64,000 nt of DNA from Polaribacter haliotis (GTDB lineage Bacteria; Bacteroidota; Bacteroidia; Flavobacteriales; Flavobacteriaceae). Both the position numbers and the translations under genes were made by a program. Position 1 is the stretch's first letter. Each line of letters opens with the position of its first letter. The stretch spans positions 1,746,001 through 1,810,000 of the forward strand of contig NZ_CP061813.1 in assembly GCF_014784055.1 (NCBI RefSeq). The letters run 5' to 3'. Below, piece by piece: positions 1-64,000 of this stretch. A model generated the notes under the pieces. That model saw only the letters and a program-made list of their open reading frames with translations. It was not told the DNA's origin and did no database searches.

Positions 1-19
1 ATAAAAAAAAATACAAAAA

Positions 20-1495
20 ATGAAAAAAATTATTAGTTATTTAGTTTTTTCTACAATGTTGTTTGTATCATTCACTTCATGTGAAGATTTAAATGTAGAA
101 AATATTAACCAAGCAGATAGAGAAAGAGCTCTAGCTGAAGATTCTGACGTTATAAGTTTATTAGACGGAGCTACAACAAACGTGTTTGCACACATTATAG
201 GTTTTTCTGGAATTTATATGGACAATTTGGCGGATCAGTCGACAACTACAAATGCATATGTAAGTTTTTGGAGTTTTGCAAACCAACCTAGGGAGCAAAT
301 TAACAATAGTCCTACAAATGCAGATTTAGGAAATCACGTAGGGAATTCATGGGGTAGTTTAAACTCATATATTAACTCAGCGAACACCATTATTACTTTA
401 ATTGAAATTGATGGAAAACAATTATTTAATGAAGGAGTTGATGTTACAAATCAAAAATTATCTGCAGCATACTTTGTAAAAGGTTTAGCTCAAGGTTATT
501 TATCTTTAATTTATGATAAAGCATTTATCGTAAATCCTGATACTGATTTAAGTGCATTAGAGTTTTCTACATACCAAGAAGTAATGGCTGCTAGTATTAC
601 TAACTTAGAAAAATCTGTACAATTAGCAGGTAACTCTGCAACTTTAAGATTGCATGATAGTTATACTTTACCAAATGCTTTGTATAAACAAGTTGCAAAC
701 TCGTTTATGGCTAAAATTACAATAGGAAATGCAAGAACTAAAGCTGAAGCAGCAAATACTGATAAAGCTAAAGTTTTAGCTTATGTAAATGCAGGAATAA
801 CTGCAGACTTTACGCCTCCAACAAAACAAAGTGTTTTGTTTAATAACTTACAAGATTGGAGAACATTTTTTATCTCTGGGCAAGGTTATTTACCAACGGA
901 CATTAAAGTAATGCATTTTTTAGATTCTAACTACCCTGTAGATTATCCGACAGATCCAAACATTATTTTAGATCCAGTACAAAGTAACGACCCAAGAGTA
1001 GACTATTTTGAATATAATTCAGCATTTGGATTTTTAAGAGAATCTAGAGGAAGGTATTTATTTACAAACTATTTTAATGTTAGAAAATTCTCTGGAAATA
1101 ATAGAAATGTTGAAGGAATTCCTTTAGATATATTTACTTTAGCTGAATTACAATATATAAAAGCAGAAGTTAGTTCTCCTGCAGATGCGGCTGCTATCTT
1201 AGATGCATCTCCTAGAGGAACTGTAGGTAATATAACTACACCAGGAACTGCTACAGAAGTAGAAAAAGCTTTATTGTATGAATATTCTGTTGAATTAGAT
1301 TTAAATGCTTCAATTGGTACACATTGGTTTTACATGAGAAGAAATGATATGCTTCAAGAAGGTACACCTTTACATTACCCAATTCCAGCATCTGAACTAG
1401 AAATTATTGGAGAAGAGTTTTACACTTTTGGTGGAACTGCTAATATTGGAAGTGAAGGAACTGCATCTGGAGCGAATTCATGGAAAAATTTCTAA
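20..1495 (+). CDS. SusD/RagB-like nutrient-binding outer-membrane lipoprotein
   Basis: This 491-aa protein is probably the glycan- or nutrient-binding lipoprotein lid of a SusC-type TonB-dependent transporter at the outer membrane. It opens with a lipoprotein signal peptide ending in a FTSC lipobox (Cys21). The rest looks like a helix-rich SusD-like protein, with a C-terminal stretch holding LLYEYSVELDLNASIG and WFYMRRNDML, the usual place of the SusD signature. The partner susC gene would be expected just upstream, but only 19 bases precede the ATG here, so it cannot be confirmed. An intrinsic terminator follows 23 bases after the stop, so this is the last gene of its operon. The substrate cannot be deduced. 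Confidence 0.85.
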   Translation: MKKIISYLVFSTMLFVSFTSCEDLNVENINQADRERALAEDSDVISLLDGATTNVFAHIIGFSGIYMDNLADQSTTTNAYVSFWSFANQPREQINNSPTNADLGNHVGNSWGSLNSYINSANTIITLIEIDGKQLFNEGVDVTNQKLSAAYFVKGLAQGYLSLIYDKAFIVNPDTDLSALEFSTYQEVMAASITNLEKSVQLAGNSATLRLHDSYTLPNALYKQVANSFMAKITIGNARTKAEAANTDKAKVLAYVNAGITADFTPPTKQSVLFNNLQDWRTFFISGQGYLPTDIKVMHFLDSNYPVDYPTDPNIILDPVQSNDPRVDYFEYNSAFGFLRESRGRYLFTNYFNVRKFSGNNRNVEGIPLDIFTLAELQYIKAEVSSPADAAAILDASPRGTVGNITTPGTATEVEKALLYEYSVELDLNASIGTHWFYMRRNDMLQEGTPLHYPIPASELEIIGEEFYTFGGTANIGSEGTASGANSWKNF

Positions 1496-1517
1496 TAAAC
1501 TATTTTTAAAAATATTT

Positions 1518-1551
1518 AAAACTACCCTATTAAATAGGGTAGTTTTTTTTT
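1518..1551 (+). terminator. Intrinsic terminator after the SusD-like gene
   Basis: A 12-13 bp stem (AAACTACCCTATT paired with AATAGGGTAGTTT) is followed by a run of T residues. It closes the SusD-like transcription unit. The next + strand gene starts 13 bases beyond. Confidence 0.9.
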
Positions 1552-1563
1552 ACTTTATGATAT

Positions 1564-2007
1564 ATGAAAACTAAATTAATTTTATTAATACTTTTAACCT
1601 TATCTTTTGTAAACTGTACAACAAAAGAAAATAAAGAACATAAAACTATCTGTTTACAATATAATATCTTTAATATTAAAAATATAAAAGATGGAGATAC
1701 TCTTAAAATAGACAGTTTTGTTTTTGTACATAAAGATAATATTACTAAGGAAAATAGTTCTTTTGTACTTCCCTCTTTCGAACCAACATTAATTTCTGAA
1801 GGAGATAAAAAATTAAAAGAAAAAATGAATAATATAGACATGGCAGTAATATTGGTAAAACACTTAAATACAACTGGTTTATATGAATTCTCTAACTTTA
1901 ATCAAACAAATGTAAATGGTATTATAAACATAAAAAGAAAGGATGGCGAAAGAATTTCTATTGAAAAAAATGACGATTATCCACTTAAAATTTTCTGTTT
2001 AGACTAG
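1564..2007 (+). CDS. Small putative lipoprotein of unknown function
   Basis: This is a 147-aa protein I do not recognise. It starts with a short basic and hydrophobic signal peptide ending in FVNC (Cys18), which suggests a lipoprotein. The mature part is lysine- and asparagine-rich, with short beta-prone stretches, and has no motif that I can assign. It lies alone between two terminators (1518-1551 and 2079-2107), so it is probably a single-gene unit. An ORF on the opposite strand over the same DNA is treated as a shadow because only this strand gives a signal peptide. Confidence 0.6.
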   Translation: MKTKLILLILLTLSFVNCTTKENKEHKTICLQYNIFNIKNIKDGDTLKIDSFVFVHKDNITKENSSFVLPSFEPTLISEGDKKLKEKMNNIDMAVILVKHLNTTGLYEFSNFNQTNVNGIINIKRKDGERISIEKNDDYPLKIFCLD

Positions 2008-2078
2008 CTTTTTTTTACATATAATTTAAATAAATAATACCCATAATTAAATAAATATTTAGATTTATTTTTAATATG

Positions 2079-2107
2079 AACCATCTCTTTTGAGATGGTT
2101 TTTTTTT
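2079..2107 (+). terminator. Intrinsic terminator upstream of rlmB
   Basis: AACCATCTC and GAGATGGTT form a stem with a TTTT loop, followed by a T run. It ends the small lipoprotein unit and lies directly in front of the rlmB promoter box. An ORF start called inside this hairpin (TTG at 2090) is therefore unlikely to be real. Confidence 0.88.
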
Positions 2108-2122
2108 GCTCTTTATTTAGCA

Positions 2123-2130
2123 TACATTTG
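2123..2130 (+). promoter_or_regulatory. Bacteroidota -7 promoter box of rlmB
   Basis: TACATTTG matches the TAnnTTTG -7 consensus. It ends only 4 nt before the ATG at 2135, so transcription would begin at or next to the start codon (leaderless mRNA). Confidence 0.6.
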
Positions 2131-2134
2131 CAAA

Positions 2135-2878
2135 ATGGAAAACGACATGACTAACATATTTGGGATTAGGGCTATAATTGAAGCTATTGAAAGTGGATCA
2201 ACAATAAATAAAATATACTTACAAAAAGCATTAAGAGGAGATCTTTTTTATCAGTTAGATAAACTGATAAAACAACATCGCTTAACTACAAGTATTGTTC
2301 CTGTAGAAAAACTGAATCGTTTATCCAAAAACAGTAATCACCAGGGTGCAGTTGCACAAATTTCTCCTATCGAATTTCATGATTTAGAAACTTTGATTGA
2401 AAAAACTATGGAAAGTGGAGATGTTCCTCTATTTTTATTGTTAGACCAACTTTCGGATGTACGAAATTTTGGAGCGATTATTAGAACCGCAGAATGTACT
2501 GGAGTTCATGGAATAATTATTCAAAAAAATGGTAGTGCTCCAGTAAATGCGGAAACCATAAAAACCTCTGCAGGTGCTGCTTTTAAAGTTCCTATTTGTA
2601 AAGTAGATCATATTAAAGACGCCTTATTTTTACTACAAGCATCTGAAATTAAAACTGTGGCTGCCACAGAAAAAACAGAAGACTCTGTTTTCGATGTTAA
2701 TTTTAAACAACCATTAGCAATTGTTATGGGATCCGAACATAGAGGTGTTAACCCTTCTATACTAAAAATGGTAGATTATAAAGCAAAATTACCCTTGTTA
2801 GGTGAAATAGCATCATTAAATGTTTCTGTTGCTTGTGGAGCCTTCTTATATGAAAGTGTAAGACAAAGAATTAGTTAA
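2135..2878 (+). CDS. rlmB: 23S rRNA (guanosine-2'-O-)-methyltransferase, TrmH/SPOUT family (RlmB-like)
   Basis: This is a SPOUT-fold RNA 2'-O-methyltransferase that uses S-adenosylmethionine and acts in the cytoplasm, probably on 23S rRNA. It has an N-terminal substrate-binding domain (NIFGIRAIIEAI), then the SpoU motifs LSDVRNFGAIIRTAE (motif 1), MGSEHRGV (motif 2) and LNVSVACGAFLYE (motif 3, knot). The open frame extends upstream to a TTG at 2090, but that start lies in a terminator hairpin and before the -7 box. I therefore choose ATG 2135 (MENDMTNIFGIR), with ATG 2147 as the alternative. Its stop shares four bases (TTAA) with the stop of the convergent rhomboid gene. Some related proteins act on tRNA, so the exact target is inferred. 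Confidence 0.88.
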   Translation: MENDMTNIFGIRAIIEAIESGSTINKIYLQKALRGDLFYQLDKLIKQHRLTTSIVPVEKLNRLSKNSNHQGAVAQISPIEFHDLETLIEKTMESGDVPLFLLLDQLSDVRNFGAIIRTAECTGVHGIIIQKNGSAPVNAETIKTSAGAAFKVPICKVDHIKDALFLLQASEIKTVAATEKTEDSVFDVNFKQPLAIVMGSEHRGVNPSILKMVDYKAKLPLLGEIASLNVSVACGAFLYESVRQRIS

Positions 2879-3558
2879 ATATTATTAATTTCTTCTTCCT
2901 CAACTATTACATCTTCTTTGGGTGGAGAAAAATTTCCCTGTTCATCAAATAATAAATCAAATTCCGTTTCAGAAAATTGATGCTCTTTCTTTACTATTCC
3001 TTTTTTTCTATAAATAACAGCAAGAATAAGACCTGTTAAAAAACCTGATAAATGTCCTTCCCAAGACATACCATCTTTAATTGGTAAAACATACCAAATC
3101 ATACTTCCATAAAGAAAAATGATAATAAAAGAAAGTGCAACTAGTCTGTAATGTTTTTTTATAATACCACTAAAAAAAACAAAACTAAAAAGTAAATACA
3201 CAATACCACTTGCTCCAATATGATAAGATTCTCTTGCAATTATCCATGTTAAAAATCCAGTAAAAAAACCTCCAAGTAACAATATTTTATAGGCAGTATC
3301 TCTATAAAAGAAAAAAAGAGAAGACAGTAAGACAAAAAGAGGAATAGAGTTATTAAATAAATGGCCTGCATCACTATGAATAAAATGTGTTAAAAAAACA
3401 CCTCTAAAACCAATTAAATTTCTTGGATATACACCCCATTTATTAAAATTATATCCAAAATAAATCTCTACCCAATATACCAACCAAATACAAACAATAT
3501 AAATTGTTGGAATTAGAAACACATTTTTTGATAGCTTTAATTTATTGTCGATATCCAT
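2875..3558 (-). CDS. Rhomboid-family intramembrane serine protease
   Basis: This 227-aa inner-membrane protein has about six transmembrane helices. The catalytic signature is complete: HSDAGHLFNN (residues 61-70, the HxxxN oxyanion element), GASG at 115-118 with nucleophile Ser117, and WEGHLSGFLTG with general base His169. Rhomboids cleave transmembrane substrates near their luminal ends; the substrate here is unknown. The C-terminus ends in an acidic cytoplasmic tail. The gene diverges from rarA over 76 bases, and a TATTTTTA -7 box lies 5 nt before its ATG. Confidence 0.92.
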   Translation of the reverse strand: MDIDNKLKLSKNVFLIPTIYIVCIWLVYWVEIYFGYNFNKWGVYPRNLIGFRGVFLTHFIHSDAGHLFNNSIPLFVLLSSLFFFYRDTAYKILLLGGFFTGFLTWIIARESYHIGASGIVYLLFSFVFFSGIIKKHYRLVALSFIIIFLYGSMIWYVLPIKDGMSWEGHLSGFLTGLILAVIYRKKGIVKKEHQFSETEFDLLFDEQGNFSPPKEDVIVEEEEINNI

Positions 3559-3563
3559 TACTT

Positions 3564-3571
3564 TAAAAATA
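3564..3571 (-). promoter_or_regulatory. -7 promoter box of the rhomboid gene
   Basis: On the - strand this reads TATTTTTA, a TAnnTTTR variant, ending 5 nt before the ATG at 3558. Such boxes occur by chance in AT-rich DNA; the matching spacing at other genes is the main support. Confidence 0.4.
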
Positions 3572-3622
3572 GCAAAAATTCAACCAAAATAAAAAACTAC
3601 AACTTCTGTCATAAATCTTTAT

Positions 3623-3630
3623 TATTTTTA
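3623..3630 (+). promoter_or_regulatory. -7 promoter box of rarA
   Basis: TATTTTTA ends 4 nt before the ATG at 3635, the same arrangement as at murI and rlmB. It implies a leaderless transcript. Confidence 0.45.
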
Positions 3631-3634
3631 CAAA

Positions 3635-4906
3635 ATGAATGAACCTTTGGCAGAAAGAATTAGACCTAAAACTTTAGAAGATTATATTAGTCAACAACAT
3701 TTAGTTGGTAAAAAAGGAGTTTTAACAAATTTAATTAAACAAGGGATTATTCCTTCTTTAATTTTGTGGGGTCCTCCAGGAATTGGAAAAACTACCCTTG
3801 CAAATATTATTGCCACAGAATCTAAAAGACCTTTTTATACTTTAAGTGCCATTAGTTCTGGAGTAAAAGATGTTAGAGAGGTAATTGAAAAAGCCAAAAA
3901 AAGTGGTGGATTATTTACAGCAAAAAACCCTATTTTATTTATAGATGAAATTCATAGATTTAGTAAATCGCAACAAGATTCTTTATTAGGAGCAGTAGAA
4001 AAAGGTTGGGTAACATTAATTGGTGCAACTACAGAAAACCCAAGTTTCGAGGTAATACCTGCCCTACTCTCTAGATGCCAAGTATATATTTTAAATTCTT
4101 TCGATAAAAACGATTTGGTGGCTCTTTTAGAAAGAGCTATGAGAACTGACGAATTTTTAGCTTCAAAAAAAATAATTTTAAAAGAAACTGAAGCATTATT
4201 GCAAGTTTCGAGTGGAGATGCCAGAAAATTATTAAACATTTTCGAATTGTTGGTTTCTTCTGAAGACGAAATAGAAATTACCAATGAATTGGTGCTTTCT
4301 AAAGTTCAAAAAAACACGGCTAGATATGATAAAACTGGCGAACAACATTATGATATTGTTTCGGCTTTTATAAAATCTATACGTGGAAGCGACCCAAATG
4401 CGGCTGTATATTGGTTAGCAAGAATGATTGAAGGTGGAGAAGATGTAAAATTTATCGCTAGAAGAATGCTAATTTTAGCTTCTGAAGATATAGGAAATGC
4501 AAATCCGACAGCATTAATTTTAGCCAATAATACATTTCAAGCAGTTTCTGTAATTGGAAATCCAGAATCTCGAATTATTTTAAGTCAATGTGCAGTATAT
4601 TTGGCAAATTCGACAAAAAGTAATGCTTCTTATATGGCTATTGGAGAAGCGCAAAACTTAGTACGAAAAACTGGAGATTTATCTGTACCTCTTCATCTTA
4701 GAAATGCTCCAACTAAATTAATGAAAGATTTAGATTATGGTAAAGAATATATGTATTCACATAACTACCCTAATAATTTTGTAGATCAGGAATTTTTACC
4801 ACATGAAATTTCTGGAACAAAAATTTATGAGCCAGGACATAACCAAAGAGAAAATCAATTTAGAGATCTTTTAAAAGAAAAGTGGAAAAATCGTTACGAC
4901 TATTAA
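3635..4906 (+). CDS. rarA: Replication-associated recombination protein A (RarA/MgsA), AAA+ ATPase
   Basis: This 423-aa clamp-loader-like AAA+ ATPase acts at stalled replication forks in the cytoplasm. It shows Walker A GPPGIGKTT (residues 46-54), a Walker B/DEIH box (LFIDEIHRF, 101-109), a sensor-1 region GATTENPSFEV, the arginine-finger stretch LLSRCQVY, and the C-terminal MgsA tetramerisation part (ASEDIGNANPTALILA). Its length is normal for the family. A -7 box lies 4 nt upstream of the ATG, with no room for a ribosome-binding site if it is used. The stop overlaps the convergent gene at 4903 by four bases. Confidence 0.95.
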   Translation: MNEPLAERIRPKTLEDYISQQHLVGKKGVLTNLIKQGIIPSLILWGPPGIGKTTLANIIATESKRPFYTLSAISSGVKDVREVIEKAKKSGGLFTAKNPILFIDEIHRFSKSQQDSLLGAVEKGWVTLIGATTENPSFEVIPALLSRCQVYILNSFDKNDLVALLERAMRTDEFLASKKIILKETEALLQVSSGDARKLLNIFELLVSSEDEIEITNELVLSKVQKNTARYDKTGEQHYDIVSAFIKSIRGSDPNAAVYWLARMIEGGEDVKFIARRMLILASEDIGNANPTALILANNTFQAVSVIGNPESRIILSQCAVYLANSTKSNASYMAIGEAQNLVRKTGDLSVPLHLRNAPTKLMKDLDYGKEYMYSHNYPNNFVDQEFLPHEISGTKIYEPGHNQRENQFRDLLKEKWKNRYDY

Positions 4907-5670
4907 AATTTAACTTGATATTCTTCTGTAACTAAGCTTTCGTTTTTATAATATTCTGCAACCCAAATATTCCCTTTTTTATATAAAACTCCATTTTTAT
5001 CCTTTAGTATATAAACATCTTTAACCTTAGTCTTAAATAATAAAAAAATTACTTCTGGTTTCGTGTTTATTAACTGGAAACCATTTTTATTTGGTTGTGC
5101 ATACAAAACTTTGGTATTATAATTTGCAGTTTCTACAACAGGTTTTTTATTCTTTGCAATTACAGCAACAGCCCCATTAGTAGTTAATTCCTGTGGTTTT
5201 TCTTTTAAAATCTCTTTTTTTATTTCTTTATTCTTTGATAAAGGCATGTATTGTATATCACTCATATTACTATAAGCATCTCTAATTGCGTCTTGATATG
5301 ATTTTTTGTATTCTTTCTCTCTACTTTCTCCTATTTTAGAAATATAAACTACTTTATTAAAACAATCTTTTAACCTTATTTTTAATTTTGTTTTAAACAT
5401 ACTAGACTCACTTACAACATCTACAAACAAAGCAGAACATCTATCCGCTTTTATCTCTAGAGGTAAACTTTCGGAACTTAAATACACATCAAATCCATTT
5501 TTCTTTAATAAAAACTTTGTTAAAGAGCTTGTTTGATATTGATCTGTTTCTTTTAAAAAATCGAATTTATCTGATACAATAATATATTTGTAGTTATTTA
5601 CTTTTTTCTCTTGGCTGTTAGAATAAAGTGACACCAAAAAAAGTGCGATTAAAAAGATGTTTTTTTTCAT
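4903..5670 (-). CDS. Secreted protein of unknown function, last gene of an envelope operon
   Basis: This 255-aa protein has an N-terminal signal peptide (cleavage likely near SNSQ, residue 20). I recognise no catalytic motif. The N-terminal half has alternating strands and helices (YKYIIVSDKFDFL; DCFNKVVYISKIGESREKEYKKSYQDAIRDA), followed by a lysine-rich linker and a beta-rich C-terminal part (VKDVYILKDKNGVLYKKGNIWVAEYY). It lies 3 bases downstream of the DUF5723-like barrel gene and is probably cotranscribed with it. A periplasmic or surface partner of that barrel is an inference. Confidence 0.7.
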   Translation of the reverse strand: MKKNIFLIALFLVSLYSNSQEKKVNNYKYIIVSDKFDFLKETDQYQTSSLTKFLLKKNGFDVYLSSESLPLEIKADRCSALFVDVVSESSMFKTKLKIRLKDCFNKVVYISKIGESREKEYKKSYQDAIRDAYSNMSDIQYMPLSKNKEIKKEILKEKPQELTTNGAVAVIAKNKKPVVETANYNTKVLYAQPNKNGFQLINTKPEVIFLLFKTKVKDVYILKDKNGVLYKKGNIWVAEYYKNESLVTEEYQVKF

Positions 5671-5673
5671 TAT

Positions 5674-7044
5674 TTAATTAAATATTAGATTAAACCCCAA
5701 TTGAAAGGATATATTATTTGCTGATGATAAATTTTTATATTGAATAATATTATCAAAAATACCATAAAAATTTATCTTCCAAATTTGGGCGGAAAGTCCA
5801 AACCCAACATTATATGCAGAATAATCGTCTATGGTATAAGTTACTTTTGCATGCAAATTTTTATTGAACGATTTTTGATAAAAACCTGTGAGTGCAAATT
5901 GCTGACTCAATGGTCTAAAAACAGAATATAATTGTGCGCCAATAGCATCTGTATAAAAGTCTTTATAGGTATTATCGTAACAATATTTACTTCTTTTTTC
6001 TCCGAAACTATATTTTATTGCAGCATTTAGTTTTGCAGGTCTCCAGGAAGTGTAAGAATCATTATTTTCTTGTGTAGGTAGTTCTTCTATAAAACGATCG
6101 TTTATTTCTTCCCAATAATTTCTTGGATTACTAGAATCAAATTCAAAATCTACTCCTTCAAAAATAAAATTTCCTTTCGCTAATGTATTTTTAATATTTT
6201 TTTTATGAGTTACAAAACCAATATCTAAAAGGCTTCCAGATAATTGCAATTGAGGAGTAATATTGTAGGAAAATCCAAAATCAAAACCTAAACCTAAATT
6301 TCCTCCAAGAAATGTATTTTTTAAATATTCGTTTGGATCCTCTATATATTCGTTATCTTTTACCAAGCCAGATGTTCTAAAATTCACATCTATATTATCT
6401 AAATAATGGATGTAAATATTATTATTTCCTTCATTTGTAGTAAAGGTACCAGAATTATTAGTGGATTCTATATTTAATGCCGAAGAATAAATTTTAAATC
6501 GACCACCAATGGTTAGTTTTTCGTCTATTTTCCTTGTAATTCCAGCATGAAGTACTCCAGAAAAATCCACTTTATAAAGTAATTGAGAAGCACTAAAATT
6601 TGAATTTATATAAGCTCCATTACCCTCATTTAATAATCTAATGGCATCTTTAGGAAAGTAACCAATTCCGTCTATTTCTTCGTAAAAACCGAAACTAAAA
6701 TAGGTTTTGTCGTCAAATCTAAAGCCTCCACTTAAAACTTCTATTTGTGTATTAATTTTTGTATAATCTCTGGAAGTTAATCTATTTAAAACCTCGCTAA
6801 CTTTATTGTTTATAGTTCTACCATCTGATAAAAAAAGATCTGACAAATTAAAATTTGTAACACCAAATTCCGAAGATATTCCAGATAATAAAGGAACACC
6901 AATATGAAATTTATAGTTAGTTTCTATTGCAGGGTTTAATAATAATGTTTGTGGTAACTCTGCAAAATCGTATAAAACTTGTTTGTTTTGACTATTAGCG
7001 AAAAAACTTAACAAAATTGAAAAAAATAATAGTACATTTTTCAT
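5674..7044 (-). CDS. DUF5723-like outer-membrane beta-barrel protein
   Basis: This 456-aa protein has a signal peptide ending near FFANSQ and then repeated amphipathic beta strands (for example TRKIDEKLTIGGRFKIYSSAL, LGGNLGLGFDFGFSYNITPQLQLSGSLLDIGF). It ends in an aromatic-terminated strand (ISFQLGFNLIFN), as outer-membrane barrels do. The N-terminal part (PQTLLLNPAIETNYKFHIGVPLLSGI) resembles DUF5723 proteins, relatives of the PorP/SprF/PorV barrels of Bacteroidota. It starts one base downstream of the lipoprotein gene and three bases before the secreted protein gene, forming a tight three-gene operon. The function is unknown. Confidence 0.75.
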   Translation of the reverse strand: MKNVLLFFSILLSFFANSQNKQVLYDFAELPQTLLLNPAIETNYKFHIGVPLLSGISSEFGVTNFNLSDLFLSDGRTINNKVSEVLNRLTSRDYTKINTQIEVLSGGFRFDDKTYFSFGFYEEIDGIGYFPKDAIRLLNEGNGAYINSNFSASQLLYKVDFSGVLHAGITRKIDEKLTIGGRFKIYSSALNIESTNNSGTFTTNEGNNNIYIHYLDNIDVNFRTSGLVKDNEYIEDPNEYLKNTFLGGNLGLGFDFGFSYNITPQLQLSGSLLDIGFVTHKKNIKNTLAKGNFIFEGVDFEFDSSNPRNYWEEINDRFIEELPTQENNDSYTSWRPAKLNAAIKYSFGEKRSKYCYDNTYKDFYTDAIGAQLYSVFRPLSQQFALTGFYQKSFNKNLHAKVTYTIDDYSAYNVGFGLSAQIWKINFYGIFDNIIQYKNLSSANNISFQLGFNLIFN

Positions 7045-7045
7045 A

Positions 7046-7582
7046 TTAAAAAGATCTTTCTAGATAAATAGTAGTCGCAGATTTTAACCTTATAGCGCCA
7101 TTTTCTGATGTACTCATAGGAATCGTTGGATCTTCTAACCTAAGTAAAACCTCTACTTTTGTAAAATTTTTTACATTCGGGTTTAACGAAATATCAATGA
7201 TTTCTGATTGCTTAAAGTCTCTTTGGTTTGCAGATATATTTAAATTTTCTAATGTGTAAATTTCTGAATTGTTTTTATCTAACAAGGTTAACTCTACTAC
7301 AAAATTTCTATTAATTTCGTTAACTATCTCAAATTCAAAATCTAATCTAACCGAATTATTTTTAAAAAAACTATTTTTAAAAATTTCAAAAGTAGTGTTT
7401 TCTCTAATTTCTGTTACTGGAGGAGAGGTAAATACTAGAGCATCTACAGAAAAAGTAGCCAAAGATACAGTATAATTTGGGGTTATAACATATTCTTCCA
7501 CTTGATCGAAATCTAAACTTTGGTAACAAGAAAAGAACAATAAAGAAATTATTAAAAAGGAAGCTCTCTTAAGAAATGCCAT
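7046..7582 (-). CDS. Putative outer-membrane lipoprotein, first gene of the barrel operon
   Basis: This 178-aa protein has a lipoprotein signal peptide ending in FFSC (Cys19). The mature part contains beta-sandwich-like strands (VRLDFEFEIVNEINRNFVVELTLLDKNN, FTKVEVLLRLED), and I cannot assign it to a family. It is the promoter-proximal gene of the lipoprotein, barrel and secreted-protein operon, with one base separating it from the barrel gene. A lipoprotein accessory to the barrel is the simplest reading. Confidence 0.68.
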   Translation of the reverse strand: MAFLKRASFLIISLLFFSCYQSLDFDQVEEYVITPNYTVSLATFSVDALVFTSPPVTEIRENTTFEIFKNSFFKNNSVRLDFEFEIVNEINRNFVVELTLLDKNNSEIYTLENLNISANQRDFKQSEIIDISLNPNVKNFTKVEVLLRLEDPTIPMSTSENGAIRLKSATTIYLERSF

Positions 7583-7614
7583 AATTGGGGATATTATTTT
7601 TATACTTTAAAGGT

Positions 7615-8298
7615 TTAAAGATATTGTTTTAATTCTAAAAGTGAAGTAACTGTTGGTATATTACTATTTATATTCTTAGAATTATTAAAATTACAATGTA
7701 TTGCTTTTAAACCAATATTTAAAGCTCCTTGTACATCTGCTTCTAAATTATCGCCAATCATTATAGATTTTTCGATGTCTGCATTTGCATACTCCAAAGC
7801 ATATTTAAAGACTTTTGGATTTGGCTTTTTTACACCCACAGAATCGGATGTAATAATTTTATCGAAATAATGGTATATTTTAGAATTGATCATTTTTTTA
7901 CTTTGAATTTCCTCAAATCCATTTGTAATAATATGCAATTGATATTTCTCTTTTAAATAATCTAAAAGTTCGAAAGTACCAACAAATAAATGATTAAAAT
8001 CGGCTAAATAATTGATATATTCTATAGCTATTTTGTCAATTACATCGTCAGAAACATCGTAATTAATAGCATCAAACGTATTTTTTAATCTACCATATCT
8101 CAAATCACTTTTAGATACTTTTTCTTCTCTATATAATTTCCAATATTTTAAATTTAAAGGCAAATAAACTTCTAAGAAATCAGAAATATTTATTTGAATT
8201 TTGTTTATCTCGAATACTTTTTGAAAAGTTAAATCGGAATTTTTATCGAAATCCCATAAGGTATGATCTAAGTCAAAGAATACATGTTCAATTTTCAT
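7615..8298 (-). CDS. yjjG: YjjG-family noncanonical pyrimidine nucleotidase (HAD superfamily)
   Basis: This 227-aa cytoplasmic HAD phosphatase is predicted to dephosphorylate noncanonical pyrimidine nucleoside monophosphates (house-cleaning). HAD motif I is FFDLDHTLWDF with nucleophile Asp9 and acid Asp11. Motif II is HIITNGFEE, motif III the Lys in GVKKPNPKVFKYAL, and motif IV IGDNLEADVQGA. Length and the motif I sequence fit the YjjG subfamily. The gene diverges from the glycosyltransferase gene, with a TACATTTA box 4 nt before its ATG. The substrate range is taken from the family, not seen here. Confidence 0.87.
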   Translation of the reverse strand: MKIEHVFFDLDHTLWDFDKNSDLTFQKVFEINKIQINISDFLEVYLPLNLKYWKLYREEKVSKSDLRYGRLKNTFDAINYDVSDDVIDKIAIEYINYLADFNHLFVGTFELLDYLKEKYQLHIITNGFEEIQSKKMINSKIYHYFDKIITSDSVGVKKPNPKVFKYALEYANADIEKSIMIGDNLEADVQGALNIGLKAIHCNFNNSKNINSNIPTVTSLLELKQYL

Positions 8299-8302
8299 TT
8301 GC

Positions 8303-8310
8303 TAAATGTA
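8303..8310 (-). promoter_or_regulatory. -7 promoter box of yjjG
   Basis: On the - strand this reads TACATTTA, ending 4 nt before the ATG at 8298. It is a candidate leaderless promoter. Confidence 0.42.
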
Positions 8311-8346
8311 AAAAAAATATAAATAATAAATAGGAGATTAAGTTGT

Positions 8347-8354
8347 TATATTTG
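8347..8354 (+). promoter_or_regulatory. -7 promoter box of the glycosyltransferase gene
   Basis: TATATTTG matches the consensus fully and lies 20 nt before the TTG start at 8375. It supports that start as the first codon of the transcript's reading frame. Confidence 0.55.
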
Positions 8355-8374
8355 TTACAAATAAGAACCTTTTT

Positions 8375-9508
8375 TTGACTCAAAAATTACATATTCTATT
8401 TCTCTGTGGCTGGTTTCCATCTAGGGTTTCACCTACAAATGGCGATTTTATTGAACGCCATGCAAAAGCAGTTGCTACAAAACATTTTGTAACGTTACTG
8501 CATATTATTACAGATAAAAATGCGACAGAAAATATTGAAATTGTATCAAAAAAGGAATCGAATTTAACAACACACATTGCCTATTTAAAAAAAGCTGATA
8601 ATAAACTACATAAGATTTCTCTTTTTATAAAAGCTTTTTTTGCGTTATTAAAAAAAATAGATATTATTGATGTTGTTCATTTAAACGAAATTTTTCCTTT
8701 TGGAATGTTTAGCATATATTTAAAATGGTTTCAGAAAAAACCGTATATAATTTCTGAACATTGGACAGGTTATCACCAACCTCAAGCCGAAAATATTTCT
8801 TTTTTTCAAAAGTTAATTTCAAAAAAAATTACTAAAAATGCTGCTTTTGTTTGTCCTGTAAGTGACAACTTAAAAACATCCATGCAAAAAATTGGTTTAA
8901 AAGGAGAATATAAAAAAGTTCCTAATGTTGTAGATACAGATCTTTTTAAACCTCTGAAGAAAGAAACAGAACTATTTTCAATTATACATATTTCCAATTT
9001 AATGGATGTTCATAAAAACATATCAGGAATGTTATATGTTGCCAAAGAATTAGAAAACAAAATCGGTGCCTTTACTTGGCAATTTATTGGTGGAACTTCT
9101 AAAAATTATTTACAACTAATAAATAAATTAAATTTTTCTTCTGCCAAAATTGAATTTATAAATCATATCCCTCAAAAAAAATTAGTAAATCATTTACAAA
9201 GCTCTAATGTTTTTACACTTTTTAGTAATTATGAAAATTTACCTTGTGTAATTTTAGAATCTTTTTCTTGTGGCGTTCCAGTAATATCAACCAATGTTGG
9301 TGGAATTAAAGAGTATTTTCCTAAAGATTTTGGTGAATTAATTGAACAAAATAATAGCGAAAAGTTGTTAGAAAGCTTGTTGTATTATTACAATAATCCA
9401 GAAATTGATAAAAATATAATGCACAATTATGCTGTAGAAAAATTTAGTAAAAAAGTAATTGCGAATCAATTTTCTGAATTATATTTTAAAGCTTTAAATA
9501 ATTTTTAA
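8375..9508 (+). CDS. Family 4 glycosyltransferase (GT-B fold)
   Basis: This 377-aa enzyme is predicted to transfer a sugar from a nucleotide donor to a growing envelope or extracellular glycan at the cytoplasmic membrane face. The N-terminal Rossmann domain opens with HILFLCGWFPSRVSPTNGDFIERH. The donor-binding half has VPNVVDTDLFKP (183-193) and the EX7E region ENLPCVILESFSCGVPVISTNVGG (287-310), typical of GT4. The start is TTG at 8375; no in-frame ATG occurs before codon 111 and a -7 box precedes it. The flippase gene begins on the base after its stop, so the two are one operon. Confidence 0.88.
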   Translation: MTQKLHILFLCGWFPSRVSPTNGDFIERHAKAVATKHFVTLLHIITDKNATENIEIVSKKESNLTTHIAYLKKADNKLHKISLFIKAFFALLKKIDIIDVVHLNEIFPFGMFSIYLKWFQKKPYIISEHWTGYHQPQAENISFFQKLISKKITKNAAFVCPVSDNLKTSMQKIGLKGEYKKVPNVVDTDLFKPLKKETELFSIIHISNLMDVHKNISGMLYVAKELENKIGAFTWQFIGGTSKNYLQLINKLNFSSAKIEFINHIPQKKLVNHLQSSNVFTLFSNYENLPCVILESFSCGVPVISTNVGGIKEYFPKDFGELIEQNNSEKLLESLLYYYNNPEIDKNIMHNYAVEKFSKKVIANQFSELYFKALNNF

Positions 9509-10765
9509 ATGCTCATAAAAAAATATATACAAAATTTCTTAAGTAGATCTGGAGGTCATATTTTTTTGGCTACTTTTTTCTCTAGATTATTTTCTTTTTT
9601 AGCCTCTTGGTTTGCCATACAATTTGTACCAAATAAAGAATTAGGTGTTGTACTATTTGCCTATAATATTATTCTTTTTTTAATTCCATTTGCTGGGCTT
9701 GGCTTACACCAAAGCTTAATTAGGTATGGTGCTCTATTAAAAACAGCAGAAGAAAAAAATAATTTATTTTCTTATGTATTTAAAAAGGGCTTTCTAATAT
9801 CTATTTGTATTGTAAGTGTAACAATTGTTTTTGCATTATTGTTTCCTTTTCAATTTAATAAAACAGGTATTTATTTAGCTTTCTTGTCTCTTGTTTTAAT
9901 TCCAGATTTTATAATGCAAATCATTAAAATTCAATTTAGACTGCAACATAATAACAAACTGTTTTCTTATGTAGATATTTTTCATAGCACAATTTTAGTC
10001 GTATTTGTATTGCTCTTAAGTTTTTTCTATCAAGAAAATGGTTATGTAATTGCCATAATAATTGCTCCTTTAATTACCTCTTTAGTATTCTTTAAAAGAT
10101 TAAAAATTAATTTATCCTTTAAAATAAAACCAACCATTATTAATTTATCTTTTTGGAAATACGGCTTTTACTCTGGTTTAACTAGTGTAGTTTCTAATCT
10201 TTTATTAGTGATAGATATTTTATTAATAGGTTATTTATTAAAAGATCCTGAGCTAGTAACCTCATATAAATATATCGCTATTATACCATTAAGTATTTTG
10301 TTTTTACCCAGAATGTTTATGGCAACTGACTTTGTTGCTTTTACAGAAAAAATTAGCAATAAAAAATATATTTTTAATTACACAAAAAGTTACATGGCAC
10401 TATTTACAGTAGTTAGTCTTTTCTTTTTTAGCTTTTTTTATTTTTTTGCTGAAACTACTTTAAGCTTAATTGACGAGAGTCTTATTAGATATTCAAGTAG
10501 TTTTATAATTTTATCTTTTGGTGTTTGTGGAGTTTTAATTTTTAGAGGTTTATTTGGAAATCTGCTTTCTTCGATAGGGAAAATTGAAATAAATTATTAC
10601 ATAAATAGTATTGCAATTATTATAAATATTGCTAGTAATTATTATTTAATACCTATTTACGGTATTAAAGGAGCTGCAATAACATCTGCATTTTTAATGT
10701 GGTTTACAGGTATTTTTTCAGCGATTTGGTTTCTATACTTATATCAGAAAAATTATGCTAACTAA
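9509..10765 (+). CDS. Wzx-like polysaccharide/lipid-linked oligosaccharide flippase
   Basis: This 418-aa integral membrane protein has about 12 predicted transmembrane helices across its whole length and the pattern of MOP/Wzx flippases (N-terminal LSRSGGHIFLATFFSRLFSFLASWF, C-terminal SIGKIEINYYINSIAIIINIASNYYLIPIYGIKGAAITSAF). It probably flips a lipid-linked glycan made with the adjacent glycosyltransferase. The ATG directly abuts that gene's stop codon. The stop overlaps the convergent GNAT gene by four bases (CTAA). The substrate cannot be told. Confidence 0.85.
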   Translation: MLIKKYIQNFLSRSGGHIFLATFFSRLFSFLASWFAIQFVPNKELGVVLFAYNIILFLIPFAGLGLHQSLIRYGALLKTAEEKNNLFSYVFKKGFLISICIVSVTIVFALLFPFQFNKTGIYLAFLSLVLIPDFIMQIIKIQFRLQHNNKLFSYVDIFHSTILVVFVLLLSFFYQENGYVIAIIIAPLITSLVFFKRLKINLSFKIKPTIINLSFWKYGFYSGLTSVVSNLLLVIDILLIGYLLKDPELVTSYKYIAIIPLSILFLPRMFMATDFVAFTEKISNKKYIFNYTKSYMALFTVVSLFFFSFFYFFAETTLSLIDESLIRYSSSFIILSFGVCGVLIFRGLFGNLLSSIGKIEINYYINSIAIIINIASNYYLIPIYGIKGAAITSAFLMWFTGIFSAIWFLYLYQKNYAN

Positions 10766-11865
10766 GTAAAAACTACATCTCCATCTCCAGGTTGAAGTGC
10801 TATTTCTGATGTTTGTTTAATAGATTTCTCTAGTTTTTTTGTGATAAAATATTTTTGGGAAAACTCTTTTTTTGTTACAAATGACAGTTGTTCATTCAAT
10901 TCTGTCTCTAATTTCAGATTATAAACAACAATAGTTTTTACTTTCTCTTTATTACATTTATCTATTATAATACTTGCAATCTCTTTACTATTTTCTTCAA
11001 GAAAAAAAGCATAAGGTATTTTTACATGTCCATCTCTAATTGTTATTAAAACACGTCCAATCAAGTTATTAGCACTATTGTAAATTGTATGAAAATTTGA
11101 TTCAAAATTATTTGAATACAAAGAAAAGTTATAATTTTCTGATGCTTTTCTAGAAACCTCATCTGTTAAAACCCAAGGATATTTAAGTATCCAATTAAAC
11201 TCTTTATCACTTCTTCTAAATAAATTCTGACTAGTAAAATTGTTTGTAAATGCTAAAATTGAAGTTGAACTATTTTCATTCATTTTTACAGAAAAGCTAT
11301 TCTTTATTGATGAACTAAATAGATTCTTAAAATCTACAAATACATTCAGAATTACATCTAAAAATTGCCAGAGTATTTTTGTTTTTTCAAACAATTTGTT
11401 TTTGGTTGGTAAAATATCTGCCAAACAAAAACGATTATAATATTTTGTACCTTTTAATTCTTTTAAAAGTAAAAATTCGTCTGTTTTATCGTATACCAAT
11501 TTAGAGGCTTCAGCATAATTTGTATACATTAATTTGCCTTCCCAATCTTTTAAAACCTCTTTAAAAAGTAACGTAGAAATTCCTTTTCTACGGTGTTTTC
11601 CTGCTACCCAATTACCACTTAACCAACCAAAAGAAGTTGGTTTATTTTCATCAAAAAAAATGTCAGGTAAAATAGTTCTGTAAGAAACCAATTCATCTTC
11701 TAGAAAACCCAAATACAAAACAACATCCTTCTTATTGGCTCTTGGATTGTTTACATAAGAAATTGCTCTAGGTTTAGAAATAGGTTTCTCTTTTAATGCT
11801 AAATAAACACTAGAACAAACAAAGTCTTCTAACTCTTGAATGGTTATTTTTTGGATGGAAATCAT
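10762..11865 (-). CDS. GNAT-like N-acyltransferase in a glycan-modification operon
   Basis: This 367-aa cytoplasmic protein has an N-terminal GNAT domain: the acyl-CoA loop is seen in SGNWVAGKHRRKGISTLLFKEVL (about residues 84-106), preceded by strands LYLGFLEDELVSYRTIL. The C-terminal half (about 200-340) may be a second, degenerate GNAT-like domain (HTIYNSANNLIGRVLITIRDGHVKIPYAFF). Its start overlaps the stop of the upstream deacetylase by one base, so it is translationally linked. With the deacetylases and FemAB-like gene it probably acylates an amino sugar or lipid-linked glycan (inference). Confidence 0.72.
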   Translation of the reverse strand: MISIQKITIQELEDFVCSSVYLALKEKPISKPRAISYVNNPRANKKDVVLYLGFLEDELVSYRTILPDIFFDENKPTSFGWLSGNWVAGKHRRKGISTLLFKEVLKDWEGKLMYTNYAEASKLVYDKTDEFLLLKELKGTKYYNRFCLADILPTKNKLFEKTKILWQFLDVILNVFVDFKNLFSSSIKNSFSVKMNENSSTSILAFTNNFTSQNLFRRSDKEFNWILKYPWVLTDEVSRKASENYNFSLYSNNFESNFHTIYNSANNLIGRVLITIRDGHVKIPYAFFLEENSKEIASIIIDKCNKEKVKTIVVYNLKLETELNEQLSFVTKKEFSQKYFITKKLEKSIKQTSEIALQPGDGDVVFT

Positions 11866-12845
11866 TAATTTCTTGGCATTGTATTTTTCTGAAAAGGTAT
11901 TTTTAGAAAATATTTAAAATATTCTTTTAACAAATAGTTCTCTGCATTTTCGTTTCCAATTTCAAAGAATAATCTTTGGAAATTAGTATCGAACTTATCT
12001 TTTTTTATTCCTGACGTTCCAAAACTTGCTTCTATTACTTTTTCGTTCATTAAAGTTGTAAAAAACTCCTTAGAAACCTCTAAATCTGTAAACGGAAAAG
12101 AAAAAACTTTATAATCTAAATGAAACTTTTTAACCAACCAATCTACACATTCTTTTGTCTGATTAATTTGTGCTTCAAAAGAAATATCTGAATACAAAGG
12201 ATGACTTTTAGAATGTGCGCCAATTGTAAAACCCATTGCTATCAATTCTTCTATTTGTGCTGATGATAAATAAGGTTTTTCAGTTTGTAAATATTCATCA
12301 AAAGAAAACTTTATTTCGTTTGCTAAACTGTCTAAAACTTCCTTATTATTAAAATTGATAGCAAATAGTTTTTCTCTAATTGCCTTATCTTCTTCAAAAA
12401 AATCATAAAATTTTGTTTTTTCTTTTTTTGAAGATTTCTCGTAAACTTGATACAATAAACTCGCTTTATACCTATAAAATAATGCTTTGTTATCTACAAA
12501 ATCTGAATTTACAAAAACAGTAGCTGGTATCTTTTTCTCTAATAGAATGGGTGCAACTATTTTATAGAAATTAGACAAACCATCATCAAAAGTAATATGG
12601 AAATAATTTTTCTTTGGTTTTTCTTTCAATTTAGAAATCTCTATGAATTCTTGCATAGAAATTGGGTTATAAAATGTACTTAAAACAGTAATATCATTTT
12701 TAAAATCTATAACTTTTCTTGGTATGTATAAATCTTTTTCAAAGCTTTGTTTTGCATCAGAAACTTTATGATAAAAAGGAACTACCAATCGTTGATCAGA
12801 AGCAGATATCATTCTTTTTAATAAGTTTTCTAGAATAGAATTCAT
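11865..12845 (-). CDS. Polysaccharide deacetylase (NodB/CE4 homology)
   Basis: This 326-aa protein has a NodB-type domain. Motif 1 is ITFDDG with the Asp pair at 87-88, and motif 2 is GAHSKSHP with metal ligands His211 and His215. FPFTDLEVSKEF may be a variant of the C-terminal motif. An upstream YHKVSD element is common in this group. It would hydrolyse N-acetyl (or O-acetyl) groups from a glycan or lipid-linked sugar. No signal peptide is visible, which suggests a cytoplasmic or membrane-associated role. It lies 7 bases after the FemAB-like gene and overlaps the GNAT gene by one base. Confidence 0.82.
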   Translation of the reverse strand: MNSILENLLKRMISASDQRLVVPFYHKVSDAKQSFEKDLYIPRKVIDFKNDITVLSTFYNPISMQEFIEISKLKEKPKKNYFHITFDDGLSNFYKIVAPILLEKKIPATVFVNSDFVDNKALFYRYKASLLYQVYEKSSKKEKTKFYDFFEEDKAIREKLFAINFNNKEVLDSLANEIKFSFDEYLQTEKPYLSSAQIEELIAMGFTIGAHSKSHPLYSDISFEAQINQTKECVDWLVKKFHLDYKVFSFPFTDLEVSKEFFTTLMNEKVIEASFGTSGIKKDKFDTNFQRLFFEIGNENAENYLLKEYFKYFLKIPFQKNTMPRN

Positions 12846-12852
12846 GCTTTTA

Positions 12853-13725
12853 TTAAGAAATAGATTTTAACAAATGAATATAATTTAGGTGATAGTATCC
12901 TTCATTTTCCGCTCCAAAACTTTTAAAGAATGAAGCTACATTCGGAATATTACTTCCTTCAAAATCAAGTATAAAATTAGAATTTTCATGTTGTTTGATA
13001 ATAGTGTTTAATAAAAAACTAGGTGCCTGTAATTTTTTTCCTTCAGCAGTATTTGAAGAAAATAAATATATAATTCTATTTTTAGATTTTAAAAACAAAC
13101 TACCTCCTAACAAAACCTCATCATTATAAACACCTAAAATAAATCCTTTGTTGTTCTTTAAAACATAATCTGCTATATTCTTAATGATTTTTTCAGGGAA
13201 AATTATATCATTATAAAATTCTTTTTTTATTTCAATAAGTTTTTGAATAGAAGTTTCCTTAACCTGAAGATTGTTCTTCTCTCCTACTTTTACTGCGTGC
13301 TTTCTTCCTTTTGAAAAAGACTTAAAAATTTTATCATGTGAAGAATCTAAACGTAAAATATAATTCTTTTTTTCTATCATTTTTGATGATGAAAAATTAC
13401 CGGAATTCATATTTATAGAAATCTTTACAAACTTATTAGGAATTTTATTTAAAAAACTTGCTTGTATTTCCTCAGAAATATTATGTAAAGAAAAAACTCC
13501 CAATTGCTGACAAAAATATGGTTGCGCTACATATTTTAAAAAATATTTCTTTTTCCAAGGTAATGGCATTACAGCTTCATAATCATTTAACACTAAAACA
13601 TCCCAATTATCTGCAACAATATCTAAATACCAAGAAAACGCATAAATTCTAGATTGAATTGAGTTTTCAATACAAGCATCGTATTTTAAAACGTCTAAGT
13701 TTTCTCGTTTTATATACTGAATCAT
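12853..13725 (-). CDS. FemAB/GNAT-like acyl- or aminoacyl-transferase
   Basis: This 290-aa protein resembles FemAB-related GNAT proteins of exopolysaccharide clusters. It has an N-terminal WYLDIVADNWDVLVLNDYEAVMPLPWKKKY segment, a central FSKGRKHAVKVGEKNNLQV element, and a C-terminal acyl-transfer-like core (GFILGVYNDEVLLGGSLFLKSKNRIIYLFSS, FILDFEGSNIPNVASFFKSFGAE). It sits between two deacetylase genes with 3- and 7-base spacers, so one operon is clear. A role in transferring an amino-acid or acyl group to a glycan is an inference from family and context. Confidence 0.7.
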   Translation of the reverse strand: MIQYIKRENLDVLKYDACIENSIQSRIYAFSWYLDIVADNWDVLVLNDYEAVMPLPWKKKYFLKYVAQPYFCQQLGVFSLHNISEEIQASFLNKIPNKFVKISINMNSGNFSSSKMIEKKNYILRLDSSHDKIFKSFSKGRKHAVKVGEKNNLQVKETSIQKLIEIKKEFYNDIIFPEKIIKNIADYVLKNNKGFILGVYNDEVLLGGSLFLKSKNRIIYLFSSNTAEGKKLQAPSFLLNTIIKQHENSNFILDFEGSNIPNVASFFKSFGAENEGYYHLNYIHLLKSIS

Positions 13726-13728
13726 TCT

Positions 13729-15033
13729 TTAGTTTGTCGCTATTTTAATCATAGATTCATAAAGCCTTTTCCAACCTTTCCAACGTAAATAGTCACTTAA
13801 AGTTTCGTTATGAAAAAGTGTTATAAACATGCCATCTACAGCTCTTATTTCGTTTCTTAAATCTCTAATTTTACCTAAAGATTGTTTTGGTGTTATTTTT
13901 AGATAATCGTTTAAAGTTGTATCCATTAAAGCAAATGGAAAAATTTTTAACGGAGTTTGAATTTCGAAATCTAAATCATAAAAATAAAAAGGTGTACAGG
14001 TACCTGCTCTAAAACCAACATTACTTGCATAACCCATAGAATAGTCTTCCTCTATTTCTAAATCTATTAATTGCTGGTAAGTATCTGGCAAGTTAAAACG
14101 TAAATAATGCTGCCTAGATCTTAAAACTGGCATATTGGTAATACTCTCTAATCGTTCTTTTTCTTTCTTTAAAATTGTAAGATTTTGCATTGTAAAATAA
14201 GAAGGATGTAAGCCAACTCTTGCATAATCTACCAATTCTTTAATTTGTAATCTGTATTTACTTTTTGAAGCAGAAACATTGGTATCGAATGTATTATAAT
14301 CGCCAACTGTACAAAAGAAAACAGTTCTTGCATTGTACTGCTTTTTAATTTTTAAAATTTCTGAAAAAGTATCATATGGATCCTTTTTCAATCGAAATAC
14401 TACTGCCAAACGGTTCCAAACATTTAACAATCTAAACTTAAAAATATCGTTAAACAAACCACCAAAAGTTCTTATTAAACTTTTGTATTTATAAGCATAT
14501 GCATTATCGATATCTATTGTAGAAACGTATTTATAACTTCTTCTTTTATATTCGTATTCTGGAAATTTATCTTTTAAAATTTTTAATAATTTATACGCCC
14601 AAATATCTACAATGGGTTTTTCTAAAAATCCGTTTTTATAAGCCAAACTTTGTTCTGCAGTATATCTTCCATGAACGTCTTTTACGTGTGGTAAATATTC
14701 TTCGTATCTGGTAATTAAATAAAAACTTGCTGCAAAAATATCGAAAGGAATTGCCGATTTTCCACCAGCTACAAAAAAACAAGGAACTTCTTCCCATTTT
14801 TGCATATTTATATCTAAATCATTTACACCTTGTTCGAACATTAAATCGTTACTTTTTATAAAAAACTCATTTCCAAGTGGTGTTTTTGTATAAGAAATCT
14901 TAGGTCCATTATGCGCAACAAACTCTTCAACTTTCGAAGTAAAACCAACAGGAATTAAAAGAGTTCGAGTTAGAATATGCTTAAAAATATAACGAATTCT
15001 AGGTGTAATTGTATGTGTATAAACTAATATCAT
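13729..15033 (-). CDS. Polysaccharide deacetylase-family protein with an N-terminal extension (DUF7033-like)
   Basis: This 434-aa protein carries an N-terminal domain of about 165 residues (MILVYTHTITPRIRYIFKHI... FDIFAASFYLITRYEEYLPH) typical of a flavobacterial group, followed by a deacetylase-like barrel. The acidic pair is STIDIDNAYAY (Asp174, Asp176) and the metal His is in RVGLHPSYF (His276). No signal peptide is visible. It is the first gene of the four-gene glycan-modification operon running to 10762. Upstream lies the CAGTCT repeat block instead of an obvious promoter. Substrate and reaction are inferred only from the fold. Confidence 0.75.
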   Translation of the reverse strand: MILVYTHTITPRIRYIFKHILTRTLLIPVGFTSKVEEFVAHNGPKISYTKTPLGNEFFIKSNDLMFEQGVNDLDINMQKWEEVPCFFVAGGKSAIPFDIFAASFYLITRYEEYLPHVKDVHGRYTAEQSLAYKNGFLEKPIVDIWAYKLLKILKDKFPEYEYKRRSYKYVSTIDIDNAYAYKYKSLIRTFGGLFNDIFKFRLLNVWNRLAVVFRLKKDPYDTFSEILKIKKQYNARTVFFCTVGDYNTFDTNVSASKSKYRLQIKELVDYARVGLHPSYFTMQNLTILKKEKERLESITNMPVLRSRQHYLRFNLPDTYQQLIDLEIEEDYSMGYASNVGFRAGTCTPFYFYDLDFEIQTPLKIFPFALMDTTLNDYLKITPKQSLGKIRDLRNEIRAVDGMFITLFHNETLSDYLRWKGWKRLYESMIKIATN

Positions 15034-15045
15034 TTTCTGGTGTTA

Positions 15046-15169
15046 AGTTTGCAGTATTCAGTCTACAGTTAGCAGTCTCAGTCTCAGTCTCAGTCTCAGT
15101 CTCAGTCTCAGTCTCAGTCTCAGTCTCTAAGATTAAACAATTATAAACTATGACTGCTTACTGCAAACT
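15046..15169. repeat. Inverted repeat enclosing a nine-copy CAGTCT array
   Basis: The left arm (15046-15063, AGTTTGCAGTATTCAGTC) is matched at 16 of 18 positions by the reverse complement of the right arm (15152-15169, GACTGCTTACTGCAAACT). Between them lie nine perfect tandem copies of CAGTCT (15073-15126) and about 25 bases of AT-rich sequence. The element fills most of the gap between radC and the deacetylase gene. It is non-coding and lacks CRISPR geometry. It could be a REP-like mobile or structured element, or a slippage-prone spacer. Confidence 0.85.
15073..15126. repeat. Hexanucleotide microsatellite (CAGTCT)9
   Basis: Nine exact, contiguous 6-base units span 54 bases, with a partial copy (CAGTCTACAG) just upstream. 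Perfect identity suggests recent or ongoing slippage. It lies 40-93 bases upstream of the ATG of the - strand deacetylase gene, so a length change could alter promoter spacing or mRNA structure. Confidence 0.95.
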
Positions 15170-15192
15170 GATCTACTACCAACTAATTATTG

Positions 15193-15879
15193 CTAAAGAA
15201 CTCCTTCATCTGCAAAGCTAAAATAATCTTTTTGGGTAATAATTAAATGATCTAACAATTTAATATCTAAAGTTGTGCCTGCATCTTTTATTTTTTGAGT
15301 TAATTGTTTGTCTGCATTACTGGGTTGTAATTTTCCTGAAGGATGGTTATGACACACAATAATTGCAACTGAAGCCAACTCCAATGCACGTTTAAATAGC
15401 AAACGAACATCTACAATTGTGGCTGTTAAACCACCTTTGCTAATCTGCGATTTTGCCATTACTTTGTTGGAATTATTTAAAAATAAAACCCAAAATTCTT
15501 CATGCTCTAAATCGCCAATTACAAGTTGCATAACATTGGCTACATCTTTACTGCTACCAATTTTCGGCTTTTCTAGAGTGTTTTCGAACTGTCTTCTTTT
15601 TCCTAATTCTAAAGCTGTAATAATCGAAATTGCTTTCGCCTCTCCTATTCCATTGAATTCGGTTAATTTTTCGACGGAAAGTTTCGCAAGTTCATTTATG
15701 TTGCCATTAACATAATTTAAGATTCTTTTAGATAAAGCTACTGCACTTTCTTTCTTATTTCCAGAACCAATTAAAATGGCAACTAATTCTGCATCCGATA
15801 AAGAGGCTTTTCCTTTGGCAATTAACTTTTCTCTAGGCCTATCATCTAAAGCCCAAGATTTTATAGTTAATTTTTCCAT
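15193..15879 (-). CDS. radC: RadC-family JAB/MPN-domain protein
   Basis: This 228-aa protein has an N-terminal UPF0758/HhH-like region (LSDAELVAILIGSG, EFNGIGEAKAISIITALELG) and a C-terminal MPN+ (JAMM) metal site: CHNHPSGKLQPSNAD with His177, His179 and Asp190. It is labelled a DNA repair protein in annotation practice, but the biochemical role is uncertain. Its length is normal. A TATTTTTA -7 box on the - strand (15894-15901) lies 14 bases upstream of the ATG. The CAGTCT repeat block follows its stop. Confidence 0.92.
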   Translation of the reverse strand: MEKLTIKSWALDDRPREKLIAKGKASLSDAELVAILIGSGNKKESAVALSKRILNYVNGNINELAKLSVEKLTEFNGIGEAKAISIITALELGKRRQFENTLEKPKIGSSKDVANVMQLVIGDLEHEEFWVLFLNNSNKVMAKSQISKGGLTATIVDVRLLFKRALELASVAIIVCHNHPSGKLQPSNADKQLTQKIKDAGTTLDIKLLDHLIITQKDYFSFADEGVL

Positions 15880-16010
15880 ACATCTATTTTTAGTAAAAAT
15901 ACGAAAACGTTTTTTGATAGCAATTCTTTTAAAAAACCAATCTTAACAAACTCATTTACAGTTATTTTTAAATAATAAAAGGAATTTAAAAAAGTGTTTC
16001 CATTGTTTCG

Positions 16011-16018
16011 TATCTTTG
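16011..16018 (+). promoter_or_regulatory. -7 promoter box of trkA-trkH
   Basis: TATCTTTG matches TAnnTTTG and lies 23 nt before ATG 16042. It falls downstream of the in-frame ATG at 15994, so that upstream start would not be in the mRNA. Confidence 0.6.
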
Positions 16019-16041
16019 CATACTATTTTCTAAATTTTAAT

Positions 16042-17388
16042 ATGAAGATTATTATAGCAGGTGCTGGAGATGTTGGTTTTCACTTAGCAAAACTACTTTC
16101 TTACGAATCTCAAGACACTTACATTATAGATTTTGACGCTGAAAAGTTAAATTACCTTAATAATCATTTAGATGTGATTACTAAAAGAGGTGATGCCACA
16201 TCCATAAAATTATTGAAAGAAATTGGGGTGGAATCTGCAGATTTATTAATCGCGGTTACCGAAAGTCAGAATACAAATTTTACAATTTCTGTAATTGGAA
16301 AGTCTTTAGGTGCTAAAAAAACGATTGCTAGAATAGATAATCCCGAATTTTTAGATAATTGCGAAGTCGATTTTTCTAAATTTGGTGTCGATTTTATGAT
16401 TTCCCCACAAGAACTGGCAGCTAACGAAATTAAAATGCTCTTAAACCAGTCTTCTTTTAACGATACTGTAGCATTTGAAAGTGGGGTTTTTAATGTTATG
16501 GGTACCTCTTTAACCTACAAATCGCCTTTGGTAGATTTATCTGTAAAAGAGGCAAAGCAAAAATTTAGTAATATCGATTTTATTACGATAGCTATTAAAA
16601 GAGAGAATGTTTCGCAAACTATTATTCCTAGAGGAGACACTAAATATCAATTAAACGATCAAGTATATTTTTCTGTACCAAATTATAGTATGAAGGATTT
16701 GTATCCAATTATTGGAAAAAAACAATTCAACATAAAAAATGTAATTATTTTAGGGGGAAGTAGTATTGGAGAAAAAACCGCTAGAAATTTATGTAAAGAT
16801 AATTTTAGCGTAAAATTGATTGAAAAAAATAGAGAAAAAGCAGAAATTTTAGCAGAAGACTTAAGCAATGCTTTAGTAATTAATGGAGATGGAAGAGATT
16901 TAGAATTATTGGAAGAAGAAAACATTAGAGAAACAGATGCTTTTATTGCAGTTACAGGAAATTCTGAAACAAATATTATGTCTTGTCTCGTTGCAAAATC
17001 TAAAGGCGTAAAAAAGACGATTGCGTTGGTAGAAAATATGGATTATATCGATATTTCCCAGACAATTGGAATTGAGTCTCTAATCAACAAAAAATTAATT
17101 GCTGCAAGTAATATTCTTAGACATATTCGTAAAGGTGAAATTTTAGCATTGGCAAACTTACACAACATAGATGCAGAAGTTTTTGAGTTTGAAGTAAGAC
17201 CAAATGCAAAAGTAACTCAAAAGCCAATTAAAGATTTAAACTTTCCAAGAGAAGCTGTTTTTGGAGGAATTATTAGAGATGGAAAGCCGTTAATGTCTTT
17301 TGGTACAATGCAAATACAAAATGGAGATAAAGTAATTGTATTTTGTTTACCAGAAGCTATTAGTACTGTAGAAGGACTATTCAAATAA
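16042..17388 (+). CDS. trkA: Trk potassium uptake regulatory subunit TrkA
   Basis: This is the peripheral NAD(H)-binding RCK protein that gates the TrkH potassium channel on the cytoplasmic side. From ATG 16042 it is 448 aa and starts MKIIIAGAGDVG, a Rossmann GxGxxG motif at residues 7-12. The frame extends 16 codons upstream, but a -7 box lies inside that extension. The second RCK half begins at NVIILGGSSIGEKTARNL, and each half ends in a TrkA-C domain (for example VRPNAKVTQKPIKDLNF). The duplicated layout and length match TrkA. The trkH ATG begins one base after its stop. Confidence 0.94.
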   Translation: MKIIIAGAGDVGFHLAKLLSYESQDTYIIDFDAEKLNYLNNHLDVITKRGDATSIKLLKEIGVESADLLIAVTESQNTNFTISVIGKSLGAKKTIARIDNPEFLDNCEVDFSKFGVDFMISPQELAANEIKMLLNQSSFNDTVAFESGVFNVMGTSLTYKSPLVDLSVKEAKQKFSNIDFITIAIKRENVSQTIIPRGDTKYQLNDQVYFSVPNYSMKDLYPIIGKKQFNIKNVIILGGSSIGEKTARNLCKDNFSVKLIEKNREKAEILAEDLSNALVINGDGRDLELLEEENIRETDAFIAVTGNSETNIMSCLVAKSKGVKKTIALVENMDYIDISQTIGIESLINKKLIAASNILRHIRKGEILALANLHNIDAEVFEFEVRPNAKVTQKPIKDLNFPREAVFGGIIRDGKPLMSFGTMQIQNGDKVIVFCLPEAISTVEGLFK

Positions 17389-17389
17389 A

Positions 17390-18889
17390 ATGGGAGCTTT
17401 AAACACAAAAATAATTTATCGTTTTTTAGGTATTACTGCCATTCTAAATGGACTGTTTATGTTTTTGGCTGTACCTTTTAGCATGCATTATAACGAACCT
17501 GAAAAATGGGGCATTTTAAATGCTGGTATTATAACCGTTTTTATAGGAATTCTTTTCTATTTTTTAAATAAACCTACCAATACAAATATTCAAAAAAAAG
17601 AAGGATATTTAATTGTTACTTTAGGATGGCTAACCCTATCTTTTACAGGAATGTTACCTTATATATTATCTGGATCTATACCAAGTATTACAGATGCTTT
17701 TTTCGAAACAATTTCTGGATATTCTACAACAGGTTCGTCTATATTAACAGATATAGACAATATGCCAAAAGGAATTTTATTTTGGCGAAGTGCAACACAT
17801 TGGATTGGTGGAATGGGAATTATAGTTTTAACAATTGCAATTTTACCTTTATTAGGAATTGGAGGAATGCAATTGTTTATGGCAGAAGCCCCAGGACCAT
17901 CTGCAGACAAATTACACCCAAGAATTACAGATACTGCAAAAAGACTATATTTAATTTACGTTATACTTACGTTAACCGAATTCTTTCTATTAAAATTTGC
18001 TGGTATGACTTGGTTTGATGCCATAAACCATGCAATGGCAACTATGAGTACTGGAGGTTTTTCTACAAAGTCGGATAGTGTTGCATTTTACAATGGAAAT
18101 CCATTAATACAATACATTATAATTGCATTTATGTTTATTGCAGGAACCAATTTTGTTTTGACATATTTTGCTTTGAAGGGAAAAATTCAACGTGTTTTTC
18201 AAAGTGAAGAATTTAAATATTATTTATTTGGTGTTTTAGGAGTAAGTGCAATTATTTCAATCATAATTATCTTTTTTCAGGACCCAAATTTAGAAAGTGT
18301 TTTAGCTCATCCACAAGTTTTAGGAGAAACAGAAAGTGCGATTAGACATTCGTTATTTATGGTAACCTCAGTAGTTACAACTACAGGTTTTGTAACTGCC
18401 GATTTTACCATGTGGAACTTTTTTGCAACTGGAATTTTCTTTGCGCTATTTTTTACTGGAGGTTCTGCAGGTTCTACAAGTGGTGGGATTAAAGTTGTTA
18501 GACATATTATAATGCTGAAAAATAGCTTTTTAGAATTCAAAAAAGCATTACATCCAAATGCAATTATTCCTGTAAGATATGATGATAAAACTGTAAGTCA
18601 GACTATTGTATTTAACATACTATCGTTCTTTATAATATATATGTTAATATTTATTATATCTTCTGTAGTACTTACTTTATTAGGTTTAGATTTTATGTCT
18701 GCTTTAGGAGCTGCAGCTTCTTCTTTAGGTAATATTGGACCTGCAATTGGCTCTGTAAGTCCTATAGATAATTTTGCACATTTATCGAATGCTGCAAAAT
18801 GGTTTTGTTCTTTTTTAATGCTAATTGGTCGTTTAGAATTATTTACAGTTTTAATTTTATTTACACCATTCTTTTGGCGTAAGAATTAA
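17390..18889 (+). CDS. trkH: Trk potassium transporter membrane subunit TrkH
   Basis: This 499-aa inner-membrane channel subunit imports potassium together with TrkA. It has the four pseudo-repeats of the superfamily, each with a pore-loop filter: GYSTTGSSIL, MSTGGFSTKSDS, VTTTGFVTADF and SLGNIGPAIG. The N- and C-terminal helices are complete. It is immediately downstream of trkA, as in many Bacteroidota, and probably cotranscribed. A 100-base AT-rich gap without a clear terminator follows. Confidence 0.94.
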   Translation: MGALNTKIIYRFLGITAILNGLFMFLAVPFSMHYNEPEKWGILNAGIITVFIGILFYFLNKPTNTNIQKKEGYLIVTLGWLTLSFTGMLPYILSGSIPSITDAFFETISGYSTTGSSILTDIDNMPKGILFWRSATHWIGGMGIIVLTIAILPLLGIGGMQLFMAEAPGPSADKLHPRITDTAKRLYLIYVILTLTEFFLLKFAGMTWFDAINHAMATMSTGGFSTKSDSVAFYNGNPLIQYIIIAFMFIAGTNFVLTYFALKGKIQRVFQSEEFKYYLFGVLGVSAIISIIIIFFQDPNLESVLAHPQVLGETESAIRHSLFMVTSVVTTTGFVTADFTMWNFFATGIFFALFFTGGSAGSTSGGIKVVRHIIMLKNSFLEFKKALHPNAIIPVRYDDKTVSQTIVFNILSFFIIYMLIFIISSVVLTLLGLDFMSALGAAASSLGNIGPAIGSVSPIDNFAHLSNAAKWFCSFLMLIGRLELFTVLILFTPFFWRKN

Positions 18890-18989
18890 TTAACTTATTA
18901 TAATTATATATTATCTTATTGTTAATTCCTTTTTTAAAAGTTATTATATCTTATTTTTTAGTATTTTAGATGTCTCAAAAATCTTAATT

Positions 18990-21431
18990 ATGAAGAAAAA
19001 ATACTTTTTAAAGACAACTTTATTACTAATCATCTTTTTATCAGCATTAACAATTAATTCACAAACGACTGGAGATATTGCTTTTGTTGGTTTTAATGTA
19101 GAAACCTCAGAAGGTGACAAAGATTTCTCTATTGCAATATTATCAGATTTAGCAACAAACTCAATAATATATATTACTGATAATGAATCAAATGGTACTG
19201 GAGGTTTTGTTTCTGGGGAAGGAGCTTTGGCATGGAATTCTGGTAGTTCAATAATTAAATCCGGCACAATAGTAGTTTTTTCAGATGTAAATAATGACAC
19301 TTCAAGAACTGTTTCAATTGGAAATGTAACAGAGCCAGATGCAGGTTTTAATCCAACAGATAAAGATGGTTTGTTTATTTATACTGGTACAGATGAAAAT
19401 ACAGTAACCACATTTATATATGGTTTACAGATTGGAAATGACCCAACACAAACTGGAGATTTAACTGGAACTGGTTTAACAACTGGAACTTCACATGTAG
19501 TTATTGATAATAGTGCGTCACCTGATGGAGGTTTTTATAATGGATCTAAATTAAATCAAACTTCATACAGTGATTATTTATCCTTAATATCTGTTAAAAC
19601 AAATTGGTCCACAACAACAGGAAATGGAGAAACATTCGCAATTCCTTTCTCCCAAGAGTCATTCACCATAAATACAACAAATTGGACAGGAAGTGATTTA
19701 ACAGATGGTAATGATTGGTCATTAGCCACAAACTGGAGTAATGGTGTACCAACATCAAGTTCTTTAGTTACCATTCCAGATGTTACAAATGCCCCAGAAA
19801 TAAGAACTAGTACAAATGCAATAGTTGGTAATATGTCTATTTCAGAAACTGATGGTTTATCAGTATTAAGTGGTTCTTTAACGATTTCTGGAAACTTAAC
19901 AATTAATTCTGGTAGTTCTTTATATTTAGAATCTAAAATGACAGCCTCAAAAACGATTGATGCAGCTTCTGTGATTTTAAATGGAAGTTATACTTCTGCA
20001 GATGCAAATAGCTTTTTTTATTTTACGGAAACTTATATTAATGATTCAATTGGTTGGACTTTAATTTCTTCTCCAACTGTTAATGAAAGTATTCAAGAAT
20101 TTACAACTTTTAATAAGATTTTAACTAGTACAACAGTTGGTAAAGAAAATAATTTTGGAATTGCTCCTTACAATAACGATGGTACTGCATGGAATTATTA
20201 TACAGGTGCCACAGATGGTACAACATATGGAACTGGAACTTATCCATTAAACGCATCTAATAATTTTATTTCAGGAAAAGGATATACAATCTTACAAAAC
20301 TCTGCATTTGGTTCAAATACCGCAAAAGGAAATATAGGTTTTAAAGGAAATATTAAAACAGATTTTGTAGAAATTCCAATAACAGATAAAAGTCCTCCTG
20401 GTGGAACTGGAAATGCATTTAATTTAGTTGGAAATCCATATCCTTCTTTTATTCCCTTTAACACAAATGGTGGTGCTGTAAACCTTCTAACTGCAAATAC
20501 AGATATCTTAGAAGAAGAAACGATTTGGCTATGGGATAAAAAAGATACAGAGATTCAGTCGTCATATATTACAGTAAATCAAACAACAACTGTTGGAACT
20601 GGAGTAAACCAAAGACCTTCTTTACATATTGCTCCAGCACAAGGTTTTTTTGTAAAATCTAAATCTACAGGAGGTAATTTTAATTTTACAGAAGGAATGC
20701 AGAGTCATCAAAGTTCTGGAACCTTTAATAAGTCTGTAAATTTACGCCCAGAAATTCAATTAAGTATTGCTTCTAAAGACGTTTTAAAAAGTACTTCAAT
20801 TTATTATTATAAAAATAAAACGATTGGTTTCGATAATGGTTATGATAGCTCAACCTTTGGTGGAGTAGGTACTTCTTTCTCTGTTTACACAAAATTAGTT
20901 TCTAATGAAGATGATAGGAATTTGGCAATACAAACATTACCAACTTCAAACTACGAAAACATGGTAATTCCTGTTGGTGTAAAAGCAACAAAAAATTCGG
21001 AAATTACATTTTCTGCAAACTCTTTAAATTTACCAGATGGATATATGGTTTTTCTAGAAGATAAATTAACAAAAGCGTATACACGTTTAGATAACACTAA
21101 TAGCGAATATACTGTTACCATAGACAACAATGTTGTTGAAAACCGTTTTTTTATTCACACTACAACCTCTTCTGTCTTAAATAACGATACAGAAAATTTA
21201 AATAATGTTGTTATTTTTAAAACGAATAATTCTAATTTAAAAGTTACAGGTTTAAATGTAGCAAAAGCAAAAATTAGCTTATTTAATGTTTTAGGTAAAC
21301 AGGTATTTACAACTACTTTCGATGGAAATTTAAACAATACTATATCTTTGCCAAATTTAGCTACTGGTATGTATATTGTTAAATTAAAAACAGCAAACAG
21401 CACAAATACAAAAAAAATAATTATAGATTAA
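18990..21431 (+). CDS. Large secreted surface protein with a type IX secretion type A sorting signal
   Basis: This 813-aa protein has a signal peptide (MKKKYFLKTTLLLIIFLSALTINSQ, cleavage near residue 25). An N-terminal beta-rich domain follows (GDIAFVGFNVETSEGDKDFSIAILSDL), which is lamin-tail-like or adhesin-like. The middle is a long Thr/Ser/Asn/Gly-rich beta region with strand repeats (SVLSGSLTISGNLTINSGSSLYLESK). It ends in a type A T9SS sorting domain (LFNVLGKQVFTTTFDGNLNNTISLPNLATGMYIVKLKT, terminating KKIIID). It should be exported and anchored at the cell surface. I see no catalytic motif. A 55-aa peptide gene follows 26 bases downstream and may be cotranscribed. Confidence 0.82.
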   Translation: MKKKYFLKTTLLLIIFLSALTINSQTTGDIAFVGFNVETSEGDKDFSIAILSDLATNSIIYITDNESNGTGGFVSGEGALAWNSGSSIIKSGTIVVFSDVNNDTSRTVSIGNVTEPDAGFNPTDKDGLFIYTGTDENTVTTFIYGLQIGNDPTQTGDLTGTGLTTGTSHVVIDNSASPDGGFYNGSKLNQTSYSDYLSLISVKTNWSTTTGNGETFAIPFSQESFTINTTNWTGSDLTDGNDWSLATNWSNGVPTSSSLVTIPDVTNAPEIRTSTNAIVGNMSISETDGLSVLSGSLTISGNLTINSGSSLYLESKMTASKTIDAASVILNGSYTSADANSFFYFTETYINDSIGWTLISSPTVNESIQEFTTFNKILTSTTVGKENNFGIAPYNNDGTAWNYYTGATDGTTYGTGTYPLNASNNFISGKGYTILQNSAFGSNTAKGNIGFKGNIKTDFVEIPITDKSPPGGTGNAFNLVGNPYPSFIPFNTNGGAVNLLTANTDILEEETIWLWDKKDTEIQSSYITVNQTTTVGTGVNQRPSLHIAPAQGFFVKSKSTGGNFNFTEGMQSHQSSGTFNKSVNLRPEIQLSIASKDVLKSTSIYYYKNKTIGFDNGYDSSTFGGVGTSFSVYTKLVSNEDDRNLAIQTLPTSNYENMVIPVGVKATKNSEITFSANSLNLPDGYMVFLEDKLTKAYTRLDNTNSEYTVTIDNNVVENRFFIHTTTSSVLNNDTENLNNVVIFKTNNSNLKVTGLNVAKAKISLFNVLGKQVFTTTFDGNLNNTISLPNLATGMYIVKLKTANSTNTKKIIID

Positions 21432-21457
21432 TTTACGATAAATAAAATTTTAAAAAG

Positions 21458-21625
21458 ATGAAAAAACAAATAGAAAATAATAAAGATATTTCTCGTAAAG
21501 ATGCCATTAAAAAAATTGGTAATTATGGAAAATATGCTGCATTGACAGCACTTGGAACTTATATGATACTAAATCCACAAAAGGCACAAGCACAAAGCCC
21601 AGAAGCTCCTGGAGCCGGTTTTTAA
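21458..21625 (+). CDS. 55-aa putative exported peptide downstream of the T9SS surface protein
   Basis: This short open frame begins MKKQIENNKDISRKDAIKK and ends SPEAPGAGF before TAA. It has a charged N-terminus, an SRKDAIKK stretch resembling a twin-arginine motif with RK in place of RR, a modest hydrophobic core (YAALTALGTYMIL), and an AQAQ site that fits signal peptidase I. Cleavage there would leave about ten residues, QSPEAPGAGF. It lies 26 bases after the surface-protein gene and before a strong terminator, so it is probably the last gene of that operon. Codon use resembles its neighbours. The function is unknown; a peptide signal, a maturation partner or a membrane-anchored microprotein are all possible. 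Confidence 0.7.
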   Translation: MKKQIENNKDISRKDAIKKIGNYGKYAALTALGTYMILNPQKAQAQSPEAPGAGF

Positions 21626-21650
21626 TACAACTCACAAGAATTCATAAATT

Positions 21651-21677
21651 AAAACCTACTTTTTTAAGTAGGTTTTT
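21651..21677 (+). terminator. Intrinsic terminator after the small peptide gene
   Basis: AAACCTACTT and AAGTAGGTTT form a stem with a short T loop, followed by a T run. It groups the peptide gene with the upstream T9SS gene and separates both from murI. Confidence 0.9.
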
Positions 21678-21678
21678 C

Positions 21679-21686
21679 TATTTTTA
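21679..21686 (+). promoter_or_regulatory. -7 promoter box of murI
   Basis: TATTTTTA ends 5 nt before the murI ATG at 21692 and follows directly after the terminator. It is a leaderless candidate. Confidence 0.45.
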
Positions 21687-21691
21687 CATAG

Positions 21692-22483
21692 ATGGCAATT
21701 AACAAATATCCTATTGGTTTTTTCGACTCTGGAGTAGGAGGTACTTCTATCTGGAAAGAAGTAATTTCTCTTTTACCAAATGAAGATTCTATATATCTTT
21801 CTGATAGTAAAAATGCGCCTTATGGCGAAAAATCTAAAAATGAAATTATAGATTTATGTATAAAAAATACCGATTTTTTATTAAAACAAAATTGTAAATT
21901 AATAGTTGTAGCTTGCAATACAGCTACCACAAATGCAATTGACTTTTTAAGAGAAAGGTATTCCATTCCATTTATTGGAATAGAACCTGCAATTAAACCA
22001 GCAGCATTAACTACAAAAACAAATACAATTGGCATTTTAGCTACAAAAGGTACATTAAACAGTTCTTTGTTTGAAAAAACTTCAAGCAGTTTTAGAAAAG
22101 ACATTTACATCGAAGAAATCATTGGAAAAGGTTTGGTTGAGTTAATTGAAAATGGAAAATTATATTCCAAAGAAATGACTTCTCTCTTAAAATCTTATTT
22201 ACATCCATTATTAGAGAAAAATATAGATTTTTTAGTTTTGGGTTGTACTCACTACCCATATCTAATTCCTCAAATTAGAGAAATTATTGGCGGTAAAATA
22301 AATATTATAGACTCTGGAGAAGCTGTTGCAAAACAAACTAAAGCTATTTTAAACAAGTTTTATTTATTAAACTCTAAAGAAAATATAGCAAAACATACGT
22401 TATATATCAATAAAGAAAAAGAAGTATTAGAACAATTAATAGCAGAAAAAGAAAACATAAAAATTATTCGAAAAAAATTTTAG
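21692..22483 (+). CDS. murI: Glutamate racemase
   Basis: This 263-aa cytoplasmic enzyme interconverts L- and D-glutamate to supply D-Glu for peptidoglycan. It shows the two-cysteine mechanism: FFDSGVGGTS (Asp12), VVACNTATT with Cys75, and LGCTHYP with Cys185 and His187. Length and motif order match the family. It stands between a terminator and a convergent PorP-like gene whose stop overlaps its own by four bases (TTAG). Confidence 0.95.
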   Translation: MAINKYPIGFFDSGVGGTSIWKEVISLLPNEDSIYLSDSKNAPYGEKSKNEIIDLCIKNTDFLLKQNCKLIVVACNTATTNAIDFLRERYSIPFIGIEPAIKPAALTTKTNTIGILATKGTLNSSLFEKTSSSFRKDIYIEEIIGKGLVELIENGKLYSKEMTSLLKSYLHPLLEKNIDFLVLGCTHYPYLIPQIREIIGGKINIIDSGEAVAKQTKAILNKFYLLNSKENIAKHTLYINKEKEVLEQLIAEKENIKIIRKKF

Positions 22484-23466
22484 AAACTTCCGTAATTAGA
22501 ATTAATATTAGGGCAAGCCGCTGCTCTTGGCTCTCTTGTCCATAAATTAATTCCTAAAGTAATTTGGTGGAAACCAGAATTAGATAAAACAATATCATTT
22601 AATTGATTTGTGTAAGTGTAAGAAAACATTAAGTTTTTATAATTTAAACCAACAATTGGACTTATAAATTGTGAATTTTCTATGGAATTAGAATCAAAAC
22701 TTCTTCTATAAGATAACGCTGCCCAAAGTTGAGATTTTGAAAATCTTTTGTAGGCTTTTATATTTACATCTGCAATTGTTTCTCCAAGACTTTCTTTATA
22801 TTGAAACATAATCGAGGGTTCCCACTGTACAAAGTTTTCTTCTTCCCCAAAATAATAACCTGCAGATAAAATATAGTTTCTTAAATCTAAAGGCTCTTGC
22901 ACGTTTAAATTGTTTTTCGCTGTTAATAATAAATTTTTAACAGTAAAGTAAGTTGCCAAACCTCCTCTATGATAAGCAACACTAAAATCTGCATTATAAT
23001 AACTTGTGCTTTCTATAATAGCTGCTACACCAGTATCTCCTGTAAAAGTTCTTTGATCGGATTGATTTTGAACAAACGTAAATGCCAAACCAAAAGAAAG
23101 TTGCTTAAACATTTTGCTATTACTCATTGGTAAATGGTATGCATAAGTTCCTTGCAAACCTTTCTGAGAATGGAATCCGTTTTCATCATTAAACAAAATT
23201 AAACCATAACCAGCATTCGATTCTTCTCCAAATTTTGTATGAAAACTTAACGTTTGTAATTCTGGAGCATTTGGTACACCTGCCCATTGCTTTCTTGCAG
23301 TTAATCGTAATTTACTAGAATTACCAATACCTGCAGCAGATGGATGCAATAAAAAAACATTATCAGATAAATAATCTGTATAAATTGGTAACGTTTCTTG
23401 TGCTTGATTATTTATCGTAAAGAAAACGAGAAGTAAAAAGCAAAACCTAATGTAAATTAACTTCAT
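22480..23466 (-). CDS. PorP/SprF-family type IX secretion-associated outer-membrane protein
   Basis: This 328-aa outer-membrane barrel has a signal peptide (cleavage near NNQAQ, residue 22). The PorP/SprF N-terminal signature is present (LPIYTDYLSDNVFLLHPSAAGIGNSSKLRLTARKQWAGVPNAPELQTLSFH), followed by alternating strands. Such proteins pair with T9SS cargo, often SprB-like adhesins, and help attach or export it. Here it is not beside a giant adhesin; the nearest T9SS cargo is the surface protein two genes away. A TATATTTG box lies 25 bases upstream. The specific partner is unknown. Confidence 0.88.
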   Translation of the reverse strand: MKLIYIRFCFLLLVFFTINNQAQETLPIYTDYLSDNVFLLHPSAAGIGNSSKLRLTARKQWAGVPNAPELQTLSFHTKFGEESNAGYGLILFNDENGFHSQKGLQGTYAYHLPMSNSKMFKQLSFGLAFTFVQNQSDQRTFTGDTGVAAIIESTSYYNADFSVAYHRGGLATYFTVKNLLLTAKNNLNVQEPLDLRNYILSAGYYFGEEENFVQWEPSIMFQYKESLGETIADVNIKAYKRFSKSQLWAALSYRRSFDSNSIENSQFISPIVGLNYKNLMFSYTYTNQLNDIVLSNSGFHQITLGINLWTREPRAAACPNINSNYGSF

Positions 23467-23786
23467 TAAATCTAGATGAGTTTTAAGTTTTCAAATATAT
23501 TGTTTTTAAAAGAATAAATTGTTCTCTAAATAAAGATTTAACACAGTAATATAAACTCAAAGATGAAACAATTATTATCCACTTTTTTTATTTACTTATT
23601 ATATTAGAACAAATAAGTATAAGTTTTCTATTTACTGATAAAGAATTCAGTTAATTACTACAAAAGGATATTATATTTTTCTTACTTTTATATATTATAA
23701 ATTTTAAATACTAATAATTTAGTGATACCAAATTAAATATTTTAAAATATAAAATTAGTTTATAACATCTTATTACCCTAGAAAAA
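23467..23786. other. 320-base intergenic region between the PorP-like and histidine kinase genes
   Basis: This is AT-rich DNA between divergent genes. On the PorP side a TATATTTG -7 box is visible on the - strand (23492-23499). I see no convincing box for the kinase gene, no hairpin, no conserved RNA and no small ORF that I can support. Confidence 0.5.
23492..23499 (-). promoter_or_regulatory. -7 promoter box of the PorP/SprF gene
   Basis: On the - strand this reads TATATTTG, an exact consensus match, 25 nt before the ATG at 23466. Confidence 0.5.
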
Positions 23787-26700
23787 ATGCTACACTCAAA
23801 AGAAAAAGAAAATAAGTTTCAAACTCTATTTGAAACTATGAATTTAGGTGTCTCTTACCAAGATCATAAAGGCAAAATAATAAATGTTAACCCTGCTGCT
23901 TTAAAAATTTTAGGCCTTACATTAAACCAAATGGAGGGTAAAACTTCTATAGATCCTAGTTGGAAATGTATACATGAAGATGGTTCTGATTTTCCAGGAG
24001 AAACACACCCTAGCATGATAGCTTTAAAAACAGGCATTCCTGTTCTTAATAAAATAATGGGAGTATTTAATATTACTAAAAAAAAATACTGTTGGATAAA
24101 GATAGATGCAATTCCCCAATTTAAAGAAGGAGAAAAAAAACCATTTCAAGTATACACTACTTTCGACGACATAACTATTATTAAGGAAACAGAAATTCAA
24201 TTAAAAGAGAATGAAAGACGTTATATAGGAGCCCAAAAAATGGGTAAGGTAGGAAATTGGGAATACAATATTAAAACTGGTCTTTTATGGGGTTCAAATG
24301 AAACTCTTCGGATTTTTGGGCTAAACCCAGAAAAAAATAATTTTAGTTTAGATTATATAGAAAAAAATATACCAAAACTAAATTTTGTAAGACAAGCTAT
24401 GATCAATTTAATTGAAAAAGGAGAAAAATATGATATCCAATATGAAATTAATGTTCAGAAAAAAATAAAGATAGTTCACTCAAAAGCAAAAATAATATAT
24501 AACATTAATGGTGAAATTTTTAAAATTGCTGGTGTAATACAAGATATTTCTAAAAAGTATAAAAACAAATTAGAATTAAAAGAAAGTGAAGATAAATTTT
24601 TTAAAGTATTTAAAAATAGTTCTAACTCCATTATACTTTCTCGATTAAGCAATTTTGAAATTATAAATATAAATAAAGCAACATTTAAAGTAACTGGCTA
24701 TACAACTAAAGAATTAAAAGGCTTAAAAATGTTTGAAATTGGTATTTGGAAATCTAAAAAAGATTATAAAAAATACGTAAAACAAATATTAAAAAAAGGA
24801 AGAGTTAAAGGTTTCGAAACCACTTTTTTAAAAAAATCTGGAGAAAGTAGAATCTGGAAAATATCTGGAGAAGTAATTCAAATTAAAAAAGAAAAATTTA
24901 CACTTACAATTATAGAAGATGTTACAGAAATAAGAAACGCAGAAATAGAATTAAATAAACAACGAAATTTCACATCTGCAATGACAGAAAACCAACCAGC
25001 TGGTATTGTTGCATGTAATGCAAAAGGCAAATTGGTGTTATTTAATAAAGCTGCAAAAGAATGGCATGGTATAGATGTAATGACGTTTCCAAAAGAACGT
25101 TGGGCAGAAAATTATGGTTTATACAAAAGCGATGGGAAAACATTGTTAAAAGCAGATGAGATCCCTATTTTACAATCATTTCTTGGAAAAAAAATTGTGA
25201 ATTTTGAAATGGTTATTAAGGCAAAGAATCAAAAGCCTAGATATGTAATTTGTAACTCTGCCCCCTTTTATGATTCTTTGGGAAACAAACTAGGCGCACT
25301 AGCTGTAATGAACGATATTACACACCAAAAATCTATAGAAGAGAGCTTAAAAAAAAGCCAGGAAGAAATTAAAAAAGCCCTTTTAGAATTAGAAAGAAGT
25401 GAATTTCTTTTAAATGAATCTGGAAGAATTGCTAAAGTTGGTGCTTGGGAATTTAACATCATTACACAAAAATTACGTTGGTCTAATCAAGTTTTTAAAA
25501 TTCATAAAATTCCTATTGGAGAGGTTCCTCCAATTGAAGAAGCTATAAATTATTACATAGATGGTTCTGCAGAAATATTAGAAAAAGCAATTAATAATAG
25601 TATTAAAAATAATAAAAAATACGATCTAGAACTAAGGTTTCAAAATGCGCTTAAAGAAAAACTTTGGGTAAATGCAATAGGTTACCCTATATTAAATAAA
25701 AAAAATGAAGTAATAGGTATAAGAGGTGTAATACAAGATATTACTGAAAACAAATTAATAAGGGAGAAAATAGAAAAAACTCAAGAAATGCATAGTCTAC
25801 TAGCAAATAACACTAATGATTTAATTTGCTTACAAGAACCAGATAGCACATTTAAATACATTAGCCCTTCTATAAAAAATTTGTTAGGCTACGAACAATC
25901 GGAATTTATTGGTAAACAAGTATTTAGTATTGTACATAAAGATGATGTTTTACCTTTAAGAAAGGTAATGAAAGATAAGATATTCAATAACAACTCTGCA
26001 GAAGCTTATCCTTTTAGAGCACTTCACAAAAATGGCCATTTTGTTTGGTTAGAATTCTTATCATCTCCTGTTCATAAAGATGGCGAAATTAATTACTTTG
26101 TTACTTCTGCTAGAGATATTACACAATGGGTTTTAGCTAAAGAAGAAATTCAAGAATACCAGACATCTCTACAAAAACTTACTACCGAAATTACCATGGT
26201 AGAAGAAAAGCAAAAAAAACAAATTGCTTCTAATATTCACGATCACTTAAGCCAATCTTTGGTTATTTCTAAAATGAAAATTTTAGAATTAAAAGAGAAC
26301 CCAAACTTAACAGTAATAGATGAAGATTTAAAATTTATCGAAGCTCATATTTCTGACGCATTAGAGAATAGTCGTAAAATTACATATGAACTTTCACCAA
26401 CGATATTGTATCAATTAGGAGTTATAGAAGCCATAAATTGGTTAATTGAAGATTTACAAGCGAAGTATAAAATTAAATTTAAATTTAGTACAAACCTAAC
26501 AAATATTAATCTTAGTGAATTAAATTCTATTATTCTTTATAGAAGTATCCAAGAAATACTAACAAATGCTATAAAATATGCAAATGCTTCTCTCGTAAAA
26601 ATAGAAATAAAAAAAACAAACAAAGGAGTAGATCTTTTTATAATAGATAATGGTATTGGGTTTGATACATCTATATTAAATAATTTTAAAAATCAATCTG

Positions 26701-26822
26701 GTTCTGGTTTTGGTTTATTTACTGTTACAGAACGTATTAAAACCATACAAGGTCAATTTTCTATTACATCAAAAATTAATTCAGGCACCAATATTAAAAT
26801 TTTTATCCCCCTTTTAAAATGA
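23787..26822 (+). CDS. Soluble multi-PAS sensor histidine kinase (NarX/DegS-type HisKA_3)
   Basis: This 1011-aa kinase has no transmembrane segment or signal peptide, so it senses in the cytoplasm. I count six PAS/PAC units (roughly residues 8-130, 145-260, 265-385, 390-520, 530-650 and 660-780). A HisKA_3 dimerisation box follows, with phospho-acceptor His818 (NIHDHLSQSL). The HATPase part has an N box (EILTNAIKYA), G1 (DNGIGFD) and G2 (GSGFGLFTVTERI). Its stop overlaps the response-regulator start by four bases, so the pair is translationally coupled. The signal is not known; PAS domains may bind heme, flavin or small ligands. Confidence 0.92.
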   Translation: MLHSKEKENKFQTLFETMNLGVSYQDHKGKIINVNPAALKILGLTLNQMEGKTSIDPSWKCIHEDGSDFPGETHPSMIALKTGIPVLNKIMGVFNITKKKYCWIKIDAIPQFKEGEKKPFQVYTTFDDITIIKETEIQLKENERRYIGAQKMGKVGNWEYNIKTGLLWGSNETLRIFGLNPEKNNFSLDYIEKNIPKLNFVRQAMINLIEKGEKYDIQYEINVQKKIKIVHSKAKIIYNINGEIFKIAGVIQDISKKYKNKLELKESEDKFFKVFKNSSNSIILSRLSNFEIININKATFKVTGYTTKELKGLKMFEIGIWKSKKDYKKYVKQILKKGRVKGFETTFLKKSGESRIWKISGEVIQIKKEKFTLTIIEDVTEIRNAEIELNKQRNFTSAMTENQPAGIVACNAKGKLVLFNKAAKEWHGIDVMTFPKERWAENYGLYKSDGKTLLKADEIPILQSFLGKKIVNFEMVIKAKNQKPRYVICNSAPFYDSLGNKLGALAVMNDITHQKSIEESLKKSQEEIKKALLELERSEFLLNESGRIAKVGAWEFNIITQKLRWSNQVFKIHKIPIGEVPPIEEAINYYIDGSAEILEKAINNSIKNNKKYDLELRFQNALKEKLWVNAIGYPILNKKNEVIGIRGVIQDITENKLIREKIEKTQEMHSLLANNTNDLICLQEPDSTFKYISPSIKNLLGYEQSEFIGKQVFSIVHKDDVLPLRKVMKDKIFNNNSAEAYPFRALHKNGHFVWLEFLSSPVHKDGEINYFVTSARDITQWVLAKEEIQEYQTSLQKLTTEITMVEEKQKKQIASNIHDHLSQSLVISKMKILELKENPNLTVIDEDLKFIEAHISDALENSRKITYELSPTILYQLGVIEAINWLIEDLQAKYKIKFKFSTNLTNINLSELNSIILYRSIQEILTNAIKYANASLVKIEIKKTNKGVDLFIIDNGIGFDTSILNNFKNQSGSGFGLFTVTERIKTIQGQFSITSKINSGTNIKIFIPLLK

Positions 26823-27466
26823 ATAAAACAAACGAAATAAAAATAATTTTGGTAGACGACCACAACCTATTAAGAGATGGTTTAAGAAATATTATTGAAA
26901 AAAAAGCTAATTTACATGTTATTGGAGAAGCTTCAAATGGTAGAGATGCTGTAAAAATATGTTCTAAATTATTGCCAGATATTGTACTTATAGACATAGC
27001 AATGCCAGATTTAAACGGAATGGAAGCTACAAAACAAATCCTAAAAGCACATCCAAAAACAAAAGTAATTGGACTCTCTATGCATTCTAGCAAACAATTT
27101 ATACAAGGTATGTTTAATGCTGGTGCTTTTGGTTATTTATTAAAAGATGGTGATGCTAAAGAATTAATTGTAGGAATTAAAACAGTTATGGAAAACAGAA
27201 AATATCTATCAAAAGATATTAACCAAGAATTTCTTACGTTGCTTAAAAATGGAGATGAATTAGAAAATACAGTATTAAGCTCGAGAGAGAAAGAAGTTTT
27301 ACAGTTAATAGCAGAAGGTAAATCATCTAAAGAAATTGGTGAAACATTATTTTTAAGTCCTAAAACTATTGATGTTCACAGGAATAATATTATGAAAAAA
27401 ATAGATATACATTCTATTCCAGAATTAACAAAATACGCTATTAGAAAAGGGCTAACATCTCTTTAA
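26819..27466 (+). CDS. NarL/FixJ-type response regulator, partner of the multi-PAS kinase
   Basis: This 215-aa protein has an N-terminal receiver domain with an acidic pair (VDDHN, Asp13-Asp14), phosphoacceptor Asp59 (VLIDIAMPD), a Ser/Thr switch (GLSMHSS) and the conserved Lys in YLLKDGDAKEL. A LuxR-type helix-turn-helix follows at about 148-210 (LSSREKEVLQLIAEGKSSKEIGETLFLSPKTIDVHRNNIMKK). It overlaps the kinase gene by four bases. DNA targets are not evident; the two small envelope genes downstream are candidates only by proximity. Confidence 0.93.
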   Translation: MNKTNEIKIILVDDHNLLRDGLRNIIEKKANLHVIGEASNGRDAVKICSKLLPDIVLIDIAMPDLNGMEATKQILKAHPKTKVIGLSMHSSKQFIQGMFNAGAFGYLLKDGDAKELIVGIKTVMENRKYLSKDINQEFLTLLKNGDELENTVLSSREKEVLQLIAEGKSSKEIGETLFLSPKTIDVHRNNIMKKIDIHSIPELTKYAIRKGLTSL

Positions 27467-27601
27467 ATTAGTAAATTAAAACCTAATGCTTAAAAAAACT
27501 TATACTTTATTAAAAGATTAAGAATATTGCTTAGTTATTCAAGCTAAAAACCTTATATATTTACATATACTAATATAAACCAGCATAATATAAACAATAT
27601 A

Positions 27602-27967
27602 TTGAACTCTAAATTAAACAATTTATTAGTAATTGAAGATAACCCTTACATAGGGGAAGAAATAGTGAATGCTGCTAAAAAAGTATCTGGAATAAAAACG
27701 ATACGTTTAACAAAAACTTTACAAGAAGCAATTTCTTCTTTAGAAGAAAATGAATATGAATTAGTTACTTTAGACTTAAATTTACCAGATGGAAATGGTA
27801 TAGAGCTTTTAAAGTGGTTTACAGAAAATAAGATAAAAAAGAAAGTTTTTGTGTTTTCTACAAGTACAAACCTTAAAGAAATTTGTTTAAAATATGGCGC
27901 TTTTGCTTTTTTTGATAAATCTAAAGGTTTTAAAGATTTAATTGATAATATTAAAAAAGCATATTAA
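27602..27967 (+). CDS. Stand-alone receiver-domain response regulator
   Basis: This 121-aa single-domain CheY-like protein has no output domain. The acidic pocket is Glu12-Asp13 (VIEDN), the phosphoacceptor Asp58 (VTLDLNLPDGNG), the switch Ser86-Thr87 (VFSTST) and the lysine Lys106 (FFDKSKG). The start is TTG at 27602, placing the first strand seven residues in, as is usual. A TATATTTA box (27556-27563) lies 38 bases upstream. It follows the kinase-regulator pair after 135 bases and may be a phosphate sink or second output for that kinase. Confidence 0.85.
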   Translation: MNSKLNNLLVIEDNPYIGEEIVNAAKKVSGIKTIRLTKTLQEAISSLEENEYELVTLDLNLPDGNGIELLKWFTENKIKKKVFVFSTSTNLKEICLKYGAFAFFDKSKGFKDLIDNIKKAY

Positions 27968-28282
27968 ATAATAAGCTTTTTTAAATACTCTTCATTATCA
28001 TATTATTTAATTAATAATGCACAGTAAGTAGGCAATTAAGTTAATTTCTACAATCATTAGCTACCTTGTATATTTTATATTAAAACTGTTTTTAAACAGA
28101 TTCCACAAGCTAAAATGAATACAATTTAAATATTAAAAGGCATCTATTCATAATTTTATTTAACCTTCTAAATATTCAAATTATAAAAAAATTACTAACA
28201 CGAGTTTTTTATAAAATATAAAAGAGCAAAACATTAGGGGTATGATTTCGCTCTTTTAATTATACAAAAATTTAAAAGTTGG
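27968..28282. other. 315-base intergenic region between convergent genes
   Basis: This AT-rich stretch lies between the lone receiver gene and a convergent envelope gene. It holds a weak 6-bp hairpin (CTGTTT/AAACAG, 28086-28099) and a bidirectional terminator near its right end (28220-28257). I see no ORF, RNA gene or promoter that I can support. Confidence 0.5.
28220..28257 (-). terminator. Hairpin terminator after the small barrel gene (possibly bidirectional)
   Basis: AAAAGAGC and GCTCTTTT form an 8-bp stem with a 22-base loop. T runs follow on both strands. It lies 25 bases past the stop of the - strand gene at 28283. Confidence 0.6.
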
Positions 28283-28792
28283 TTAGAAATTATATTTTAA
28301 GCCTAAAAATCCACTAATTATAAATTCCTTTTTAGAATTATAAAGCTTCATTAAATCTTTTCTTTGTGTTACCTGCTGTGTAACTATAAGTTTTATATTA
28401 TTACCTATTTTAAAGTTTAATTCTCCACTAAAACTGAAACTATAAAAACCCTGTGTTTGTCTATAAATTTTTCCAAAATCTACATAAGCTACAGCTCCTA
28501 GCTTTCGATAAATACTGTTTATTCCAAAACCAGATCCAATAGCATATCGTTGGTAATTTTTAAAATTTAGATCTGCATACTCCACAGAAATATGTGTTAA
28601 TAAATAACTGTTTTCGAAATTATAGATTGGTACTTCTAATTTAGAAAGTAAGTTAACTGTTAATGCATCATTACCTTTCTTGTCTCCAATTAAAAGCAAT
28701 CTTGCATCTTGTTGAAGAGAAATTTCTATATTATTTTGTCCGTAAATAGAAATCGTTAGTAAAAAAGGAATAATTAAAAATATCTTTTTCAT
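28283..28792 (-). CDS. Small outer-membrane beta-barrel-like protein
   Basis: This 169-aa protein has a signal peptide (MKKIFLIIPFLLTISIYGQ) and then alternating amphipathic strands (LLTHISVEYADLNF, RYAIGSGFGINSIYRKLGAVAYVDFGKIY, FYSFSFSGELNFKIG). It ends in Phe within FLGLKYNF, the typical barrel terminus. I cannot name a family. A TATATTTG box on the - strand lies 46 bases upstream (28839-28846). It is a single-gene unit with its own terminator, near the multi-PAS two-component genes. Confidence 0.65.
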   Translation of the reverse strand: MKKIFLIIPFLLTISIYGQNNIEISLQQDARLLLIGDKKGNDALTVNLLSKLEVPIYNFENSYLLTHISVEYADLNFKNYQRYAIGSGFGINSIYRKLGAVAYVDFGKIYRQTQGFYSFSFSGELNFKIGNNIKLIVTQQVTQRKDLMKLYNSKKEFIISGFLGLKYNF

Positions 28793-28959
28793 GTTTTGGG
28801 GGAATAGTTATAATTAAATATTTAGTATAAATTCATTTCAAATATATTAAAGAACCTAACTAAACAAAATAGGTAATTTTCTTATTTTCAGAATATTAAA
28901 TATTTTATTGTACTATAAAACAATAAAAAACGTTAGAAAAAAAATAAGTTTTTAAAATG

Positions 28960-28994
28960 ATAAGAGCTTGTTTTTTTTAAACAAGCTCTTTTTA
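28960..28994 (-). terminator. Intrinsic terminator after the 143-aa secreted protein gene
   Basis: AAGAGCTTGTTT and AAACAAGCTCTT form a 12-bp stem with a short T loop. It lies downstream (on the - strand) of the gene ending at 29022. Confidence 0.8.
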
Positions 28995-29021
28995 ATAAAT
29001 GTTAATTTGAGAAATAAAATA

Positions 29022-29453
29022 TTAGATTTTTTTCATTTTGCCTTCCCAAGTTAAACCTCCTAAGGTAGACTCATAAAAAATATATCCTCTTTTTATTTTT
29101 ATAATTTTCATACTTAATTTTGTTCCACTTCTAAATGGAAAATTAGGTAAATTAGACTCTTTTAATGTCATAAAACATTCTTCTTCAGAAGTCCATTTAA
29201 TATCAGATTTAATAAAATATTTTTTATTTTCGAAATATTCTATGTGTTCTTTTTTTGAAAATATTACCACAACATCTTTACCTTTATATTTATAAGTGTA
29301 AGTAGTTTCTTCTAATAGAGGAATAATTTCATCATCAGAAATTTTAGTTATGTTATTTTCATTAAATTTAACTGGAGTAATCATTGCTACATCTTGAGCT
29401 TTAATAGAAAATGTTAGCAGAATTATTGCAAGTAGTAAATGTATTTTTTTCAT
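29022..29453 (-). CDS. Small secreted protein of unknown function
   Basis: This 143-aa protein has a signal peptide (MKKIHLLLAIILLTFSIKAQ, cleavage after residue 19 or 20). The mature part is about 120 residues, beta-rich and charged, with a C-terminal segment (KIIKIKRGYIFYESTLGGLTWEGKMKKI) that could be a small beta-sandwich. No known motif is visible. It is alone between a terminator and a 235-base non-coding gap. Periplasmic or extracellular location follows from the signal peptide. Confidence 0.62.
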   Translation of the reverse strand: MKKIHLLLAIILLTFSIKAQDVAMITPVKFNENNITKISDDEIIPLLEETTYTYKYKGKDVVVIFSKKEHIEYFENKKYFIKSDIKWTSEEECFMTLKESNLPNFPFRSGTKLSMKIIKIKRGYIFYESTLGGLTWEGKMKKI

Positions 29454-29688
29454 AATATTTAAATTTCATCAATTTGTAAATGCCTTTATTTTACATATAC
29501 ATATTGAAGGGGGGTTAGTAAAAAATTATTATAATAACTGTACACTACAAAGATATTTTAGAATGCAAGCTTTTACAATAGGTAATTTTCTTAATTTAAA
29601 AATTCTATAAAAAAATATGGATTATCATCTAATTTTAATTAGCTATAGTCAGTTAATTAAAACAATAAATTATAAAATAAAAGAGGTC

Positions 29689-30387
29689 TTAATGGCAAGT
29701 ATTGTTTGAAGAAACCATTTCTAAAATTGGAGTTGGAGAAACATAAGGAATTCCCAAACCTAAACCTCTTAAAATAAATAAAGCACCAATACAAACTACA
29801 ACTACAGGAATCGCTTTTTGAATGTTTTTTTTAAAAGTTCCTTTTGTGAAATTTCCTAAATAAACAACGGCTGTCATTAAAGGAATTGTTCCTAAACCAA
29901 ATAAAAACATATACAAACTTCCTGAAAAAGCATTTGTAGTTGCTAATGCTCCAAAAACAGCCATGTAAACTAATCCACAAGGTAAAAAACCATTTAAAAA
30001 ACCAATGGTAAAAAAAGTATCATTTCCTTTTTTCTTTAATTCCTTTCCCAAAGCATTTTTCACCTTAAAAATTAGGTTACTTATTTTTGAAGAAAAATTC
30101 ACTCGTTTAAAAATTCTTGGGAATAATATAAATAAAATCATACTTATTCCAACTACAATAGATAATTGTTGTTGAAAACCAAAGAAGAAAAATCCTTTTC
30201 CTAAAAACCCAAACAACAAACCTATTAAGCTGTAAGTAAACAACCTACCTAAATGATAACTTAAAATTTGGAAGAACCTTTTAACTGGTTTTTGTCTATC
30301 TACTGGCAACATAAAAGCGATTGGTCCACACATTCCTATGCAATGGAAACTACCCAATAACCCAAAAATTAGTGCCGATAAAAACAT
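29689..30387 (-). CDS. TauE/SafE-like (UreH-type) membrane transporter of the cbb3 oxidase operon
   Basis: This 232-aa inner-membrane protein has about six transmembrane helices. The N-terminal GLLGSFHCIGMCGPIAFMLP carries the HCxxMCG motif of the UreH/SafE-type group, and a repeated half-motif occurs at GFLNGFLPCGLVYMAVFGAL. Members placed in cbb3 operons are thought to help metal (copper) or thiol handling for oxidase assembly; that role is inferred. It shares one base with ccoH and is the last gene of the cco operon. Confidence 0.78.
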   Translation of the reverse strand: MFLSALIFGLLGSFHCIGMCGPIAFMLPVDRQKPVKRFFQILSYHLGRLFTYSLIGLLFGFLGKGFFFFGFQQQLSIVVGISMILFILFPRIFKRVNFSSKISNLIFKVKNALGKELKKKGNDTFFTIGFLNGFLPCGLVYMAVFGALATTNAFSGSLYMFLFGLGTIPLMTAVVYLGNFTKGTFKKNIQKAIPVVVVCIGALFILRGLGLGIPYVSPTPILEMVSSNNTCH

Positions 30388-30833
30388 TAGTACACAAGTT
30401 CTTTTTTAAATAAATACTCCTTATTTTTGTATTTCCATGATACAGTCATGTTCCAACGACCATCTACTAAACGTTTCTCAGGCACGAGCAAATATGTTTT
30501 AGAGATCGAAATAGGTATTTCAAAATCTAAATGTTTATTAGATGGTCTATACAGGAACACTTTTCCTTGAATATCTTTCGGAATAAAAGCTTCTGGAAAA
30601 TCCACTTTTAAACCTTCTTTAACTCTTGTTATTTTAATGTTTTCTTTTAAAGCGAATGCATTTTTCTCTGCATTAATTTCATCTTGAAATTCTAATTCTT
30701 TTTGATAATATTTATCTGTTACCAAATCGTGTGTAAACGATTTATCTGTACTCATTGTAATAACTAGATATAAGATAAAACTCATAAAAGCTACAATTGC
30801 AATAACAATACCTGTTCCCCAATTAATTTTCAT
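30387..30833 (-). CDS. ccoH: FixH/CcoH-family cbb3 oxidase assembly protein
   Basis: This 148-aa protein has one N-terminal transmembrane helix (GTGIVIAIVAFMSFILYLVITM) and a periplasmic FixH domain. The family consensus is seen in YYQKELEFQDEINAEKNA and in the C-terminal beta region (VDGRWNMTVSWKYKNKEYLFKKELVY). CcoH assists maturation of cbb3 oxidase in the inner membrane. It follows ccoG after a 145-base gap that holds two repeat-like segments, and overlaps the TauE/SafE-like gene by one base. Confidence 0.87.
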   Translation of the reverse strand: MKINWGTGIVIAIVAFMSFILYLVITMSTDKSFTHDLVTDKYYQKELEFQDEINAEKNAFALKENIKITRVKEGLKVDFPEAFIPKDIQGKVFLYRPSNKHLDFEIPISISKTYLLVPEKRLVDGRWNMTVSWKYKNKEYLFKKELVY

Positions 30834-30850
30834 AACTTAAACTTTTATAA

Positions 30851-30892
30851 TTAATGTCGTTGAGATTTCTACTTACGTCGAAATGACATTAA
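30851..30892. repeat. Intergenic repeat-like hairpin between ccoG and ccoH
   Basis: The ends TTAATGTC and GACATTAA are a perfect 8-bp inverted pair. Inside are GTTGAGATTTCT and GTCGAAATGACA, which resemble a dispersed intergenic repeat I recall from flavobacterial genomes. Only one copy is in this window, so repeat status rests on memory. Confidence 0.5.
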
Positions 30893-30916
30893 CAATATTT
30901 TATTAATAACTCGCTA

Positions 30917-30977
30917 CCTTCAACTCCCAGATTCAAACTTCAAACTTCCATCTTCAAACTTCCAACCTCAACCCCCA
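30917..30977. repeat. Low-complexity CTTCAAACTTCCA-type repeats between ccoG and ccoH
   Basis: About 60 pyrimidine-rich bases (on the + strand) contain several near-copies of TTCAAACTTC and CTTCCA. They abut the ccoG stop. The block is non-coding and differs strongly in base composition from its surroundings. Confidence 0.7.
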
Positions 30978-30978
30978 A

Positions 30979-32400
30979 CTACTTATAACTTCTTGGTCCT
31001 AAAAAGTTGGTTCTTGTAGTTTCAATTAATTTATCACCACTATAAACACCAATTTCTATTTTATCTTTATCGCTTTTTAATGCTGCTGCATTTAGTTCTA
31101 TAAATAAAGTTCCTTCTGCCAAACCTCGTTTTGGAACTATAAAATTATGATTCGAAACTAACTTGATAGTTCCTTTATGTGATAATAATTTATAACTTAC
31201 ATCTTTAATATCTTCACTTGTTTTATTGATTACTTTATACGTATAAACGTTGCTAATGATATTATTTTCCTTTTGCTGATATAATTGTCCTGGCAATCTT
31301 AAGATATTCGCTTCAACATCATTTCTTAAAAACAACATTCCTATTAGAATTCCTGTTAAGATTAATAATACTGCAGAATATCCTTTCATTCTAGGTGTAA
31401 ACTGAAAAGATTTTTTCTTTATAATATTGTCCTCACTTTCATAACGAATCAATCCTTTTGGTAAATTAATGCTTTCCATAATATGGTCACATTCATCTAT
31501 ACATGCTGTACAATTTACACATTCTAATTGCGTACCATTTCTAATATCTATTCCTGTTGGGCAAACAACAACACATTGTTTACAATCGATACAATCTCCT
31601 TTACCTAGAGCTTCTCTATCTTCATTTTTTTTGAATTTAGACCTTCCCTCTTCTCTTTCTCCTCTTTTATAATCGTATGCAACATTTATGGTTTTATTAT
31701 CCAACAAAACGCCTTGCAGACGACCATAAGGACAAGCAATAATACATACTTGTTCTCTAAACCACGCAAAAATGAAATAGAAAACACAGGTGAAAATTGT
31801 TAAAGAAATAAGTGTACTAATATTATCAAAAGGATTTCCAGTAATGTATTCAATAACTGTATCTCCACCAATCAAATACGCTAAAAAGACATTTGCAATT
31901 ATGAAGGAAATCACAAAGAAAATAAACCATTTTAAAAACTTTTTTCTAATTTTTTCTGCGTTCCAAGGTTGTTTGCTTAATCTTATTTGCTTTCCTCTAT
32001 CTCCTTCAATTAAATATTCTATTTTTCTGAAAACCATTTCTAAAAAAATAGTTTGCGGACAAATCCATCCACAGAAAATACGTCCAAAAATAACAGTAAA
32101 TAAGATAATAAAAACAACACCAACAATCATAGAAACCACCAACAAATAAAAATCTTGTGGCCAAAATGGAAAACTAAAAATATTAAACTTTCTTTCTAAA
32201 ATATTAAAAAGCAAAAACTGATTCCCATTAATTTTGATAAATGGCGCAGACAATAAAAAAGCCAATAGAAAGTAACTTACGTAACTTCTATATTTATAGA
32301 ATTTCCCACTTGGTTTTTTTGGAAATACCCAAGAACGTTTTCCTTCTGAATCTACAGTAGCAATACTATCTCTAAATTTTTCGTCCTTGGGAGTTTCCAT
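30979..32400 (-). CDS. ccoG: cbb3 oxidase accessory protein CcoG (RdxA/FixG), polyferredoxin
   Basis: This 473-aa inner-membrane iron-sulfur protein is involved in copper reduction and cbb3 assembly. It has about five transmembrane helices and a FCGWICPQT motif near residue 108. Two 4Fe-4S ferredoxin motifs follow (CIDCKQCVVVCPTG and CVNCTACIDECDHIM). A C-terminal periplasmic Ig-like domain follows the last helix (YKVINKTSEDIKDVSYKLLSH). It is downstream of ccoP in the operon by 38 bases. Length and motif order match CcoG. Confidence 0.94.
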   Translation of the reverse strand: METPKDEKFRDSIATVDSEGKRSWVFPKKPSGKFYKYRSYVSYFLLAFLLSAPFIKINGNQFLLFNILERKFNIFSFPFWPQDFYLLVVSMIVGVVFIILFTVIFGRIFCGWICPQTIFLEMVFRKIEYLIEGDRGKQIRLSKQPWNAEKIRKKFLKWFIFFVISFIIANVFLAYLIGGDTVIEYITGNPFDNISTLISLTIFTCVFYFIFAWFREQVCIIACPYGRLQGVLLDNKTINVAYDYKRGEREEGRSKFKKNEDREALGKGDCIDCKQCVVVCPTGIDIRNGTQLECVNCTACIDECDHIMESINLPKGLIRYESEDNIIKKKSFQFTPRMKGYSAVLLILTGILIGMLFLRNDVEANILRLPGQLYQQKENNIISNVYTYKVINKTSEDIKDVSYKLLSHKGTIKLVSNHNFIVPKRGLAEGTLFIELNAAALKSDKDKIEIGVYSGDKLIETTRTNFLGPRSYK

Positions 32401-32438
32401 AACTACTAACTATTAAAAAACTAATTAAAATTAAATTT

Positions 32439-33362
32439 TTACTCTGTTTTTGTTGTGTTTTCAATTTCTTCTGCTCCTTCTTCGGCTTTTTTTGGTGCTT
32501 CCGCATTTGGATCTACCCATTTTTCTCCTTGTGGAGCTTTTGCATTTGCAGGTGTTGTACCTTGTAAAGAAATTACGTAGCTAGAAACCTTTGCAATGTC
32601 TGCCGCTTTTAAGGTTTTATCCCAAGCAATCATTCCTTTTCCATCTCTACCTCCATTATGTACAGTATTAAAAACATTTTTAATTCCTCCACCTAAAATC
32701 CAATATTCGTCTGTTAAATTGGGTCCAATTTGCCCTCCTCCATCAGCTAAATGACAAGATGCACAGTTTAAATTAAAAACTGCTTTACCTCTCGCTAAAT
32801 CTTTAGCATCTGTTAAAAGTGTAACATTTTCTGCAGTAATTAAATCTGTAGCTGTTGCTCTGTATTTATTTACTTCTCTTCTTGCCTCTGCAACAGCCTT
32901 GTCATACTCAACAATTTGGCTATCTCCATCTAAAACTTCAAAACGAACTAAATAAACGACAGCAAAAATAATGGTTGCATAAAACATATACACCCACCAA
33001 GGTGGAAGCGAATTATCTAATTCTCTAATTCCGTCGTAATTATGGTCTAGAATAATATCCTCCTCTTGGTCAACTGCTTTTGCTCTTGTCCATTTTGTAA
33101 GAAATTTCTTAATCCAAAGATTTGGATCTTCAGGAAGAATACCATCTTTTTCATTTTGTAAATCTGTTGCTTTTTTTAAAGCATATACATTTACCATTTC
33201 TTTTAAGACAACTACTAAAACAAAACCAATTAAAGCTAACCAGACTAATGGGTTTTCATAAATATTAAATGGGTTTTCGTACACCATAAACGCTTTGGCA
33301 AGTGCTATAAACGTAACAATTACAAAGATTACATAAACTGTAGATTGAAAAGATCTTTTCAT
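32439..33362 (-). CDS. ccoP: cbb3-type cytochrome c oxidase subunit CcoP (single visible c-heme site)
   Basis: This 307-aa membrane-anchored cytochrome c subunit feeds electrons to the oxidase. It has two N-terminal helices, a CcoP N-terminal signature (DGIRELDNSLPPWWVYMFYATIIFAVVYLVRF, residues 110-141), and one cytochrome c domain with CASCH (Cys200, Cys203, His204) and a distal Met ligand candidate in GKGMIAWD. Proteobacterial CcoP usually carries two CXXCH motifs; only one is seen here. The C-terminus is an acidic Ala/Glu-rich tail. It lies 11 bases after ccoQ. Confidence 0.92.
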   Translation of the reverse strand: MKRSFQSTVYVIFVIVTFIALAKAFMVYENPFNIYENPLVWLALIGFVLVVVLKEMVNVYALKKATDLQNEKDGILPEDPNLWIKKFLTKWTRAKAVDQEEDIILDHNYDGIRELDNSLPPWWVYMFYATIIFAVVYLVRFEVLDGDSQIVEYDKAVAEARREVNKYRATATDLITAENVTLLTDAKDLARGKAVFNLNCASCHLADGGGQIGPNLTDEYWILGGGIKNVFNTVHNGGRDGKGMIAWDKTLKAADIAKVSSYVISLQGTTPANAKAPQGEKWVDPNAEAPKKAEEGAEEIENTTKTE

Positions 33363-33373
33363 TTTAAATAATT

Positions 33374-33541
33374 TTATTGGTCTAATGGAATATTACTAAC
33401 CTTATTAATATACTCTTTCTTCGCTGTAAATACCCACCAAAATAAGATGACAAAAAAAGTAAAGAATATTAATAATGATATTAATGGGTAAATTTCTATT
33501 CCTGTAATACTCTCTAAATGGCCTTTTATAAACTTAAACAT
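33374..33541 (-). CDS. ccoQ: CcoQ-like small subunit of cbb3 oxidase
   Basis: This 55-aa protein begins MFKFIKGHLESITGIEIYPL and has a single transmembrane helix (LISLLIFFTFFVILFWWVFT) followed by KKEYINKVSNIPLDQ. Position (between ccoNO and ccoP), size and the helix followed by a charged tail match CcoQ/FixQ, which stabilises the complex. The spacers are 5 and 11 bases, so it belongs to the cco operon. Sequence conservation in this subunit is low, so the name rests largely on context. Confidence 0.85.
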   Translation of the reverse strand: MFKFIKGHLESITGIEIYPLISLLIFFTFFVILFWWVFTAKKEYINKVSNIPLDQ

Positions 33542-33546
33542 AGTTT

Positions 33547-35742
33547 CTAATTTTTAGCGGTTTTCTGTTCGTCTTTTACTTTAATATCTGTTCCCAAACG
33601 TTGTATGTATGCAATAACTGCCACAATTTCTCTGTTTCTCATTTCTACAAAAGCTTCTCCATTTTCTTGTGCATATTTTTTATCTGCTTCGTAACTTTTT
33701 GCAAAATCTGGATCTGCATATAAATTCTCTTCAATTTTAGTTCCTTGCTCCAACATATGTTGTTGTGCATTTGCTATTTCTTCTTCAGAATATGGAACAC
33801 CAAGACTTACCATTACTTCCATTTTGTCTTGAGTATCCGATTTGTCAAGCTCATCTTTTATCAACCATTTATAAGAAGGCATAATGGAACCTGGAGAAGT
33901 ACTTTGTGGATCCCACATATGATTTAAATGCCAACTATCGTTGTATTTTTGACCAATTCTATGTAAATCTGGCCCTGTACGTTTACTTCCCCATAAAAAT
34001 GGATGATCGTACACAAATTCCCCAGCTTTAGAGTATTCTCCATAACGTTCTACTTCACTTCTAAATGGTCTAATCATTTGAGAGTGACACCCCACACAAC
34101 CTTCTCTAATATAAATATCTCGTCCTTCTAATTCTAAAGGAGTATAAGGTTTTACACTACTAATGGTAGGGATATTCGATTTTACCAATAAAGTTGGCAC
34201 AATTTGAATAATACCACCAATTAAAATAGCAATCGTAGCAAAAATTGTTAATTTAATTGGTTTTCTTTCCAACCAAGTATGCCAACCTTCTCCTTTTGTT
34301 CTGTATTTTGGTACTTTCTTTAAAGCTACTGCTTCTGCTAATTCATCTGTAACTTCGCTTCCTGAAGCTACTGTTCTAACCACATTATACAACATAACAA
34401 TTGCACCAATAATAAACATAGTACCACCAATTGCACGCATCCAATACATTGGAATAATTTCGTTTACAGTTTCTAAAAAGTTACCATAAGTTAAAGATCC
34501 ATCTGGGTTGAATTGTTTCCACATAGAAGCTTGAACAAAACCTGCAACATACATTGGTAAAGCATATAAGATAATTCCTAATGTACCAATCCAGAAATGT
34601 ACATTTGCTAATGCTGTAGAATATAATTTCGTTTTAAACATTCTTGGAATTAACCAATACAGCATTCCAAACGTAAAGAAACCATTCCAAGCTAACGCAC
34701 CAACGTGAACGTGTGCAATAATCCAATCGCTATAATGTGCAATCGCATTTACATTTTTTAAGGATAGTAAAGGTCCTTCGAAAGTTGCCATACCATAGCC
34801 AGTAATTGCAACAACCATAAATTTTAAAACAGGATCTGTACGAACTTTATCCCAAGCTCCACGTAAAGTTAACAGTCCGTTTATCATTCCTCCCCAAGAA
34901 GGTGCTAATAACATTACAGAAAATGCAACTCCTAAATTTTGAGCCCATTCTGGTAAAGATGTATATAATAAATGGTGAGGTCCAGCCCAGATATACAAGA
35001 AAATTAAGGACCAAAAGTGTACAATAGAAAGTCTGTAAGAATATACAGGCCTATTTGCTGCTTTTGGTACGAAATAATACATTAATCCTAAAAATGGTGT
35101 TGTTAAGAAAAACGCCACAGCATTATGTCCATACCACCATTGTACAAGTGCATCTTGTACACCTGCATAAGCCGAATAAGATTTTAAGAAACTAACTGGT
35201 AATGCTAAACTATTAAAAATATGTAAGACTGCAACCGTTACAAAAGTTCCTAGATAGAACCAGATTGCAACATATAAATGACGTTGTCTTCTTTGTAAAA
35301 TTGTCCAAATCATGTTTACACCAAAAGCTACCCAGACTAAAGCAATGGCAATATCTATTGGCCACTCTAATTCTGCATATTCTTTTGATGAAGTATAACC
35401 TAATGGAAGTGTAATTGCAGCTGCAACAATAATTGCTTGCCAACCCCAAAAATTGAAGTTACTTAAAAAATTACTTGCCATTCTTGCTTTTAACAATCGT
35501 TGCAAAGAGTAATAAACTCCTGCGTAAATTGCGTTACCAACAAAAGCAAAAATTACTGCATTTGTGTGTAATGGTCTTAAACGTCCAAAACTCAACCAAG
35601 AAATTCCTTCTGTTAAGTTTGGGAATAAAAACATTAACGCAAGTAATAAACCCACACTAAAACCTACGATACCCCAAAGTAGTGTTGCGTAGATGAATTT
35701 TTTTACGATTTTATTATCGTAATAAAATTGTTGCATTTCCAT
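33547..35742 (-). CDS. ccoNO: Fused cbb3 cytochrome oxidase subunits I and II (CcoN-CcoO)
   Basis: This 731-aa protein fuses the heme-copper catalytic subunit CcoN with the monoheme cytochrome CcoO. The N-terminal part, to about residue 480, has about 12-14 helices and His ligands of the heme and copper centres (RLRPLHTNAVIF, WWYGHNAVAFF, WAGPHHLLY, SDWIIAHVHVGALAWNG). After a linker comes a membrane-anchored FixO domain with EGCVGCHSQMIRPFRSEVERYGEYS. The enzyme is a high-affinity, proton-pumping terminal oxidase for low oxygen. The fusion is common in Bacteroidota. The start is ATG 35742 (MEMQQF); the in-frame ATG two codons on is possible. Confidence 0.96.
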   Translation of the reverse strand: MEMQQFYYDNKIVKKFIYATLLWGIVGFSVGLLLALMFLFPNLTEGISWLSFGRLRPLHTNAVIFAFVGNAIYAGVYYSLQRLLKARMASNFLSNFNFWGWQAIIVAAAITLPLGYTSSKEYAELEWPIDIAIALVWVAFGVNMIWTILQRRQRHLYVAIWFYLGTFVTVAVLHIFNSLALPVSFLKSYSAYAGVQDALVQWWYGHNAVAFFLTTPFLGLMYYFVPKAANRPVYSYRLSIVHFWSLIFLYIWAGPHHLLYTSLPEWAQNLGVAFSVMLLAPSWGGMINGLLTLRGAWDKVRTDPVLKFMVVAITGYGMATFEGPLLSLKNVNAIAHYSDWIIAHVHVGALAWNGFFTFGMLYWLIPRMFKTKLYSTALANVHFWIGTLGIILYALPMYVAGFVQASMWKQFNPDGSLTYGNFLETVNEIIPMYWMRAIGGTMFIIGAIVMLYNVVRTVASGSEVTDELAEAVALKKVPKYRTKGEGWHTWLERKPIKLTIFATIAILIGGIIQIVPTLLVKSNIPTISSVKPYTPLELEGRDIYIREGCVGCHSQMIRPFRSEVERYGEYSKAGEFVYDHPFLWGSKRTGPDLHRIGQKYNDSWHLNHMWDPQSTSPGSIMPSYKWLIKDELDKSDTQDKMEVMVSLGVPYSEEEIANAQQHMLEQGTKIEENLYADPDFAKSYEADKKYAQENGEAFVEMRNREIVAVIAYIQRLGTDIKVKDEQKTAKN

Positions 35743-35752
35743 AATTTAAAAT

Positions 35753-35929
35753 TTAATCTTTAGTTAATTTCTCTTCTTTTACTTTAACAAGTTCATCATC
35801 AAACAGCATACGAACAGATGGCGTGTATGAATCGTCATACTGCCCTTTTCTTACTGAATAAATAAATGCGATAAAGAATACAATTGCCACTAAAATACTT
35901 AGTGAAAGTAGTAGGTAAATTACGCTCAT
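35753..35929 (-). CDS. ccoS: cbb3 oxidase assembly protein CcoS
   Basis: This 58-aa protein begins MSVIYLLLSLSILVAIVFF. It has one transmembrane helix and the family segment YSVRKGQYDDSYTPSVRMLF (D-D-x4-P-S-x-R), then a charged tail. CcoS is needed to insert heme/copper cofactors into CcoN. It is the first gene of the cco operon, 10 bases before ccoNO. A consensus -7 box lies 22 bases upstream of its ATG, with an Fnr-like palindrome behind it. Confidence 0.92.
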   Translation of the reverse strand: MSVIYLLLSLSILVAIVFFIAFIYSVRKGQYDDSYTPSVRMLFDDELVKVKEEKLTKD

Positions 35930-35951
35930 ATCTTGCCTGATAATTGATACC

Positions 35952-35959
35952 TCAAAAAT
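35952..35959 (-). promoter_or_regulatory. -7 promoter box of the ccoS-ccoNOQPGH operon
   Basis: On the - strand this reads TATTTTTG, an exact TAnnTTTG match, 22 nt before the ccoS ATG. An Fnr-like palindrome is centred 36.5 bases upstream of its last base, i.e. near -40 from the expected transcript start. Confidence 0.65.
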
Positions 35960-35979
35960 AATATTGATTCACTTCTTAA

Positions 35980-35997
35980 AATATGACATTTGTCATA
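35980..35997 (-). promoter_or_regulatory. Fnr/Crp-type operator of the cco operon
   Basis: ATATGACATTTGTCATAT has perfect 8-bp inverted arms (ATATGACA/TGTCATAT) around TT. It is centred at 35988.5, close to the class II activator position for the ccoS promoter. The Fnr-type regulator encoded at 40201 is the likely ligand. Confidence 0.75.
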
Positions 35998-36012
35998 TTT
36001 CTTAAATAATTG

Positions 36013-37377
36013 TTAAATAGTCATCGAAAATAATTGTGTTTTTGGTTTATTTTCCAATAAATGAAGATCGAAAGCCATACAAATGTTACGCACATAAGGT
36101 CTTGCTTTTTCAGGAATTGATAGTGAGTTTTTATGCACCTCAACCAAACCATCTTTCTCCATTTCTACTAATAATTCTAGATGTTTTTCTACATTATTGA
36201 TTTTCATATGGTCTGCTTCCCAAGAAGTAGTGAAATTACACATCATATTTAAAATGTGTTTTCTTATAATTCTATCTTCTTCAGATAATAAATGTCCTCT
36301 AAAAATTGGTATTTCACCTTGATTTACTAGTTTTTGATATTCCTTGACCGTTTTTACATTCTGTGCAAATGCGTACCAAGAATCGGAAATTGCAGACATA
36401 CCCAAACCAACCATTAATAAGGTTTTATTGGCTGTATACCCCATAAAATTTCTATGGATTGTTTTGTTGATAGTTGCTTCATACAAACTATCTGTTTTTA
36501 ATGCAAAATGATCCATTCCTATTTCTTCGTAGCCTAATTCTGCAAATAATTCTTTTCCGATTTCATAAAGCTCTCTTTTTTCGTCGTTTTTTGGTAAATC
36601 TTCTTCGTTAAAACCTCTTTGACCTACTCCTTTTACCCAAGGAACATGAGCATAGCTGTAGAATGAAATTCTATCTGGTTGTAATTCTTTCGTTTTATTA
36701 ATTGTGTGAATTACAGCTTCCTTCGTTTGAAATGGCAAGCCAAAAATTAAATCGTGACTCACAGAATCGTAGCCAATTTCTCTTGACCATTTTGTTACTT
36801 GTTCTACAGCTTCAAAAGGCTGAATTCTATGAATCGCTTTTTGTACTTTTTCATTATAATCTTGCACTCCAAAACTGACTCTTGTAAACCCACAATCGAA
36901 CAATGTTTGTAATTGTTCTTTGGTTGTATTATTTGGATGACCTTCAAAACTAAACTCGTGATCTGGATGTTTTTCAGCAATTGAAAAAATACCATCCATT
37001 AAATATTTCAAGTTTTCTTTAGAGAAAAAAGTAGGTGTTCCTCCACCTAAATGCAACTCTTTAACAATTGGCTGTTCGTCTACCAAAGCAACATATAATT
37101 TCCATTCTTTTAAAACGGTTTCTATATACTCTTCTTCCACTTCATGACGTTTTGTAATGTGTTTATGACACGCACAAAACGTACACAAACTCTCGCAAAA
37201 TGGCAAATGAATATAAATACTAATTCCTTCTGAAAAATTGCTCTCTATAAACGATTTTTGAAACGAAGCAATCCAATCTTGTTTGTCTATGCCTTCTTTA
37301 TTCCAATAAGGCACTGTTGGATAACTGGTATATCTTGGTCCTGGAATATTGTATTTTTGAATGAGTGATTTTTTCAT
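36013..37377 (-). CDS. hemN: Oxygen-independent coproporphyrinogen III oxidase (radical SAM)
   Basis: This 454-aa cytoplasmic enzyme decarboxylates coproporphyrinogen III to protoporphyrinogen IX without oxygen, supplying heme at low oxygen. The radical-SAM cluster motif is PFCESLCTFCAC (Cys61, Cys65, Cys68, plus Cys70). Other HemN motifs are ELHLGGGTPTFFS, EGHPNNTT, GVQDYNEKVQKAIHRIQ and DHFALKTDSL. Length and the N-terminal YNIPGPRYTSYPTVPYW match true HemN rather than HemW. It ends the ccoI-cupin-hemN operon, two bases after the cupin gene, and precedes the cco operon. Confidence 0.96.
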   Translation of the reverse strand: MKKSLIQKYNIPGPRYTSYPTVPYWNKEGIDKQDWIASFQKSFIESNFSEGISIYIHLPFCESLCTFCACHKHITKRHEVEEEYIETVLKEWKLYVALVDEQPIVKELHLGGGTPTFFSKENLKYLMDGIFSIAEKHPDHEFSFEGHPNNTTKEQLQTLFDCGFTRVSFGVQDYNEKVQKAIHRIQPFEAVEQVTKWSREIGYDSVSHDLIFGLPFQTKEAVIHTINKTKELQPDRISFYSYAHVPWVKGVGQRGFNEEDLPKNDEKRELYEIGKELFAELGYEEIGMDHFALKTDSLYEATINKTIHRNFMGYTANKTLLMVGLGMSAISDSWYAFAQNVKTVKEYQKLVNQGEIPIFRGHLLSEEDRIIRKHILNMMCNFTTSWEADHMKINNVEKHLELLVEMEKDGLVEVHKNSLSIPEKARPYVRNICMAFDLHLLENKPKTQLFSMTI

Positions 37378-37379
37378 AA

Positions 37380-37715
37380 TTACAACACTTCTTTTACACG
37401 TTTTACACTATCGGTTTTCGATAAAGTTAGGCGTACAACACTGTCTACAATTGCAGTTAAATTATGAACTTCATGAGGTTTTAATGATAAAATATGCCCA
37501 GAATCTAATCTTCTAACTTCACCACTAACTCCAAAATCGATAATTCCTTCAACAATATGAACAATTATTGCAAAAGGCGCTTGATGGTCTTCCATGGTTT
37601 GGCCTTCCTTAAACACAATTCTTATTTCTTTTGAGAAATCTGTTTCTAATAAAAGAGACAAAGCTGGTTTTTCATCATTGAACTTAATATCTTCAAAAAA
37701 CGAGGCTATATTCAT
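37380..37715 (-). CDS. Small cupin-fold protein between ccoI and hemN
   Basis: This 111-aa single-domain cupin has a core seen in FKEGQTMEDHQAPFAIIVHIVEGIIDFGV (motif 1 with a histidine) and RLDSGHILSLKPHEVHNLTAIVDSVVRLTL (motif 2, with PHEVHNL providing the usual His). It is cytoplasmic, with no signal peptide. It lies tightly between the copper ATPase gene (6 bases) and hemN (2 bases), so it may act in heme or metal supply or sensing under low oxygen. The exact function is unknown. Confidence 0.78.
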   Translation of the reverse strand: MNIASFFEDIKFNDEKPALSLLLETDFSKEIRIVFKEGQTMEDHQAPFAIIVHIVEGIIDFGVSGEVRRLDSGHILSLKPHEVHNLTAIVDSVVRLTLSKTDSVKRVKEVL

Positions 37716-37721
37716 AATTTT

Positions 37722-40097
37722 TTATTTTATTTTTTTTCCTAATATATTTGTTGAAATTGTTGTAAAAACAACAATACTTATAGAACTTAATGGCATTAAA
37801 ATCGCTGCAATAACTGGCATTAATTGTCCTGTAACTGCAAAATACAATCCAACTACATTATAGCATAAAGAGAGCATAAAACAATATTTTATTATTTTGA
37901 TTGCCTTTTTAGATGCGTTTATATAAGTTCCTATTTTATTGAATTTTACTGCATCTAAAATTCCGTCACAAGCAGGAGAAAAAACGTTTATGTTTTCTGA
38001 TAAAGCAATACCAACATCACTTTGTGCCAAAGCACCAGCATCGTTTAAACCATCGCCAATCATAGCCACTTTTTTATTTTCTTTTTGAAGTTTTGCAACA
38101 ACCTCTAATTTATCTTCTGGTTTTTGATTGAATAATAAATTCGTTCCTTCAGGTAAATTTTCTTGCAAATATGTTTTTTCACCTTCATTGTCTCCAGAAA
38201 CAACAGATAAATTATATGTTTTCTCTAAAGATGAAAACAATGCCTTCACTCCTTTTCTATAAGCATTTTTAAAAATGAATTTCCCTTTGTAATCCTCATT
38301 AAAACTTACGTGAACAGCTGTGTCTAAAGTTACTTTTTCGTTATTATTATTTACAAAAAATGCAGATCCTAATTTTATATTAGTTTCATTGTAATTTGCT
38401 ATAATTCCTTTACCTGTAATTTCCACATAACTCGAAATAGGAATGGTTTCAACTTCACCAAAAGTGTTATACAAACTTCTACTTAAAGGATGATTTGAAG
38501 CCCTTAAAGTACTTTTTAAAATACTTTTTTCTTGCTGATTTAAAACAATACCTTCATAATTAATTGTACTTTCTTTATTTGTGGTTAAGGTTCCTGTTTT
38601 ATCGAAAATTAGCGTATCTATTTTTGCCAATTGCTCAATTACAGTGGCATTTTTTAAATAGAATTTCTGTTTACCAAAAATTCGCAACATATTCCCCAAA
38701 GTAAATGGTGCTGCCAAAGCAATTGCACAAGGACAGGCAATAATTAAAACAGCTGTAAATACATTTAATGCTTTGCTGGCATCAAAAAACAACCAATAAG
38801 CTGTAGAAATAAATGCGGTTAATAAAACTGCAATTGTAAAGTTTTTACTGATATTATCTGTAATGGTTTTAAAATGCGATATGTTGTCTTTCTGAAAAAC
38901 ATCATTACTCCATAATTGTGTTAAATAACTTTGAGAAACTGAAGATAAAACCTCCATTTCTATCACTCCAGATAATTGTTTTCCTCCTGCAAATAGTTTA
39001 TCTCCAGATTTTTTATGAACTGCATTTGCTTCACCAGTAACAAAACTGTAATCTATTTCTGCATTTCCATTGATTAAAATTCCATCTACAGGAATTAATT
39101 CTTGGTTTCTAATTAATAATCTGTTTCCTTTTTCAATATCATAAATTTGTACATTTTTTTCTTTTCCTTCGGATGAAATTCTAGTAACTGCAATTGGAAA
39201 ATAAGATTTGTAATCTCGTTCGAAAGACAAAAAATTATAGGTTTTCTGCTGAAAAAATTTACCTAATAATAAAAAGAAAACCAAACCTGTTAAACTGTCG
39301 AAAAAACCAGTTCCTAAATCGAAAATAATTTCTACAGAACTTCTTATAAATAATACAGATATTCCAAGTGCAATAGGAACATCAATATTTAAAATTTTTG
39401 AGCGTAAACCTTTGTATGCCGAAATAAAATAGTCTTTTCCTGCATAAAAAACAACTGGTAAAGAAAAGGTAAACATTAACCATCGAAATATATTTTTATA
39501 TTCTTCTATCCAATAACCATCTACTTCAAAATATTCTGGAAAAGATAAAAACATTACGTTTCCGAAAGCAAAACCAGCAATACCTAATTTGTATATTAAA
39601 CTTCTATCGACTTTCTTTTTTCCTGCTTCATAATCTTCTAAACTAATGTAAGGTTCATAACCAATGGAGCTTAATAATAAAACGATTTCTTTTAAAGTAG
39701 TAGTTTCTGAATTAAAAGTAATTCGAACAGTTTTCTTCGGAAAATCTACTTGAGAAGTAGAAATTTCTGACTTTAATTTATGTAAATTTTCTAAAACCCA
39801 AATACAAGAGCTACAATGAATGTGTGGAATGTATAGGGTTATTATTTTCGTACTTCCATCATTAAAATCGAGTAATTTTTCGGCAATCGTTTCTGTGTCC
39901 AAAAAGTCGTATTTTCCTTGGATTTCAGTTGGAATTGCTCCTGGATTGTCTTGAAAATTATAATAACAAGTTAAATCATTATCAGAAAAAATCTCGTAAA
40001 CGGTCTTACAACCATTACAACAGAAATGTTTTTCATCAAATTTAATTAAGTCGTCATCACAAGAATCACCACAGTGATAACATTGTGTCGATTTCAT
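37722..40097 (-). CDS. ccoI: Copper-transporting P1B-type ATPase for cbb3 assembly (CcoI/FixI)
   Basis: This 791-aa inner-membrane copper-exporting P-type ATPase supplies copper for the oxidase. It has a Cys-rich N-terminal zinc-ribbon-like segment (CYHCGDSCDD, FCCNGC), then a heavy-metal-associated domain with HIHCSSCIW. Eight helices are expected. The metal motif is IIACPCAIALAAP, phosphorylation is at FDKTGTLTT, and the hinge is MIGDGLNDAGALA. The Cys-rich N-terminus and location identify the CcoI subgroup. It is the first gene of the ccoI-cupin-hemN operon and diverges from the Fnr-type gene. Confidence 0.94.
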   Translation of the reverse strand: MKSTQCYHCGDSCDDDLIKFDEKHFCCNGCKTVYEIFSDNDLTCYYNFQDNPGAIPTEIQGKYDFLDTETIAEKLLDFNDGSTKIITLYIPHIHCSSCIWVLENLHKLKSEISTSQVDFPKKTVRITFNSETTTLKEIVLLLSSIGYEPYISLEDYEAGKKKVDRSLIYKLGIAGFAFGNVMFLSFPEYFEVDGYWIEEYKNIFRWLMFTFSLPVVFYAGKDYFISAYKGLRSKILNIDVPIALGISVLFIRSSVEIIFDLGTGFFDSLTGLVFFLLLGKFFQQKTYNFLSFERDYKSYFPIAVTRISSEGKEKNVQIYDIEKGNRLLIRNQELIPVDGILINGNAEIDYSFVTGEANAVHKKSGDKLFAGGKQLSGVIEMEVLSSVSQSYLTQLWSNDVFQKDNISHFKTITDNISKNFTIAVLLTAFISTAYWLFFDASKALNVFTAVLIIACPCAIALAAPFTLGNMLRIFGKQKFYLKNATVIEQLAKIDTLIFDKTGTLTTNKESTINYEGIVLNQQEKSILKSTLRASNHPLSRSLYNTFGEVETIPISSYVEITGKGIIANYNETNIKLGSAFFVNNNNEKVTLDTAVHVSFNEDYKGKFIFKNAYRKGVKALFSSLEKTYNLSVVSGDNEGEKTYLQENLPEGTNLLFNQKPEDKLEVVAKLQKENKKVAMIGDGLNDAGALAQSDVGIALSENINVFSPACDGILDAVKFNKIGTYINASKKAIKIIKYCFMLSLCYNVVGLYFAVTGQLMPVIAAILMPLSSISIVVFTTISTNILGKKIK

Positions 40098-40117
40098 ATT
40101 TACTCTTTTGCCTATTG

Positions 40118-40125
40118 CAAATTTC
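40118..40125 (-). promoter_or_regulatory. Degenerate -7 box of the ccoI-cupin-hemN operon
   Basis: On the - strand this reads GAAATTTG, keeping the TTTG half of the consensus. Its distance to the Fnr-like site (centre 40154.5, 36.5 bases) is identical to that at the ccoS promoter. A weak core with an activator site at the right distance is typical of activated promoters. Confidence 0.45.
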
Positions 40126-40148
40126 CAATAAGAGTTGCATATAAAATA

Positions 40149-40160
40149 TGATATATGTCA
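40149..40160. promoter_or_regulatory. Fnr/Crp-type operator between ccoI and the Fnr-type regulator gene
   Basis: TGATATATGTCA is close to the TGACATTTGTCA core at 35983-35994. It is centred 36.5 bases from the end of the ccoI -7 box and overlaps the -33 region of the regulator's own promoter. This suggests activation of ccoI and negative autoregulation. Confidence 0.65.
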
Positions 40161-40169
40161 GCTTTTTAA

Positions 40170-40177
40170 TATATTTG
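40170..40177 (+). promoter_or_regulatory. -7 promoter box of the Fnr-type regulator gene
   Basis: TATATTTG is an exact consensus match, 23 nt before ATG 40201. It lies downstream of an in-frame TTG (40135), ruling that out as a start. Confidence 0.6.
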
Positions 40178-40200
40178 GAATACCAACTATCATTATAATT

Positions 40201-40893
40201 ATGAACAAATGTGAACAGTGTATTGTTCGTCAATTTAACACCTTAAAACATCTTTCTAAAGAAGAATTGGCAAGGATCTCTTCCTGTAAAACTTCTTTAT
40301 TTATAAAAAAAGGGGAACCTATTTTTGAGGAAGGAGAACATTTAAACGGTGTTTTTTGCATTAAAGATGGTGTTTGCAAGGTCTCTAAAATGAGTGAGAA
40401 TGGGAGAAGTCAAATTATAAGCCTCGTTAAAAAAGGCGAAATTTTAGGAGAAAGAAGTTTAGTATTGGAAGAAGTGGCCAATTTAAAAGCGGTTGCTTTG
40501 AGTGATATGGAAATTTGTTTTGTTCCAAAAGATGAAATAATTAAAGATTTAGAAAAAAACCCTGGTTTTTCTATGGCAGTTTTAAAAGATATGGCAAGCA
40601 TGCTTAAATCTGCAGACAATGTTATTGTAGATATGGCTCAAAAAACGGTAAAACAACGTTTGGCGGAAACACTTTTAAATTTAAAAGAAAAGTTCGATGT
40701 CGATAACCATGGTAATATAGATATACAGCTCTCTCGTGAAGATATTGCGAATATAATTGGAACTGCAACTGAGTCTGCAATTCGTTTATTATCTGAATTT
40801 AAGAAGAATAAAATTATTAATTTTAAAGGTAAAAGTATTGCTATTTTAGATTCTTCTGGTTTGGAAAGAATTGCACAAGGTTTTAAGGAGTAA
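40201..40893 (+). CDS. Crp/Fnr-family transcription regulator with N-terminal cysteines
   Basis: From ATG 40201 this 230-aa protein starts MNKCEQCIVRQF. Cys4, Cys7 and Cys29 could ligate an oxygen-sensitive iron-sulfur cluster as in Fnr; the fourth ligand could be one of the cysteines in GVFCIKDGVCKV. A cyclic-nucleotide-binding-like beta-roll follows (FEEGEHLNGVFCIKDGVCKVSK), then a helix-turn-helix with LSREDIANIIGTATESAIRLLSEF, keeping the Glu and Arg of the Fnr recognition helix. It diverges from the ccoI operon. I infer that it controls both cbb3 operons and hemN. An in-frame TTG at 40135 lies upstream of the promoter and is rejected. Confidence 0.9.
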   Translation: MNKCEQCIVRQFNTLKHLSKEELARISSCKTSLFIKKGEPIFEEGEHLNGVFCIKDGVCKVSKMSENGRSQIISLVKKGEILGERSLVLEEVANLKAVALSDMEICFVPKDEIIKDLEKNPGFSMAVLKDMASMLKSADNVIVDMAQKTVKQRLAETLLNLKEKFDVDNHGNIDIQLSREDIANIIGTATESAIRLLSEFKKNKIINFKGKSIAILDSSGLERIAQGFKE

Positions 40894-40948
40894 CTTAAAA
40901 TTTAGATTCCCTTTTAATTATCTATTTATTAATTATTACAATTATTTT

Positions 40949-43234
40949 CTAGAAGGAATACCCAATAGCAAAATTTAAAACGGGTTCGTCTATTCTAAAA
41001 TCCCATCGTTCGCCTTCTTTAAAAGATGGGTCGTGAAAAGGAGCTGCTAAATCGAAACGAATTACAAATCCTTGTACATCTACTCTCAATCCAATTCCTG
41101 CACCCATTCCTAATTCATTTATAAAATTAGAAGTAAATTTATCTTTTCCATTAAAAGCTGGATTTGATTCTGAATTCCAAACATTTCCTGCATCTGCAAA
41201 TACAGCACCTTTAAAGAAAGAATAAATTGGAAAACGATATTCGATATTTGCTTCTAAACGAATGTTTCCTGTTTTATCGAAGAACGTTCCATTCGTATTT
41301 GGGTCTTCATCTTCGTTATAAGTTCCTGGTCCTAAAGAACGGATTTTAAACGCTCGAACACTGTATGGACCTCCAGAAAAATATTGTTTTACAAAAGGTA
41401 CAACATCCGAATTTCCATAAGCATAACCATAACCTGCAAACAATCTTGTTGCAATTGTCTGTTCGTTATTTCTTCCAAAATTGTAATGATATCTAAAATC
41501 TACATCTGCTTTTGCATATTGTGCATATTGCAATCCTAAAAATTCTTTTGGCATTCCTGCCTCTGTTTCTTTACCAAATAAGCTTATAGAATTTCCAGCG
41601 ACATCTAATGTAGAGTTTGCAAAAAATTGATGCGTTTTATTAGAACTTACCATTTCGTTATAAGTAAACGAAAAAGTTAAGCCAGAGATAAATTGTTGAT
41701 CGAAACTTCGCTTTAAAAACGGGTTATTATCTAAAATATCTTCAAAAGTTTCTGTGGTGTTAGACAAGCGTGTATAATTTACCGAAATCGGATTTATCTC
41801 ATAGGTTATATATCTATTGGCATTCCAAACATAACCGAAAAATAAATTTCCTGACAATAGAGTGTACAGTTTACTTCGACTTAAATAAGTTGCACTTAAA
41901 CTTGTTTTTGTTTTTGGTATTGAATATTCGAAAAAATCTTCTTTAAATGAAAATGGTGCAATTACTCTTGGAAAAATAAGTTCTGTTTTTAAACCTAATT
42001 CCAAGCTACTTAACCCTAAATTATTTCCACTAGAAATTTGCGTTTCATAACCAATATTCGAACTTATATTTAATGTTTCTCCTCCTTTAAATAAATTTCT
42101 GTTGCTATAAGTTAATCCTAATTTTGGGCCAGCGAAATTATTAGATTTTGTAACTGCTTGCAGTTCTGCTCTAATTGCACGTTTTGTTAATGGTGAAAGA
42201 AAAATATTTGCTTCTAAACCTCCCATTTTACCAGTTACAGAAGTATCTAATTCTTTGTACTGAATGTTTACATATTTATAAGCCCCAATTCCAGAAAGTC
42301 TTCTTGCAGTGTTTTTTGAAGTAATTGGATTGTAAAATTCGCCTTCTTTTAAAGTGATAAACTCATCTAAATATTTTGGTTTAAAATACACAGAATCTTG
42401 ATGATAACTTTTTTCGTTATAACGTGCTACTTTTGTATTTGTACTATCTTTTAAATCGTAATCTGGATAGATATTTATTTTCTCTATTTTATAAGGAACA
42501 ATTGCTTTTTCTGGAACATCTGCTTTCAACTTTAAAAATAAATCGAATCTTTTATTTTTATATTGATTTGTATCTGCTTCGAAAAGTAAAAAATTAGAGT
42601 TAAAATTATAATATCCTTTCTTTTTTAATTCTGAATCTAATCTTTGACGCTCTAATTTTAAATTCTGTAAATCGAAACGCATGTCTTTTTTAAAAATAGC
42701 ATTTTTAGACAAATCTTTTACATCCGCATAAATTGGAGAAACCATGCTATCTACTTTATAAGTTTCCATTTTATATGGAGCAGGTACTTTTAAATTGTAT
42801 GTTACAGATGCTTCCTTTTCTTTTTCTGTAAATGATGAATTTACTGTACTGTAGAAAAAACCATGATTTTCGAGTCTGTTTCTTAGAATCTCTTGCATAT
42901 CATACACTTCTACATCCGATTGATAAACAGGTTTTTGCCCAAGTTGTTTGTACAACCATCTGTTTATAAAATTCGGATTTTCTTTCTGGTTTTTATAGTA
43001 ATAATACAAACCCAAATGCATTCCTAAGAATTTGGAATTGGGTTCTGGACGTAAAACAGTTTTTAAATCGGTTTTTAATTCACTAACTTTTTTAACGGCA
43101 GAATCTGCTTTTAATTCAATTTTTGCGCCAGTATACAAGCGTTCGTCTTCAGGAATAAATTTTTGAATGCTACATGAATACAGCATTATTCCTAAGAAAA
43201 ATAAAATTACGATATGTTTTAATGTTGTTTTCAA
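40949..43234 (-). CDS. tamL: TamA/BamA-family outer-membrane assembly protein with a lipoprotein signal (TamL-type)
   Basis: This 761-aa protein has a signal peptide that ends in LYSC (Cys21), so the N-terminus is probably lipidated, as in the Bacteroidota TamL group. POTRA-like domains follow (for example VEVYDMQEILRNRLENHGFFYSTV, ARRLSGIGAYKYVNIQYKELD). A 16-strand Omp85 barrel ends in EPVLNFAIGYSF, with GGPYSVRAFKIRSLGPG matching the VRGY/F loop motif. It helps insert outer-membrane proteins or move lipids together with TamB. It lies 18 bases downstream of tamB in the same operon. Confidence 0.9.
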   Translation of the reverse strand: MKTTLKHIVILFFLGIMLYSCSIQKFIPEDERLYTGAKIELKADSAVKKVSELKTDLKTVLRPEPNSKFLGMHLGLYYYYKNQKENPNFINRWLYKQLGQKPVYQSDVEVYDMQEILRNRLENHGFFYSTVNSSFTEKEKEASVTYNLKVPAPYKMETYKVDSMVSPIYADVKDLSKNAIFKKDMRFDLQNLKLERQRLDSELKKKGYYNFNSNFLLFEADTNQYKNKRFDLFLKLKADVPEKAIVPYKIEKINIYPDYDLKDSTNTKVARYNEKSYHQDSVYFKPKYLDEFITLKEGEFYNPITSKNTARRLSGIGAYKYVNIQYKELDTSVTGKMGGLEANIFLSPLTKRAIRAELQAVTKSNNFAGPKLGLTYSNRNLFKGGETLNISSNIGYETQISSGNNLGLSSLELGLKTELIFPRVIAPFSFKEDFFEYSIPKTKTSLSATYLSRSKLYTLLSGNLFFGYVWNANRYITYEINPISVNYTRLSNTTETFEDILDNNPFLKRSFDQQFISGLTFSFTYNEMVSSNKTHQFFANSTLDVAGNSISLFGKETEAGMPKEFLGLQYAQYAKADVDFRYHYNFGRNNEQTIATRLFAGYGYAYGNSDVVPFVKQYFSGGPYSVRAFKIRSLGPGTYNEDEDPNTNGTFFDKTGNIRLEANIEYRFPIYSFFKGAVFADAGNVWNSESNPAFNGKDKFTSNFINELGMGAGIGLRVDVQGFVIRFDLAAPFHDPSFKEGERWDFRIDEPVLNFAIGYSF

Positions 43235-43252
43235 AAACTTAGTTTTTTTCCT

Positions 43253-46200
43253 CTATTTTTTTAGAACCGATTCTTTCTCTTTTATTTTGTCGTCAGTTTC
43301 CTTCTTTTTTGCTTTTGCTTCTTCTTCTTTTTTCTTTGATGAGCGTAAAATCGCATTCCAAAGCTCGCTAAACTGATTGAATTCTTGTGTAAAAATTAAT
43401 GCAATTCCACTTACAATAGTTTGCCCATCAATTACATTTTCGAACTTACTTTCTCTAAAACCTTTTAAGCGATATCTACCATTTTCGGTAATTTTATATT
43501 CTAAACTTACATTACCAATTAATGGCGCTTTTTCTCCTGTTGTACTACTTCCTTGAATATCTACTTCGCTTCCAACTCTAACTGTAAGTCTATCATTAAA
43601 CAATTTCTTTTGTGCAGCAATATCTAGCTGAGTTCTGTCTGTTGGAGCATCTCCTTGATAATCTGTAAAACTATTTAAACCAAAATCGAGTTCAATACCA
43701 GAACCTCCTAAAATTTTGTTTGAAAAAGCATTTAATTGCCCAGAAACTGCATCGTTTAAATTATCTCTAGCTACAGTTGCAAAACCTCCTGAACTTCCAT
43801 CACTACCTGCATCTGGATAAAAACGATTTAATACCAATAAAGAAAAAACTTGTTTATTTAATTCTGCTTCTTGCTGATTTACTTGTTGCACTCGACCATA
43901 AACTTGGCCACCAATAGAACCACGATCTTCTTCTGGCATGTCTAAACCAAAAGATATTTTTGGTTGTAATAATTCGCCATCGATATTTAAGGAAACTTCA
44001 AAAGGAAGTACTTGTTTGTATTTACTTTTTACAGATGGTTCTGCTCCAGAAATTTGTGGAGCCATTAAAGGAGAAGCAGAAGTTTCTAATTTGTAAATTG
44101 CTCTTACATCTAAATCTGCATCAAAAGGATCTCCAGACCAACTAACTCTACTTCCTGGCGCAATTAAAAATTTTCTATCTACTAAATTGTATAAGTTCAA
44201 TTCGTAATGACCATCCCAAATTTCGTAACCTCCTGTTAGATTAATTCTTCCATTTGGAACCATTGTAAATATAAAATTTCCATCTCCAGAGGCTTTAAAA
44301 TTATCGCCAGTATCTTTATTAATTACCACTGTAACTGCTGCTTTCCTATCCACTTTTAAAGATGCAGAAATATCGAAACCAGTTATTGTAGCTGTTTGTT
44401 CTTCGGTTCTTGTTAGAATTGCATCTGGATTTTTTCTATTTACAAAAGCGACAATACCATCTCTTTCTTCCACATTTGCATAAACAGAAGGCATTACATA
44501 GGTTACATCTGTTCCAGCTCCCAATGTTAGTTTTGCATCTAATTTTGGAATTTGTAAATCTCCTGTTAATTTTGCGTTGGCGTTAAATGTGGCAGTTCCA
44601 TATAAAAATTCATTGTCTTCTTTGGTCGCATTTAAAACTCGAAAGTTTTTTGCATCTACATTTAAATCGAAAGTTGGATTTACAAAACTTTCTGTACCGA
44701 TTTTTCCTGAAAGTATTAACGCATTTTTCTTTGCGTCTAAAATTTTAAAATTAGATAAAGTAAGTCCACTATTATCAACCTTTAAAGTCTCGTTGTTAAG
44801 TAAAAATTTAGTATTTAATTTAGATATATTAAAACCTGCGTTTTTGAAGGTAATATCTCCGTTATATTTTGGTTCGGAAGTGGTTCCAGTAACTTTAAAT
44901 TCTCCTGAAAAACTTCCATTAGTTTCTTTAACTTCTCCTAATGAAAACGTATTTAAAGCTTTCATTTTAAATTCATTAATATTTAAATCTAAGTTTAGAT
45001 TTGCTTCAGTATTACTTACAAAATAATCTCCTTTTAAATCTAAATTTACATCTCCTCCTTTTAAATCTGCATTAAAATCGTATTTGCTATTTCCTAAAGA
45101 TTTCGCATCTAATTTTAGCGTTCCTAAATTTGTTTTTAGTACCTCTAATTTACTTACATTTAAATCTGCAATAATACCAGTATCTTCAAACGGATCTTCT
45201 AAAATAAAACTTCCATTTAATATTCCAGTGGTAATTTCTGTTTCAGGATTTAAGTAATTAAAAACTTCATTAATTTTGAAATTTTTGTAATCTATGGCAA
45301 TATGGTTTTTAGATACGTTAGGTAATTTATCCGTAATTTCTATAGATTGGTTATCCTTAGAAATTTTAAAATTCTTGAAAGCGATTTTATTATTAATTAG
45401 CGATATTTCGTTGTCAGTTGGAATATTCCATTTTCCCTTATTTAAAACCAAACTATCTGGATTTACAGTAAATTTTAAATCATCTCTATTTCCAGTAATT
45501 TTTGTGTTCACATTCATTAATTTTTCTCCATTATGTGAACCTGAAAAATTAAGAGATAATTCGTTGTTGGTTTGGTTTCCAGTAATATATGTTCTTGGAA
45601 CATCTAAAGGCCCAGCTACGATTCGTTTGAAACCTAAATCGAAATTAAAATTATCTTTATCTGTAGTCATAGAAAACGCCAAACTATCTAATTCATTTCC
45701 ACTGTAATTTATATGTGGAGCCGTAATTTGGGCATCTAATTTTCTTGCTTTTTCATTAAAATCTACAGCAATATCTATTGTATCCACATCTTTTACGTTC
45801 ACTAAAAAAACATCTTTTAATAATGATGATTGTGCAATTTTCCCTTCAAATTTTAAGTTAACTGGATTTTTAATTGAATCTGCAATTTTTTCATCTCTAT
45901 AAAAATAACTAAAAACATGTCGCTGAATAGCTTTGGTGAAAGTTTGTGGATCTGTGTTAGATTCTAGGTCTAAATTCAGCATTTTATTTTTTACAGAAAG
46001 AGATGTTGTATCTTTATCTACATAAGCTTTTGCGTCTATTGCACCTAACAAATAAGTTCTATCATCATAAACAAAAACCCCATTTATAATTTTACTTTCT
46101 ATATCGTAATTTTTGCTATTTCCTTTAAAGTCTAAAGAGATATCCATACCCGTTTTTACGTTTCTATTCATAAAACCTAAGGCTTGTAAATCTGCTCCAA

Positions 46201-48271
46201 TAACATTTAATTTTATGTTTGCTTTAGAGGCAATAGAATCTAAAAATACTTTACCATTTAAAGCAATGTTTAAATTTTCATCTTTATATTTTGATGTAAT
46301 ATTTCCTTCGCCATTTTTAACATCTCCATTGATAATTAAATCTTTAATAGCATAATTATTTAATGTAAATTTTGATACATTCGCTTCTAAGGTCGCATCT
46401 AAAGTGTTTATACTTTTTCCACTTCCCTTTGAATTTACAGTTAAACTTAGAGACCCAAACTGAGGGTTTTTTAACAATTCGTTTACTTTATAATCTTCAA
46501 TTTTTACGACAGCATCGTAACTTATAGTATTTTTATTTTTGAAGTTTCCATTAATTTCTGCAATTCCTTGTGTGGTTGTTATTTTTGCATTTGCCGAAAT
46601 ATTATCGAGAGAGCCACTAGCTTTTCCGACTAATAATACATTTTCTGGAAGCTGAATTCCTAATTCTTTTTCATCTATAAATTGAAGAATATCTGAACGT
46701 TTTGTTTCTGCCTTTAATGATGAAATATCCACCAATAATTTATTGGGGTCTGTAACATTCATAAAAGTTCCATTTGCTGAAATTTTTGTAGAATTTCCCC
46801 AATTTACTTTTGCATTTCTAAGATTGATGGAAGCCAAACTACCATTTGCCTGAATATTTCCAGTAAGTAATTTTTTACTTGCCTTTTTTAAATAAACATT
46901 TTTTCTAAGTGAAGGTTGAAATTTAAAAACCTCATCTAAAGAGACTTTAAAAGTGGGAATGTTTAAATTGACTTTCGTTTTCTCTGGAGTTGCTAAAAGC
47001 TTATTTAAAGAAGCATATTTTAAATCGGCATTTCCAACAAGAACATTGTTGTTTAATTTAAAGTCTAAATCGTTTAAATCTACTTTATTATCTGTTGCAG
47101 TTAAATTAAATGAAAGTTGATGCAAATTTAAACCGGAAGCTTCATTAAAATTAAGCTTAGAAATTTCTGCACCTGCTTTTTTGTCTTTCAAGAAAATATC
47201 TGTTGCATTAAAAGTTATATTCTCTAACGAAATTACTTTCGGATTGAATACGTTTTTTTGTGGTTTTGCATTGTCTTCAGAATAAATAATAGCATTATTT
47301 TCTAAATTGATATCAGCAATATTTATAATGAATTCTGGCCATTCTATTTTTACAGTTTCATTACTTTTTGAAGTAATTGCACTTTTTTTAGAAACTGTAT
47401 TTAAAGATATTTTTGAATTACTAAGCTGTAGTTTATCTAAATATATGTTGTTTTTTGCTAAATCTATTTGTGGTATTTCTGCATAAAAATTATCAATATT
47501 TATATCTGAAGAAATGTTATCTACTTTCGATTCGTAAAATGCAATAACATTTTCAATTGTAAAATTATCAACTGAAAATTTTGGTAATGGAACTTCTTCT
47601 GTAGAAACTACTTGAGGTGGATTTTGAACAAACCTAATATTCGAATTCGAAAGGTTAATATTAGAAGCTTCAAAACTCATATTCTCTAAATCCGTCGTTT
47701 CCATTTTTGCTTCTAGTTCGCCAATTTTAAAATGTCCATCCAATCCTAGAACATCATCTTTCAACAAAAAATCGATGTCTTTAAAAAACAAATCTCCTAT
47801 AACAATATCCAATGGTTTTGCTGTAGAATCCTTAACAACAGGAGTTGGATTTTCTGGTTCAAAAGCGTCAATTAAAAATTGAAAATTATATCCAGAAACA
47901 GTATCTTTTCTTGTAATATTTGCACGTAAACCTTCTAAGGTTAAGTTATCTACTCCAATTCCATTTCCACGAATTATTGCCCAAAGAGGCACATTTGCTT
48001 CCAAGGATTTCGAATAAACTAAAGTATCTCCTTTTGTATCTTCTAAATACAATCCATCTAATTGCACACTTCCATCGAAAGTGACAAATAATTTCTCAAC
48101 AGCAACTTTTGTATCTGTTTTATTGGAAACATAGCTTACTGCTTTATCTACGATAATACTTTGTCCCCAAGAACTTCTTATAAAAATAACAATTAAAAAA
48201 AGAAATAACAAGATACCAAGCAACACTCTTAATGTTCTTCTTAAAAAACGATATTTCCTTTTTTTTGGCAT
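43253..48271 (-). CDS. tamB: TamB-family translocation and assembly protein
   Basis: This 1672-aa AsmA-like protein has an N-terminal inner-membrane anchor (LRVLLGILLFLFLIVIFIRSS) and a very long periplasmic beta-groove. The C-terminal DUF490 region includes VGSEVDIQGSS and FGLDMPEEDRGSIGG. It bridges the envelope and partners with TamA/TamL; phospholipid transport and outer-membrane protein assembly are the accepted roles of the family. The C-terminus has a Lys/Glu-rich coiled-coil tail. A TATATTTG box lies 36 bases upstream. It is the first gene of the tamB-tamL operon. Confidence 0.93.
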   Translation of the reverse strand: MPKKRKYRFLRRTLRVLLGILLFLFLIVIFIRSSWGQSIIVDKAVSYVSNKTDTKVAVEKLFVTFDGSVQLDGLYLEDTKGDTLVYSKSLEANVPLWAIIRGNGIGVDNLTLEGLRANITRKDTVSGYNFQFLIDAFEPENPTPVVKDSTAKPLDIVIGDLFFKDIDFLLKDDVLGLDGHFKIGELEAKMETTDLENMSFEASNINLSNSNIRFVQNPPQVVSTEEVPLPKFSVDNFTIENVIAFYESKVDNISSDINIDNFYAEIPQIDLAKNNIYLDKLQLSNSKISLNTVSKKSAITSKSNETVKIEWPEFIINIADINLENNAIIYSEDNAKPQKNVFNPKVISLENITFNATDIFLKDKKAGAEISKLNFNEASGLNLHQLSFNLTATDNKVDLNDLDFKLNNNVLVGNADLKYASLNKLLATPEKTKVNLNIPTFKVSLDEVFKFQPSLRKNVYLKKASKKLLTGNIQANGSLASINLRNAKVNWGNSTKISANGTFMNVTDPNKLLVDISSLKAETKRSDILQFIDEKELGIQLPENVLLVGKASGSLDNISANAKITTTQGIAEINGNFKNKNTISYDAVVKIEDYKVNELLKNPQFGSLSLTVNSKGSGKSINTLDATLEANVSKFTLNNYAIKDLIINGDVKNGEGNITSKYKDENLNIALNGKVFLDSIASKANIKLNVIGADLQALGFMNRNVKTGMDISLDFKGNSKNYDIESKIINGVFVYDDRTYLLGAIDAKAYVDKDTTSLSVKNKMLNLDLESNTDPQTFTKAIQRHVFSYFYRDEKIADSIKNPVNLKFEGKIAQSSLLKDVFLVNVKDVDTIDIAVDFNEKARKLDAQITAPHINYSGNELDSLAFSMTTDKDNFNFDLGFKRIVAGPLDVPRTYITGNQTNNELSLNFSGSHNGEKLMNVNTKITGNRDDLKFTVNPDSLVLNKGKWNIPTDNEISLINNKIAFKNFKISKDNQSIEITDKLPNVSKNHIAIDYKNFKINEVFNYLNPETEITTGILNGSFILEDPFEDTGIIADLNVSKLEVLKTNLGTLKLDAKSLGNSKYDFNADLKGGDVNLDLKGDYFVSNTEANLNLDLNINEFKMKALNTFSLGEVKETNGSFSGEFKVTGTTSEPKYNGDITFKNAGFNISKLNTKFLLNNETLKVDNSGLTLSNFKILDAKKNALILSGKIGTESFVNPTFDLNVDAKNFRVLNATKEDNEFLYGTATFNANAKLTGDLQIPKLDAKLTLGAGTDVTYVMPSVYANVEERDGIVAFVNRKNPDAILTRTEEQTATITGFDISASLKVDRKAAVTVVINKDTGDNFKASGDGNFIFTMVPNGRINLTGGYEIWDGHYELNLYNLVDRKFLIAPGSRVSWSGDPFDADLDVRAIYKLETSASPLMAPQISGAEPSVKSKYKQVLPFEVSLNIDGELLQPKISFGLDMPEEDRGSIGGQVYGRVQQVNQQEAELNKQVFSLLVLNRFYPDAGSDGSSGGFATVARDNLNDAVSGQLNAFSNKILGGSGIELDFGLNSFTDYQGDAPTDRTQLDIAAQKKLFNDRLTVRVGSEVDIQGSSTTGEKAPLIGNVSLEYKITENGRYRLKGFRESKFENVIDGQTIVSGIALIFTQEFNQFSELWNAILRSSKKKEEEAKAKKKETDDKIKEKESVLKK

Positions 48272-48307
48272 TTATAGAATGCTATTTAGCTGTAAATTTT
48301 AGAATTG

Positions 48308-48315
48308 CAAATATA
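48308..48315 (-). promoter_or_regulatory. -7 promoter box of tamB-tamL
   Basis: On the - strand this reads TATATTTG, 36 nt before the tamB ATG at 48271. Confidence 0.5.
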
Positions 48316-48398
48316 AAGTGCTAATTTCATTAATATTATCTGTAATAGAAGTTATTTTAACTCCATTACATTTTTTAACTTTTAAATTAATTCCACAA

Positions 48399-48443
48399 AA
48401 AAATCCCATCAGTTTTAATCTTCGACTAAAATGATGGGATTTT
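48399..48443 (-). terminator. Intrinsic terminator of the amino-sugar operon
   Basis: AAAATCCCATCA and TGATGGGATTTT form a 12-bp stem, extended by TTTTA/TAAAA with one bulge. A T run follows on the - strand. It lies 24 bases after the nagB-like stop and separates the operon from tamB. Confidence 0.88.
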
Positions 48444-48466
48444 AACTACTACTACTTACTAAAATC

Positions 48467-50395
48467 TTAATAATGCCACCTTACGAAAGCTTCCATTGCT
48501 GCGTAATGAGACAAACCTAATTGATCGTATAATTCTGCAGTTTCTCTATTTCTGTCTTCTGCTCTTTGCCAAAATTCTCTACTATCTGCTCCTTGAAAAA
48601 CAACACCATCTTTTTGTGATTGATGCTTAAAAATACCTTTACGTTTTTCTAAAACTTGATCTGGACCCATTGGAACTGCCATTTCTATCTCGTCAATTCC
48701 CCATTCTTGCCAAGCACCTCTGTACAACCAAACCCAACAATCTTTCATAAATTTCTTAGGTTTTAATTCTCTTACTGCTGCAAAAATGGCATCTAAACAC
48801 ACTTTATGTGTTCCATGAGGATCTGCCAAATCTCCTGCTGCATAAATTTGATGTGGCTTTATTTTCTCTATTAAATCTTTGGTAATTTCTACATCACCTA
48901 CTCCAATAGGATTCTTTTTAATAGCTCCAGTTTCATAAAAAGGAAGGTTCATAAAATGAATTTGTAAATCTGGTAAACCTATAAAATGACAGGTAGATCT
49001 TGCCTCTCCTTTTCTAATTAAACCTTTAATATACCTTACTTCTGGAGTATCTATTTCACTCGACTTTTTATTCTTTAAAAAACTTGCTGCTTTTTTGTAA
49101 ATATCGATTGCTTCAGAATTTTCGATACCAAATTTCTCATTATAATCGCAAACAAAACTCGCAAAACGCAATGCTTCATCATCTGCAACTGCAATATTTC
49201 CAGAGGTTTGATAACCTACATGTACTTCATGACCTTGTTCATGTAACCTTTTAAAGGTTCCACCCATACTAATAATATCATCATCTGGGTGAGGACTGAA
49301 AATTAGAACACGTTTCTTTGCTGGCTCTGCTCTTTCTGGTCTTTTACTATCGTCGGAATTTGGTTTTCCACCTGGCCAACCTGTAATTGTATTTTGTAAT
49401 TTGTTAAATATTTTTATGTTTATGTCGTATGCAGGCCCAGAATCTGCTAATAAATCACTCATACCATTTTCGATATAATCTGCATCTGTTAACATTAAAA
49501 TTGGCTTTTTTAAATTCAAAGCCAAACTTAAAACTGCTTTACGGATTAACTTATCTGTCCACACAATTTTTTCTACCAACCAAGGTGTGTTAATTCTTGT
49601 TAATTTAGAGGCTGCTGCTTGGTCTAAAATAAAAGTTGCATTTCTATGTTCTTGCAAATAAGATGCAGGAACCAAACTCGTAACTTCGTCTTCTACAGAC
49701 GCTTTTATGATGTTAGATTTCCCTTCACCCCAAGCCAAAAGAATAACTCTTCTTGCTTCCATTATTTTCTTTACACCTAATGTAATTGCAGTTCTTGGTG
49801 TATTTTCTAATCCAGAAAAATCGCCACTTGCTGCAACTCTTGTAATATGATCTAAAGCGACTAAACGAGTTTTAGAATTTTGAAGTGAACCAGATTCGTT
49901 AAAACCAATATGTCCATTTCCACCAATTCCTAAAATCTGCAAATCCATTCCACCTAAAGCTTCAATTTTTGCTTCATATTGGTCGCAATAATCTCTAATT
50001 TCTTCTTTTGACAAAGTACCATCTGGAACGTGATAATTCTCAGGTAAAATATCGACATGGTTAAACAGTTGTTCTTGCATAAAACGAACATAACTATTTA
50101 CAGAATCTGGTTCCATAGGATAATATTCATCTAAATTAAAAGAAATTACATTCTTAAAACTTAAACCTTCTTCTTTATGTAAACGAACCAACTCTGCATA
50201 TAAACCTTTTGGAGAAGATCCTGTTGCTAATCCTAAAATACAAGGTTGTTTTTGAGATTGTTTTACTTTTATTAAATCTGCAATTTCTTTTGCAACTTGT
50301 GCAGAAGCTTCTTTTGAATCTTCAAAAACTACAGTTCCTATATTTTCGAATCTTTTTTCGAATCCAGTTGCTTTGTCAATTTTACTTTTTAACAT
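48467..50395 (-). CDS. nagB: NagB-like glucosamine-6-phosphate deaminase fused to a PIG-L deacetylase-like domain
   Basis: This 642-aa protein joins two enzymes. Residues about 1-280 are NagB-like (LGLATGSSPKGLY, FNLDEYYPM, GIGGNGHIGFNESG), converting glucosamine-6-phosphate to fructose-6-phosphate plus ammonia. From about 370 a PIG-L/LmbE-like N-deacetylase domain follows (VLIFSPHPDDDIISMGGTF, metal HPDD; second ligand DPHGTHKVC). The deacetylase half could remove the acetyl group, making a separate NagA unnecessary, but this is an inference. The fusion occurs in other Bacteroidota. It is the last gene of the operon, before a terminator. Confidence 0.9.
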   Translation of the reverse strand: MLKSKIDKATGFEKRFENIGTVVFEDSKEASAQVAKEIADLIKVKQSQKQPCILGLATGSSPKGLYAELVRLHKEEGLSFKNVISFNLDEYYPMEPDSVNSYVRFMQEQLFNHVDILPENYHVPDGTLSKEEIRDYCDQYEAKIEALGGMDLQILGIGGNGHIGFNESGSLQNSKTRLVALDHITRVAASGDFSGLENTPRTAITLGVKKIMEARRVILLAWGEGKSNIIKASVEDEVTSLVPASYLQEHRNATFILDQAAASKLTRINTPWLVEKIVWTDKLIRKAVLSLALNLKKPILMLTDADYIENGMSDLLADSGPAYDINIKIFNKLQNTITGWPGGKPNSDDSKRPERAEPAKKRVLIFSPHPDDDIISMGGTFKRLHEQGHEVHVGYQTSGNIAVADDEALRFASFVCDYNEKFGIENSEAIDIYKKAASFLKNKKSSEIDTPEVRYIKGLIRKGEARSTCHFIGLPDLQIHFMNLPFYETGAIKKNPIGVGDVEITKDLIEKIKPHQIYAAGDLADPHGTHKVCLDAIFAAVRELKPKKFMKDCWVWLYRGAWQEWGIDEIEMAVPMGPDQVLEKRKGIFKHQSQKDGVVFQGADSREFWQRAEDRNRETAELYDQLGLSHYAAMEAFVRWHY

Positions 50396-50429
50396 AATGT
50401 ATTACTTGTCTATATTAAAATTAATCTTA

Positions 50430-51749
50430 TTATTTACTCCAATTTTTTATTTTATGACCCCATATTGCAAAGAATAAGATAATAGCATAACAAGGAATTA
50501 AAATCCAATAACTACCTGTAGAAGCTGTTGCAATTGCATCTGCTTCCTGTATACCATTGGTAATTAACTCATGTTTATTTGCATCGACCATTCTACCATA
50601 TAAAGGTGGTATAATTGCCCCACCAGAGATTGCCATAATTAAGAGTGCTGATGCTGTTTTAGTAAATTTCCCTAAACCTTCTAATGTTAATGGCCAAATT
50701 GCTGGCCAAACCAATGCGTTTGCAATACCTAAAGCAGCAACAAATAATACTGATGTAAAACCAGTTGTATTTAAAATACAGAAACTAAAAATTATTCCTA
50801 AAATAGCACTTACTATTAAAGCCGTTTTCTGTTTTACGTATTTTGGTATTAAGAAAACACCCAAGGCGTAAGTGGCAACCATTGCCATTAATGTATAAGT
50901 TGTAAAGAATTTTGCTTCTTCTCCAGAAAATCCTAGTGAGATTCCGTAAGCGATAATTGTATCACCTGCAATTACTTCTGCTCCTACATAGACAAACAAT
51001 GCTAAAACTCCCAACCATAAATTCGGAAATTGAAAAATACTTGTTTTTGCTGTTTTTCCTTCTTTTAAAACTAGCTCTTCTGCAGCATCTACTTGTGGTA
51101 ATGGTGCTTTTCTAATTAAAACTCCTAAAACAAATAATACAATTGCCATTACTACATAAGGCATAAAAACACTATCTGCCATCGTATCTAAAAGCACATT
51201 TTTCTCTTCTAAACTTGCGCCAGCTAACTTTGCTTTTGTTTCATCAATTCCTGATAACAATAAAGCTCCAAAAATTAAAGAACCTAATGCTCCTGCAGTT
51301 TTGTTAGCAATTCCCATAATTGCAATACGTTTTGCACCACTTTCAATTGGGCCTAAAATAGTAATGTATGGATTTGCTGCGGTTTGTAAAATTGTCATTC
51401 CAATACCTTGAATAAAAATTCCTGCTAAAAATACCCAATACGTTCTTGCTTCTGCTGCAGGAATGAAAACCAAGGCTCCAATTCCCATGATAATTAACCC
51501 TAAAGACATTCCTTTTTTATAGCCAATTTTACCTAAAATATAAGAGGCTGGCAATGCCATTACTACAAACGAAATATAAGAGGCAGTTGCCACTAAATAA
51601 GATTGTGATTCTGTTAATTCGTTAATGGTTTTCATAAATGGAATTAACGCTCCGTTAATCCAAGTTACGAAACCAAAAATGAAAAATAAACCTGCAATTA
51701 TTATAATCGCAAGAGTTGTGTTCTTTTTAGACATGGTTGTTGTTGACAT
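50430..51749 (-). CDS. Sugar MFS transporter (FucP/NagP-like)
   Basis: This 439-aa inner-membrane permease has 12 predicted helices and the FucP-family look (GLFFIFGFVTWINGALIPFMK, FIQGIGMTILQTAANPYITILG). In this operon with NagB and a sugar kinase-like gene, N-acetylglucosamine or a related amino sugar is the most likely substrate (NagP-like), but this is inferred from context. It lies 34 bases upstream of the nagB-like gene and 26 bases after the kinase gene. Confidence 0.85.
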   Translation of the reverse strand: MSTTTMSKKNTTLAIIIIAGLFFIFGFVTWINGALIPFMKTINELTESQSYLVATASYISFVVMALPASYILGKIGYKKGMSLGLIIMGIGALVFIPAAEARTYWVFLAGIFIQGIGMTILQTAANPYITILGPIESGAKRIAIMGIANKTAGALGSLIFGALLLSGIDETKAKLAGASLEEKNVLLDTMADSVFMPYVVMAIVLFVLGVLIRKAPLPQVDAAEELVLKEGKTAKTSIFQFPNLWLGVLALFVYVGAEVIAGDTIIAYGISLGFSGEEAKFFTTYTLMAMVATYALGVFLIPKYVKQKTALIVSAILGIIFSFCILNTTGFTSVLFVAALGIANALVWPAIWPLTLEGLGKFTKTASALLIMAISGGAIIPPLYGRMVDANKHELITNGIQEADAIATASTGSYWILIPCYAIILFFAIWGHKIKNWSK

Positions 51750-51775
51750 AAGTAAATAGTTTTTGGTTGATGAAT

Positions 51776-52870
51776 TTAACTAGCAGCTAAAACTGCTTCG
51801 CTTTTTAAATTATTGTATTGTTTTTCTAAACTCTCAATTAACTTAAATTGATTTTTAGCTCTATCTAAATTGTGCTCTAGATATTCTGTCTTGTAATATA
51901 CGTCGTTATTTAAATAATCAGTTAAAAAACGTAATCCCATAATAAAAATCATCGTTTTCGCTGCCAATGGTAAATGCTTTATTTCAATTGGAGTTAAAGA
52001 ATCTTTTGTCGTCTCTAAAAATCCTTTTTTGTAAGATTTATAGTAATCAAAATTAAATTCTACTTTAGATAAATCTTTTTCGTCTTCTGCAGCTGTGTTA
52101 CAAATTGTTCTAATTGCATCTCCAAAATCATAATGGATAATTCCTGGCATAACAGTATCTGTATCAATCATACATATACCTTTATTATCTTTTGTGAAAA
52201 GAGAATTTGAAATTTTAGTATCATTATGCGTTACTCTAACAGGAATTTCTCCTTCTTCTTTTAAATTTTGAAGAATATGCATTTCCTCTTTTAAATCTGA
52301 AACAATTTTGGTATACCTCTCAGCTTTTTTTAAACGCTCCTTTGACGCACTTTGCACTGAAGACGCATATTGTTTATAACGAGAAGCCATATCATGAAAA
52401 TTAGGAATAACATCAATTAATTGACTGCTGTCAAAATCTGATGTTCCATTTAAAAAGTCTCCTAAAAGTTTACCACCTTCGTAAGCAATCTCTTTGTCTT
52501 TTACGATGTCGTGTGTAATGCTATCCTCTATAAAAATCATTACATTCCAAAAATCGCCGTCTTTTTTGTAATAATAAAAATCGTTGTTTTTATTTTTTAC
52601 AAAACACAATATTTTTTTACTTAATTCTTCTTCAGAAATATTTGGATATTTACTTTTTAAATGTTCACTTGTTAAAACTTTATTATTTACTAAACCTGGA
52701 ACATCTTTAAAAATAGTATGATTTATTCTTTGTAAAATATAGTCTTTAGTACCATCAGTTTTTATTAGAAAAGTATCATTTATATGCCCTGAGTTTAATT
52801 CTGAATGGCTAATGTAGTTCGACTTATGATCGAACTCGTTAAAGATGGATTTTAGAATTTCTGCTTTCAT
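51776..52870 (-). CDS. APH-fold phosphotransferase, candidate N-acetylhexosamine 1-kinase
   Basis: This 364-aa cytoplasmic kinase has the aminoglycoside-phosphotransferase fold. The catalytic loop is THNDTKISNSLF with Asp217, and metal-binding Asp residues lie in MIDTDTV (Asp236/238). The nucleotide-binding start is HINDTFLIKTDGTKDYILQRIN. In bifidobacteria a relative (NahK) makes N-acetylhexosamine 1-phosphate. Here it overlaps no gene but lies one base after the nucleotidyltransferase gene, so a kinase-uridylyltransferase salvage pair is a reasonable guess. Substrate not certain. Confidence 0.78.
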   Translation of the reverse strand: MKAEILKSIFNEFDHKSNYISHSELNSGHINDTFLIKTDGTKDYILQRINHTIFKDVPGLVNNKVLTSEHLKSKYPNISEEELSKKILCFVKNKNNDFYYYKKDGDFWNVMIFIEDSITHDIVKDKEIAYEGGKLLGDFLNGTSDFDSSQLIDVIPNFHDMASRYKQYASSVQSASKERLKKAERYTKIVSDLKEEMHILQNLKEEGEIPVRVTHNDTKISNSLFTKDNKGICMIDTDTVMPGIIHYDFGDAIRTICNTAAEDEKDLSKVEFNFDYYKSYKKGFLETTKDSLTPIEIKHLPLAAKTMIFIMGLRFLTDYLNNDVYYKTEYLEHNLDRAKNQFKLIESLEKQYNNLKSEAVLAAS

Positions 52871-52871
52871 A

Positions 52872-53777
52872 TTAATTCCATAATTTAGTTGGATAGACTC
52901 CGTTTTCTTTCAACTTATTAATCTCTTTTTGTGCTTTTTCTTTATCATCGCTATAAGTAACACCAAACCATTTAGAATCTGATTCTAGAACTTTTACAGA
53001 CGCTTTTTTACTTTCTAACATTTTACTTACAATTGATGGTAAATAAAATTCTGCTTTTAAGTTTTCTGTATTCTTCTCTAAAAAGTCTAAAAATAATTCG
53101 TCTCCAAATTCAAAACATTTTGGCGTAAAACCCCAAAAATTCATAGAAACAGTGGTATTCTTATCAATAGGAAGCATTTCTCCATTATCATTTTCACTTT
53201 TAAGAATTCCGTCTATTTTTTCTATTCGAACTCTTTCTGTTACGTCTATTAAAAAACCATTTTTATCTACAGTACATTCTCCTCTAGAAACATAACCATT
53301 CTCTGAAACTGTATTTTTTAAAGAATAAGCTACCATACTAAAGTCGTAACTGTTTTCATCTGTATTTCTTAACTGCTCTGCAATTGCTGTAAAAGCTTGT
53401 CTGCTGTAAAAATCATCTGCATTTATAATGGCAAAATTTTCCTTTACAACATCTTTAGTCATTAATAAAGCATGTCCTGTTCCCCAAGGTTTTATTCTTT
53501 CTGGATTTACATATTTTTCAGGAACGTTGTCTAATTCTTGATATACATATTCAACCTCTACTTTACCTTCTAATTTTTTATTAAAAATCGCTTTAAATTC
53601 TGCCTGAAAACTTTTTCTGATAATAAAAACAACTTTACCAAAACCTGCTTCCACTGCATCATATAATGAAAAGTCTATAATGGTATCTCCTTCTGGAGTA
53701 AAAGTATCCATTTGTTTCAATCCTCCATATCTACTACCCATTCCTGCAGCTAATATGACTAAAGTTGGTTTATTCAT
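52872..53777 (-). CDS. Sugar-phosphate nucleotidyltransferase
   Basis: This 301-aa protein is a cytoplasmic NTP-transferase. The GMGSRYGGLKQ signature (residues 12-22) binds the nucleotide; the ADDF metal motif is in FAIINADDFYSRQAF. It should convert a sugar 1-phosphate to a nucleotide sugar. It is the first gene of the operon with the sugar kinase-like gene one base downstream, which suggests that the product of one feeds the other. A TAGTTTTG box (- strand, 53879-53886) lies 101 bases upstream. Confidence 0.82.
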   Translation of the reverse strand: MNKPTLVILAAGMGSRYGGLKQMDTFTPEGDTIIDFSLYDAVEAGFGKVVFIIRKSFQAEFKAIFNKKLEGKVEVEYVYQELDNVPEKYVNPERIKPWGTGHALLMTKDVVKENFAIINADDFYSRQAFTAIAEQLRNTDENSYDFSMVAYSLKNTVSENGYVSRGECTVDKNGFLIDVTERVRIEKIDGILKSENDNGEMLPIDKNTTVSMNFWGFTPKCFEFGDELFLDFLEKNTENLKAEFYLPSIVSKMLESKKASVKVLESDSKWFGVTYSDDKEKAQKEINKLKENGVYPTKLWN

Positions 53778-53878
53778 TTTATTATTTTTTAAATTACCAA
53801 TGACTAAAAATTACTTAAAATAATGAATTACAACTACTTAAGTATCTTTTAAACTAGTATTATCAGTTCTAATCTTTA

Positions 53879-53886
53879 CAAAACTA
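53879..53886 (-). promoter_or_regulatory. -7 promoter box of the amino-sugar operon
   Basis: On the - strand this reads TAGTTTTG, a full TAnnTTTG match. It is 101 nt upstream of the nucleotidyltransferase ATG and faces the LacI-type operators at 53926-53961. Confidence 0.5.
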
Positions 53887-53925
53887 AATAATAAATATGT
53901 ATAAAAAAAGAAAAAACACAAAAAA

Positions 53926-53961
53926 TGTGTTCGAGCACACTAAATAATGTTATCGAGCACA
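53926..53961. promoter_or_regulatory. Pair of LacI-type operators upstream of the LacI-family gene
   Basis: TGTGTTCGAGCACA (53926-53939, palindromic at 12 of 14 positions) and TGTTATCGAGCACA (53948-53961) both have a central TCGA. They share TCGAGCACACT exactly, and their centres are 22 bases apart, two helical turns. They lie in the divergent promoter region, so the adjacent LacI-family protein could control itself and the operon. Confidence 0.7.
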
Positions 53962-53989
53962 CTTTTTATTTAATTACTAGTTTTTTATA

Positions 53990-53997
53990 TATATTTG
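53990..53997 (+). promoter_or_regulatory. -7 promoter box of the first LacI-family gene
   Basis: TATATTTG is an exact match ending 5 nt before ATG 54003. It excludes the in-frame ATG at 53925 as the start and implies a leaderless mRNA. Confidence 0.6.
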
Positions 53998-54002
53998 CGA
54001 TT

Positions 54003-55040
54003 ATGACCAAAAAACATACAATAAAAGATATTGCAGAATTGGCAGGTGTATCTAAGGGAACTGTAGATAGAGTTATACATAAAAGAGGTAAAGTTTCTAC
54101 GAAAGCCTTAGAAAAAGTAAATGCTGTTTTAAATGAAATAGACTACAAACCTAATTTATTAGCTAGAAGTTTAAAAAATACTAAAGAATATCATGTTTGT
54201 GTTATTCTACCAGATTATAAGGAGGATTCTTTTTGGTTGCCTTGTTTTGAGGGAATACAAGAAGCAATTAACGAATTTAGTGCTTTTGGTATTTTTATAG
54301 AACCTTTCTTTTTTAATACAAATAGTGTACAAACTTTTATAGACATAAATAAAAAAGTTTTAGAATTATCGCCAAATGCAGTACTTTTAACGCCTTTATT
54401 TTATAAAGAAACTATTACAATTGTAAATAATTATGCTGCATCTAATATTATTGTTAGCAAGTTTAATAATCAATTAGAAACAGAGAATACTAAAAATTTC
54501 GTTGGGCAAGATTTATTTAAAAGTGGCAGAATTGCTGCGAGTTTAATGAAGATTATAGTTCCTAAAAACTCTAATATTGCTATTATTCATATAGATGAAG
54601 ATTTTAAGAATGCTATACACATGCAAGAAAAAGAGAAAGGATTTAGAGATTACTTTTTTGATTTAGCAAACTCCAATTATCAAATTACAACTTATAGTTC
54701 TAAAAATGCTGATATTGAAAACAAACTAACCTACATTTTAAATACTTCTAAAAATTTAGCAGGAATTTTTGTTACGACTTCAAAGACTTATAAAGTAGCT
54801 GAATTTACAAAAGGAAAAGATATTAAAATTATTGGGTATGATTTATTAGACGAGAACATTAAATACTTAAAAAACAATCATATTAATTTTTTAATTCATC
54901 AAAATCCCAAAAAACAGGTATTTTTAGGATTAACTTATTTAGTAGAATATTTACTTTTTAACAAAGAAATACCAGCTAAAAGTTTATTGCCAATTGACAT
55001 TGTAAATGCAGAAAATTTAGAAACTTATCTAGAAAATTAG
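54003..55040 (+). CDS. LacI-family transcription regulator next to the amino-sugar operon
   Basis: From ATG 54003 this 345-aa protein starts with a LacI-type helix-turn-helix (HTIKDIAELAGVSKGTVDRVIHKRGKVS) and hinge helix (KPNLLARSLK). A periplasmic-binding-protein-like ligand domain follows (YHVCVILPDYKEDSFWLPCFEGIQEAI). It has no signal peptide. The upstream in-frame ATG (53925) lies before the -7 box and in the operator region. It diverges from the amino-sugar operon, which it probably represses until a sugar effector binds. The true ligand is not known. Confidence 0.88.
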   Translation: MTKKHTIKDIAELAGVSKGTVDRVIHKRGKVSTKALEKVNAVLNEIDYKPNLLARSLKNTKEYHVCVILPDYKEDSFWLPCFEGIQEAINEFSAFGIFIEPFFFNTNSVQTFIDINKKVLELSPNAVLLTPLFYKETITIVNNYAASNIIVSKFNNQLETENTKNFVGQDLFKSGRIAASLMKIIVPKNSNIAIIHIDEDFKNAIHMQEKEKGFRDYFFDLANSNYQITTYSSKNADIENKLTYILNTSKNLAGIFVTTSKTYKVAEFTKGKDIKIIGYDLLDENIKYLKNNHINFLIHQNPKKQVFLGLTYLVEYLLFNKEIPAKSLLPIDIVNAENLETYLEN

Positions 55041-55104
55041 AATCTGGTCTAAAAACCCCTCTAGTAAGAACACTCTCCCACACTCTAAAAAGTAAGTTGA
55101 AGTT

Positions 55105-55112
55105 TATTTTTA
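55105..55112 (+). promoter_or_regulatory. -7 promoter box of the beta-helix protein gene
   Basis: TATTTTTA lies 16 nt before the ATG at 55129. Confidence 0.35.
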
Positions 55113-55128
55113 CATAAAAATAACACAT

Positions 55129-57711
55129 ATGACTTTCAATTACTTTAAATCTTTAATTGTAATTTCTTTTTTGTTTCTTATTCAAGAAGTAAATTCTCAA
55201 AACCCAAGTGCACTATATCAAAATTGGTTAGATGCACAAATTAATAACACAACACCTATTTTACCAACATTTAGCTTTGCTGGTTATAAAAATGGAGAAG
55301 TTTCTTTACCAACTTCGTTTTCTCAACAAGTTTATTATGTTACTGATTATGGTGCAATAGCAAATGATAATAAATCTGATAAAGAAGCCATAAAATCTAC
55401 AATTGCGGCTGCAGAATCTAACCCAAATGGAGGTGTTATTTTCTTTCCTCCTGGAAGATTTATTGTAAACGATTCCGAACCAACTGTTGCTGGAGTTCCT
55501 GCAGATGACCCAGAAGAAGTAATAAGAATTTCTAAAAGTAACATTGTTATTAAAGGAAGTGGTTCTGGTTCTGGAGGAACAGAATTGTATCAAAAAAGCC
55601 ATACTACACATCCAGAAATGGCTACAAAAGATTATTTATGTCCGTATTTATTTCTATTCTGGAATGGAGAAGATTCTGCAAATTCTTTACTTACAAACAT
55701 AACAGCAGATGTAAATAGAGAGTCTTATACAGTTCAAGTTGCAAGCACAAATAACATTACAATTGGCCAATGGGTAGAATTGTATGTTAAGAATAATGAT
55801 ACAAATTTAGTAGCAGAAGAATTGGCTCCTTTTTCTACTTCCAATTTTCATCAACCAGAAAATTTAAAGATAGTAAATGAAGGAGTGGAGGTTAGAGAAA
55901 TTCATAAAGTAGTTGGTAAAACAACAAACACAATTACTTTTAAAGAGCCTATTCATAGAGCTATAAATGCAAATTACAATTGGAAAATTAATAACTTTAA
56001 AGCTTTAGAAAATGTTGGGATTCAAGATTTAAAATATACAGGTGGTTTTATTTGGAAACATCTTCATCATAAAGCACCAGAAGAATTATTTCCTAATGAA
56101 GGAACAAGTGGACCCAATGCTTTTTTAAGTTCATCTGGTTGGAGTGGAATAAAATTTAATCACACAGTAAATAGCTGGATTACTAATGTAGAATTTTCTG
56201 CAATGTCTCAAGCTGCACAGTTTCTATTCTCTTCCAATAATACAGCTTTAAATAATAAATATACAGGAAATCCAGGTCATAATTTTATTACTACAAATTC
56301 TGCGTCTGGTTGTTTTTTAGGTAGAAATGATGATTTAACAACAGGTGTTTGGCATGGAGTTGGCGTAAATGGAAAATCTATTGGAAACGTTCTTTGGAGA
56401 AATAATCATCCACAAACTGGTACTTCTGGAATAGAAATGCATGCAAGCCAGCCAAGATCTACTTTAATTGATTTCTGCAAAGGAGGTGTGTTTTTTCATC
56501 AAGGAGGTTCTACAGGTGCATTACCAAATCATTTAAAGAATATGGTTTTGTGGAATTTTGAAGGCGTTTCTTATCAGAATTCTGCTGTAAAATCATTCAG
56601 ACCAAATAATGAAACTGTTTATGCTAAATTTATAACTCCTATTATTTCGGGTTTAAAAGGTTTTACAATGTCTTCTGATGCAAATCAATTTCAAGTAAAT
56701 GAATCTCCTGGAACTCATGTAGATGAAGAATCTTTATATGAAGCGCAATTAAAATATCGTTTAGGAACACTTCCTGGTTGGATTAATAACACATTAACAA
56801 ATCCTTTTTATCCAATTTTTTATTACGAAGATTTTGGAGCTGTAAACCAAGGATATTCTGTTCAAATTGTAAAAAATACAAATTCGCAAAACGAAGCTCA
56901 AATAGGAAAACGTGTAAACGATATTCCTGATGCTGCAGATTCTAACAACGAGTTTACAGAAGCAAGACCTGCAAACAGAATTCCTGCAAATAGTGCAAGA
57001 AACCAAAAAGCAATTGCAATTGTTGGTACTTCTTCAAATACTAATTACGAATTAGAAGCTTGGGTAACAATGCCAATAATTGATGTTTCCAAAAATAACC
57101 AATATATAAATGCTGATGATACTTTTAAATACGTAAGTTTTTGGACAGAACAACGTTATGCAAATGGAGGAATTTCCAGTTTAGAAGTATTTATTTCTAC
57201 AGATTATACAAATAATGTTACCACTGCAAATTGGACAAACGTAACTTCTAATGTAAATAAAATTGCAACTTCTGGTCAAAATCCTCAAACTTATGTTGAA
57301 TCTCTTTTAGACATTTCTTCTTACACAGATACAAATTTCACTTTAGCCTTTAAATACACAAGTGATAATTCTACATATTCTGGCTCTAATAGAAATGGTA
57401 CTTTTTATATTTCTGATGTAAAATATTTTGTATCAGATACAACACTATCTAATACATCTTTTATAATTGAAGATACTATTAAAGTGTATCCAAATCCGTT
57501 TTCTTCGGAAATTACAATTGGTAATTTAGGAGCTAAATTTAATAAAGCATTACTTTTTGATTCGCTAGGAAGAGTTGTAAAATCTATAAATATTGAAGGA
57601 TTAGGCACAGTAATAATAAATACTACATCTAATAATATTTCATCTGGAATATACTTTTTAAAGTTGATAGGAAATGGTATTTCTAAAGATTATAAATTAT
57701 TGAAGAAATAA
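55129..57711 (+). CDS. Secreted beta-helix polysaccharide lyase-like protein with DUF4955-like region and T9SS signal
   Basis: This 860-aa protein has a signal peptide (cleavage near EVNSQ, residue 24). A Pectate_lyase_3-type beta-helix begins with VTDYGAIANDNKSDKEAIKSTI and GGVIFFPPGRFIV (residues about 72-112), and strands continue to about 530. A DUF4955-like segment follows (SLYEAQLKYRLGTLPGWIN). After a beta-sandwich comes a type A T9SS sorting domain (VYPNPFSSEITIGNLG ... SGIYFLKL, ending KDYKLLKK). It should be exported and act outside the cell on an acidic polysaccharide. The lyase activity and family number are not determined from sequence alone. Nearby kduI and kduD fit an unsaturated uronate product. 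Confidence 0.83.
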   Translation: MTFNYFKSLIVISFLFLIQEVNSQNPSALYQNWLDAQINNTTPILPTFSFAGYKNGEVSLPTSFSQQVYYVTDYGAIANDNKSDKEAIKSTIAAAESNPNGGVIFFPPGRFIVNDSEPTVAGVPADDPEEVIRISKSNIVIKGSGSGSGGTELYQKSHTTHPEMATKDYLCPYLFLFWNGEDSANSLLTNITADVNRESYTVQVASTNNITIGQWVELYVKNNDTNLVAEELAPFSTSNFHQPENLKIVNEGVEVREIHKVVGKTTNTITFKEPIHRAINANYNWKINNFKALENVGIQDLKYTGGFIWKHLHHKAPEELFPNEGTSGPNAFLSSSGWSGIKFNHTVNSWITNVEFSAMSQAAQFLFSSNNTALNNKYTGNPGHNFITTNSASGCFLGRNDDLTTGVWHGVGVNGKSIGNVLWRNNHPQTGTSGIEMHASQPRSTLIDFCKGGVFFHQGGSTGALPNHLKNMVLWNFEGVSYQNSAVKSFRPNNETVYAKFITPIISGLKGFTMSSDANQFQVNESPGTHVDEESLYEAQLKYRLGTLPGWINNTLTNPFYPIFYYEDFGAVNQGYSVQIVKNTNSQNEAQIGKRVNDIPDAADSNNEFTEARPANRIPANSARNQKAIAIVGTSSNTNYELEAWVTMPIIDVSKNNQYINADDTFKYVSFWTEQRYANGGISSLEVFISTDYTNNVTTANWTNVTSNVNKIATSGQNPQTYVESLLDISSYTDTNFTLAFKYTSDNSTYSGSNRNGTFYISDVKYFVSDTTLSNTSFIIEDTIKVYPNPFSSEITIGNLGAKFNKALLFDSLGRVVKSINIEGLGTVIINTTSNNISSGIYFLKLIGNGISKDYKLLKK

Positions 57712-57737
57712 ATAATTTTCATCAAATTTTGAAACTA

Positions 57738-57771
57738 AAAAAGGGATTGTAACAATACAATCCCTTTTTTA
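57738..57771 (+). terminator. Intrinsic terminator after the beta-helix protein gene
   Basis: AAAAGGGATTGT and ACAATCCCTTTT form a 12-bp stem with a 6-base loop and flanking A and T runs, so it may serve the convergent DUF4861 gene as well. Confidence 0.85.
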
Positions 57772-57807
57772 AATCTTGAAATTCGCAATCTATAATGCTA
57801 CTAAATT

Positions 57808-58983
57808 TTATTTTATACTAACCTCTAAAGGATTATTTATTTGTTTAGAAAATTGGTTTAAATAATTCTCCCAATCTTGTTTAGAAGCAAACTGTTCGCT
57901 TTTTTTCCAAGTGAAACCAGCATAATAAACAACTTTATTATCGATAACGTTTAAATGAGCGTAAGCATTACTTAAATCTTTTGTTTCAACATCGTATTTT
58001 TCGAAACCTTTAAAAGTTTTATTATCTGCAACAATTGCAGTTTCAATTTCTGAATCTCCATGAGGTTGCCAATAGTTAACCCAACCATTTTTAGTATCTC
58101 CTGTTACTTCTCCATCTTTTTCATGCAGTGTTAAACCTGCTGAAACAGTGTCTGTTCCTTCAATATTTGTTGAAAATTTAGAAAAATTACTACCCAAATC
58201 TAAACTGATTATTTTAGATTCTTTAATTGTATTTCCAGCGGCATCCCAATCTTCATATTCTAAATAAAAACTGGTTCTTAATGGGCCAGTAGTAATGGTT
58301 CTCCATTTTGTATAATTTTTAGACAAGTAATATTTATCAACTACTTTAACAGCAATTCCTCCAACACCTCTACTTACTCCTACATGAAAATTATCTAAAC
58401 CTTCACCTGTATCTTCATGATAACTTCCTGTCTTATCAACCAAAGTTTCTTTATACCATTTGTTAATTATAGGATATTCTACTCTTTTCAACCAAGCATC
58501 TACTCCACTTGATAGAGTTGGTTCTGGCAAGTTGTTTTCTGCCCTGTATTGCGCATTTGGTCCATAAACACGAAAAGCAACCCTGTTGTTTTCCCAAGTA
58601 TAATCGTCTGTTCTTTCTGGCACAAAACGAGAATAACATAATTCTGGTGCTTGTGGTTTTTCTGCTACTGTAATAATTACAACTTCAAAATTTGCTGTAG
58701 AATTTGCATCTATTTTTGGTTGAAATAAAATTTCGTCCATAGTTCCATCTCCATCAACATCTACTAATTGTGTAACTTGAAGTTCTCCTGTTTTTACATC
58801 TTTAATTCCAACTTTAGAAAAATCATCAACTTTCAAGTCAGATTTTTGAATTTCAACTATTTCAAAAGTTCGTTTGAAATCAAGCGAATTTTTTACTGTA
58901 ATAATTGTATTTTTTTTCTCTTGACTACAAGAAAATAAAATAGCACCAATTAATAAGTATGAAAGTTTTTTAATAGTTTTCAT
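57808..58983 (-). CDS. DUF4861-family lipoprotein of the uronate locus
   Basis: This 391-aa protein has a lipoprotein signal ending in LFSC (Cys19), and its mature part resembles DUF4861 proteins (LVDVDGDGTMDEILFQPKI, ENNRVAFRVYGPNAQY, WYKETLVDKTGSYHEDTGEGLDNFHVGVSRGVGG, AYAHLNVIDNKVVYYAGFTWKK). DUF4861 members occur in pectin-type utilisation loci; the biochemical role is unclear, possibly a carbohydrate-active or oligosaccharide-binding function. It lies 87 bases after kduD, with a weak hairpin between them, and is the last gene of the kdu operon. Confidence 0.8.
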   Translation of the reverse strand: MKTIKKLSYLLIGAILFSCSQEKKNTIITVKNSLDFKRTFEIVEIQKSDLKVDDFSKVGIKDVKTGELQVTQLVDVDGDGTMDEILFQPKIDANSTANFEVVIITVAEKPQAPELCYSRFVPERTDDYTWENNRVAFRVYGPNAQYRAENNLPEPTLSSGVDAWLKRVEYPIINKWYKETLVDKTGSYHEDTGEGLDNFHVGVSRGVGGIAVKVVDKYYLSKNYTKWRTITTGPLRTSFYLEYEDWDAAGNTIKESKIISLDLGSNFSKFSTNIEGTDTVSAGLTLHEKDGEVTGDTKNGWVNYWQPHGDSEIETAIVADNKTFKGFEKYDVETKDLSNAYAHLNVIDNKVVYYAGFTWKKSEQFASKQDWENYLNQFSKQINNPLEVSIK

Positions 58984-59010
58984 TATAATTTATTTTTAAA
59001 TTAAAACTTT

Positions 59011-59044
59011 AAAACCCGTCAGATTTTAAAAAAAGACAGGTTTT
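59011..59044 (-). terminator. Weak hairpin between kduD and the DUF4861 gene
   Basis: AAAACCCGTC and GACAGGTTTT pair with one mismatch around a 14-base loop. It could attenuate transcription into the DUF4861 gene. Confidence 0.45.
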
Positions 59045-59070
59045 ATATATTATTAGTGAAGATAAAAATA

Positions 59071-59865
59071 TTAATCTTCGTTTACTGGCTTACCAATAGT
59101 TGCTAGAATTCCACCATCAACATAAACAACTTGTCCATTTACAAAATTACTTGCAGCAGAACTTAAAAAGATGGCTGCTCCTTGTAAATCATCTGGATCT
59201 CCCCATTTTCCTGCAGGAGTTCTTCCCACAATAAAATCGTTAAAAGGATGTCCATCAATTCTAATTGGTGCTGTTTGGCTTGTAGCAAAATAACCTGGTC
59301 CAATTCCGTTTGTTTGAATGTTGAATTTAGCCCATTCTGTAGCCATATTTTGAGTCAGCATTTTTAAACCACCTTTTGCAGCTGCATAAGCACCCACAGA
59401 ATTTCTACCCAATTCGCTCATCATGGAACAAATATTAATTATTTTTCCGTTTTTTCTTTCAATCATTCCTTTTACAACATGTTTAGAAACAATAAATGGA
59501 GCTACTAAATCTACGTCAATCACTTGTTTGAAATCTGCAACTTCCATTTCTACTAAAGGCGTCCTTTTAATGATTCCTGCATTGTTCACTAAAATATCAA
59601 TCGCGCCAACTTCAGCTTCAATTTTTACGATATTTTCCTTTACAGCAACTTCATCAGTAACATTAAAAAGATATCCATAAGCATCTATTCCTGCAGCTTT
59701 ATATTCTTTTACAGCTTTGTCTAATTTTTCTTGAGAAGAATTTCCATTCACCACAATTTTTGCTCCTGCATTTCCAATTCCTTTAGCCATTGCCATTCCA
59801 AGACCATGAGTTCCTCCCGTAATTAAAGCTACTTTACCTGATAAATCGAATAAGTTAATTGACAT
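59071..59865 (-). CDS. kduD: 2-dehydro-3-deoxy-D-gluconate 5-dehydrogenase (SDR family)
   Basis: This 264-aa short-chain dehydrogenase reduces 2,5-diketo-3-deoxygluconate to 2-keto-3-deoxygluconate (KDG) with NAD(P)H in the cytoplasm. It has a cofactor motif TGGTHGLG (16-23), NNAG (94-97), and catalytic Ser147, Tyr160 and Lys164 (YAAAK). The C-terminus (VNGQVVYVDGG) is the usual SDR end. It lies 18 bases downstream of kduI. Relatives annotated as gluconate 5-dehydrogenases are similar, but the kduI neighbour decides for KduD. Confidence 0.92.
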   Translation of the reverse strand: MSINLFDLSGKVALITGGTHGLGMAMAKGIGNAGAKIVVNGNSSQEKLDKAVKEYKAAGIDAYGYLFNVTDEVAVKENIVKIEAEVGAIDILVNNAGIIKRTPLVEMEVADFKQVIDVDLVAPFIVSKHVVKGMIERKNGKIINICSMMSELGRNSVGAYAAAKGGLKMLTQNMATEWAKFNIQTNGIGPGYFATSQTAPIRIDGHPFNDFIVGRTPAGKWGDPDDLQGAAIFLSSAASNFVNGQVVYVDGGILATIGKPVNED

Positions 59866-59883
59866 GTTTTTATATTTTGATGA

Positions 59884-60726
59884 TTATCTTAATTCGTTAA
59901 TTTTACAGTGATCCATATCTCCATAATCTAAATTTTCACCAGCCATTCCCCAAATAAAAGAATAACTACTTGTTCCAGAACCTGAATGAATTGACCAAGG
60001 AGGAGAAATTACTGCTTGGTTATTTCCCATCCAAATATGTCTAGTTTCTGTTGGTTCTCCCATAAAATGACAAACTGCTTGGTCTTCAGCAACTTCAAAA
60101 TAGAAATAGATTTCCATTCTTCTATCATGTACATGAGCTGGCATTGTGTTCCAAGAACTTCCTGGTTTTATAGTTGTCATACCCATTTGTAATTGACAAA
60201 CATCTACAACACTGTTTACAATATACTTTCTTAATGTTCTTGCATTTGCGGTTTCTGGAGAACCTAATTCTACAGTTTCAACATCATTTCTTCCAATTTT
60301 TTTAGTCGGAAAAGCTTTGTGAGCTGGAGTCGAATTCAAATAAAACATTGCTGGATTTTCGGCAGATTCGCTTGAAAACTTTACATTTTTGTTTCCTTGA
60401 CCAACATATAATGCTTCTTTATGTTCTAAAGCATATTCAGTTCCATCTACAGTAACTTTTCCTGCTTGCCCAACATTTATAATTCCTAATTCTCTTCTAT
60501 CTAAAAAGTTTTCAGCTTTTAAAGCATCTATAGTTTCTAATTTTAAAGATGAATTAGTTGGTACTGCACTTCCAGTAATAAAACGATCGTAATGAGAATA
60601 TGTAAAATTTATTACATTTTTCTCCATTAAATTATCAATTAAAAATTCTTCTCTAATTCTTGCTGTATCATATGATTTTACATCTTGTGGAGATGCTGCA
60701 TATCTTGTGCTATAGTTTGTTTTCAT
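59884..60726 (-). CDS. kduI: 5-keto-4-deoxyuronate isomerase
   Basis: This 280-aa cupin-fold zinc enzyme isomerises 4-deoxy-L-threo-5-hexulose uronate (from unsaturated uronates) to 2,5-diketo-3-deoxygluconate. The zinc ligands are His198, His200 and Glu205 in MPAHVHDRRMEIYFYFE and His247 in PPWSIHSG, the same spacing as in E. coli KduI. Length is normal. It is the first gene of the kduI-kduD-DUF4861 operon. A TACTTTTG box lies 46 bases upstream, and behind it is a perfect 40-bp palindrome shared with the divergent LacI-family gene. Confidence 0.95.
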   Translation of the reverse strand: MKTNYSTRYAASPQDVKSYDTARIREEFLIDNLMEKNVINFTYSHYDRFITGSAVPTNSSLKLETIDALKAENFLDRRELGIINVGQAGKVTVDGTEYALEHKEALYVGQGNKNVKFSSESAENPAMFYLNSTPAHKAFPTKKIGRNDVETVELGSPETANARTLRKYIVNSVVDVCQLQMGMTTIKPGSSWNTMPAHVHDRRMEIYFYFEVAEDQAVCHFMGEPTETRHIWMGNNQAVISPPWSIHSGSGTSSYSFIWGMAGENLDYGDMDHCKINELR

Positions 60727-60772
60727 AATTATATTTTCTATTTTTAATGAGTATTTTCTTTCAACTTTAATA

Positions 60773-60780
60773 CAAAAGTA
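60773..60780 (-). promoter_or_regulatory. -7 promoter box of the kduI operon
   Basis: On the - strand this reads TACTTTTG, a full TAnnTTTG match, 46 nt before the kduI ATG. The 40-bp palindrome begins 5 bases further upstream and covers the -33 region. Confidence 0.6.
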
Positions 60781-60784
60781 AGAA

Positions 60785-60824
60785 AAATATATTAAAATAC
60801 AATCGATTGTATTTTAATATATTT
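60785..60824. promoter_or_regulatory. Perfect 40-bp palindromic operator between kduI and the LacI-family gene
   Basis: All 20 base pairs of symmetry hold around ATCGAT (60802-60807); the inner 18 bases are AATACAATCGATTGTATT. It is flanked by the -7 box of kduI (60773-60780) and that of the LacI-family gene (60824-60831). A central CG step is typical of LacI-family operators, so the neighbouring regulator is the likely binder. Confidence 0.88.
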
Positions 60825-60831
60825 ATATTTG
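60824..60831 (+). promoter_or_regulatory. -7 promoter box of the second LacI-family gene
   Basis: TATATTTG overlaps the last base of the 40-bp palindrome, so bound repressor would block it. It is 77 nt upstream of ATG 60909. Confidence 0.55.
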
Positions 60832-60908
60832 CTGAAGAGTTAAATGAATAATATGTTTAATTTCACATGATAATAATAAAGACGAATCTTTAGTGCATAT
60901 TTTTAAAA

Positions 60909-61937
60909 ATGGATAATAACGAGGTAACAATACACGACATTGCTAATATTTTGGAAATAGATAGTTCCACAGTTTCCAGAGCTTTAAATAATAGCCCGCG
61001 AGTTGCCAAAAAAACAAAAGATAAAATTCTTGCCAAAGCCAATGAATTGGGATATCAAAGAAACCATTTGGCTTCTAATTTACGTAAAAGTAAAACCTTT
61101 ACTATTGGTGTAATTGTGCCAAGAATATCTCGTCATTTTTTCTCTTCTGCAATTGCCGGAATTGAAGAAACTGCTTTTAAAGCAGGCTATAATGTAATTA
61201 TTTGTCAGTCTTTAGAAAGTTTAGAAAGAGAGCAAAGTATTATAGATACTTTATTAGCAAATAGAGTTGATGGTGTTTTAGTTTCTATTTCTATGGAGAC
61301 TATTAATTACAATCATTTTAAAGGATTACAACAAAGAAATATTCCGTTTGTTTTTTTTGATAGACATTGTAATATTTCTGAAAATAGTAAAGTTGTTATC
61401 GACGATTTTGAAGCTGCTTTTACAGCTGTAGAACATTTAATTGAACAAAAAAGCACAGAAATTGCTCATTTTGCTGGGCCACAAAATTTAGAAATTTATA
61501 AAAATAGGTTTAAAGGTTATAAAGCTGCTTTAGAAAAATACAATATTCCTTTTAGAGAAGAATTGGTTATTACATCAACATTAATGGAAAAAGATGGTTC
61601 AGAAAATGTAAAAAAATTGCTGGCTTTACCTTATAAAGTAGATGGCATTTTTTGTGCGAATGATGTTGTTGCTATTGGTACAATTCAGCATCTAAAAAAA
61701 ATGAATATAAAAATTCCAGAAGAAATTGCTATTGTTGGTTTTAGTAACGAATCTATTTCTTCGGTTATAGAACCTGCATTAACAACCATAAATCAATCTG
61801 GTACCGAAATAGGAAATGTTGCTACTAAATTACTGTTAGATAAAATTTCTAACAAAACTAAAAAAGGCATCCACGAAACTATTATTGTAAAAACTAACTT
61901 AATAGAAAGAACCTCTTCTTTAAGAACTAAAAAATAA
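60909..61937 (+). CDS. LacI-family transcription regulator of the kdu locus
   Basis: This 342-aa protein has an N-terminal LacI helix-turn-helix (VTIHDIANILEIDSSTVSRALNNSPRVA), hinge helix (RNHLASNLRKSK), and a ligand domain with typical motifs (FTIGVIVPRISRHFFSSAIAGIEE, VDGIFCANDVVAIGTIQHLKK, SVIEPALTTINQSGTEIG). It lies divergently from kduI with a 40-bp palindrome between them. I infer that it represses both units, released by a uronate intermediate such as KDG. The propeller sensor gene follows 52 bases downstream. Confidence 0.93.
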   Translation: MDNNEVTIHDIANILEIDSSTVSRALNNSPRVAKKTKDKILAKANELGYQRNHLASNLRKSKTFTIGVIVPRISRHFFSSAIAGIEETAFKAGYNVIICQSLESLEREQSIIDTLLANRVDGVLVSISMETINYNHFKGLQQRNIPFVFFDRHCNISENSKVVIDDFEAAFTAVEHLIEQKSTEIAHFAGPQNLEIYKNRFKGYKAALEKYNIPFREELVITSTLMEKDGSENVKKLLALPYKVDGIFCANDVVAIGTIQHLKKMNIKIPEEIAIVGFSNESISSVIEPALTTINQSGTEIGNVATKLLLDKISNKTKKGIHETIIVKTNLIERTSSLRTKK

Positions 61938-61989
61938 ATTACTATATTTCAGTTTTAAATTCTAATAGAAATAATTTCTAACTTTAATA

Positions 61990-64000
61990 ATGAAATTTAA
62001 AAGTAGTTTACTTTCACTTTCTCTAATTTTAATAGTCGTTTTCGCATCTTTTGCGCAAGATTTTTCTACCAATAATCAATTATTAAAATTTAAACAATTT
62101 TCTTTATCTGAAGGTTTATCTCAAAGTTCGGTTTTAACTATTCTACAAGATTCAAAAGGGTTTTTATGGTTTGGAACCAGAGATGGATTAAACAAATACG
62201 ATGGGCATAATTTTAAAACTTACAGATACGATTATAAAGATGAAACTAGTATTAGTAGTAGTTTTATTAGAACTTTATTAGAAGATAATAATGGAACTAT
62301 TTGGATTGGAACCAACAATGGTTTAAATAAATATTTACCCACAGAAGATATTTTTGTTCGTTACAAACATAGCAATAATAAAAACAGTTTAATTAGTAAC
62401 GAAATTTGGAGTTCTGCACTTGCAAAAGACAATTATTTGTGGATTGGGACTAGTGCTGGATTGGAGAAATTCAACACTAAAACAGGAGAAATAACGCATG
62501 TTTTAAATGAAGATAAAAATCCGCTAAACACATCAGAAAATGAAATAAGATCGTTGTATGTTACTTCAGATGACAAACTATGGATTTGTAAGCAAAATGA
62601 CATCATCGTTTTTAACAGTAAAGAAAATAAGTTCGAGAATTTCGAATATCCTAAAAGTGGTGTAAAAGAACAAAACAGAAATTATTCTCCTGTAATTTAT
62701 CAAGATAAAGACAAAAATATCTGGTTGGGTTACAATGATGGTTTGGCAATTTTTGATGCAGATAAAAATGAATTTCAGCATTTTGTATTAGATTCTAAAA
62801 ACAGTACTCAAATTTCTACAGAAGTTAGAACCATTCATCAAGATTTTTATAATAATATCTGGATTGGAACTTACAATGGTTTGTATATTTTAAACAAAGA
62901 AAAAACAACTTTAAAACATTATACACATGATGAAAATAATGTGAATAGTTTAAGTCAGAATTCCATTTATAAGATTATTGGAGACACAAAAGGCGATGTT
63001 TGGATTGGTACGTATGCTGGAGGTGTAAATTATTACGACAGAAGTTTCGATTTGTTTAAACACTATTTAGCAGGTACAAACAATTTCAAATTAAATTATA
63101 AAGTAATTAGCTCGATTATTGAAGATCCAAAAGGCAATTTATGGATTGGTACAGAAGGTGGAGGAATTAATTATTTAGATAAGAAAACAGGGAAATTCAC
63201 CTATTACACGCATAATAAAAACAACCCAAATAGTATAAGTACTAATAATGTAAAAGCTATTTTAAGAACTAAAAATGGTAACTTTTGGATTGGAACGCAT
63301 GATGGAGGTTTAAATTTTTTAAATCCGAATAAAAAACCTTTTATCTTTAAAAAATACAAAAGTAGTACGAACTCAAATAGTTTGAGTAATGATAGAATCA
63401 TATCCTTATTCGAAGATGTCTATGGAAATATATGGATTGGAACTTCTGGAGGAGGATTAAATGTTTTGGATGTAAAAAATAATTCTTTTTTAAGAATTGA
63501 AAACTCCGAACTTACTTTTGGAGAAATAATTTTTAATATTTCTGAAACTTCAAATGATAAAATTCTTTTAGTTTCTGGAGATAATGGTTTGGCAAAAATT
63601 AATATCGATTCAAAAAAAATAACGCCAATAAATTATAAGTTAGAAAGCGAAAAAAACAATAACATTTCCATAACATTATCTGCTTATGAAGACAATTCTA
63701 AAAATATTTGGATTGGCACAGAAGGAAATAGTCTTTATTACTACAATACAACTACTAAAAAAAGCACGAAATATGGCATTGCAGAAGGTTTGCCAAATGA
63801 AGTTATTTATAGCATTTTACCTGACGATTATAATAATTTATGGTTTAGCACCAACAAAGGTTTAAGTCGTTTTAATTTAGAATCTCGTCAATTTAAAAAT
63901 TTTGGTGTTTCAGATGGTTTAGTAGAAAATGAATTCAATTATGGTTCTAAATTAAAGTTAAAAAACAAAGAATTAATGTTTGGTAGCGCAAACGGAATTG
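61990..64000 (+). CDS. Hybrid two-component system-like propeller sensor (3' end beyond window)
   Basis: The frame opens at ATG 61990 and stays open for at least 670 codons to the window edge, so it is partial. It has a signal peptide (SLLSLSLILIVVFASFAQ) and repeated propeller motifs (LQDSKGFLWFGTRDGLNKYDG, LLEDNNGTIWIGTNNGLNKY), typical of the periplasmic two-bladed sensor domain of Bacteroidota hybrid regulators. Those proteins detect an oligosaccharide and carry kinase, receiver and AraC domains further on; these would lie outside the window and are not seen. It probably senses the polysaccharide degraded by this locus. Confidence 0.88.
   Translation, partial: MKFKSSLLSLSLILIVVFASFAQDFSTNNQLLKFKQFSLSEGLSQSSVLTILQDSKGFLWFGTRDGLNKYDGHNFKTYRYDYKDETSISSSFIRTLLEDNNGTIWIGTNNGLNKYLPTEDIFVRYKHSNNKNSLISNEIWSSALAKDNYLWIGTSAGLEKFNTKTGEITHVLNEDKNPLNTSENEIRSLYVTSDDKLWICKQNDIIVFNSKENKFENFEYPKSGVKEQNRNYSPVIYQDKDKNIWLGYNDGLAIFDADKNEFQHFVLDSKNSTQISTEVRTIHQDFYNNIWIGTYNGLYILNKEKTTLKHYTHDENNVNSLSQNSIYKIIGDTKGDVWIGTYAGGVNYYDRSFDLFKHYLAGTNNFKLNYKVISSIIEDPKGNLWIGTEGGGINYLDKKTGKFTYYTHNKNNPNSISTNNVKAILRTKNGNFWIGTHDGGLNFLNPNKKPFIFKKYKSSTNSNSLSNDRIISLFEDVYGNIWIGTSGGGLNVLDVKNNSFLRIENSELTFGEIIFNISETSNDKILLVSGDNGLAKINIDSKKITPINYKLESEKNNNISITLSAYEDNSKNIWIGTEGNSLYYYNTTTKKSTKYGIAEGLPNEVIYSILPDDYNNLWFSTNKGLSRFNLESRQFKNFGVSDGLVENEFNYGSKLKLKNKELMFGSANGI

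Follow-up and report, generated by a model that had tools for sequence, protein, structure and literature searches.

LacI-family operators form even palindromes of 16-22 nt with CG at the centre, lying mostly 30-140 bp upstream, according to the consulted part of a published survey (PMC4052901). Inverted repeats are also the substrate of a mutational process: in E. coli, template switching at quasipalindromes turns imperfect inverted repeats into more perfect ones (PMC7202029, consulted sections), and quasipalindrome-associated template-switch mutation is also treated by van Noort et al. (2003), as cited in PMC6060812. Template switching has been proposed, in the portion of PMC8794818 consulted, to create and maintain RNA hairpins. 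Both the kind of operator and the mutational process are already known. Repeated homogenisation of operator flanks was not found in the literature searched, which consisted mostly of abstracts, with most subscription journals outside it.

We describe a locus at which the two subjects appear to meet. Like the surveyed operators (PMC4052901, same consulted part), it has an even palindrome, a CG centre and an adjoining regulator, but its symmetry reaches 40 bp, beyond 16-22 nt. The process that we propose shares with quasipalindrome mutation in E. coli (PMC7202029, in the sections named) that the arms of inverted repeats grow more perfect, in blocks, whereas here this is read from natural sequences and at an operator without a spacer. 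With the template switching of RNA hairpins (PMC8794818, in the portion named) it would share compensatory multi-base changes arising from single replication events, whereas the site here is an operator in DNA that precedes both predicted transcription starts, with no RNA stem. We propose, with a probability of roughly 0.64, that the outer symmetry of this palindrome stems from quasipalindrome correction seeded by the operator, in which one flank is copied over the other during replication.

Results

A 40-bp palindrome between divergent kduI and regulator genes

The window, by which we mean the whole stretch of 64,000 nucleotides of Polaribacter haliotis DNA that was analysed, carries the following features around the intergenic gap between kduI and the regulator gene (lacI), which spans 182 bp and is 84% A+T. 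Promoter boxes were predicted by the -7 consensus TAnnTTTG given in the consulted part of PMC9723704.

57808..58983, minus strand: DUF4861 / BT_3233-family polysaccharide utilization protein (profile match)
59071..59865, minus strand: kduD-like short-chain dehydrogenase (top NCBIfam match gluconate 5-dehydrogenase)
59884..60726, minus strand: kduI, 5-dehydro-4-deoxy-D-glucuronate isomerase (NCBIfam PRK00924, 442.8 bits against a cut-off of 250)
60773..60780, minus strand: predicted kduI -7 box TACTTTTG (sequence; TAnnTTTG consensus, consulted part of PMC9723704)
60785..60824, no strand: perfect palindrome of 40 bp with arms of 20 (sequence)
60785..60794, no strand: outer arm on the kduI side (relatives differ in its letters but retain the symmetry)
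60795..60814, no strand: predicted LacI-family operator, inner 20 bp AAATACAATCGATTGTATTT (invariance in relatives)
60800..60802, minus strand: possible kduI -33 TTG, within the operator (sequence)
60815..60824, no strand: outer arm on the regulator side, mirroring the one on the kduI side (relatives' alignment)
60824..60831, plus strand: predicted -7 box of the regulator gene TATATTTG (sequence)
60909..61937, plus strand: LacI-family transcriptional regulator (Pfam LacI and Peripla_BP_3 over cut-off)

The dehydrogenase scores under the cut-offs of the KduD models of NCBIfam, and the regulator matches none of the NCBIfam equivalogs at its cut-off. Downstream of the regulator, a gene at 61990-63999 (plus strand) runs off the window and encodes a long protein with PorZ, under its cut-off, as top NCBIfam match; we take it to be possibly a hybrid two-component regulator. 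A related gene comes after the regulator in several relatives.

The earlier note on this DNA had claimed a perfect 40-bp palindrome at 60785-60824, placed exactly between two opposite -7 boxes. The palindrome is indeed exact, with its axis at the step 60804/60805 and 20 matched positions on each side, and both TAnnTTTG boxes are present at 60780-60773 (minus strand) and 60824-60831 (plus strand). The centring is not exact, however: the centre is displaced by 2.5 bp from the point midway between the boxes' inner edges, with four bases (60781-60784) separating the palindrome from the kduI box and its last base, 60824, shared with the lacI-side box. This is the longest perfect palindrome of the window, the runners-up having arms of only 8. 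AT-rich promoter DNA round a symmetric operator might merely look symmetric, as the 84% A+T of the region and a background match of about 0.37 per position would favour. A 20-bp arm is nevertheless far beyond that expectation, with a probability of 1.5e-9 per centre and 2.7e-7 for the whole gap under a model of intergenic composition.

The inner 20 bp resemble an ordinary LacI-family operator

No difference in the inner 20 bp separates the 10 close relatives, a set that counts the window and whose regulators are about 78-100% identical. These 20 bp form an even palindrome centred on C60804 G60805, 78 bp from the start of kduI and 104 bp from that of the regulator. Within the genus, 36 of 166 genomes have kduI matches and 14 have the exact 16-bp core. 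A kduI match of at least 80% identity is found in 15 genomes, namely the 14 core carriers and G224, and the 14 are exactly those whose kduI of at least 80% identity is unbroken. The kduI of G224 (88% over residues 104-279) is split in two frames (L279:3536-4304), and the 7 kb taken at this locus contain no LacI match and no core site. In the window's own genome there is no second copy of the 18-bp site at 1 or 2 mismatches; at 3 mismatches there are 12 matches, versus 3 with the reversed pattern.

Core sites were collected from the genus genomes, by scanning named genomes for the pattern and by searching the family, where the core was present in at least 34 of 397 genomes. This sample gave at least 150 distinct core sites, all picked by the exact 16-bp core, which fixes positions 1-8. 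Of the 150 listed, 148 were analysed and two without 45-bp flanks were dropped. Within 700 bp, 58 of the 148 listed sites have both kduI and a LacI-type gene, 8 kduI only, 9 a LacI-type gene only and 73 neither, a class that includes sites near locus ends, with neighbours outside the fetched stretch. The start of a LacI-type gene thus lies within 700 bp of 67 of the 148. The recognition helix of the LacI-type proteins beside the core is near-invariant: in 66 regulators adjoining it, conservation is 89-98% at each of residues 19-26, which read SSTVSRAL in the window. Of 20 kduI loci in the genus to which L129 (record Winogradskyella marina) belongs, 4 have a linked LacI gene; the site occurs at all four, and at none of the 16 loci without linked LacI within the upstream stretch of up to 450 bp that was examined. 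The CAATCGATTG pattern was too unspecific for use in this genus.

These observations fit the inner 20 bp being an ordinary LacI-family operator over both divergent promoters. The TTG at 60802-60800 is 19 bp upstream of the kduI -7 box, and we assume that the -33 TTG element and its spacing apply to the kduI promoter. At the regulator promoter, the sole TTG within the operator precedes the -7 box by 14 bp, not 19. The joint repression of regulator and kdu operon that the earlier note had predicted gains support from this placement and from the recurrence of the core beside LacI-type genes; judging by position, the operator would bind the regulator and repress both together.

Additional core copies were seen in some relatives. 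Second copies at L061:11600 and L069:11577 (arms 14 and 12) precede relatives of the window's other LacI-type gene (53925-55040) by 52 and 58 bp; ahead of that gene in the window itself, nothing matches the inner 20 bp within 3 mismatches. In some relatives only, the second LacI-type regulator may therefore be controlled by the first. Genome G081 has two extra core sites off the kdu locus (L065:7008 and L067:7008, arm 9 each), one of them separated by 229 bp from a gene related to that at 61990. A variant of the site, TATTTGTGCAATC-GATTACACAAATA, lies close to the start of a kduI of 74% identity at L235:1474.

Outer arms vary in sequence while their symmetry is kept

Across the close clade (n=10, window included; tree support within it is weak), the letters at positions 11-20 differ between genomes, yet the two arms of a genome agree with each other. 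The arm is exactly 20 in seven of the ten (window, L061, L063, L068, L069, L071, L074) and 19 in L073. Four changes are present in both arms, each in a single genome: 12T in L063, 12G in L071, 15G in L068 and 17A in the window. The outer arm is broken in L062, by four adjacent differences at positions 12-15 with G at 12 and at 15 on the kduI side alone, and in L072, where the lacI-side outer arm is mostly missing; both retain the gene layout intact. An alignment of relatives had been proposed in the earlier note as a check on the outer arms: the inner 20 bp proved invariant and the outer symmetry kept, whereas the outer letters were not conserved.

This pattern bears on the suggestion of a longer or double-dimer operator, with a protein reading all 40 bp. 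That 7 of the 10 close relatives have arms of exactly 20 bp agrees with it, but positions 12 and 15-17 vary among regulators that are 78-100% identical, arms are shorter at most of the listed linked sites (8 to 31 over the listed sites), and described LacI-family motifs measure 16-22 nt in the consulted part of PMC4052901. We regard a longer site as very improbable, and put it aside because the outer letters vary and the inner 20 bp do not.

Pairing kept while letters vary, as in those 7 of 10 relatives, is also what a selected DNA cruciform or hairpin would produce: the arms must pair and compensatory changes keep them pairing, for example for supercoiling sensing between divergent promoters. 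The site does sit between divergent promoters, and one strand of 60775-60834 is predicted to fold into a hairpin with an 18-bp stem (-13.1 kcal/mol, z -7.6). Against this stand the outer arms broken in 2 of 10 close relatives in spite of their intact gene layout. A hairpin in RNA was discarded, as the palindrome is upstream of both predicted starts.

Symmetry exceeds an arm-swap control and ends abruptly

To the listed sites we applied an arm-swap control, which joins the left arm of one genome to the right arm of another and thereby preserves column composition and any selected letters per column. Arms of at least 16 occur at 18 of the 75 listed kdu/lacI-linked sites, versus 0.85 expected (1.07 in permutations), a count reached in 0 of 5000 permutations. 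In the close clade the count is 8 of 10 versus 2.51 expected (3 of 5000 permutations), outside it 10 of 65 listed sites versus 0.76 (0 of 5000), and outside it after dereplication 9 of 48 listed sites versus 0.49 (0 of 5000). The excess is strongest at positions 12-16. The arms of a site resemble each other above the same arm elsewhere, as quasipalindrome correction would have it. Chance in AT-rich DNA, which the earlier note had kept as an alternative for the outer symmetry, is refuted for the group of sites by this control, in which column composition is kept and the observed count never reached; it could apply to single genomes only, and overall we give it almost no credence.

Arm lengths at the listed linked sites span 8 to 31, with arms of 8-11 at 38 of the 75. 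The two longest, which belong to L179 (Flammeovirga sp. EKP202; arm 31) and L216 (arm 30), have unrelated letters. Past the first mismatch, the match rate of the 18 long arms is 0.344, versus 0.372 in the swapped background, so the tracts end sharply. The outer symmetry thus exceeds the control, its letters covary, and its tracts have abrupt and variable ends. For a selected cruciform, one would expect the outer pairing to be conserved wherever the system occurs, and it is not: arms of 8-11 are common among the linked sites, tract length ranges from 8 to 31, and symmetry is at background right after the first mismatch. We therefore consider such a function unlikely. What stands of the hairpin or cruciform suggested earlier is intrastrand pairing, which best explains the symmetry; in our view it reflects a mutational process more than a selected function.

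A possible direction of copying in Flammeovirga

In one other lineage, the outer part of one arm resembles a copy of the other. kduI is present in 7 of 9 genomes of the genus of L179; ACAATCGATTGT sites lie upstream in five of the seven, and the other two have none in the stretch examined. The main divergent site has an arm of 31 in L252 (the L179 genome) and of 12 in L253-L256, and each of the five genomes has in addition one or two arm-7 sites near kduI. In L253-L255 the flanks differ, with TTTGGAA(T/A)T on the kduI side and TTT(G/C)AT(A/C)TT on the lacI side. The sequence TTTGGAATT is found on the kduI side only in L253-L255 and on both sides in L252, which on the lacI side has the next conserved block at the same distance as L253. 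From this comparison, the reading that best suits the outer part of the lacI-side arm of L252 is that it was copied from the kduI side. A plain one-step copy would leave two features unaccounted for: AAGGGTG, nearer the core of L252, is unlike both arms of its relatives, and L252, one base short of L253 on the kduI side, is there in the register of the lacI side.

L252/L179 also has an insertion of about 130 bp relative to L253-L255, about 65-70 bp past the palindrome centre on the lacI side. Its inverted ends are like AGTACTAAG / CTTAGTACT, and it is perhaps a small mobile element.

Discussion

Under the copying that we favour, the adjacent LacI-family protein would shut off the kduI operon and its own gene through the inner 20 bp, the bound repressor lying over the kduI -33 region and over the bases immediately before the regulator -7 box, while the outer 10 bp on each side would not be read as sequence. 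The operator, a selected perfect inverted repeat, would act as a seed at which the replicating strand may fold back, copy its own other arm and then return (quasipalindrome correction by template switching). One flank would be overwritten, as a by-product, with the reverse complement of the other, and the copied tract would halt where a selected promoter box would suffer, here at position 20. We infer the replication mechanism, the boundary role of the promoter box and the origin of the window's own arms in this way from the comparison of sequences.

Some observations weigh against copying. The window's clade was probably symmetric in its ancestor already, and because of this no directional copy is visible there. 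Arms that stay perfect in 7 of 10 relatives despite divergence are expected too under selection for pairing, and the two broken relatives would fit simple loss as well.

Extra symmetry round a repressor site is usually read as a longer binding site. At this locus it points to a mutational footprint instead, with letters free to change provided that both arms change. If this is right, operators would be natural hot spots for arm-to-arm copying, with consequences for the inference of motif length and for the reading of covariation, and the locus would offer a concrete system in which to ask whether selection or mutation maintains the symmetry of half-sites. A broader, speculative possibility, which we hold to be rather doubtful, is that palindromic operators in general seed their own symmetry, template switching homogenising half-sites together with their flanks. 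Paired half-sites would then evolve in concert and might carry promoter sequence across the axis, and there would be a mutational reason for the strong symmetry of repressor sites.

The effect is not uniform over operators, since control operators are rarely extended: at the genus's other LacI-type operators (12 loci, 21 sites), 12 sites have an arm of 6 and two, similar in sequence, an arm of at least 12. Such operators perhaps rarely extend because their perfect core is shorter. Arms of at least 16 are also seen at 4 of the 73 listed sites without a kduI or LacI start within 700 bp (L109:7086, arm 23; L201:1508, arm 21; L171:2004, arm 18; L106:5544, arm 17). In the fetched loci as a whole (1,416,338 bases, counting overlaps), an arm of 16 or more is reached by 3 of the 565 distinct palindromes whose arm is at least 6. 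These three look like bidirectional terminators, and three further background palindromes, of arm 15, look like operators.
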